Part shown: positions 1 through 35,209 of the stretch, piece by piece
Layout: the number at the start of each line of letters is the position of its first letter
How positions within the stretch are numbered: position 1 is the stretch's first letter
Source of the DNA: Pseudomonadota bacterium
Lineage (GTDB): Bacteria; Pseudomonadota; Gammaproteobacteria; Burkholderiales; Burkholderiaceae_C
Assembly: GCA_021841865.1 (NCBI GenBank)
Contig: JAKCDM010000023.1
Coordinates: forward strand, 1 to 35,209
Length of the DNA stretch: 35,209 nt
Direction of reading: 5' to 3'
Notes under the pieces: model-generated
Told to the model about the DNA's origin: nothing
Databases searched by the model: none
What the model saw: the letters and a program-made list of their open reading frames with translations, nothing else
Made by a program: the position numbers and the translations under genes

Positions 1-406
1 CAATGCGCCCCCAGCCGCGGTCGACCATGCCGTCGATGACCTGCTTGGTGACGTTGAACATCGAGTACAGGTTGGTCTTGATCACCCGGTCCCAGTCGTC
101 GTAGGCCATCTTGCGGAACACCGAGTCACGAGTGATGCCGGCGTTGTTGACCAGGATGTCCACCTTGCCATGCTCGGCGAACACCTGCTGGAACGCGGCG
201 CAGGTCGACTCCCATTCGGCCACGTTGCCCTCCGACGCATACACGTCGTAGCCCTGGGCGCGCATCTCGCGCAGCCAGGCGTCCTTGCGCGGCGAGTTCG
301 GCCCGCAGCCGGCGATCACCTTGTGCCCGGCCTCGCACAGCTTGCGGCAGATCACCGTGCCGATTCCCCCCATGCCACCGGTGACATATGCAACCTTCTT
401 GTCCAT
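1..406 (-). CDS. phaB: acetoacetyl-CoA reductase PhaB (partial, runs off left edge)
   Basis: This NADPH-dependent short-chain dehydrogenase would reduce acetoacetyl-CoA to (R)-3-hydroxybutyryl-CoA, the monomer for polyhydroxybutyrate. Only the first 135 residues lie in the window. The protein starts MDKKVAYVTGGMGGIGTVIC, the Rossmann-fold glycine-rich TGGMGGIG nucleotide loop, and continues with ILVNNAGITRDSVFRKM, the NNAGIT motif of the family. The ATG is preceded by an AGGAAA ribosome-binding site about seven bases upstream, so the start is secure. It follows phaA by 45 bases on the same strand, giving the order phaC-phaA-phaB of many Burkholderiales. Assignment as PhaB rather than a FabG paralogue rests on the motif style and the operon. 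The catalytic Ser-Tyr-Lys residues lie outside the window. Confidence 0.94.
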   Translation of the reverse strand, partial: MDKKVAYVTGGMGGIGTVICRKLCEAGHKVIAGCGPNSPRKDAWLREMRAQGYDVYASEGNVAEWESTCAAFQQVFAEHGKVDILVNNAGITRDSVFRKMAYDDWDRVIKTNLYSMFNVTKQVIDGMVDRGWGRI

Positions 407-451
407 GACTGTTTTCCTTTCGACGTTTACGGGTATTGCCTTCGACCCGGC

Positions 452-1633
452 TCAGCGCTCCACCGCCAGCGCCACGCCCATGCCACCACCGATGCACAAC
501 GATGCCAGGCCCTTGTGGGCGTCGCGCTTTTGCATTTCGTGCAGCAGCGTGACCAGGATGCGGCAACCGCTGGCGCCGATCGGGTGACCGATGGCGATCG
601 CGCCCCCGTTGACGTTGACCCGCGAGGTGTCCCAGCCCATCTGCTGGTTGACCGCGATGGCCTGCGCGGCGAAGGCCTCGTTGATTTCCATCAGGTCCAG
701 GTCCTGCGGCTTCCAGCCGGCTCGCGACAGGCATCGGGTGGATGCCGGAACCGGGCCCATGCCCATGTACGCCGGATCCAGGCCGGCGTTGGAGTAGGCG
801 CGGATGCTGGCCAGCGGGCGCAGGCCCAGCGCCGCGGCACGGCTGGCGCGCATCACGACCACCGCGGCGGCGCCGTCGTTGATTCCCGAGGCATTGCCGG
901 CGGTCACCGTTCCGGACTTGTCGAAAGCCGGGCGCAGCCCGGCCAGCGACTCGGCCGTGGCCCCGGCGCGCACGAATTCATCGGTCGTGAACGCCACCGG
1001 ATCACCCTTGCGCTGCGGCAGCATCACCGGAACGATCTCGTCGGCGAAGCGCCCGGACTTCTGCGCCGCCTCGGCCTTGTTCTGGCTGGCCGCGGCGAAG
1101 GCGTCCTGCATTTCGCGGGTGATTCCGTGCTTCTTGGCCACGTTCTCCGCCGTGATGCCCATGTGGTAGTGGTTGAAGGCATCCCACAGTCCGTCGTGCA
1201 CCATGGTGTCGACCATGCTCCAGTTGCCCATGCGCATGCCGTCGCGCGAGCCCGGCAGCACATGCGGAGCAGCGCTCATGTTCTCCTGTCCGCCGGCCAC
1301 GACGATCTCGGCGTCGCCGTCGCGCACGGCCTGCGCCGCCAGCATCACCGCCTTCAGCCCCGAACCGCAGACCTTGTTGATGGTCATCGCCGGCACGCTG
1401 TCGGGCAGCCCGGCCTTGATCGAGGCCTGGCGCGCCGGGTTCTGGCCGCAGCCCGCCTGCAGCACCTGGCCGAGGATCACCTCGGAGACATGCCCCGGCT
1501 CGATGCCGGCGCGCGCCACCGCCTCGCGCACGACCAGCGCACCCAGGTCGACCGCCGCGCTACGCGCCAGCGAGCCGCCGAACTTGCCGACCGCGGTGCG
1601 GACGGCGGAAACGATCACGATATCTTCACTCAT
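452..1633 (-). CDS. phaA: acetyl-CoA acetyltransferase (beta-ketothiolase) PhaA
   Basis: A 393-residue thiolase, the usual length for the family, condensing two acetyl-CoA into acetoacetyl-CoA, the first step of polyhydroxybutyrate synthesis. The nucleophilic cysteine is C89 in [11 protein letters not shown]. The C-terminal pair is H350 in GHPIGASG and C380 in CIGGGMG, so the active site is complete. I chose the ATG at 1633 ([20 protein letters not shown]), because thiolases begin at this point and a GAGG Shine-Dalgarno sequence lies about eight bases upstream. A further upstream in-frame start would add nine non-conserved residues. It sits between phaC (78-base gap) and phaB (45-base gap), all on the minus strand and probably one transcript. 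A catabolic thiolase would look similar, but the pha context favours PhaA. Confidence 0.96.
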
Positions 1634-1711
1634 CTCGGATTGCCTCAAGAAGAAAACCACAATGCCTTCGGCCCCGCAGGGTCTGCGCGAATGCGAACCG
1701 TCCTGCCCGAC

Positions 1712-3505
1712 TCAGGCACGGACCCGGACATAACGCCCGGGGGCCGGCTCGATGACCTCATGTCCTGCGCCGCCGTACGCACGCGGCGCGTCCTGCAACT
1801 CCCCGGCCTGCGCGGCCAGCCATGCCGCCCAGTCGGGCCACCAGCTTCCCGCACGCTCGACAGCCTGCCCCAGCCACTGCTGCGCATCGGCTGGCAGCGA
1901 CGATGCCCGTGCCGCCTTCGAACCCCGGCCCCGCCCGGGTTCGGCGGGAAGCCAGTGGCTGCGCTTGCCGGCGGCCGGCGGGTTGATGACTCCGGCGATA
2001 TGTCCCGACGCTCCCAGCACGAAGCGGGTCTGTCCCCCGAGAGCGCGCGCCGAAGCGTACGCCGTGGCCCAGGGCACGATGTGATCCTCGCGCGACGCGT
2101 ACACATACGCGGGCAGGTCCATGCGCGACAGGTCCAGTTCGGTGCCGCACACACGCAGCGCACCCGGCTGGGACAGCTTGTTCTCCAGATAGGTGTTGCG
2201 CAGGTACCAGGCGAGGAACGGCCCGGGCAGGTTCGTGCTGTCGGCGTTCCAGTACAGCAGGTCGAAGGGCGGCGGGGTTTCGCCCTTCAGGTAATTGCCG
2301 ACCACGTAGTTCCAGGTCAGGTCGTTGGGGCGCAGGCTCGAGAATGCCGCCGCCAGTTCGGCCCCGGCGAGCAGTCCGCCGCGTCCGATGGTGGCCTCGC
2401 GCATCGCGACCTGGGCCTCGTCGACGAACACGTCGAGCACGCCGGTGTCCGAGAAATCCAGCAGCGTGGTCAGGAAGGTGGCGCTGTGCACCGGGCGCTG
2501 TCCGCGCGCGCGCAGGATCGCCAGCGCCGTGCCCAGCAAGGTACCTCCGATGCAGAAACCCAGCGCGTTGATACCCGATTCGTCAGGCGCCGGCGCAGAC
2601 GCGCGCGCCCGCTTGCGCGCACCGGCTGCCGGCGCGGCCCGCGCGGCGGCAGCGATCTCCCCCGCGACGCGAATCGCCTCCAGCACCCCATGCTCGACGT
2701 AGTCGTCCCAGGTCCAGTCGCCGCACGAAGCGTCGGGGTTGCGCCAGGACACCAGCAACACGCGATGCCCCTGCTCGAGCGCGTAGCGCACCAGCGAGTT
2801 GCTGGGCTGCAGATCCAGGATGTAGTACTTGTTGATGCAAGGCGGAACGATCAGCAGCGGCCGCTGGTGCACGCGCGTCTTCAACGGTCGGTAGTCGATC
2901 AGCTGGAACCAGGCATTCTCGAACACCACTGCGCCTTCCGTGGTGGCGACGTTGCGCCCGATCTCGAACTGGCTTTCATCGGTCTGCGTGAGCTTGCCGC
3001 GCAGCATGTCTCCCAGCAGGTTGTCCATGCCCCTGCGCAGGCTCTCGCCGCCGCTGCGCACGGCCTCGCTCATCGCATCGGGGTTGAGGGCCCAGATATT
3101 GCTGGGAGCCGCCGCGTCGACCCATTGCTGCACCGCGAAGCGAATTCGCTGGTGGGTCTTCGGATCGGCCTGCACGGCATCGGCCAGTTCGAGCAGCGCT
3201 CGCGCGTTGAGCAGGTACAGCGCCGCCGTGTACGCCGAGAAACGGTTGCTGCGCCAGGCCTCCCCGGCAAATCGCCGGTCACGCAGTTGCGGCGCCTCCA
3301 CGCTGCCGCCCAGCAAGCCGACCCACAGCTGCGCATACTCCTGGCCGAAGCGCGCCTGGATCTCGGCCACGCGCGCCTGGTCGAGACGGAACAGCCCTGC
3401 TCCGGAGGCCTGCAGGCTGGTGGCGAAGGCTTGCTGCAAGCCCTCGGCCAACGCGGCGGTCGCCCGGGTCGGGTCGACGAAGCTGTGCGGGGAATCGGCG
3501 GACAT
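1712..3505 (-). CDS. phaC: class I poly(3-hydroxyalkanoate) synthase PhaC
   Basis: A 597-residue cytoplasmic polymerase that joins (R)-3-hydroxybutyryl-CoA units on the surface of PHB granules. It has an N-terminal region of about 200 residues followed by an alpha/beta-hydrolase core. The lipase-like box is GFCIGG at 316-321 with nucleophile C318. D474 (SREDHIVPW) and H502 (GASGHIAGV) complete the triad. Size and absence of a neighbouring phaE or phaR subunit indicate class I. An Ala/Arg/Pro-rich stretch at about 286-309 lies just before the lipase box, where the well-known Ralstonia enzyme, as I remember it, has a much shorter connection. This looks like a lineage-specific insertion. The start ATG has only a weak GGAA upstream. 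It is the first gene of phaC-phaA-phaB; pgeF ends 259 bases before it on the same strand. Confidence 0.97.
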   Translation of the reverse strand: MSADSPHSFVDPTRATAALAEGLQQAFATSLQASGAGLFRLDQARVAEIQARFGQEYAQLWVGLLGGSVEAPQLRDRRFAGEAWRSNRFSAYTAALYLLNARALLELADAVQADPKTHQRIRFAVQQWVDAAAPSNIWALNPDAMSEAVRSGGESLRRGMDNLLGDMLRGKLTQTDESQFEIGRNVATTEGAVVFENAWFQLIDYRPLKTRVHQRPLLIVPPCINKYYILDLQPSNSLVRYALEQGHRVLLVSWRNPDASCGDWTWDDYVEHGVLEAIRVAGEIAAAARAAPAAGARKRARASAPAPDESGINALGFCIGGTLLGTALAILRARGQRPVHSATFLTTLLDFSDTGVLDVFVDEAQVAMREATIGRGGLLAGAELAAAFSSLRPNDLTWNYVVGNYLKGETPPPFDLLYWNADSTNLPGPFLAWYLRNTYLENKLSQPGALRVCGTELDLSRMDLPAYVYASREDHIVPWATAYASARALGGQTRFVLGASGHIAGVINPPAAGKRSHWLPAEPGRGRGSKAARASSLPADAQQWLGQAVERAGSWWPDWAAWLAAQAGELQDAPRAYGGAGHEVIEPAPGRYVRVRA

Positions 3506-3764
3506 GACGTGAGGGTTCCAGGCGAACTCCCGGCCTGGCGCGAGTCACGCCGCTCGCCCGGTACAACGGGCGAATCGATCCGGGAAATTGTAAGGAAGCT
3601 GTCAACAAAATACGGACAACCCTGAATATCAAGACGTTGACGTCGCTGCTTGCAAGAAAATCGATGGTATTAGCAGCGTTAACCACCATCAAACCATTCT
3701 TGAACAAAGCCCTCCGGGTGTCAACGCAAAGCCGAGCCCGGCCGGCGGCGCAGGAACTGCCGGT
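3506..3764 (-). promoter_or_regulatory. A+T-richer intergenic region upstream of phaC
   Basis: These 259 bases between the end of pgeF and phaC hold no credible gene. They are visibly richer in A+T than the surroundings at 3585-3715. On the minus strand there is a TACAAT (3592 down to 3587) that could be a -10 box for phaC, and a TTGACA (3605 down to 3600), but only seven bases separate them, so they cannot form one sigma70 promoter. I treat the region as the likely pha promoter without assigning exact elements. Confidence 0.4.
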
Positions 3765-4574
3765 TCAGTCCAGCCAGACCAGCGCGGCCTGGCGCCCGGT
3801 GACTCGATCGCGCCGGAAACTGTAATAAATCGAGGGGTTGGATACCGTGCAGATTCCCCCGCCCAGTATGCACCGGCGCAAAAGCCCGGCTCGCTGCAGG
3901 CGCATGCGAGCCAGTTCGAACAGGTCGGCCATCCATTTGCCGTGCCTCGGGCCGGGCACGAAGGCCGAAGCGGCGCGCGCGTCGACTCCGACGAAGGCCT
4001 CGCGCACCTCGTCGCCGACCTCGAAGTGCGCGGGACCGATCGCCGGGCCGAGCCAGGCCTGCAACTGGGCGGCGTCGCAGCCGGCGCGGCGGGCCAGCGC
4101 CGCCGCCGCATGCTCGAGCACGCCACCCGACAAGCCGCGCCAGCCGGCATGCGCGGCGGCCACGCCACGCGCATCGGGAGCGGCCAGCAGAACCGGAAGA
4201 CAGTCGGCCACCAGCACGCACGCGGCGAGCCCGCGGCGCGTGAGCAAGGCGGCGTCGGCACGCGGCACGCTGCCGCCAGGCCATGCGTCCAGATCGGCCA
4301 CGTCACTGCCATGGACCTGCTCCAGCCATACGGGCTCGGCGCCCGCCAGCCGCGCCGCCAGCAGTTCGCGGTTGCGGCTCACCGCCACGGGGTCGTCGCC
4401 GACATGCGCGCCCAGGTTCATGCCACCGCTGCCATCCGCCGCCGCGTAGGCTCCCGCGCTGCAGCCTCCGACGCGCGTGGTCAGCAGCCCGCGCACGCGC
4501 GGGTTGCCGGGCCACTGCAGCACGCTCCACGACGCCGGCATGGCCGCCGCGCCGGCGTCGCCCGCGCCGCTCAT
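3765..4574 (-). CDS. pgeF: laccase-domain purine nucleosidase/polyphenol oxidase PgeF (YfiH family)
   Basis: A 269-residue protein of the multicopper-oxidase-like DUF152/YfiH family. Members are described as peptidoglycan-editing factors and as purine nucleoside phosphorylases/deaminases. The zinc-site residues are present: H88 in EQVHGSDV, C125 in VADCLPVLL and H142 in AAHAGWRG. The C-terminal YYSFRRD motif is also typical. The ATG at 4574 overlaps the stop codon of rluD in an ATGA arrangement, indicating translational coupling. This start gives MSGAGDAG; a second Met twelve residues in is possible. The order rluD-pgeF-phaC is conserved in Burkholderiales. The family is secure, the physiological substrate is not. 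Confidence 0.93.
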   Translation of the reverse strand: MSGAGDAGAAAMPASWSVLQWPGNPRVRGLLTTRVGGCSAGAYAAADGSGGMNLGAHVGDDPVAVSRNRELLAARLAGAEPVWLEQVHGSDVADLDAWPGGSVPRADAALLTRRGLAACVLVADCLPVLLAAPDARGVAAAHAGWRGLSGGVLEHAAAALARRAGCDAAQLQAWLGPAIGPAHFEVGDEVREAFVGVDARAASAFVPGPRHGKWMADLFELARMRLQRAGLLRRCILGGGICTVSNPSIYYSFRRDRVTGRQAALVWLD

Positions 4575-5647
4575 GGCAACCCCGGCCGCGCATCGGGCAG
4601 CGCGGTCCAGTCTTCGCAGTCCAGGACCCGCGGATCGCCGCCGAGCTGGCTCCATTGCGCGGCGATGTCTGCGGCCACAGCGCTGCGCCATTGCATCCAC
4701 TGGCCACTGCGCGGATGCCGCAGGCGCAGCAGCACCGCGTGCAGCGCCTGGCGCTGCAGGCCGAGCGCAGGCGCGCCACGCCGGCCGTACAGCGCATCTC
4801 CGAGCAGCGGCAGGCCCAGATGCTGGGCATGCACGCGAATCTGGTGGGTGCGTCCGCTTTCCAGCACGCAGCGCAGCGCGCTGACCGTGCCGAGCCCGCC
4901 CCGGCAGCTGCCCAGGCTCTCGAAGCGCGTGCGCGCCGGCTTTCCGGACGCAACCACCGCCATGCGCAGGCGATCCCGCGGATGCCGGCCGATGGGGGCG
5001 TCGACCCAGGTCGCGCGAGGCAGCTCCCCCCACACGAGCGCGAGGTACTGGCGGCTGATGCTGCGCGCCTGCAGCTGACGCACCAGATCGGTCTGCGCCT
5101 GCAGGCTGCGCGCGACGACCATCAGGCCGCTGGTGTCCTTGTCGAGGCGGTGCACGATGCCGGCGCGCGCAAGTGCCGACGCATCGGGAAAGCGTGCCAG
5201 GAGTCCGTTGAGCAGCGTGCCGCTCCAGTTGCCGGCGGCCGGGTGCACGACCAGTCCGGCCGGCTTGTCGATGACCACCAGGTCCGCGTCCTCCCACACC
5301 ACGCTCAGCGGCACGGGCTCGGGCGCGAAGGCCGCCGCCTCCGGGTCGACGGGCACCTGCAGCGCCACCTCGGCACCGGCGCGCGCCTTGCTGCGGGGCG
5401 CGGCGACCGCGGCGCCCATGCGCACCAGGCCGGCCTCGCACCACGCACGCAGGCGGCTGCGCGAGAATTGCCCGAACAACTGCGCCAGCACCTTGTCGAG
5501 ACGCTCGCCCGCCAGGGACACCGGAATTCGCGCCGTCAGCACGGCCGGCTCGGCGCCCTGCGACTCGACGGCCGCGTCATCGTCGGCCTGGCTCCAATCC
5601 TGTGCGGACACGGCGCCGGGCGACTGACTGGGATCGCACGCTTGCAT
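4571..5647 (-). CDS. rluD: 23S rRNA pseudouridine synthase RluD
   Basis: A 358-residue RluA-family pseudouridine synthase. RluD modifies uridines in helix 69 of 23S rRNA. The N-terminal S4 RNA-binding domain covers about residues 46-105 (GERLDKVLAQLFGQFSRSRL). The catalytic motif HRLDKDTSGLMVVA starts at H166, with D169 as the catalytic aspartate. The RTHQIRVH motif near the C terminus is also typical. The chosen ATG has no obvious Shine-Dalgarno sequence. About 33 residues before the S4 domain are acidic and poorly conserved, so the true start could be slightly inside. It is divergent from bamD, a common arrangement in this order. RluC-type specificity cannot be excluded from sequence, but the synteny supports RluD. 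Confidence 0.93.
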   Translation of the reverse strand: MQACDPSQSPGAVSAQDWSQADDDAAVESQGAEPAVLTARIPVSLAGERLDKVLAQLFGQFSRSRLRAWCEAGLVRMGAAVAAPRSKARAGAEVALQVPVDPEAAAFAPEPVPLSVVWEDADLVVIDKPAGLVVHPAAGNWSGTLLNGLLARFPDASALARAGIVHRLDKDTSGLMVVARSLQAQTDLVRQLQARSISRQYLALVWGELPRATWVDAPIGRHPRDRLRMAVVASGKPARTRFESLGSCRGGLGTVSALRCVLESGRTHQIRVHAQHLGLPLLGDALYGRRGAPALGLQRQALHAVLLRLRHPRSGQWMQWRSAVAADIAAQWSQLGGDPRVLDCEDWTALPDARPGLP

Positions 5648-5731
5648 GACGCGAGCATAGTGCACCCCGCCCGGACTCCCGGCGCAAGGGGCCCGGCAGA
5701 CCCGACGCCCCGGAAGCCGCGAGGGGGTTCC

Positions 5732-5737
5732 TATAAT
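5732..5737 (+). promoter_or_regulatory. perfect sigma70 -10 box for bamD
   Basis: A perfect TATAAT lies 34 bases before the bamD GTG start. It implies transcription starting near 5744 and a leader of about 27 bases. I see no good -35 hexamer at the matching distance, so the promoter may depend on an activator or on the strong -10. The divergent rluD promoter must share the 5648-5731 space. Confidence 0.6.
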
Positions 5738-5770
5738 GAAAAGCTTGGCGCCACTACCACGAGTCTCGAC

Positions 5771-6601
5771 GTGAATCGCACTTTCCCCCCGTCCGGCGCG
5801 CGCGGCGCGCGCTGGCTGCTGCGCCTGCTTGTCCTGTCGAGCGTGCTGGGTCTGGGCGCCTGCGCATCCAGCGGCAGCACCGACATCACCGCCGGCTGGT
5901 CGGCGGCCAAGCTCTACAGCGAGGCGCGCGACGAGATGAACAACGGCGCCTACGACACGGCGACCAAGTACTACGAGAAGCTCGAGAGCCGCTATCCCTA
6001 CGGCGTGCTGGCGCAGCAGGCGCTGATCGAGGTGGCCTACGGCTACTACAAGCAGGGGGACCGCGCGCAGGCGCTGGCCGCCTGCGACCGCTTCCTGCAC
6101 ATCTACCCGAACAACCCCGCGGTGGATTACGTGCTGTATCTGAAGGGGCTGATCAACTTCTACGACAACCAGACGCTGTTCTCCGAACTCGCCGACCAGG
6201 CGCAGTACGAGCGGGACCAGCGCGGTGCGAAGGAATCCTTCGAGGCGTTCAAGCAGCTGGTCACGCGTTTTCCCCACAGCAAGTACGCCCCGGATGCGCG
6301 CGAGCGCATGCGCTTCATCGTCAACTCGCTCGGCCAGTACGACGCGCACGTCGCGTTGTTCTACTTCGACCGCGGTGCCTACGTGGCGGCGGCGGACCGC
6401 GCGCAGGAAACCCTGCGCGACTACCCGGACACGCCGTCGACCCAGCTCGCGCTGGGTGTGCTGATGAACAGCTACGACCGCCTCGGTCTGACCCAGCTGC
6501 GCGACGACACGCAGCGCGTGCTGCGCCTGAACTACCCGAACAGCCCCTACCTGACCGGCCCGCTGCCGCAGCGTCGCACGCGCTGGTGGAGCCTGTGGTG
6601 A
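5771..6601 (+). CDS. bamD: outer membrane protein assembly factor BamD (lipoprotein)
   Basis: A 276-residue lipoprotein of the BAM complex, which inserts beta-barrel proteins in the outer membrane. A basic N terminus and a hydrophobic stretch end in the lipobox GLGAC with lipidated C31. The mature part is made of TPR repeats, including SEARDEMNNGAYDTATKYYE, LAACDRFLHIYPNNPAVDYV and FKQLVTRFPHSKYAPDARER, all characteristic of BamD/ComL. The start is GTG at 5771. An upstream ATG at 5736 is out of frame and overlaps the -10 box. The gene diverges from rluD and converges on the helicase gene, whose stop is 22 bases away. A short GCCTG/CAGGC inverted repeat in that gap is too weak to call a terminator. 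Confidence 0.96.
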   Translation: MNRTFPPSGARGARWLLRLLVLSSVLGLGACASSGSTDITAGWSAAKLYSEARDEMNNGAYDTATKYYEKLESRYPYGVLAQQALIEVAYGYYKQGDRAQALAACDRFLHIYPNNPAVDYVLYLKGLINFYDNQTLFSELADQAQYERDQRGAKESFEAFKQLVTRFPHSKYAPDARERMRFIVNSLGQYDAHVALFYFDRGAYVAAADRAQETLRDYPDTPSTQLALGVLMNSYDRLGLTQLRDDTQRVLRLNYPNSPYLTGPLPQRRTRWWSLW

Positions 6602-6623
6602 GCGCCTGACCTTCACAGGCTGT

Positions 6624-8684
6624 TCAGGGCCGGTCCACGTTGCCGCGCGCACGCAGGAATTCGACCGCCGGCTCGATCGACTCGACACGCGTGAACCCGG
6701 GCAGCGAGGCCAGCAGCCTGCGCCCCCATCCGGTGGCGACCAGGCGTTGGTCGCACACCGCGAGCACGCCCCAGTCGTGCTCGCCGCGCACCAGGCGACC
6801 CGCGCCCTGTTGCAGCGCCAGCGCTGCCTGAGGCAGCGAATAGTCCATGAAGCCGCTGCGGCCGGCGGCCTCCAGGCGTGCCAGGCGCGCAGCGACCATC
6901 GGGTCGTCGGGCGGCGCGAACGGCAGCTTGTCGATTACCACCAGGGTCAGCTGCTCTCCGGGGAAGTCCACTCCCTCCCAGAAACTGTGGCTGCCCACCA
7001 GCACGGCGCGGGCATCGGCGGCGAAGCGCCGCAACAGCACGCTCTTGGGTTCGCTGGCCTGCTCCAGCACCGTGCGATCGGCCGGCAGCAGCTCGCGCAG
7101 GCGCGCGGCGATGCGCGCCATCGCGCGCAACGTCGTGGTGAGCACGAAACTTCCGCCCGGATTGACCGCGATCAGCCGCGCCGCGAGTTCGGCCACGCGC
7201 GTTGCGTGATCCGCGTCCGCCGGGTGGAAGCCGCGGCGCGGCACCAGCAGCCGGGTCTGCGTGGCGTAGTCGAAGGGACTCGATACGCGCAGTTCGCGCA
7301 AGCGGCTTCGCTCGCCGCCGGCAGGCGGCTGCAGCGCAGGGCTTTGCTCACCCAGGCCCAGGCGCGCCCGCGCGTAGCGAAAGCTGCCGTCGACGGTCAA
7401 GGTCGCCGACACCAGTACCCAGGCCTGCTCGCGCTCGGCCAGCAGCGCGGAGAACGCCGGCCCGATGCCCAGCGGCGTCGCCAGCAGGCGCATGTGGTGC
7501 GTACCCACTTCCAGCCAGCGCACGCTGTCGGCCGGCCCCGCGGCGTCGGCAGCGTCGTCAGGGCCGAGCTGCCAGGTCGCCAGCAGGCGCTGCTGTTCGC
7601 GGCAGCGCTCGGCCAGGCGACTGAACTCCGGCGCGGCGTCCTCGACCTGCGCCAGCGCGGCCAGCAGCGCATCGAGGCGCTCGCTCCACGCGCGCAGCGC
7701 GTCGCGCCAGCCGGCCAGCGCCTGCGCCTGCGCCCAGTCCAGCCGCTGGGCCCCCGGACCGGCGCACAGGCGCGCATCGCGCGCGGCCTTGACCAGCGCG
7801 GCACCGAGCAGCGGCCAGTCGGCCATGCCGCGTGCGTGCTGCAAGCCGCAGGCCTGCGCATCGCGCGCCAGCTCCTGCGCCTGCGCCGTGCCCACGGCAC
7901 TGCCCAGGAACTGCGCCCCGGTGTCGGCCAGCTGGTGTGCCTCGTCGAGCACCACGGTCGTGGCTGCCGGCAGCAGCTCGGCCACGCCGTCGCCGCGCAG
8001 CGCCAGATCGGCGAAGAACAGATGGTGGTTGACCACCACGACATCAGCGGCCAGCGCCTCGCGTCGGGCCTTCATGACAAAACACTTGCGAAAATCCGGG
8101 CACTCCGAGCCCAGGCAGTTGTCACGCGTGGATGTCACGAGCGGCAGCACTGCCGAGTTCTCGTCCAGCCCGGCCAGTCCCGACAGGTCGCCGTCGTTCG
8201 AACCGGCGGCGAATCGCAGCACCTCGCGCAACTGCTGCACGGCGCGCCGGCTGTCGAGCAGGCCGTCGTGCTGGGCGCGCCCCAGCCGGTACAGGCACAC
8301 GTAATTGGCGCGCCCCTTGAGCACGGTGCTGCGCACCTGCAGGCCCAGCGCCTGGCAGGCCAGCGGCAGGTCCTTGCGCGACAGCTGGTCCTGCAAGGCC
8401 CGCGTGGCCGTGGACACCACCACGCGCTCGCCGTGCAGCAGCGCCGGGACCAGGTAGGCGAGGGTCTTGCCGGTGCCGGTGCCGGCCTCGGCGAGCAGGA
8501 TCGAGCGCTGCTCGATGGCCTGGCGCACCGCGTCGGCCAGCGCCTGCTGGCCCGCGCGCGCGCGCCAGCCCGGCAGGGCCGCGGCCAGCAGGCCGGCGCC
8601 ACCCCAGACGGGATCGTCGTCGGCAGGCTCGGCGACAGGCTCGTCGTGCCTACAATGCAGCAGGTCTTGCTCGGGCGGATTCAA
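6624..8684 (-). CDS. Fe-S ATP-dependent DNA helicase, DinG/YoaA (XPD-like) family
   Basis: A superfamily 2 helicase of 686 residues, expected to unwind DNA 5' to 3' in repair or at R-loops and replication blocks. Walker A is AGTGTGKT at 67-74. The four cysteines of the Fe-S domain are C130 (NYVCLYR), C190, C195 and C201 (NCLGSECPDFRKC). The Walker B DEAH box is at 247-250 (VVLDEAHQL). Late motifs GSHSFWEGVDFPGE and QGAGRLVRGEHDWG complete the helicase. The only plausible start is TTG at 8684; no ATG or GTG precedes Walker A at a sensible distance, and the Shine-Dalgarno signal is weak. It diverges from the PP2C gene, with overlapping promoters. The short form without an exonuclease domain resembles YoaA more than classical DinG. 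Confidence 0.93.
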   Translation of the reverse strand: MNPPEQDLLHCRHDEPVAEPADDDPVWGGAGLLAAALPGWRARAGQQALADAVRQAIEQRSILLAEAGTGTGKTLAYLVPALLHGERVVVSTATRALQDQLSRKDLPLACQALGLQVRSTVLKGRANYVCLYRLGRAQHDGLLDSRRAVQQLREVLRFAAGSNDGDLSGLAGLDENSAVLPLVTSTRDNCLGSECPDFRKCFVMKARREALAADVVVVNHHLFFADLALRGDGVAELLPAATTVVLDEAHQLADTGAQFLGSAVGTAQAQELARDAQACGLQHARGMADWPLLGAALVKAARDARLCAGPGAQRLDWAQAQALAGWRDALRAWSERLDALLAALAQVEDAAPEFSRLAERCREQQRLLATWQLGPDDAADAAGPADSVRWLEVGTHHMRLLATPLGIGPAFSALLAEREQAWVLVSATLTVDGSFRYARARLGLGEQSPALQPPAGGERSRLRELRVSSPFDYATQTRLLVPRRGFHPADADHATRVAELAARLIAVNPGGSFVLTTTLRAMARIAARLRELLPADRTVLEQASEPKSVLLRRFAADARAVLVGSHSFWEGVDFPGEQLTLVVIDKLPFAPPDDPMVAARLARLEAAGRSGFMDYSLPQAALALQQGAGRLVRGEHDWGVLAVCDQRLVATGWGRRLLASLPGFTRVESIEPAVEFLRARGNVDRP

Positions 8685-8739
8685 ACGGGCTCGTGCGGCT
8701 CGCGGGCCGGCGTCGGAAGATGCGACCTTGCATTGTAGG
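8649..8739. promoter_or_regulatory. inverted 11-base repeat holding two face-to-face -10 boxes
   Basis: CCTACAATGCA at 8649-8659 is repeated as its exact reverse complement TGCATTGTAGG at 8729-8739. Each arm contains TACAAT, a 5/6 match to the sigma70 -10 box. On plus it is at 8651-8656, pointing at the phosphatase gene. On minus it runs from 8737 to 8732, pointing at the helicase gene. The two predicted transcripts would start near 8663 (plus) and 8725 (minus), run towards each other and overlap by about 60 bases. No strong -35 elements are visible. The plus-strand arm lies inside the helicase reading frame. An operator function is an alternative. Confidence 0.45.
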
Positions 8740-8755
8740 GACCCCTGATCGCTCC

Positions 8756-9610
8756 ATGATTCCAGTACGAAAGCCGCTGCAACTGCAAGCTGCCATCGGC
8801 ACCCACCGCGGCGACCGCGAATACCAGCAGGACCGCGTGGAGGTGTTCGCGCATCCGCGCGTGCGCGGCGCCGTGCTGGCGGTGGTGGCCGACGGCATGG
8901 GCGGGCGCAGCGGCGGGCGCATGGCGGCCGACCAGGTGATGATCACGGCATCGCAGCTGTTCGAGCGCTACATCCCGTCCAAGGACGACCCTGCGGAGCT
9001 TCTGGGGACCATCCTGCAGGAGGCCCATGCGATGATCCGCCTGACGGCAATGTCAGCCGAACAGGAGCCGCACTCCACGGTGGCCTGCGCATTGCTGCAC
9101 GCCGACGGCGCCTGCTGGTGGGCCCATGTCGGCGATTCGCGCATTCACCTGTTCCGCGGTGGCGTGCTGCGGCAACGCACGCGCGACCACTCGTACGTGC
9201 AGGACCTGGTCGACAGCGGCGGCCTGTCCGAAGCCATGGCACGAAGTCACCCGATGAGCAATGTGCTCACCGCCAGCCTGGGGACTCCGGAGGATCCTCC
9301 GCGCAGCGTGGCCACGCTGCAATTGGAGGCCGGCGACTCGCTGCTGCTGTGCAGCGACGGGGTGTGGCACTATTTCCCCGATGCCGAGCTGGGCGCGACC
9401 CTCGACGCACTGGAGCCGCGCGAGGCCTGCGAGACCCTGATCGCCAAGGCGCGCCAGCGCGCGGGCGGGCGCGGCGACAACCTGTCGCTGGCCGTGCTCA
9501 AGCTCAGCGCGCCGCCAGCGGCCCCGGCACCACCGCCGGCGCCCAGGATCGAATTCCCGGACTTCGACACCCCTCTTCCGGTCCCCGGGCGCAAGGCCGG
9601 GCGACGCTGA
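8756..9610 (+). CDS. PP2C-family serine/threonine protein phosphatase
   Basis: A 284-residue metal-dependent phosphatase (PPM/PP2C fold). The Mn/Mg-binding aspartates are visible: GDREYQQDR near residue 20, D46 in VADGMGG, D127 in HVGDSR, D201 in CSDGVWHYF and D241 in RGDNLSLAV. After the catalytic domain comes a proline/alanine-rich tail (252-284). The ATG at 8756 matches the normal PP2C N terminus; an upstream in-frame extension of 21 residues is arginine-rich and crosses the promoter region, so I reject it. There is no kinase gene or FHA-domain gene next door, so the partner kinase is unknown. It is a stand-alone gene divergent from the helicase gene and convergent with the coiled-coil gene, 14 bases away. 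Confidence 0.92.
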   Translation: MIPVRKPLQLQAAIGTHRGDREYQQDRVEVFAHPRVRGAVLAVVADGMGGRSGGRMAADQVMITASQLFERYIPSKDDPAELLGTILQEAHAMIRLTAMSAEQEPHSTVACALLHADGACWWAHVGDSRIHLFRGGVLRQRTRDHSYVQDLVDSGGLSEAMARSHPMSNVLTASLGTPEDPPRSVATLQLEAGDSLLLCSDGVWHYFPDAELGATLDALEPREACETLIAKARQRAGGRGDNLSLAVLKLSAPPAAPAPPPAPRIEFPDFDTPLPVPGRKAGRR

Positions 9611-9624
9611 CGCGCCAGCGGAGC

Positions 9625-10359
9625 TCAGCGCAGCGGCAGCAGGGGGCCCGACGCCGGCGGCACCGGCAGCGGCGGCGCTGGCGGGCTGCCCCGACGCTGT
9701 TGTTCCTGCACGCGCTGCCGCAAGCGCTGATAAGCCTCTTGCCGTTGCTGGCGCTCGGCTTGCGCGGCGCGCGCCTGCGAAGCGCCCTGCAGCGCTTGCC
9801 CGATGCCCGATGGCGCGGTCGGCAGCGCCCCCCGCGCCCCGCCGGCGGGGTGCGCGCGACTCGCGCGGGGCGCGGACGCCGCCGACACCGCGCGCTGCTG
9901 CTCGATCGAGCGGGCCTGGCGCTGCAGGCGGATTCGCCGCTCGCGTTCGGCGCGCACCACGGCCGGGTCGACCGGCACGCGCGCCGCAAGATTGGCGCGC
10001 ACACGCGCACGCTCCTGCTCGGCGCGCTCCTGGCGATCGAGCAGGTCCAGCGCCTGCTGGCGAACTCGCAATGCCCGCTGCGCGTCGCGGTAGTTCCGCG
10101 CCGCAGCGTCGAGGCAATGGAACACCAGGAAGCGGTGCATGCACTGCGCACGTTGCACGGCGTAGCGCTGGTCGAGCTCGTGCTGCTGCATCCGCAGCAG
10201 GTGCCGCTGCTGCTCGCGCCCACGCGCGTTGGCGGCCGGCGCCGACGCCGACGCGAGTTGCGCTGCCGCCCAGACCGACGGCGGCACGAGCCCGGCGAGC
10301 GTGCCGAACAGGCACAGCGCGCGCGCGAGAACGCGCGCGCGAGCAGGAGCGAGTCTCAT
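9625..10359 (-). CDS. unknown secreted, arginine/glutamine-rich coiled-coil protein
   Basis: I do not recognise this 244-residue protein. An arginine-rich start, a hydrophobic segment and AxA-type cleavage after VWAA near residue 31 indicate a signal peptide. About residues 46-125 and 145-225 are charged, Arg/Gln/Glu/Ala-rich and likely coiled coil (for example QQALDLLDRQERAEQERAR). Two cysteines, C73 and C82 in AQCMHRFLVFHCLD, could form a periplasmic disulfide. The C terminus is proline-rich. The ATG overlaps the zapE stop codon by one base (TGATG), so translation is probably coupled and the two proteins may be co-expressed. A periplasmic or envelope structural role is inference only. Codon use is that of its neighbours, and the presence of a secretion signal argues for a real gene. 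Confidence 0.7.
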   Translation of the reverse strand: MRLAPARARVLARALCLFGTLAGLVPPSVWAAAQLASASAPAANARGREQQRHLLRMQQHELDQRYAVQRAQCMHRFLVFHCLDAAARNYRDAQRALRVRQQALDLLDRQERAEQERARVRANLAARVPVDPAVVRAERERRIRLQRQARSIEQQRAVSAASAPRASRAHPAGGARGALPTAPSGIGQALQGASQARAAQAERQQRQEAYQRLRQRVQEQQRRGSPPAPPLPVPPASGPLLPLR

Positions 10360-11456
10360 CAGGTCAATGCGGTTTGCACTTCGCGTCGCTGCCGCTGCAG
10401 GTACGCGGGAGTCTGCATTTCCAGCAGACGCGAAACGGTGCGCTCGAATTCATGCGCCAGCGGTCCGCTTCGATACAAGCCCTGCGGCTCGTCCTGGGCA
10501 GACATCACGAGCTTGACCGACCGATCGTACAGCACGTCCACCAGCAGCGTGAACCGACGCGCCGCGGTGGCCTGCTCGGGTCCCATGCGCGGCACGCCGC
10601 TGAGCAGGATGGTGTGAAAGCGAGAGCTGAGCTCGAGATAGTCGCCGGGAGAGCGAGGCGTGTTGCACAGGGTCTCGAAATCGAACCACACCACGCCCCC
10701 TGCGCGACGCAGCGCACGCAGGCTGCGCTGCTCGACGAACAGGCAGGGGTCCTCGTCGGCGCCGTCGGCCAGGCGTTCGAAGCTTGCGCGCATCGCGGCA
10801 TCGGCGGCTTCGCCCAGCGGCCGGTGGTACAGGGTCACTTCGCGCAGGGCCTGCTGGCGATAGTCGACCCCTGCGTCGACCCGAACGATGTCCAGGTGCT
10901 GCTTCAGGCGCTCGATGGCCGGCAGGATGCGATCTCGATGCAGGCCGTCCGGATACAGGCCGTCCGGGTGGAAGTTGCTGGTGGCCATGAGGACCACGCC
11001 GTCTTCGAACAGGCTTTCCAGCAGCCGGTCCAGGATCATCGCGTCGGTGACGTCGCTGATGTGGAATTCGTCGAAGCAGATCAGCCGGAATCGCCGCGCG
11101 ATGCGCCTCGACAGTTCCTGCAGCGGGTTGCGCGTGCCCTGCAACGCCGCGAGTTCACGCTGCACCTCGCGCATGAACTCGTGGAAATGCAGTCGCGTCT
11201 TGCGAACCACCGGGACCGTGGCGTAGAACGCGTCCATGAGAAAGCTCTTGCCGCGGCCGACACCCCCCCACATGTAGACCCCGCGAGGCAGGTCCGGGTG
11301 CACCAGCAGGCGGCGCACGGCGCTGGAGCGACGCGACTTGTAGGCGACCCACTCGTCCTGCGCGAGCTGCAGGCGATCGATCGCTGCGCGCTGCGCCGCG
11401 TCGGGCACGAAACCGCGCTCGCCCAGTTGCCGCAGGGCGTGTTCGCTGAAATTCAT
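10359..11456 (-). CDS. zapE: cell-division-associated AFG1-family ATPase ZapE
   Basis: A 365-residue AFG1-like P-loop ATPase. ZapE associates with the FtsZ ring and is linked to growth at low oxygen and high temperature in E. coli. Walker A is WGGVGRGKSF with K70; Walker B is LICFDE at 125-130, followed by FHISDVTDAM, a family hallmark. ATSNFHPDGLYPDGLHRDRI and the FVEQRSL region also fit. Start: MNFSEHALRQLGERG at 11456 is the usual family N terminus; an ATG three codons upstream is also possible and no Shine-Dalgarno signal decides. It is the fourth gene after odhA-odhB-odhL, a normal Burkholderiales order, but a 13-bp perfect hairpin lies directly before its start. Confidence 0.95.
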   Translation of the reverse strand: MNFSEHALRQLGERGFVPDAAQRAAIDRLQLAQDEWVAYKSRRSSAVRRLLVHPDLPRGVYMWGGVGRGKSFLMDAFYATVPVVRKTRLHFHEFMREVQRELAALQGTRNPLQELSRRIARRFRLICFDEFHISDVTDAMILDRLLESLFEDGVVLMATSNFHPDGLYPDGLHRDRILPAIERLKQHLDIVRVDAGVDYRQQALREVTLYHRPLGEAADAAMRASFERLADGADEDPCLFVEQRSLRALRRAGGVVWFDFETLCNTPRSPGDYLELSSRFHTILLSGVPRMGPEQATAARRFTLLVDVLYDRSVKLVMSAQDEPQGLYRSGPLAHEFERTVSRLLEMQTPAYLQRQRREVQTALT

Positions 11457-11470
11457 CGGGTGCATCGCTG

Positions 11471-11500
11471 CGGCGCCCATGCCGACGGGCATGGGCGCCG
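11471..11500 (-). terminator. perfect 13-bp hairpin between odhL and zapE
   Basis: CGGCGCCCATGCC (11471-11483) and GGCATGGGCGCCG (11488-11500) are exact reverse complements around a 4-base loop. The structure begins 9 bases after the odhL stop and ends 14 bases before the chosen zapE ATG. No run of T follows, so it is not a classic intrinsic terminator. It may cap the odh transcript's 3' end, cause partial termination, or mask the zapE translation start. Confidence 0.6.
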
Positions 11501-11509
11501 ACCGGTGGT

Positions 11510-12937
11510 TCAGAAGTTCAGCGCGCGCGAATCGGTCGCCAGCGCGGCTTCCTTCATCGCTTCCGACAAGGTCGGATGGGCGTGGCAGATGCGTGCGATG
11601 TCCTCGGCGCTGGCCTTGAACTCCATCGCCACGGCGGCCTCGGAAATCAGCTCGGAGGCCATCGGCCCGATCACGTGCACGCCCAGGATCTCGTCGGTGG
11701 CGGCGTCGCTGAGCATCTTGACGAAGCCCGTGGTGTCGCCCAGCGCGCGTGCGCGCCCGTTGGCCATGAACGGAAAGCTGCCGCTGCGGTAGGCTCTCCC
11801 GGCCGCTTTCAGCGCCTGCTCGGTCTGCCCCACCCACGCGATTTCCGGGCTGGTGTAGATCACCCACGGCACGGTGTTGAAGTCCACGTGGGGCTTCTGG
11901 CCTGCCAGGCGCTCGGCCACCGCCACCCCCTCCTCCTCGGCCTTGTGCGCCAGCATCGGGCCGCGCACGACGTCGCCGATGGCCCAGATTCCGGGCACCT
12001 CGCTGCGGCAGTCGGCATCGACCGGGATGAAGCCGCGCTCGTCGAGCTTGAGGCCGACCTTGTCGAGCTGCAGCGCGTCGGTGTGGGGCACGCGACCGAT
12101 GGACACCATCAGCGCGTCGACCTCGAGCTGCTGCTCGCCCCCCTTGGCGTCCGTGTAGCGCAGGCGCACCGGGCCGGACTTGGCCGGCGGCTTGACCTCG
12201 GCGATGTTCACGCCGAGCTGGATGTCCAGGCCCTGGCGCGTGAACTGCTTGAGCGCCTCCTTGGCGACCTGGGTATCGGCAGCCCCCAGGAAATCGGGCA
12301 GCGCCTCGAGCACCGTGACCTTGGCACCCAGGCGGCGCCACACCGAGCCCATTTCGAGCCCGATCACGCCGGCACCGATGATGCCCATGCGCTGCGGCAC
12401 CTTGGCCAGTGCCAGCGCACCGGTGTTGGACAGCACGCGCTGCTCGTCGAAGGGCAGGCCCGGCAGCGCGCGCGGGCGCGAGCCGGTGGCCACGATCACC
12501 TGGCGCGCGCGCAGCGTGGCCGGCTCGGCGCCCTGCACCGCGACCTCGAAGCCGGCGTCGCTGCGCCCGGCGAAAGCGGCGTGGCCGTGCACGAACTTGA
12601 CCTTGTTCTTCTTGAACAGGTACAGGATGCCGTCGTTGTTCTGGCGCACCACCTGCTGCTTGCGCGCCAGCATGCGCGACAGGTCGAGCTTGACCGAGCC
12701 GACGTCGATGCCGTGCTCGGCCATGCCGTGGCCGACATGCTCGTAATGCTCCGACGACTGCAGCATGGCCTTGGACGGGATGCAGCCGACGTTGGTGCAG
12801 GTGCCCCCCGGGGCCGGCGCACCGTCGTCGCGGCTCCACTCGTCGATGCAGGCCACCGACAGGCCCAGTTGCGCGGCGCGGATCGCGGCGATGTAGCCGC
12901 CGGGCCCGGCGCCGATGACGATCAGGTCGTAGTCCAT
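11510..12937 (-). CDS. lpdA: dihydrolipoyl dehydrogenase, E3 of 2-oxoglutarate dehydrogenase
   Basis: A 475-residue FAD flavoprotein that reoxidises dihydrolipoyl groups with NAD+. The FAD-binding GAGPGGYIAAIRAAQLG is at the N terminus. The redox-active pair C47 and C52 lies in [13 protein letters not shown]. The second dinucleotide-binding motif GIIGAGVIGLEMGSVW and the C-terminal HAHPTLSEAM with the catalytic His complete the protein. The ATG at 12937 has GAGG seven bases upstream; an alternative GTG at 12949 overlaps the odhB stop and is less likely. It sits 8 bases after odhB in odhA-odhB-odhL, so it belongs to the 2-oxoglutarate complex, while the lipoyl-bearing E3 at 32269-34068 belongs to the pyruvate complex. 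It lacks a lipoyl domain itself. Confidence 0.96.
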   Translation of the reverse strand: MDYDLIVIGAGPGGYIAAIRAAQLGLSVACIDEWSRDDGAPAPGGTCTNVGCIPSKAMLQSSEHYEHVGHGMAEHGIDVGSVKLDLSRMLARKQQVVRQNNDGILYLFKKNKVKFVHGHAAFAGRSDAGFEVAVQGAEPATLRARQVIVATGSRPRALPGLPFDEQRVLSNTGALALAKVPQRMGIIGAGVIGLEMGSVWRRLGAKVTVLEALPDFLGAADTQVAKEALKQFTRQGLDIQLGVNIAEVKPPAKSGPVRLRYTDAKGGEQQLEVDALMVSIGRVPHTDALQLDKVGLKLDERGFIPVDADCRSEVPGIWAIGDVVRGPMLAHKAEEEGVAVAERLAGQKPHVDFNTVPWVIYTSPEIAWVGQTEQALKAAGRAYRSGSFPFMANGRARALGDTTGFVKMLSDAATDEILGVHVIGPMASELISEAAVAMEFKASAEDIARICHAHPTLSEAMKEAALATDSRALNF

Positions 12938-12945
12938 CGCGGGCC

Positions 12946-14214
12946 TCACAGGTTGAGCAGCAGGCGCGACGGATCTTCCAGCGCCTCCTTCATGGCGACC
13001 AGGCCGAGCACGGCCTCGCGTCCGTCGATGATGCGGTGGTCATAACTCATCGCCAGGTAGTTGATCGGGCGGATCACCACCTGGCCGTTCTCCACCACCG
13101 GCCGGTCCTTGGTCGCGTGCACGCCGAGAATGGCTGCCTGCGGCGGGTTGATGATCGGCGTGGACAGCATCGAGCCGAACACGCCGCCGTTGCTGATCGA
13201 GAAGGTGCCGCCGGTGAGTTCCTCGATCGACAGCTTGCCGTCGCGCGCCTTGACGCCGAACTCGGCGATCTGGCGCTCGATGTCGGCGAAACTCATCTGG
13301 TCGACGTTGCGCAGGATGGGAACGACCAGGCCGCGCGGGCTGCCCACCGCGATGCCGATGTCGAAATAGCCGTGGTAGATGATGTCGTTGCCGTCGACCG
13401 AGGCGTTGAGCACCGGGTACTTGCGCAGCGCATGCACCGCCGCCTTGACAAAGAAGCTCATGAACCCGAGCTTGACCCCGTGCTCCTTCTCGAAGCGGTC
13501 CTTGTGCGCGTTGCGCAGATCCATGACCGGCTTCATGTTCACTTCGTTGAAGGTGGTCAGGATCGCGTTCTCGGACTGCGACTGCACCAGGCGCTGCGCG
13601 ATGCGCGCACGCAGGCGGCTCATCGGCACGCGCTGCTCGGGACGCTCGGCATAGGCCGACAGGTCGACCTGGGCATCCACCTGCGGCAGCGCCTGCGGGG
13701 TATTGAACGGCGCCGCCGCAGCCGCCGCGGCGGCTGCCGGAGCCGAGACCTTGGCGGCCACCGCACCGAGCGCGTCGCCCTTGGTGATGCGTCCGCCGCG
13801 GCCGCTTCCGGCCACCGCGTCGGCGGCCACGCCCTGCTCGGCGAGGATCTTCGCCGCCGCGGGCATGGCCACGCCGGCGCTCGACTGCGGCGCCGCGGCC
13901 TGGGGCGCCGCGGGGGCCGCCGCCTGCGCGGCAGGCGCGGCGGGGGCGGCGGCCGCCACCGCACCGGCCTTGGCCTCGGTATCGATGGTGGCGATCAACT
14001 CGTCGGCGACCACGGTGGCGCCGTCGCCCTTGGCGATGCTGGCGAGCACGCCGGCGCTGGGAGCCGGCACTTCGAGCACGACCTTGTCGGTTTCGATCTC
14101 GATCAGGATTTCATCCTGAGCCACGGCTTCGCCGGGCTTCTTCTTCCACTGAAGCAGCGTGGCCTCGGCCACGGATTCGGACAATTGGGGGACCTTGACA
14201 TCAATCAGTGCCAT
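12946..14214 (-). CDS. odhB: dihydrolipoyl succinyltransferase, E2 of 2-oxoglutarate dehydrogenase
   Basis: A 422-residue E2 core enzyme that transfers succinyl groups to CoA. A single lipoyl domain covers residues 1-80 with lipoylated K44 in [12 protein letters not shown]. An Ala/Pro linker follows at about 82-115, then a peripheral-subunit-binding domain at about 116-150 ([14 protein letters not shown]). The catalytic domain ends with [13 protein letters not shown], with H393 and D397 of the HRxxDG motif. The ATG at 14214 gives the normal [16 protein letters not shown] terminus. It follows odhA after 103 bases that contain a 12-bp hairpin, and precedes odhL by 8 bases. The single lipoyl domain distinguishes it from the pyruvate E2. 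Confidence 0.97.
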
Positions 14215-14281
14215 GGTGGGATCTCGCGATGGGTAGGGTATGTGGGGTGGTGGACGGCGCGAGGATCACGCCGTGCCGTGC

Positions 14282-14308
14282 GGGGCGCGCGGCATGGCCG
14301 CGCGCCCC
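14282..14308 (-). repeat. 12-bp GC hairpin between odhA and odhB
   Basis: GGGGCGCGCGGC (14282-14293) and GCCGCGCGCCCC (14297-14308) pair perfectly around ATG. The hairpin is 10 bases after the odhA stop and has no T-run behind it. As an intercistronic structure it could stabilise the odhA message or lower downstream transcription. Its arms share a 12-base core with the hairpin at 27998-28026. Confidence 0.6.
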
Positions 14309-14317
14309 CTGGCGGAC

Positions 14318-17173
<2,856 letters not shown>

Positions 17174-17607
17174 GGTGAGCTCACTGTTACGCCGGGTCTG
17201 CCGGCAGGGAGTGGGTGAAGCACCATGCGCGCCCCCGGGTACCCCGCGCACGCGCACAGCGGTCCGATGACGCCTGAACCTTCGGGTACTTTAGCAGCGC
17301 TTTTGATGCAACGCAAAACACTTCACAACGCCAGAAAAACCAGATTCCTCCTTTTCTTACACGAGATTTTTGTATTTTTGTGGACGGTCGTGCTGAAAAT
17401 GAACCATAGGGTCCAAATTCCTGCCATGCCGCGTCGGCCCGATCCGGCAAGCCGGCGAGCGACACGACCGTTGCCATCGCCCCCAGGCCGCGCGCAGCGC
17501 GCCGAGCCGCGGGAACTTTGCGCGCCTCGCGCCGTCGAACGCAACAGCGCGCCGGCGAGCCGCCGCCCCCGCCCCAACCTCACCCCGCCCACCCAGGAAC
17601 CGAAGCG
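17174..17607. promoter_or_regulatory. 434-base divergent intergenic region (odhA / CVNH protein 1)
   Basis: No credible gene is present. Bases 17281-17420 are strikingly A+T-rich for this genome, with runs such as TTTTTGTATTTTTG. On the minus strand a TTGCGT (17316-17311) and TAAAGT (17293-17288) are 17 bases apart and could be the odhA promoter, giving a leader of about 110 bases. On plus, no convincing promoter for the CVNH protein stands out, although the A+T block is the natural place. Bases 17421-17590 are GC-rich and hold nothing I recognise; an AGGAA ribosome-binding site for the plus-strand gene is at its end. Confidence 0.5.
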
Positions 17608-19017
17608 ATGCCCGCACTGTCTGCCGCTTCCCGGCGCATCGCGCGCCTCCCGGCTTCATGCGCGCTGCTGTTGGCCGCGTGGGCCGCTCCGTCGCACGCA
17701 GTGACCGGTGCGGCCTATGACCGCGGCTGGGCACGCTCGAATGGCGACACCACCTACGTGGTGCCGGTCAACGACACCGGCCAGCTGATTCGCGTACTCG
17801 GCACCGACTACCGCCAGAGCTTGCACGTGCCCGAGATCGAGGCGGTGGACCTGCCGGGCGACTACGACCCGTCGCAGCGCGCGCCCGGCGCCTACGGCGC
17901 GTCGCACCCGCAGCTGGCAGCGATCGGCGCCGACTTCAGCGCGCTGTTCGCGTCCGGCGCGCCGCGCGGATTCCGCTTCAAGCCCGACGACGACCCCACC
18001 GGCTCGACCCCGGACGACGGCTGGTTCGTGGTGACCCACTACCAGACCGTGTGCGACGGGCGTGCACTGCGTTTCCGGGCAGTCGCCTGGTCCGGGCGCG
18101 ACGGCAACGACGGCCAGGCCAGCACGTCGCGCGCCGACGACGACAAGGCGCTGACGCCGATCGCGGCCGCCGCCGTGCTGGCGTCGCTTCCGCGGGGCCA
18201 GGCCAGCTACCTCGTGGGCAGATATGGACGCGCGCTGACACCGAGGCAGTTGCAGCAGGAAATCGAGCAAGGCTCGGTCGGCCCGCTGCGAATCGACTAT
18301 GCCGCGTTGCTGCCGGGGGTGGCACGACCGATCGCGATTCCCGAATTCCTGGCGCTGGCGCAGGTGCTCGACGTCGAGCACCACTTCGGCGGCAAGGGCG
18401 CGGGCACCCGACTGCACTACGTCAACTATCTCGCCGACGGCGATTCCCGGGTCACGCGGGTGATCGCGGACAACCCGATGCACCAGCAGATCGTCATCGA
18501 CGACTGCCTGATGATCGACGCCATCGGACAGGACGTTCCCTACGGCGACGACCGCAAGGGGATCGAGCACCTGGCCCCGGAGCTGGAAGACGCGGTGCTG
18601 ACCACCGTGTTCTCGCACGCGCTGCCCGGCCACGGCATCAGCGCGACGAGCACCTGCGCGTTGCGTGCCGACGACAGCGGCCGGCGCTTCGACGGCACCT
18701 GCCTCGACGCCGCCGGGAACCCGGTGCCGGCATCGCTCGACGCGACGGCCTGCACGAATGCACTCGACATCGTCAATGACAACGGCGTGCTGCGCTGCGC
18801 CGGCGAAAAGGTCCCGCGCCCCGCGGGCAGCTACCTCGAGGCCTGCAGCAACACGCAATGGGACGGCGCGACGCTGCGCGCGGGCTGCGGCCCGCGCGAC
18901 TGGCGGGTCGTCTCGACACTCGACTACGCCGGGCAATGCCGTGTCGGCTCCACCGTGAGCTTCGACTGGAGCGCGGCCCGGCTGCGCTGCGACAACCCCG
19001 CGGGCTCCGGGCGCTGA
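17608..19017 (+). CDS. secreted protein of unknown function with C-terminal CVNH-like domain (paralogue 1)
   Basis: A 469-residue protein with a signal peptide (RRIARLPASCALLLAAWAA, cleavage after SHA at about 31). Residues 32-345 match no family I know. They contain VNDTGQLIRVLGTDY, VTHYQTVCDGRALRFRAVAW and ADGDSRVTRVIADNP followed by VIDDCLMIDAIGQDVPY, all shared with the convergent gene at 19094-20485. Residues about 348-461 form two cysteine-framed half repeats resembling cyanovirin-N homology: LDIVNDNGVLRC, then GSYLEACSNTQWDGATLRAG C and STLDYAGQC. Eight cysteines (350, 365, 382, 397, 413, 427, 444, 461) suggest disulfides. CVNH domains bind sugars, so a periplasmic or extracellular carbohydrate-binding role is plausible but inferred. 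The ATG has AGGAA upstream. It diverges from odhA. Confidence 0.82.
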   Translation: MPALSAASRRIARLPASCALLLAAWAAPSHAVTGAAYDRGWARSNGDTTYVVPVNDTGQLIRVLGTDYRQSLHVPEIEAVDLPGDYDPSQRAPGAYGASHPQLAAIGADFSALFASGAPRGFRFKPDDDPTGSTPDDGWFVVTHYQTVCDGRALRFRAVAWSGRDGNDGQASTSRADDDKALTPIAAAAVLASLPRGQASYLVGRYGRALTPRQLQQEIEQGSVGPLRIDYAALLPGVARPIAIPEFLALAQVLDVEHHFGGKGAGTRLHYVNYLADGDSRVTRVIADNPMHQQIVIDDCLMIDAIGQDVPYGDDRKGIEHLAPELEDAVLTTVFSHALPGHGISATSTCALRADDSGRRFDGTCLDAAGNPVPASLDATACTNALDIVNDNGVLRCAGEKVPRPAGSYLEACSNTQWDGATLRAGCGPRDWRVVSTLDYAGQCRVGSTVSFDWSAARLRCDNPAGSGR

Positions 19018-19093
19018 GTTCGCCGCGGGCGCGCATGCCGGCGCCGCACAGGCCCCTGTGGACCCGCGACGACATGGCGTGTCCGCGCCGGCT

Positions 19094-20485
19094 TCAGGAA
19101 GCGGGACGTGGACTTTCGCAGCGCAGCTGCCCGGCGGCTTCGTCGTAGCGCAACGCCGAACCCGGGATGCAAGCGCGCGCATAGTCGATGCTGGCGGAGC
19201 GGCGGTCGTAGGTGCCGCCGCAGCTCGTGCGCAGGCTGCGCCCATCCCAGGCGAGCACGCGACACGCCTTGAGGTAGCTGCCCACCGGCTGCGCCACCTT
19301 TTCGCCGACGCACTGCAGCGCGCCGTCGGCATTCACGATGTCGGCCGCGTTGCCACAGCCACGGGCGTCGAGTACCACGTCCTTCGATCGCCCCTCGGAG
19401 TCGGGGCACGTTCCGGTGTACCGCGTCCCCGAGTCGTCCACCTCGAGCAGGCAGCTTCGGGCTGCGCTGATCTCGGGCAGGCGACGCCGGAACACGACCG
19501 TGACCAAGGCGTCGTTGGTGTCGGGGACCAGCCGGACATCGCTGTCCGACCGCGCGTACGGAAGATCCTGCGCGATGGCGTTGATCTCCAGGCAGTCATC
19601 GATCACCAGATGCTGCTCCAGCGGCGTGTCGCTGATCACCCTCGTGACCCGCGAGTCGCCGTCTGCCGAGACGTTGACGTACGACATCTGCGCACCCAGG
19701 ACCCCCATCGTGGACAACTGGGATTTCACCTGGTAATACACGGCGAAACCGAGCATCCCCAGGTATCGGCTGGCACGTACGGCTGCGGCCCGGATCGCGG
19801 TGTTCTCCGGATTGGCCAGCCAGTTGCTCTTGGACGACACCTCGACGACCTTCTGCCAGCCCATGGACTCCGAGCTGTACTTGTAGCTGATGAACAGTTC
19901 GCTGCCGAGTTCATAGGCGCCGACCAGGCCCTGGAACACGATCGGCGCGGCCACCGTGACCCCGAGCGCCGCCAGGGTCTTCGGAATCGCCTCGCCTGGC
20001 TCGTTGCCGGTCCACGCCGTGACCTTGAATCGCAGAGGCTTGCCGTTGCAGGTCGTCGCGTAATGGGTCACTGCCCGGGAATCGGCAGGCGCCTGGCAAA
20101 ACGGCAGCGAAGCGAGCGAGCCGCACTGCACACCGTAGCGATAGCCCCCGGACTTCAGCTCGGGAAAGGTCCGATCGAAGCCCAGGCCGATCGCCTTGTA
20201 CAGCGGATGGGCCCGGGTGTACGGGGTCTCTTGTCCGCGCGAAGGGCTGTAGTTGGCAGGAATGCTGGCCGGCGCAAGATCCGGCGCGTTCACCATGCCG
20301 GTGTAGTCGGTTCCCGTGACCGTGAGCTCATGGCCGGTGTCGTTGACCATGGCCATGTAGGTCGTATTGCCGCCAGACGCCCTCCCGTCGACGACCAGCC
20401 GCGACGCGGTGACCGCCTGCGCCGAAAGCATCTGGCTGGCACACAGCAAGCCCGACAAGGTGCGAACAACCGCGCTCGGGAACAT
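19094..20485 (-). CDS. secreted protein of unknown function with C-terminal CVNH-like domain (paralogue 2)
   Basis: A 463-residue paralogue of the protein encoded at 17608-19017, facing it tail to tail with a 76-base gap. The start MFPSAVVRTLSGLLCASQML is a signal peptide (cleavage after AQA, about 24) and has an excellent GAGGAGG ribosome-binding site, so the 14-residue upstream extension is rejected. Shared blocks are VNDTGHELTVTGTDY, VTHYATTCNGKPLRFKVTAW, ADGDSRVTRVISDTP and VIDDCLEINAIAQDLPY. The tail (about 343-457) has the same eight cysteines (345, 360, 377, 392, 408, 422, 439, 456), with ADIVNADGALQC and GSYLKACRVLAWDGRSLRTS typical of CVNH half repeats. Extra cysteines C121 and C130 occur only here. 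Function unknown; sugar binding is inference. Confidence 0.82.
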   Translation of the reverse strand: MFPSAVVRTLSGLLCASQMLSAQAVTASRLVVDGRASGGNTTYMAMVNDTGHELTVTGTDYTGMVNAPDLAPASIPANYSPSRGQETPYTRAHPLYKAIGLGFDRTFPELKSGGYRYGVQCGSLASLPFCQAPADSRAVTHYATTCNGKPLRFKVTAWTGNEPGEAIPKTLAALGVTVAAPIVFQGLVGAYELGSELFISYKYSSESMGWQKVVEVSSKSNWLANPENTAIRAAAVRASRYLGMLGFAVYYQVKSQLSTMGVLGAQMSYVNVSADGDSRVTRVISDTPLEQHLVIDDCLEINAIAQDLPYARSDSDVRLVPDTNDALVTVVFRRRLPEISAARSCLLEVDDSGTRYTGTCPDSEGRSKDVVLDARGCGNAADIVNADGALQCVGEKVAQPVGSYLKACRVLAWDGRSLRTSCGGTYDRRSASIDYARACIPGSALRYDEAAGQLRCESPRPAS

Positions 20486-20554
20486 GATTCCTCCTCGACC
20501 AAGGCCGGCCGGGCCAGCCTTGCCCATGAGACCCCTGGGCGACGAGAAGGTTTC

Positions 20555-20587
20555 GGGGTATCAGCGGGTTTAACCCGCCGATACCCC
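20555..20587 (-). terminator. hairpin terminating the sox operon after soxB
   Basis: GGGGTATCAGCGGG and CCCGCCGATACCCC pair over 14 bp with one mismatch around a TTTAA loop. It lies 76 bases after the soxB stop and 70 bases upstream of the CVNH paralogue 2 start. Read on the minus strand, the bases after the stem (GAAACCTTCTCG) are only mildly T-rich. It probably ends the sox transcript and separates it from the next gene on the same strand. Confidence 0.65.
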
Positions 20588-20662
20588 AGGAAATGACAAT
20601 CGGTCCGCGGCTCCAGCATGACGAATTCGGCGCTGGCCGAGTTCGTCAGCCATGACCTGCGC

Positions 20663-22390
20663 TCAGGCGGCAGCCAGCCCCGCGTTGCCGGCCACGCCGA
20701 TCAGGCGCGGCTGGTTCGGCTTCAGGGGCTTGACCGTCGGGTTGTGCTTCAGGTACTCCTCGACGATATCCCAGATCGGCGGGTTCGACGCCTGCGCCGA
20801 AGCCTGCTGCACCGGAGCCCAGCCGGCGACCTTGTAGGTCTTCTTCGGATCGATCGGCTTGCCGTGCAGGCGCATGTCCTGGATGCGGTTGCCCGACTTC
20901 TCGCCCGGCGCGCAGGCGTAGGTCAGCGCACCCACGCGAACCATGTCCCCGCCCTGCTGGTAGTACGGATCGGGGTTGAACAGGTTGTCGCAGACATCCT
21001 CCATCACCGACTTGACCGTGGCCCCGGTCATGTCGGTGAGCGTGCAGTAGGGATAGGTGATGGCCAGCTGGGTCATCAGGGCCTCGCGCGTGATCGGCTC
21101 GCCCGGCAGCAGGCTGCCGCCCCAGCGGAAGCCCGGCGAGAAGGCGAGGTCGCCGCCGCGCACCGCCAGCATGGCATCGAGCACCAGCTGGTCCCAGGTG
21201 CCGTTGAAGTTGCCGCGGCGATACAGCACGCCCTCGGTATGCCCCAGCACCTCGGTCAGCTTGGCCTCGTAGGGCGCGCGCAGCTTCCTGATCAGCGCCT
21301 GCATGTCCGCATCGGCGGGCAGCAGATTCGAGAAAACCGGCAGCAGGCGGTACTTGTAGCCCACCATCTTGCCGCCGCGCACGTCGAAGTCCATGACCGC
21401 GAGGAACTTGCCGTGCGAGCCCGCGTTGGTCACCAGGGTCATGCCCCCCGACGGACGGCGCACCTCGACCGCGACGGCCTCGCCGTCGTGGGTGTGGCCG
21501 CCGAAGATGCAGTCGATGCCGTCGACCAGCGTGGCCATCTTGCGGTCCACGTCCATGCCGTTGTGGGAAATCACCACCACCAGCTGGGCGCCCTTGGCTC
21601 GCACTTCCTTGACCACCTTCTGCATGTGGTCGGTATCGATGCCGAAAGTCCAGTCGGGCATCATGTACGCCGGGTTGGCGATCGGGGTGTAGGGGAAGGC
21701 CTGCCCGATGATCGCCACCTGCACGCCGTTCATCTGCTTCATCACGTAGTTCGGGAACACCGGATCGCCGAAGTCGGCGGTCTTGACGTTCTGCGCGACG
21801 AAGTCGATGCGACCCTTGAAGTCCTTGGAGATGATCTCCTTGACGCGGTCCTGGCCGTAGGTGAACTCCCAGTGCGCGGTCATCACGTCGACGCCCAGCT
21901 GCAGCTGCGCGTCGACCATGTCCTGCCCCTTGGTCCACAGCGACAGCGCAGTGCCTTGCCAGGTATCGCCGCCGTCGAGCAGCAGCGCTCCCGGACGCGA
22001 GGCCTTCAGTCGCTTGACCAGCGTGGCGATGTGCGCGTATCCGCCCATCGTGCCGTACTGCTTCGCCGCCCGCTCGAAATCCAGGTAGGTGAACGCGTAG
22101 GACTCGCGGCTGTCGGGCTTGAATCCCACGCGCTTGAGATAGTCGGCCCCGACCAGGTGCGGCAGGTGCCCGTTCATGCTGCCCACGCCGATGTTCACGC
22201 TGGGCTCGCGGAAATACAGCGGCTGCAGGTGCGCGTGGCTGTCGGTCATGTGCAGGAAATGCACATTGCCGGTGACCGGCGGGCTGTACAGCGCGTCGAC
22301 CTCGGCTGCGCTGGCTTCGCGCATCATCGGAAAGCCGCTGACACCGGCTGCTGCCAGCACACTCAGAAATTCGCGGCGGGTAATGCTCAT
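20663..22390 (-). CDS. soxB: thiosulfohydrolase SoxB
   Basis: A 575-residue periplasmic dimanganese enzyme that hydrolyses the sulfone group from SoxY-bound thiosulfate as sulfate. The Tat signal is TRREFLSVLAAAG. Metal ligands of the calcineurin-like fold are visible: D50 and H52 (MTDSHAHLQP), D142 (DGGDTWQGT), H173 (HWEFTYG, the SoxB signature replacing GNHE), H276 (SHNGMDVD) and H299/H301 (GGHTHDG). A 5'-nucleotidase-type C-terminal domain follows. Length is normal for SoxB. The ATG has GAGGA eight bases upstream. It is the last gene of the sox operon, and a U-tract terminator sits between soxX and its ribosome-binding site, so its expression may be set separately. Confidence 0.97.
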   Translation of the reverse strand: MSITRREFLSVLAAAGVSGFPMMREASAAEVDALYSPPVTGNVHFLHMTDSHAHLQPLYFREPSVNIGVGSMNGHLPHLVGADYLKRVGFKPDSRESYAFTYLDFERAAKQYGTMGGYAHIATLVKRLKASRPGALLLDGGDTWQGTALSLWTKGQDMVDAQLQLGVDVMTAHWEFTYGQDRVKEIISKDFKGRIDFVAQNVKTADFGDPVFPNYVMKQMNGVQVAIIGQAFPYTPIANPAYMMPDWTFGIDTDHMQKVVKEVRAKGAQLVVVISHNGMDVDRKMATLVDGIDCIFGGHTHDGEAVAVEVRRPSGGMTLVTNAGSHGKFLAVMDFDVRGGKMVGYKYRLLPVFSNLLPADADMQALIRKLRAPYEAKLTEVLGHTEGVLYRRGNFNGTWDQLVLDAMLAVRGGDLAFSPGFRWGGSLLPGEPITREALMTQLAITYPYCTLTDMTGATVKSVMEDVCDNLFNPDPYYQQGGDMVRVGALTYACAPGEKSGNRIQDMRLHGKPIDPKKTYKVAGWAPVQQASAQASNPPIWDIVEEYLKHNPTVKPLKPNQPRLIGVAGNAGLAAA

Positions 22391-22405
22391 GGCGGATCCT
22401 CGACG

Positions 22406-22438
22406 AAAAAAAAGCCCGCCTCATGCAGCATGGCGGGC
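22406..22438 (-). terminator. intrinsic terminator between soxX and soxB
   Basis: Read on the minus strand: GCCCGCC (22438-22432), an 11-base loop, GGCGGGC (22420-22414), then eight T residues (22413-22406). This is a textbook rho-independent terminator. It begins 38 bases after the soxX stop. The T-run is followed almost at once by the soxB ribosome-binding site GAGGA and ATG at 22390, so there is no room for a separate soxB promoter downstream of it. Confidence 0.85.
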
Positions 22439-22476
22439 AGCACGGTACGGCCAGGCCGCGACCGCGGCCCCGGCGA

Positions 22477-23127
22477 TTACTTGTTGACCGGTGAGTTCGG
22501 ATCCATCAGCAGGGCCATCACGTCCTTCATCTGCTGCTGGGTCAGGATCTTGTGCGCACCGAAGGGCGGCATGTAGCTGCAGGCGTTGAACGCGCCCGAG
22601 TTGTAGATGCGAGCCCACGTGTACTTCAGGATGGCCTCGCTGTCGCCACGCAGCTTCGCGTAGTGGTACAGCTCGGGGCCGATGTTGCCTTGCGACGGGT
22701 CGTTGGCGATCATCTTGTGACAGGCCAGGCAGTTGCCGCCGTTGGGCGTTCCCGGCTTGTCGCTCCACTGCATGCCCTTGCCGTTCTCGGCGATCTTCAG
22801 GCCTTCCTTCCAGTCGCCCAGGTACTTGCCGTCGGCCGGGTACACCACGCCGGCCTGCGCCTTCGCCTCCAGGCTCTTGGCCAGCGCGTCGGGCATCGGC
22901 TTGCCCAGGTAGTCGTACTTGGAGCACTCGTACTGGGCTTCGGTCTGCTTCAGGCGCGAGACCTTGGCCTGGCCCTTGTCGGCGAAGTCGTTTTTCAGGA
23001 TGCCCTGGAACGACGCGGTGGCGAAAGGATTGCCCGCCTGCGCGGAGGCTTCCTGCTTGGCGCCCGCGCAGCCCGCCAGCATGGCGGCACCCAGCGCTGC
23101 CGACGCGAATAGTGCGAATTTTTTCAT
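22477..23127 (-). CDS. soxX: c-type cytochrome SoxX (long, putative lipoprotein form)
   Basis: A 216-residue monohaem cytochrome subunit of SoxAX, which attaches thiosulfate to SoxY. The haem motif is CLACH at 133-137; M186 in SYMPPFG is the likely distal ligand. The N terminus MKKFALFASAALGAAMLAGC has a lipobox (LAGC, C20), so it may be a membrane-anchored lipoprotein. It is longer than the roughly 120-residue SoxX of other systems, with about 100 extra residues (30-130) before the haem site. This goes with the single-haem SoxA next door. C68 is an additional cysteine. The ATG has a good AGGAG site. soxA ends 13 bases upstream. Confidence 0.95.
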   Translation of the reverse strand: MKKFALFASAALGAAMLAGCAGAKQEASAQAGNPFATASFQGILKNDFADKGQAKVSRLKQTEAQYECSKYDYLGKPMPDALAKSLEAKAQAGVVYPADGKYLGDWKEGLKIAENGKGMQWSDKPGTPNGGNCLACHKMIANDPSQGNIGPELYHYAKLRGDSEAILKYTWARIYNSGAFNACSYMPPFGAHKILTQQQMKDVMALLMDPNSPVNK

Positions 23128-23140
23128 GTCGTCTCCTGGC

Positions 23141-23983
23141 TCAGCGCTTGAAGGTCGGCGTATCCAGCGTGGCTCCGTTGGAATTCACGCCCATGTAGGT
23201 GATCAGGTCGATCACCGCGTTGGAGGTGAATTTCGGCGCCGGCCAGCGTTGCTGGCGTTCGCAAGCCAGCATGCGCCACTCCAGCGTGCGCGCGACGCCC
23301 TGCGAGTTCGGGTACGCCGGCCACGTCGCGTAGGACTTCGCCGCCTCGGCATTCGTCAGGTTGGGAAGCGCCGAGATCTTGATGCGCTTGCCGCTTTCCG
23401 AGTGGCACGCGGCACAGGAGAAGCTGAAGGGCCCCGCACGGTAGAAGAACAGCTTCTTGCCGTTTTCGTAGGCCAGCTTTTCCTGCGGATTGTCCTGGGG
23501 AATGGCGATCTTCATGCCCTTGGATTCATGCGCGACATACATCGCGAGGTTCTCCAACGGCGACGCGTTGCCACCTTCCTTGGCGAAAGGTGCCTTGTCG
23601 GCCTCCTTGGCCGACAAGCCCTGCAGGGTTTCCATGCAGGTCACCAGGCGCGATTCGAGATCCTGCACGCGACCGGTGTCGGGGAAATAGCGCGGCAGCT
23701 GCGCGTAGGCGCCCTTGACCACGCCCGGGCCGAGCCCGAGGTCGCACTGCTGCAGCGACGCGTGCTTGGGCCCGCGCTTCTCACTCCACAGCTTCTTGCC
23801 GTCGTCGATGTTGAAGTCGGCCGGGTTGCCACCCATCTCGTTCATCATCTGCAGGTAGGCGTTGCCTTCCTGGCTCACGGAATCGGCCGCCTGCGCCTGC
23901 ACGGCACCGGCCCCCACCAGCAGCAGCACGGGAAGGGTGATCCCGGCCAGTGCGGCCATCTTCTTAGGTAGTCGCTGTTTCAT
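23141..23983 (-). CDS. soxA: SoxA, monohaem c-type cytochrome of SoxAX
   Basis: A 280-residue periplasmic catalytic subunit that forms the SoxY cysteine-S-thiosulfonate bond. The signal peptide ends with VQAQA|ADS (about 32). The C-terminal haem motif is SCAACHSE (C190-C193-H194). The active-site cysteine, which becomes a persulfide haem ligand in the family, is C241 in MLACERQQRW. The N-terminal domain has C80 and C116 but no CxxCH, so this is the monohaem type of SoxA; the two cysteines probably form a disulfide. The ATG at 23983 has a GAGGAG ribosome-binding site; a longer reading frame back to 24058 runs through a hairpin and is rejected. It lies between soxZ (71-base gap) and soxX. Confidence 0.96.
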   Translation of the reverse strand: MKQRLPKKMAALAGITLPVLLLVGAGAVQAQAADSVSQEGNAYLQMMNEMGGNPADFNIDDGKKLWSEKRGPKHASLQQCDLGLGPGVVKGAYAQLPRYFPDTGRVQDLESRLVTCMETLQGLSAKEADKAPFAKEGGNASPLENLAMYVAHESKGMKIAIPQDNPQEKLAYENGKKLFFYRAGPFSFSCAACHSESGKRIKISALPNLTNAEAAKSYATWPAYPNSQGVARTLEWRMLACERQQRWPAPKFTSNAVIDLITYMGVNSNGATLDTPTFKR

Positions 23984-24023
23984 GGTCTCCTCGCGAACAG
24001 TTCGTGCTACTTGCTGCAACAGA

Positions 24024-24048
24024 CAGGGCCCGGCAGTGCCGGGCCCTG
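24024..24048 (-). repeat. perfect 12-bp hairpin between soxZ and soxA
   Basis: CAGGGCCCGGCA (24024-24035) and TGCCGGGCCCTG (24037-24048) are exact reverse complements around one base; a realistic loop is about 3-5 bases. It starts 6 bases after the soxZ stop. The bases behind it on minus (TCTGTTGCAG) are only slightly T-rich. It could stop 3' exonucleases and stabilise soxYZ mRNA, or give partial termination before soxA. Confidence 0.65.
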
Positions 24049-24054
24049 GGCGAA

Positions 24055-24366
24055 TCACGACACCGTGGTGCTGCCGGTCTGGGTCTCGCCCTTGTTGTCC
24101 AGCCAGGTCACGGAAACCGTGTCGCCCGACTTGCCGCCCTTGAAGCTGAACTCCAGGAACGGGTTCTTGGAAATCGCGGTTCCCCAGTCGCAGTTCATCA
24201 CTTCCTTGTCGCCGTGCTTGCAGATCACGGACTGGATGAAGTGCGCGGGGATCAGCTTGCCGTCGGGGCCCTTGAGCAGGCCGGTGTCCTCGGGGTGGGT
24301 CATCAGCACGCGGACGACGACGGTGTCGCCTTCGACGCTTGCGCGCATGCGCATCGGATTGGGCAT
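24055..24366 (-). CDS. soxZ: sulfur-carrier complex subunit SoxZ
   Basis: A 103-residue partner of SoxY, together forming the substrate carrier of the Sox pathway. It has no signal peptide of its own; SoxZ is exported by riding on the Tat substrate SoxY. Typical blocks are VRVLMTHPEDTGL, IPAHFIQSVICKHG and NPFLEFSFKGGKSGDTVSV, an immunoglobulin-like beta fold. Length is normal. The ATG at 24366 has GGAG upstream. It follows soxY by 54 bases and is followed directly by a stable hairpin. Confidence 0.97.
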   Translation of the reverse strand: MPNPMRMRASVEGDTVVVRVLMTHPEDTGLLKGPDGKLIPAHFIQSVICKHGDKEVMNCDWGTAISKNPFLEFSFKGGKSGDTVSVTWLDNKGETQTGSTTVS

Positions 24367-24420
24367 TTCAAACTCCAGGAAAAATTTGCTGAGGAAGGTC
24401 GGACGCAGTGACGCGCGGCA

Positions 24421-24894
24421 TCAGCCGCCGCAGCCGCCCAGCGTGACCTTGATTTCCTTCTTGCTGTACAGCAGCTTGTCGCCGACGCGCGCGACGGCGT
24501 AGACGTCGGCGGTCTTGGCCATCTTGATGCGCGTGGCGACGCTGGGAACGGCACCTTCGCCCATCTTGAACGTGGCCACCAGCGCGGTCGGGTTCTTCTC
24601 GACGACGATGCCCAGCATGGTCACGCCGCTCGCGGTGGACTTGATGCCCACCGGCACGACCGCGCCGTTCTCGGCGATGTCCGGACCGATGATCGACACT
24701 TCGCTGCTGGCAGATGCGGTGCAACCCATGCCCTTGGCGATTTCATCCAGGGTGTGGGCCTCGAACAACTTCGGATCCCAACCCGGGGCATCGGCGGCCT
24801 GCGCCACCGAGGGCAGGAGGCCGGCCGTGGCGGCCAGGCCGGCGACGGTCGCGCCAGCACCGAGCTGCATGACCTGACGACGAGACTGATTCAT
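24421..24894 (-). CDS. soxY: sulfur-carrier protein SoxY
   Basis: A 157-residue periplasmic carrier whose C-terminal cysteine holds the sulfur intermediates. The swinging arm GGCGG ends the protein (C155). The Tat signal is SRRQVMQLGAGATVAG with cleavage near AQA-ADA (about 34). An additional cysteine at position 58 (GMGCTASA) is not part of the carrier arm. The ATG at 24894 has AGGA very close and GAGGAG further upstream. It lies 64 bases after soxD and 54 bases before soxZ. Tat export fits folding with SoxZ in the cytoplasm first. Confidence 0.97.
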   Translation of the reverse strand: MNQSRRQVMQLGAGATVAGLAATAGLLPSVAQAADAPGWDPKLFEAHTLDEIAKGMGCTASASSEVSIIGPDIAENGAVVPVGIKSTASGVTMLGIVVEKNPTALVATFKMGEGAVPSVATRIKMAKTADVYAVARVGDKLLYSKKEIKVTLGGCGG

Positions 24895-24919
24895 TCCTAA
24901 AACTCCTCACTGAGAGAAA

Positions 24920-24951
24920 AGTGCGCGGCCCCCATCGGACACGCGCGGACT
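24920..24951 (-). other. weak hairpin with T-rich tail between soxD and soxY
   Basis: On the minus strand AGT-CC-GCGCG pairs with CGCGC-ACT across a 14-base loop with a two-base bulge, followed by TTTCTCTC. It is in the 64-base soxD-soxY gap. Stem quality is poor compared with the hairpins after soxZ and soxX, so I list it only as a possible partial terminator. Confidence 0.25.
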
Positions 24952-24958
24952 GATGCGA

Positions 24959-26089
24959 TTACTGTTTTGCTCCATCCACCAGCCAGGTCGCAATCATCTT
25001 CGCATCGCCCTCGCTGATACTCTGCGGCGGCATCGGGATACTTCCCCATGTACCGGAACCACCCTTGATGATGCGCTGGGTCAATTCTGCCACCACACCC
25101 TGCTGGCCCGCATATTTCTTCGCCACGGCCGCATAGCCCGGACCGACGAGCGTGTTGTCGCCCATGCTGTGGCAGGCAATGCAACCATGCGCCTTGAGCA
25201 GCTCGACGACCTTGGCGTTCGGGTCGGAAGCCGCGGCCTGCTTGGCCTTCGCCGCCTTCTCGAGCTCGGCCTTGGACAGCGTCACCTGGCCGCGGATCGG
25301 GCCCCAGGGGCGATACTGATCCTGCAGGTTGCCCCAGGTGTTCATCGCGAACTCGGGGATCGAGCTGGACACCACGGGCTTGGGTGCACAGTCTTTCATG
25401 CACTCCTTGTTGTGCACATCGGGGATACCCCCGTTACCCAGCACCTTACCGTCCTCCAGTACCTGCTTGCCGCCCGGCCACATGCCGTGGTTCCACGTCA
25501 TGTCGTTGCGATTGGGCAGCTTGTCCTGCACCTGCTGCACGTTGTCGCGGGTGAGCACGAAGTTGGCCGGAACGATGTTCGCCAGGTTGAGCAGGTAGTC
25601 GACCAGCGAATAGGTCTGGTCCCAGGTCAGCGTGTCCGGCGAGGTCCACGGCATCGCGCGGTGGATGTAGTCGAACAGGGTCGACAACGTGGACAGCTTC
25701 TCGAGCGAGGTGCCGAAGCCCTCGCTCGGGTTGCCCAGCTTGGCCACGATGCCGGTCTTCATTTCCTCCTTGGTGGCCTGGAAGGCACCCACCAGCGGCG
25801 GGAACACCGAGTTGGAATCGGCGAAGTCGCCGTGGCAGGAGGCGCACTTGGCTTCCCACAGCTTGGTGCCTTCCGCGACCGTTCCCTGGCCCGCCGGCAG
25901 GCCCTGGAAGTCCGGGCGCACGTCGATGTTCCAGGCCTGGATCTCGGCCTGGGTCGCGGGCTGGCCCAGCGAAGCTCCGGGGTTGGCGCCCCACGCGGCC
26001 GAAGCGGCCACGGCGAGGGCTGCGGCTACCGCGGCCTTGGAAAACTTGGGAAGCCCCAACGTGTTCTCAAGAATGCGCGAGTTGAACAT
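24959..26089 (-). CDS. soxD: dihaem cytochrome SoxD, partner of sulfur dehydrogenase SoxC
   Basis: A 376-residue c-type cytochrome that accepts electrons from SoxC when the carrier-bound sulfane sulfur is oxidised. Two haem sites are visible: CASCHG at 82-87 and CIACHS at 303-308, with M353 in SIPMPP as a likely ligand for the second haem. The signal peptide is hydrophobic at about 19-33 with cleavage near AWGA. I chose ATG at 26089 because GGAG lies nine bases upstream. An ATG three codons earlier touches the Shine-Dalgarno sequence directly. The start lies inside soxC, a 23-base overlap, so translation is coupled. Presence of soxCD implies complete oxidation of thiosulfate to sulfate without stored sulfur globules. 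Confidence 0.95.
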   Translation of the reverse strand: MFNSRILENTLGLPKFSKAAVAAALAVAASAAWGANPGASLGQPATQAEIQAWNIDVRPDFQGLPAGQGTVAEGTKLWEAKCASCHGDFADSNSVFPPLVGAFQATKEEMKTGIVAKLGNPSEGFGTSLEKLSTLSTLFDYIHRAMPWTSPDTLTWDQTYSLVDYLLNLANIVPANFVLTRDNVQQVQDKLPNRNDMTWNHGMWPGGKQVLEDGKVLGNGGIPDVHNKECMKDCAPKPVVSSSIPEFAMNTWGNLQDQYRPWGPIRGQVTLSKAELEKAAKAKQAAASDPNAKVVELLKAHGCIACHSMGDNTLVGPGYAAVAKKYAGQQGVVAELTQRIIKGGSGTWGSIPMPPQSISEGDAKMIATWLVDGAKQ

Positions 26090-27434
26090 TGCGGACATCT
26101 CCAGTTTCTTCGACTTGCCAGGTTTGAATCGCGTTGTTGTGGTAGACCGAGCGGGTGCCGCGCACCTTGCGCAGCTGCTCGTAGGTGGGCTGCACATAGC
26201 CCGTCTCGTCCACCGCACGGCTTTGCAGGAAGGCGCCCTTGCCGTTCCACACCCAGGGGATGTTGAAGCGGGTCAGCGCCTTGTTCTGGATCGGGCCTTC
26301 CAGGCGCGCCGGGTGCCAGTTCACGCCGCCGTCGAAGGACACGTCCACGCGCTTGATTCGCCCGCGCCCCGACCACGCCAGGCCGGTGACGTTGTAGAGC
26401 CCCTTGTCGAGCAGCACCTGGCCGCCCGACGGCGACGTGATCACCGACTTGCACTCCATCAGCGAGGTGTACTGGCGCAGCTTGCCGTCTGGCATCAGGT
26501 CGACGTAGCCCAGCACCTCGTCCTTCGCACCGAAGGGCTCGGTACCCAGCTTGATGCGGCGCAGGTACTTGATGTTGGACACGCCCTCCACGCCGGGAAC
26601 CACCAGGCGCAGCGGATAGCCGTTTTCCGGGCGCAGCATCTCGCCGTTCTGGCCGTAGGCCACCAGCACCTCGCCCGACAGCACCAGCGACATCGGAATC
26701 GTGCGGGTCTCGTGCGAGCCGTCGGCGCCCTCGGCGAGAATGAAACGCACGCCCTTGAGGTTGGCGCCGCAGTCCTCGAGCAGCTTGATCAGCGGCACTC
26801 CGGTGAACTCGCTGCACGACACCATGCCGTGCGTGTATTGCACGGTGGGCACGGCCACGTTGCCCCATTCCATCGCCGAGTTGGCACCGCACTCGATGAA
26901 GTGAATGCGAGACACTGGCTGCATGCGCATGATGTCGCCCACCGAATACACCTTCGGGTTGGCGACCAGGCCGGGCTCACCCATGACCATCAGTCGATGC
27001 TGCGCCGGGTCGATCTCGTACCAGCCCTGGTGCGAGCGATTGAAATGCAGGCCCGACGGCGTGATGATGCCGAACATGCCCTGCAGCGGAGCGAAGGCCA
27101 CGTTCGCCTGGTTCACCGCCGACAGCCCGGGGCTGATGCGGCGCACGAGGTTGGCCTCGTACTTGGACGGCATGCCATACGGCGGCTCGTCGACCGGGCG
27201 CCCCAGCGTGGTGCCCCACTCGGGCTTGTTCAGGATCAGCTTCTCGTCCTCGGCCGAGGCGCTCCCGGCGTAGGCGTTGGCAGCACCGCCCGCCACCATC
27301 GCCGCGCTGGCGCCGACGAACGCGCGGCGCAGAAAATCGCGCCTGCCCGATTGCACCTGCTGGATCTGATCCGCGCTCAGGAAGTTCTCCGGCGCGGGAC
27401 GCAACCGGCCTAGCTTGTTGCTGTAGTCACTCAT
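26067..27434 (-). CDS. soxC: molybdopterin sulfur dehydrogenase SoxC
   Basis: A 455-residue periplasmic enzyme of the sulfite-oxidase family that removes six electrons from SoxY-bound sulfane sulfur. The Tat signal is GRRDFLRRAFVGASAAM (twin Arg at 31-32). The molybdenum-coordinating cysteine is C207 in GMVSCSEFTGVPL. IHFIECGANSAMEW and ENGYPLRLVVPGVEG are typical. The C-terminal dimerisation domain has VDVSFDGGVNWHPARL. The ATG at 27434 was chosen since 26 extra N-terminal residues of the open frame overlap soxR and look non-coding. The ribosome-binding signal is weak (GAGG touching the ATG), which may mean coupling with soxR, 28 bases upstream. Confidence 0.96.
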   Translation of the reverse strand: MSDYSNKLGRLRPAPENFLSADQIQQVQSGRRDFLRRAFVGASAAMVAGGAANAYAGSASAEDEKLILNKPEWGTTLGRPVDEPPYGMPSKYEANLVRRISPGLSAVNQANVAFAPLQGMFGIITPSGLHFNRSHQGWYEIDPAQHRLMVMGEPGLVANPKVYSVGDIMRMQPVSRIHFIECGANSAMEWGNVAVPTVQYTHGMVSCSEFTGVPLIKLLEDCGANLKGVRFILAEGADGSHETRTIPMSLVLSGEVLVAYGQNGEMLRPENGYPLRLVVPGVEGVSNIKYLRRIKLGTEPFGAKDEVLGYVDLMPDGKLRQYTSLMECKSVITSPSGGQVLLDKGLYNVTGLAWSGRGRIKRVDVSFDGGVNWHPARLEGPIQNKALTRFNIPWVWNGKGAFLQSRAVDETGYVQPTYEQLRKVRGTRSVYHNNAIQTWQVEETGDVRNVQLAHS

Positions 27435-27462
27435 CCTCGTACTCGCTGGTTGGCTGTTGGGA

Positions 27463-27852
27463 CTAGATGCGCCGGGCCAGGCGCTCCGATTGCGAAACCG
27501 AATCCGGGTCATCCAGTTCGATCGCGATCTGGGTGCACACGCTGCGGCACAGCTGGACCGCCTTCTCGCTTTGCACCCGGTAATAGATCTGGTTGCCCAC
27601 GCGGCGCTTGGCCACGATTCCGGCCTGGTACAGCACCTTCAGGTGCTGCGACACGTTGGGCTGCGTGGACTCCACCGCCTGCATGATGTCCCCCACGCTC
27701 TTCTCGTGGGTGCAGATCGCGTTCAGGATTCGCAGGCGCAACGGCGTGGCAAGCACGCCGAACAGTTCCGCCGCGGTGTCGAACACCCGCTCGGCGGCTT
27801 CCTCGTCGGAGGCATCGCCGAGCAGCTTGGGAGGTTGGGCCGTCGCGGACAT
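27463..27852 (-). CDS. soxR: ArsR/SmtB-type repressor, SoxR/SqrR/BigR-like sulfur sensor
   Basis: A 129-residue winged-helix repressor heading the sox operon. The helix-turn-helix region is SVGDIMQAVESTQPNVSQHL with wing KRRVGNQIYYRV. Three cysteines stand out: C47 in NAICTHEKSVG, and C102 and C106 in LCRSVC. In the SqrR/BigR subgroup a cysteine at each of these two places (early helix and last helix) senses persulfides, so C47 with C102 or C106 is a likely dithiol switch. Metal-site motifs of arsenic or zinc sensors (such as ELCVCDL) are absent. The ATG at 27852 is preferred to a GTG just before it. Palindromes upstream suggest autoregulation. It is unrelated to the superoxide sensor also called SoxR. 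Confidence 0.9.
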   Translation of the reverse strand: MSATAQPPKLLGDASDEEAAERVFDTAAELFGVLATPLRLRILNAICTHEKSVGDIMQAVESTQPNVSQHLKVLYQAGIVAKRRVGNQIYYRVQSEKAVQLCRSVCTQIAIELDDPDSVSQSERLARRI

Positions 27853-27870
27853 CACTGTTTAATAGAATCT

Positions 27871-27898
27871 GCTTATAAGCACGGACTTATGGATTGTA
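27871..27898 (-). promoter_or_regulatory. soxR-sox promoter with overlapping palindromic operator
   Basis: GCTTATAAGC (27871-27880) is a perfect 10-base palindrome. It overlaps a second inverted repeat, ATAAG-N6-CTTAT (27875-27890). Directly upstream on minus is TACAAT (27898-27893), a 5/6 -10 box. Transcription would start near 27886, inside the inverted repeat, which is an ideal place for a repressor. This A+T-rich island lies 19-46 bases before the soxR ATG. No clear -35 is seen. Confidence 0.55.
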
Positions 27899-27997
27899 GG
27901 CCTGTCGACGGACTCGTCCAGCCCCGACGCATAGTGCTTTCCCTAGTCCTTGCCTGGGAAGGGGGTGGGGCGCGGGATTGTTGCGCAAGCGCAAGTA

Positions 27998-28026
27998 CGC
28001 CGCGCGCCCCTGAGGGGCGCGCGGCG
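27998..28026 (-). terminator. perfect 13-bp GC hairpin after prpE
   Basis: CGCCGCGCGCCCC (27998-28010) and GGGGCGCGCGGCG (28014-28026) pair perfectly around TGA. It lies 43 bases after the prpE stop. No T-run follows, so termination would be Rho-assisted or the stem protects the 3' end. It separates the acuI-prpE unit from the sox operon on the same strand. Confidence 0.65.
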
Positions 28027-28069
28027 ATGGCTGCGGCTAGACAGGCGCGCTGGCAAACGCGCCGAAGGA

Positions 28070-29968
28070 TCAGCTTTGCTCGGACAGCGCCTTCCGGATC
28101 TGCTCCAGCGCGGCCGGATCTTCCAGCGTGGTCAGGTCGCCGGTCGGGCGCTGTTCGCACAGGGCCTGGATGGAGCGGCGCAGCAGCTTGCCCGAGCGGG
28201 TCTTGGGCAGCATGGACACGAACAGCACGCGCGCCGGACGCGCCACCGCGCCGAGCTGGGTCTGCACGGTCTGCATGATCTCGGCCTGCAACTGCTCGCG
28301 CCCCTGGGCCTCGGCGGTGCGCGACGCGTCCCGCGCCACCACGAAGGCCATCGCCTGCTGGCCCTTGACCTCGTCGGCCGCCCCCACCACGGCGACCTCG
28401 GCCACCGCCGGATGGCTGGAGATGCTCTCCTCGATCTCGCGCGTTCCGAGGCGATGCCCGGCGACGTTGATCACGTCGTCGGTGCGCCCGAGGATGGTCA
28501 CGTAGCCCTTCTCGTCGGCCACTCCCCAGTCGAAGGTCGAGTAGGCCTGGCGCGACGCGAAGTTCGACCAGTAGGTGTCGATGAAACGCTGGTCGTCGCC
28601 CCACACGGTCTGCATGCAGCCCGGCGGCAGCGGCCAGTCGATCGCCAGCACGCCCTTGTGCCCTGCCGGCACCGGCTCTCCGCTGACCTCGTCGAGCACG
28701 CTCACGCGGTACCCCGGCATCGCCACGCCCGGCGAGCCTGCCTTCGGAGCAAGCGCCTCGACGCCGGCGGCAATGCTCAGGATCGGCCACCCGGTTTCGG
28801 TCTGCCAGTAGTTGTCCACGACCGGCTTGCCGAGCATTTCGGAAATCCAGCTCGCGGTCGGTTCGTCCAGCGGCTCGCCGGCCAGGAACAGGCGCTCCAG
28901 CGACGACAGGTCGCGATCGCGCATGAACGACGGATCGAATTTCTTCAGCACCCGCACTGCGGTCGGAGACGAGAACATCACCTGCGCGCGGTGCCGCTCG
29001 GCAAGGCGCCAGAGAATGCCGGCATCCGGGCGAACCGGGGTGCCCTCGTAGAGCACCGTGGTCATGCCGTGGATCAGCGGCCCGTAGACAATGTAGCTGT
29101 GGCCCACGACCCAGCCGATGTCGCTGCTGCAGAAGTACGTGCCACCCGGACGGCCGCAGAAGATGTCGCGCATCGAAGTCGCCAGCGCGACGGCGTAGCC
29201 GCCGGTGTCACGTTGCACGCCCTTGGGGCGTCCGGTGGTTCCCGACGTGTACAGGATGTAGCTGGGATGCGTGGAATCCACCCACACGCAAGGCACCTGC
29301 GTATCCCCCACCGCCGCGCTCTCGGCCGCATGGTCCAGGTCGCGACCGGCGACCGGCTCGAAGGCATGCAGCCCGCGATCGACCATCAACACCTTTTCCG
29401 GCTTGTGCGCCGCACGCGCGATGGCCTCGTCGAGCAGCGGCTTGTACGGCACCACGCGCCCGGCGCGCGAGCCCGCATCGCTGCTGAGAATGAGCTTGGG
29501 AGTCGCGTCGTCGATGCGCGTGGCCAGGCTGACCGCGGCAAAGCCGCCGAACACCACCGAATGAATGGCGCCGATGCGCGCACAGGCCAGCATGCCGAAC
29601 ACGGCTTCCGGGATCATCGGCATGTAGATCAGCACGCGGTCGCCCTGCTGCACGCCGTGGCGCTGCAGGATCGCCGCCATGCGCTGCACCTCGCGGTGCA
29701 GTTCGGCGTAGGAATAGCTGCGGCTGCGCTCGACCTCGGTGGACTCCCAGACCAGCGCAGCCTGCTGCGCGCGCTCGGGCAGGTGGCGGTCGACCGCGTT
29801 GTGGCACAGGTTGGTGAGCCCGCCGCGAAACCACGCGGCGAAGGGCTTGCGGCTGGCGTCGAGCACCTGGTCGAAAGGCCTATGCCAGTCGATCAACGCA
29901 GCCTTCTCGGCCCAGAACTCCTGCGGCTGCTCCACCGAGCGCCGGTGATACTCGCGGTAACCGGTCAT
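28070..29968 (-). CDS. prpE: propionyl-CoA synthetase PrpE
   Basis: A 632-residue AMP-forming acyl-CoA synthetase that activates propionate to propionyl-CoA. The N terminus YREYHRRSVEQPQEFWAE with WFRGGLTNLCHNAVDRHL is closer to PrpE than to acetyl-CoA synthetase. The ATP-binding P-loop is TSGTTGRPKG at 241-250, followed by VQRDTGGYAVAL, a PrpE-style block. DNYWQTETGWP and the GRTDDVINVAGHRLG hinge are present. K594 in LPKTRSGKLLRR is the lysine that is acetylated to switch off this family. The ATG has a GGGAG ribosome-binding site. It follows acuI by 150 bases on the same strand. Activity with acetate as side substrate is likely. Confidence 0.92.
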   Translation of the reverse strand: MTGYREYHRRSVEQPQEFWAEKAALIDWHRPFDQVLDASRKPFAAWFRGGLTNLCHNAVDRHLPERAQQAALVWESTEVERSRSYSYAELHREVQRMAAILQRHGVQQGDRVLIYMPMIPEAVFGMLACARIGAIHSVVFGGFAAVSLATRIDDATPKLILSSDAGSRAGRVVPYKPLLDEAIARAAHKPEKVLMVDRGLHAFEPVAGRDLDHAAESAAVGDTQVPCVWVDSTHPSYILYTSGTTGRPKGVQRDTGGYAVALATSMRDIFCGRPGGTYFCSSDIGWVVGHSYIVYGPLIHGMTTVLYEGTPVRPDAGILWRLAERHRAQVMFSSPTAVRVLKKFDPSFMRDRDLSSLERLFLAGEPLDEPTASWISEMLGKPVVDNYWQTETGWPILSIAAGVEALAPKAGSPGVAMPGYRVSVLDEVSGEPVPAGHKGVLAIDWPLPPGCMQTVWGDDQRFIDTYWSNFASRQAYSTFDWGVADEKGYVTILGRTDDVINVAGHRLGTREIEESISSHPAVAEVAVVGAADEVKGQQAMAFVVARDASRTAEAQGREQLQAEIMQTVQTQLGAVARPARVLFVSMLPKTRSGKLLRRSIQALCEQRPTGDLTTLEDPAALEQIRKALSEQS

Positions 29969-30008
29969 GCTTGTCTCCCTGAGGTTCTTGTTGCGGCGCC
30001 TCGGCGCG

Positions 30009-30031
30009 CGGCCGGGCGTCTCGCCCGGCCG
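30009..30031 (-). terminator. 10-bp hairpin between acuI and prpE
   Basis: CGGCCGGGCG (30009-30018) pairs with CGCCCGGCCG (30022-30031) around TCT. It lies in the 150-base gap after the acuI stop, with no T-run. It may be a weak terminator or a processing site between the two genes. Confidence 0.5.
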
Positions 30032-30118
30032 ACTGCTCCGACCCTAGACACACCACCTGACACGACCCTGACCGCGGGCGCCGCAGCCGGCTGCGCGCCC
30101 CGGCACTCGCGCGCCGGA

Positions 30119-31096
<978 letters not shown>

Positions 31097-31238
31097 GATT
31101 CGTCTCCGTGAACAACTGGGAAGCCGGCCCGCGCGCGACGGCGCCCGGGCCTCGACACCAGCCTACAACACCCGCAGACTGCCGTCGGCAAGCCGGCCCG
31201 CACGCACGCCGCGGGCGCTGCCACGCCGGCGCCTCGGG

Positions 31239-31267
31239 TTGACGCCCGCTGCGGCCGCCGGCAAAAT
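31239..31267 (+). promoter_or_regulatory. sigma70 promoter for the NlpC/P60 gene, predicted leaderless
   Basis: TTGACG at 31239-31244 (5/6 match to the -35 box) is followed after exactly 17 bases by CAAAAT at 31262-31267 (4/6 match to -10). Transcription should start about seven bases after the -10, at 31273-31275, which is the A of the ATG at 31274. No Shine-Dalgarno sequence lies before that ATG, so the two observations agree on a leaderless mRNA. Confidence 0.6.
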
Positions 31268-31273
31268 CGCGCG

Positions 31274-32200
31274 ATGTCCCGAGCCCAGCCGTCTCCAGCC
31301 CCTGCATGCAGCGCGCCGCGGCGTGCGCTGGGCGCCGTGGCGCTGCTGGCGGCGGCCTGCATGTCGTCCGCCTGGGCGGCGCCGGGCGCCGACGACGCAG
31401 CCCGGCACGGCTCCGAGGCACGAACGGTCGTGCAGTCCGGCCAGCCCGCGCTCGGGGACGGCGCCGACCAGCGCCTGCGCCAGATCATCGCGCGCGCCCA
31501 GGCCGAGCCGCGGGCGCCGGCGACGGCGGTGTCCACGGCTCCCGACGGCGCGCCCACCACGGCGCCAGCGTGGTGGGGAGCGCCGAGAGTCGTGCACGAG
31601 GTCTCGTCGCGGGCCTCGGAGCTGGTGGTCAACGCGTTGAGCTTCCTGGGAGTTCGCTATCGCTACGGTGGCGACCACGCATCCAGCGGATTCGACTGCT
31701 CCGGCCTCGTGCGCCATGTGTACAAGGAAACCCTCGGCCTGGTGCTCCCGCACAACGCGGCCCAGCAAAGTCGTGAGGGCGAGAAGGTGGCCGAGAACGA
31801 ATTGCGCCCCGGCGACCTGGTGTTCTTCAACACCCTGCGCCGAGCGTTCTCGCATGTGGGCATCTACATCGGCAACGGGCAGTTCGTGCATGCGCCGCGC
31901 CCCGGCCAGCGCGTGCAGATCGACAGCCTCGACAGCCCGTACTGGGCACGCCGCTTCGACGGCGCGCGGCGCCTGATCACGCACGCCGCGGAGCCGTTGC
32001 TGCCGTCGGCGCAGGCCGCGTCGCCCGACATGCGCGAGCCCACGTCGGCCCAGCCCGAGCCCGCCGCGCAGCGCAGCGAGCGACCGATGGCCGCGCTGCC
32101 CATTTCCAACGCGGTTCCGGCGGGCGCCTCGCCGGCGACCACTGCACTGATGGCGGGGGCGCTGCTGCCCCGGGTGGCGCCCGAGAGCAGCAGGCCCTAG
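31274..32200 (+). CDS. NlpC/P60-family peptidoglycan endopeptidase, secreted
   Basis: A 308-residue cell-wall hydrolase predicted to cleave stem peptides (typically D-Glu-mDAP). The signal peptide covers MSRAQPSPAPAC to about SSAWA (35). A variable linker (36-110) leads to the NlpC/P60 domain: GVRYRYGGDHASSGFDCSGL with C142, SHVGIYIG with H194 and FVHAPRPG with H206, a complete Cys-His-His triad. The last 90 residues are Ala/Pro/Ser-rich and look disordered. The stop codon lies in the first unit of a 13-base tandem repeat. It diverges from acuI and converges on the pyruvate dehydrogenase E3 gene. Substrate specificity cannot be read from the sequence. Confidence 0.93.
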   Translation: MSRAQPSPAPACSAPRRALGAVALLAAACMSSAWAAPGADDAARHGSEARTVVQSGQPALGDGADQRLRQIIARAQAEPRAPATAVSTAPDGAPTTAPAWWGAPRVVHEVSSRASELVVNALSFLGVRYRYGGDHASSGFDCSGLVRHVYKETLGLVLPHNAAQQSREGEKVAENELRPGDLVFFNTLRRAFSHVGIYIGNGQFVHAPRPGQRVQIDSLDSPYWARRFDGARRLITHAAEPLLPSAQAASPDMREPTSAQPEPAAQRSERPMAALPISNAVPAGASPATTALMAGALLPRVAPESSRP

Positions 32201-32250
32201 TAGCAGGCCCTAGTAGCAGGCCCTAGTAGCAGGCCCTAGTAGCAGGCCCT
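32189..32250. repeat. 13-base tandem repeat at the 3' end of the NlpC gene
   Basis: AGCAGGCCCTAGT occurs four times without a mismatch (32189, 32202, 32215, 32228), then as a 10-base partial copy (32241-32250), followed by a degenerate ACAGGCCCTGGCA. The NlpC stop codon TAG (32198-32200) is in the first copy. The array fills the gap between two convergent genes. A single unit shows no inverted repeat of terminator quality. Polymerase slippage is the obvious origin. Confidence 0.9.
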
Positions 32251-32268
32251 GGCAACAGGCCCTGGCAG

Positions 32269-34068
32269 TCAACGCCGCGGCGGCGGCAGGTCCGTGCAGG
32301 ACCCCTCGGCAACCTCGGCGGCCATGCCGATCGACTCTCCCAGCGTGGGGTGCGGGTGGATGGTGCGCGCAATGTCCACCGCATCGGCGCCCATTTCCAC
32401 GGCCAGCGCGATCTCGCTGATCAGGTCGCCGGCATGGGTGCCCACGATTCCGCCACCGACGACGCGATGGGTCTGCGCATCGAACAGCAGCTTGGTGAAG
32501 CCCTCGTCGCGCCCATTGGCGATGGCCCGGCCCGACGCCGCCCACGGGAACACCGCCTTCTTGACCGCGATGCCCCTGGCACGCGCCTCGTCCTCGCCGA
32601 GGCCGACCCAGGCGATTTCCGGATCGGTATAGGCCACCGACGGAATCACGCGGGCGTCGAAGGCGCTGCGCGACAGCGAGGAGTCGCCGAGCAGTTCCCC
32701 GGCGCACACCTCGGCCGCGACGTGGGCCTCGTGCACCGCCTTGTGCGCCAGCATCGGCTGGCCCACGATATCGCCGATGGCATGGATATGCGGCACGTTG
32801 GTGCGCATCGCGGCGTCGACGCGGATGAACCCGCGCTCGTCCACGGCCACGCCGGCGTGCTCGGCGCCGATCCGCTTGCCGTTGGGGGTGCGGCCCACGG
32901 CCTGCAGCACCAGGTCGTAACGCTGGGGCTCGGCTGGCGCGCCCTCCCCGTCGAAGCGCACCCAGATGCCGTCGTCACGCGCCTGCGCGTCGACGGTGCG
33001 GGTCTTGAGCATGACGCGGTCGAAACGACGCGCGTTCATCTTCTGCCACACCTTGACCAGGTCGCGGTCGGCGCCGGGCATCAGACCGTCCTGCATCTCG
33101 ACCACGTCCAGGCGTGCGCCCAGGGTCGAGTACACCGTGCCCATTTCCAGACCGATGATGCCTCCGCCGACGATCAGCATGTTGCGCGGTTCGATATCCA
33201 GCGCCAGCGCCCCGGTGGAATCGACCACGCGCGGATCGTCGGGCAGGAAGGGCAGATGCACCGCCTGGCTGCCGGCGGCGATGATTGCACGCTTGAATCG
33301 AACGTGCTGCGACGACCCCGCCGGCTCGCGCCCCTCACCCTGCGTCAGGCGCACCTCGACATGGTGGGCGTCGACGAAGGTCGCATTGCCGCGCACCACG
33401 GTGACCTTGCGCGCCTTGGCCATGCCCGCCAGGCCGCCGGTGAGCTTGCCCACCACCTGGTCCTTGTGCTCGCGCAGGCGCTTGCGGTCGACCTTCGGCG
33501 CGGCGAACTCGATTCCGGCGGCCGCCAGGTGCGCCGCCTCGTCGATCACCGAGGCCACGTGCAGCAGGGCCTTGCTGGGAATGCAGCCGACGTTCAGGCA
33601 GACCCCGCCCAGCGTGGAATAGCGCTCCACCAGCACGACCTTCAGCCCGAGGTCGGCGGCGCGGAAGGCCGCCGAATAGCCGCCGGGGCCGGCGCCGAGC
33701 ACGAGCACGTCGCACTCGTGGTCCACGCTGCCGCCGTAGGCCCCCGCCGCGACCGGCGCCTGCGGCGCGGGCGCGGCGGCCGCAGCCGCCGGCTGGCTCG
33801 CCGCGGCAGGCGCGGCCTGCGCGGCACCTCCCTCGGCCTCCAGCTCCACCAGCGGCGTGCCCTCGCTGACCTTGTCCCCGAGCTTGACCAGCAGCGTCTT
33901 CACCACGCCGCCGGCGCTGCTCGGAATCTCCATGCTCGCCTTGTCGCTCTCCACCGTGATCAGCGACTGCTCGGCCTCGATCCGGTCCCCCGGCTTGACC
34001 AGCAGCTCGATCACCTCCACGTCCTTGAAGTCCCCGATGTCGGGAACCAGCACCTGCACTTGCGCCAT
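32269..34068 (-). CDS. lpdA: dihydrolipoyl dehydrogenase with N-terminal lipoyl domain, E3 of pyruvate dehydrogenase
   Basis: A 599-residue E3 carrying its own lipoyl domain, a known arrangement in betaproteobacterial pyruvate dehydrogenase. The lipoyl domain covers 1-78 with K43 in [11 protein letters not shown]. An Ala/Pro/Gln linker (about 80-112) follows, then the flavoprotein: [17 protein letters not shown], redox pair C157 and C162 in [28 protein letters not shown] and [10 protein letters not shown]. The ATG at 34068 has GGGGAG upstream. It follows E2 by 20 bases; E1 presumably lies beyond the right edge. Part of its linker DNA is identical over 31 bases to the E2 linker. A second E3 without a lipoyl domain (11510-12937) serves 2-oxoglutarate dehydrogenase. 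Confidence 0.96.
33758..33788. repeat. 31-base direct repeat shared with the E2 linker (copy 1)
   Basis: This stretch in the E3 linker is identical to 35179-35209 at the window's right edge, in the E2 linker. Both encode an alanine-rich run followed by PAPQA on the minus strand. The second copy runs to the edge, so the identity may be longer. Confidence 0.85.
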
Positions 34069-34088
34069 CTCGCGTGTCTCCCCAGGGT

Positions 34089-35209
34089 TCACAACAACAC
34101 CCGGCGCAGATCGCCGAGAAGCTCGCCGAGCAAGGTGGTGAAGCGCGCGGCCATCGCGCCGTCGATCACGCGGTGGTCGTACGACAGCGACAACGGCAGC
34201 ATCAGGCGAGGCTGGAACTGCTTGCCGTCCCACACCGGCTGCATCTGCGATTTGGACAAGCCCAGGATCGCCACTTCGGGCGCGTTGATGATCGGCGTGA
34301 ACGCGGTGCCGCCGACCCCGCCGAGGCTGGAGATCGTGAAGCTGGCACCTTGCATGTCGGCGGGCTTGAGCTTGCCTTCGCGCGCGGTCGCCGCCAGCTG
34401 CGACATTTCCGCGGCGATCTGGCGCAGCCCCTTCTTGTCGGCGTCCTTGAGCACCGGCACCACCAGGCCCTGCGGCGTATCGGCGGCGAAGCCCAGGTTC
34501 ACGTAATCCTTCAGGATCAGGTTCTCGCCGCTTTCGTCGAGCGACGCGTTGAACGCCGGCATCTGCTTGAGCGCGGCGCAACAGGCCTTCATGACGAAGG
34601 CCAGCATGGTCAGCTTGGCCCCGCCGGCGGCGGCGCCGGCGTTCGACGACTTGCGGAACTCCTCGAGCTCGGTGATGTCGGCCTGGTCGAACTGCGTGAC
34701 ATGCGGGATCATCACCCAGTTGCGCGCCAGGTTCGGGCCCGAGATCTTCTTGATGCGCGAAAGCGCCTGCGTCGACACGGGGCCGAAGCGGGAGAAATCG
34801 ACCTGCGGCCACGGCAGCAGGTCGAGTCCGGCGCCGCGCGCGCCACCGCCGACCTGGGCCGACGCGCGCGTGCTCGCCTGGCCGGTCATCACCGCCTTGA
34901 CGAAGGACTGCACGTCCTCGGCCGTGATGCGCCCCTTGCTTCCGCTGCCGCGGACCTCGTCCAGCGGCACGCCGAGATCGCGCGCGAGCTTGCGCACCGA
35001 TGGCGATGCATGCGGCAGCCGGGCCGGGTTCGGCTCGGGCTCCACCGGCGGCAGCGCCGCGGTCGGCGGAACCGGGTGCCGAGGCTGCGAGGCCAGCGCC
35101 TGCGCCGCCTGCGCCGCCTGCGCCGCCTGCGCCGCCTGCGCCGCCTGCGCGGCCTGCGCCGGTTCGGCCGGCCTTTCGGCCTGCGGCGCGGGCGCGGCGG
35201 CCGCAGCCG
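34089..35209 (-). CDS. aceF: dihydrolipoyl acetyltransferase, E2 of pyruvate dehydrogenase (partial)
   Basis: The C-terminal 372 or so residues of the acetyltransferase core of pyruvate dehydrogenase; the lipoyl domain(s) lie beyond the right edge. Visible from N to C: an alanine-rich linker with [12 protein letters not shown] and a run of Q-A-A triplets; a peripheral-subunit-binding domain ([14 protein letters not shown], then [17 protein letters not shown]); and the catalytic domain ending in [14 protein letters not shown] with the HRxxDG active site, 28 residues from the C terminus. The frame stays open to the window end, so GTG 35045 is not the start. E3 follows after 20 bases. The [18 protein letters not shown] features match the AceF type rather than OdhB. 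Confidence 0.95.
35101..35154. repeat. 9-base tandem repeat in the E2 linker (Q-A-A units)
   Basis: TGCGCCGCC is repeated five times exactly (35101-35145) and once with one substitution (35146-35154). On the minus strand it encodes an in-frame series of Ala-Ala-Gln, within the flexible E2 linker. The unit length is a multiple of three, so copy-number change alters linker length without breaking the frame. Confidence 0.9.

What the first reader, a model, noticed from the sequence alone, without database searches (positions are those of the whole stretch)
17608..20485. Convergent pair of secreted paralogues ending in cyanovirin-N-like (CVNH) domains
Two proteins of 469 and 463 residues, encoded tail to tail, share conserved blocks along their whole length and a C-terminal region with eight equally placed cysteines. 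The tail has two half repeats with (D/A)IVNxxGxLxC and GSYLxAC-xxxxWDGxxLRxxC followed by an S(T/I)DYAxxC-like end, which I read as a CVNH fold. CVNH proteins are sugar-binding lectins, mostly known from cyanobacteria, fungi and ferns. Joined to a ~310-residue secreted domain I do not recognise, in a sulfur-oxidising betaproteobacterium, this is an architecture I have not seen described. Possible roles include binding of self or foreign glycans, surface attachment or matrix formation.
Basis: partly seen in the sequence, partly recalled or inferred. Interest (0 to 1): 0.72.

Follow-up and report, generated by a model that had tools for sequence, protein, structure and literature searches.

The report
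Secreted protein pair with lectin-like tails
Two neighbouring genes of a sulfur-oxidising bacterium encode exported-looking proteins that end in a domain related to the virus-blocking lectin cyanovirin, and they belong to a larger local family that puts this same tail on several unrelated front ends, probably to stick them to sugars.

Summary
In detail: two convergent genes (17608-19017 +, 19094-20485 -) encode exported-looking paralogues (37% identity, E 1e-90) whose tails share eight identically spaced cysteines. The cyanovirin-N homology (CVNH) reading is supported indirectly. Neither window protein matches Pfam PF08881, but paralogues pass its cut-off, tail profiles find cyanovirin-N among solved structures, and a half-repeat profile built without this subfamily finds two units in each. 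The models match CVNH structures only locally (rmsd 13.6-16.6 A).

The pair is part of something larger. The genome has 11 CVNH-tailed ORFs (about 10 loci) with four head types; relatives add more. Eight of 28 genomes of the genus carry such genes. The two sites examined lie between housekeeping genes: of 27 soxB loci, 20 have sucA on the flank, three have CVNH genes there. The ~310-residue head has no credible Pfam or PDB sequence match and was seen in 3 of 28 genomes of the genus and nowhere else searched.

Best reading: secreted proteins whose shared lectin-like tail anchors different heads on a glycan surface. Sugar binding and head activity are untested.

The parts
17608..19017 (+). P1, 469-aa exported-looking protein: signal peptide, type-A head, CVNH-like tail
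   Evidence: orthologue at the same site in G005
17608..17700 (+). signal-peptide-like N terminus of P1 (residues 1-31, ...SHA|VTG)
   Evidence: read from the sequence; no predictor was run
17701..18636 (+). P1 head, type A, no known family
   Evidence: modelled as beta - helices - beta at low confidence
18160..18357 (+). P1 mid-head stretch with the two most hydrophobic segments (residues 185-250)
   Evidence: not more hydrophobic than shuffles; helices
18655..18798 (+). P1 CVNH-like half-repeat 1 (Cys350-Cys397)
18820..18993 (+). P1 CVNH-like half-repeat 2 (residues 405-462)
19094..20485 (-). P2, 463-aa exported-looking paralogue of P1
   Evidence: relatives in G013
20414..20485 (-). signal-peptide-like N terminus of P2 (residues 1-24, ...AQA|VTA)
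   Evidence: read from the sequence; Shine-Dalgarno AGGAGG
19472..20413 (-). P2 head, type A
   Evidence: low-confidence model
19739..19975 (-). P2 mid-head stretch with the two most hydrophobic segments (residues 171-249)
   Evidence: not more hydrophobic than shuffles; helices
19310..19453 (-). P2 CVNH-like half-repeat 1 (Cys345-Cys392)
19115..19288 (-). P2 CVNH-like half-repeat 2 (residues 400-457)
17319..20668 (.). segment between sucA and soxB that is absent in the two empty-site genomes aligned at DNA level
   Evidence: alignment to L070 (G002) breaks off at 17318 and resumes at 20669, to L074 (G026) at 17318 and 20673; counts
19030..20660 (.). P2 segment missing from G005, which keeps only the P1 orthologue
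   Evidence: alignment to L067 ends at 19029 and resumes at 20661
20555..20587 (.). strong hairpin between soxB and P2 (16 pairs, -31 kcal/mol)

Best explanation
P1 and P2 are exported proteins of a lineage-specific modular family. The C-terminal domain is a divergent CVNH-type domain with four cysteines per half-repeat instead of two, and it most likely binds a polysaccharide or glycoconjugate outside the cell. The same tail, mostly in versions of two to four half-repeats, is joined to several unrelated heads, so it most likely acts as a shared targeting or anchoring module, and the head carries the activity. In the type-A head, beta strands are modelled on both sides of helices, which could touch a membrane or another protein. 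Shown: paralogy, tail homology by profile, several heads on one tail, lineage restriction in the genomes searched, presence or absence between housekeeping genes at two sites. Inferred: export, glycan binding, anchoring role, head activity.
For: Tail homology: a profile of 22 tails finds cyanovirin-N and CVNH chains (3s3y 2.4e-8, 1n02 2e-4, 2jzj 4e-4); the five closest tails alone find 3s3y at 1.2e-4; paralogues pass the PF08881 cut-off; an independent half-repeat profile gives two units in P1 and in P2. Shared tail on several heads: 50 ORF rows in the fetched loci, at least three of them the same gene fetched twice, with head groups that profile comparison does not join apart from A1-A2, and a beta-propeller head over the Pfam Lactonase cut-off (L033). 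Site pattern. Faster evolution than neighbours: dN/dS 0.22-0.41 in 6 orthologous pairs (a seventh, C118/C86, set aside as probable contamination) against 0.06 for soxB and 0.03 for sucA.
Against: Neither window protein matches Pfam CVNH (P1 tail alone). Foldseek matches to CVNH have rmsd 13.6-16.6 A and target TM 0.21-0.34, so the compact fold was not reproduced. In the alignment the cyanovirin mannose-contact positions, as I recall them, are mostly not kept. In P1 the tail (dN/dS about 0.87, 123 codons, few changes) is less constrained than the head (0.30), which does not fit a strictly conserved binding site.
Confidence: 0.6

Rival explanations
1. Matrix or attachment proteins: the tails bind the organism's own exopolysaccharide or mineral-bound glycans and the heads are structural adhesive domains of a biofilm.
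For: Several different heads share one tail, including a beta-propeller, as expected of scaffold parts; another secreted-looking repeat protein occupies the same sucA-soxB site in G018 and G027 (judged by eye).
Against: Genes are scattered and patchy (8 of 28 genomes) and fast evolving, more like traits of interaction than a core matrix; no EPS genes were sought beside them.
Confidence: 0.25
2. Lectin-guided membrane-active proteins: the tail finds a target glycan and the helices of the head insert into the target membrane, as in lectin-assisted pore formers.
For: Both models place helices between beta strands in the head; in 7 of 9 type-A heads the two most hydrophobic windows start at head positions 143-160 and 202-216; among the 50 listed hits of the P1 model the first outside CVNH with probability above 0.2 is the actinoporin FraC (rank 25, E 0.059, prob 0.66).
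Against: Head pLDDT is mostly under 50; the segments are not more hydrophobic than shuffled composition in the window pair; FraC is not in the 50 listed hits of the P2 model; no credible sequence match of the heads to any Pfam family or PDB chain.
Confidence: 0.15
3. The tail keeps the CVNH fold but not sugar binding; it is a disulfide-stapled cap or protein-binding module.
For: Recalled contact residues are not conserved as a set (alignment); extra cysteine pair in each half.
Against: Repetition to three or four half-repeats on different heads is more usual for binding modules (inference).
Confidence: 0.2
4. The tails are not related to CVNH; the cysteine pattern is coincidental.
For: No direct Pfam match; models do not superpose globally.
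Against: Transitive profile evidence and cysteine-fixed shuffles.
Confidence: 0.03

Closest known systems
Cyanovirin-N and the CVNH family (PF08881)
   Same: Two tandem half-repeats of about 50 residues; the first cysteine pair of each half aligns with the cyanovirin pair; profile matches
   Different: Four cysteines per half instead of two, C-terminal on a ~310-residue head, window proteins without a Pfam match, recalled mannose contacts mostly changed
Magnaporthe MoCVNH proteins (5c8o; MoCVNH-LysM 2l9y)
   Same: CVNH combined with another module in one protein; 5c8o is among the Foldseek hits of both models, 2l9y of the P2 model
   Different: As I recall, LysM sits inside the CVNH domain of a fungal protein; here CVNH is a C-terminal module of bacterial proteins with other heads
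Actinoporins (FraC, 4tsy)
   Same: Weak fold match of the low-confidence P1 model
   Different: No sequence match, helices modelled inside the head, not listed for the P2 model

Membership tests
CVNH (PF08881) | match to the Pfam model over its curated cut-off | tested here: not met
   0 families for P1 and P2 at E<=10; P1 tail 0 families. Paralogues pass
CVNH (PF08881) | profile relation to solved CVNH proteins | tested here: met
   A3 against PDB: 3s3y 2.4e-8, 1n02 2e-4; A4: 3s3y 1.2e-4
CVNH (PF08881) | two tandem half-repeats | tested here: met
   two units in each of P1 and P2 with a profile of 29 units, none from type-A proteins
CVNH (PF08881) | conserved cysteine pair at the start of each half | tested here: met
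   alignment of tails and to cyanovirin-N
CVNH (PF08881) | compact strand-exchanged beta fold | tested here: inconclusive
   the first 20 Foldseek hits of each model are CVNH structures, but rmsd 13.6-16.6 A and target TM 0.21-0.34
CVNH (PF08881) | mannose-contact residues | tested here: inconclusive
   positions recalled, read off the alignment; only the structural Asn is clearly kept
CVNH (PF08881) | glycan binding | not testable with these tools
   needs protein
Actinoporin or aegerolysin-like fold (head) | sequence family match | tested here: not met
Actinoporin or aegerolysin-like fold (head) | fold match | tested here: inconclusive
   P1 model only, rank 25, prob 0.66, low confidence
Anti-phage defence (PADLOC) or phage proteins (PHROGs) | profile match | tested here: not met
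   0 families each at E<=1

The most novel reading that the evidence does not exclude
A bacterial family of polymorphic exported effectors in which one fast-evolving cyanovirin-type tail, of mostly two to four half-repeats, aims many different heads (type A being a membrane-active beta-helix-beta domain of a new fold) at the glycans of competitors, grazers or phages.
Probability: 0.15. Interest if true: 0.75.

Novelty: new variant of a known kind. Interest (0 to 1): 0.5.

Why it matters
CVNH lectins are, as I recall, studied mainly as small antiviral proteins whose natural role is unclear. A bacterium that uses the domain repeatedly as an interchangeable C-terminal module offers natural multivalent versions (up to four half-repeats) and a genetic setting in which the domain's native ligand can be asked for. 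The type-A head is an exported-looking domain family with no credible match in Pfam or, by sequence, in the PDB.

Tried and rejected
Direct family searches of P1 and P2 gave nothing useful: Pfam 0 families, PADLOC and PHROGs 0, no plasmid record for P2, no viral contig for the five-protein alignment A2. NCBIfam gave two aminoglycoside acetyltransferase models for P1 at 17.1 and 14.6 bits against cut-offs of 290 and 320; rejected as chance. Designed PPR repeats in two PDB searches come from many weak per-repeat scores on a short stretch; rejected.

I considered a transmembrane hairpin in the head and do not claim it. Hydrophobicity of the window pair is not beyond shuffles (top and second segment: 114 and 861 of 1000 for P2; 424 and 293 for P1). 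Of the 9 heads only C183 and C90 clearly exceed them, for the second segment (2 and 1 of 1000).

A shared ancestral head is not claimed. Of 15 comparisons between six head groups only A1-A2 is convincing (98.2%, E 5e-14). The next best are A2-D (7.4%, E 0.0047, 40 columns), A2-C (4.9%) and A2-B (3.2%). The alignments are shallow.

The tree of ten type-A proteins does not settle whether P2 or P1 is closer to the G013 pair (84/86 support, long branches).

The first genome-contig scan, with P2 alone, found nothing. The consensus scan found no promoter-like and no terminator-like site in 17200-20720.

Full report
Observation. The two ORFs, their convergent layout, their exported look and the eight equally spaced cysteines are confirmed. 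Identity is 37% over 451 columns, E 1e-90. The gene pair lies between sucA (2-oxoglutarate dehydrogenase E1, 14318-17257) and soxB (20663-22390), in a stretch that also holds soxX, soxA, soxY and soxC.

Tail. P1 and P2 have no Pfam match at E up to 10. The test that decides is indirect. In the same genome several other ORFs match P2 only in the tail, at 30-40% identity. Of ten relatives scanned, five pass the PF08881 cut-off, four match below it and one has no match. In the genus the PF08881 model is over its cut-off in 7 of 28 genomes. A profile of 22 tails finds cyanovirin-N and other CVNH chains in the PDB (17 sequences at E up to 1, of which two are other molecules). The five closest tails alone find the two tandem cyanovirin dimers at 1e-4 and single cyanovirin-N chains at 0.03-0.1. 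Of the 22 tails, 14 match CVNH in Pfam at E up to 0.5; the first, P1, does not. A profile of 29 half-repeats from ten proteins, none of type A, finds two units in P1 (64.5 bits) and two in P2 (54.0 bits); the best of 400 cysteine-fixed shuffles scores 15.2. Compared with cyanovirin-N, each half carries an additional cysteine pair.

Structure. Two AlphaFold models were made from only five sequences: mean pLDDT 55.3 for P2 and 50.8 for P1. The tail is the better part (blocks of 69-88 for P2, 52-85 for P1). Foldseek puts CVNH structures in the first 20 places for both models, E 2.5e-4 to 2e-2, but with rmsd of 13.6-16.6 A and target TM of 0.21-0.34. So the local strand pattern matches and the compact domain was not reproduced. 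In the head both models show strands, then helices, then strands. The P1 model has the actinoporin FraC at rank 25 (E 0.059, probability 0.66); the 50 listed rows for P2 (of 232 matches) do not show it. With head pLDDT mostly under 50 this is a lead only.

Head. Profiles of three head groups (type A, B, C) match nothing credible in the PDB (best E 0.13, 0.54 and 0.19). Of nine type-A heads scanned against Pfam, one has a single weak match (E 0.13) and eight none. The type-A head occurs in at least ten genes of three of the 28 genomes of the genus. A full-length profile in 399 genomes of the order matched, outside the window's genome, only the tail region, in four genomes of one other genus. 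A head profile in 369 genomes of the class matched only the window's own genome. Both surveys scored only a few candidates per genome (up to four and six), so a distant relative could be missed.

A family with one tail and several heads. The tail profile rings in 8 of 28 genomes of the genus: 11 ORFs in the window's genome, 9 in G005, 11 in G013, 2 in G026 and one each in G002, G004, G007 and G009 (my count of ORFs from the rows). In the window's genome the heads are of four types: A (window pair, C56 pair, C183), B (C114, C118, C134, C176), C (C203) and a beta-propeller (C192, over the Pfam Lactonase cut-off). G013 adds type D. Profile comparison does not join the groups except A1 with A2 (the propeller was not in that comparison). 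Tails have two half-repeats in the window pair and up to four in L027 and L041. In the other genus of the order the tail again sits on other heads (L120-L125); one of them (L120) I grouped by eye with type C.

CVNH is rare around: over cut-off in 2 of 399 genomes of the order and 2 of 398 of the phylum, the window's genome included in both. These are lower bounds: the L053 protein of G042 passes the cut-off by hmmscan but G042 shows no match.

Where the genes sit. SoxB was found in 27 of 28 genomes. In 20 of the 27 loci SucA is on the flank; in three (G000, G005, G013) CVNH genes lie there; in four neither was seen. Of these four, G018 and G027 have a different secreted-looking repeat protein and G001 an oxidoreductase-like ORF, all judged by eye, and G019 has too little contig left. 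G013 has two copies in the same direction; G005 has only the P1 orthologue. The window aligns to G005 up to 19029 and again from 20661, so P2 is cleanly absent there. The C56 pair behaves in the same way next to holA: CVNH genes in 2 of 28 loci, the HAD-type gene on the flank in 22, neither seen in 4, and G000 has one copy more than G005. The other CVNH sites were not tested in this way. The gene names holA and HAD are mine by eye; no family search was run on them.

Evolution. Seven orthologous CVNH pairs between G000 and G005 were measured; C118/C86 (dS 0.003) was set aside as probable contamination. The other six have dN/dS 0.22-0.41; soxB has 0.057 and sucA 0.032. In P1 the tail (123 codons) has dN 0.049 and dS 0.056, the head dN 0.030 and dS 0.100; the tail numbers are small.

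Mechanism. Shown: paralogy, tail homology by profile, several heads on one tail, lineage restriction in the genomes searched, clean gain or loss between genes at two sites, faster protein evolution. Inferred: export from the N termini, disulfides from the cysteine pairs, glycan binding from the CVNH relation, and anchoring from the shared tail. The ligand cannot be predicted, because the mannose contacts of cyanovirin (recalled, not from a call) are mostly not kept in the alignment.

Print. Searches for cyanovirin-N homolog with CVNH (17 papers), CVNH with proteobacteria and signal peptide (1), cyanovirin with Burkholderia (23, of which 15 listed), cyanovirin with acid mine drainage (0) and CVNH domain with bacteria (5) listed no paper whose title or abstract start describes a bacterial family with CVNH tails. 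The library lacks most subscription journals.

Verdict. The wider family is the more interesting result.

Noticed in passing
L029 (G000 C118) and L030 (G000 C114): C118 is 98.2-99.6% identical to G005 while the other shared loci compared are 93.5-97.0%; C114 has the same flanking genes. The window's assembly probably contains a contig of a second strain, so 11 CVNH ORFs are about 10 loci.
   Followed up: partly
L075 (G018) and L077 (G027), beside soxB: The same sucA-soxB interval holds an unrelated glycine-rich repeat protein in two other genomes, so this interval seems to be a repeated place of gene gain (by eye).
   Followed up: partly
L033, L046, L127: ORFs that look like beta-propellers and end in CVNH-like tails; L033 is over the Pfam Lactonase cut-off, L127 below it, L046 was not scanned.
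   Followed up: partly
L122:3527-5818: In another genus of the order, a CVNH-containing ORF with hydrophobic stretches on both sides of a long polar region, an organisation like the G013 C52 proteins (L039) though not related by profile (by eye).
   Followed up: no
window 20555-20587: Near-perfect 33-base palindrome between soxB and P2 (-31 kcal/mol), no T run; its 15-base core was found only in loci of the window's own genome among those held.
   Followed up: partly
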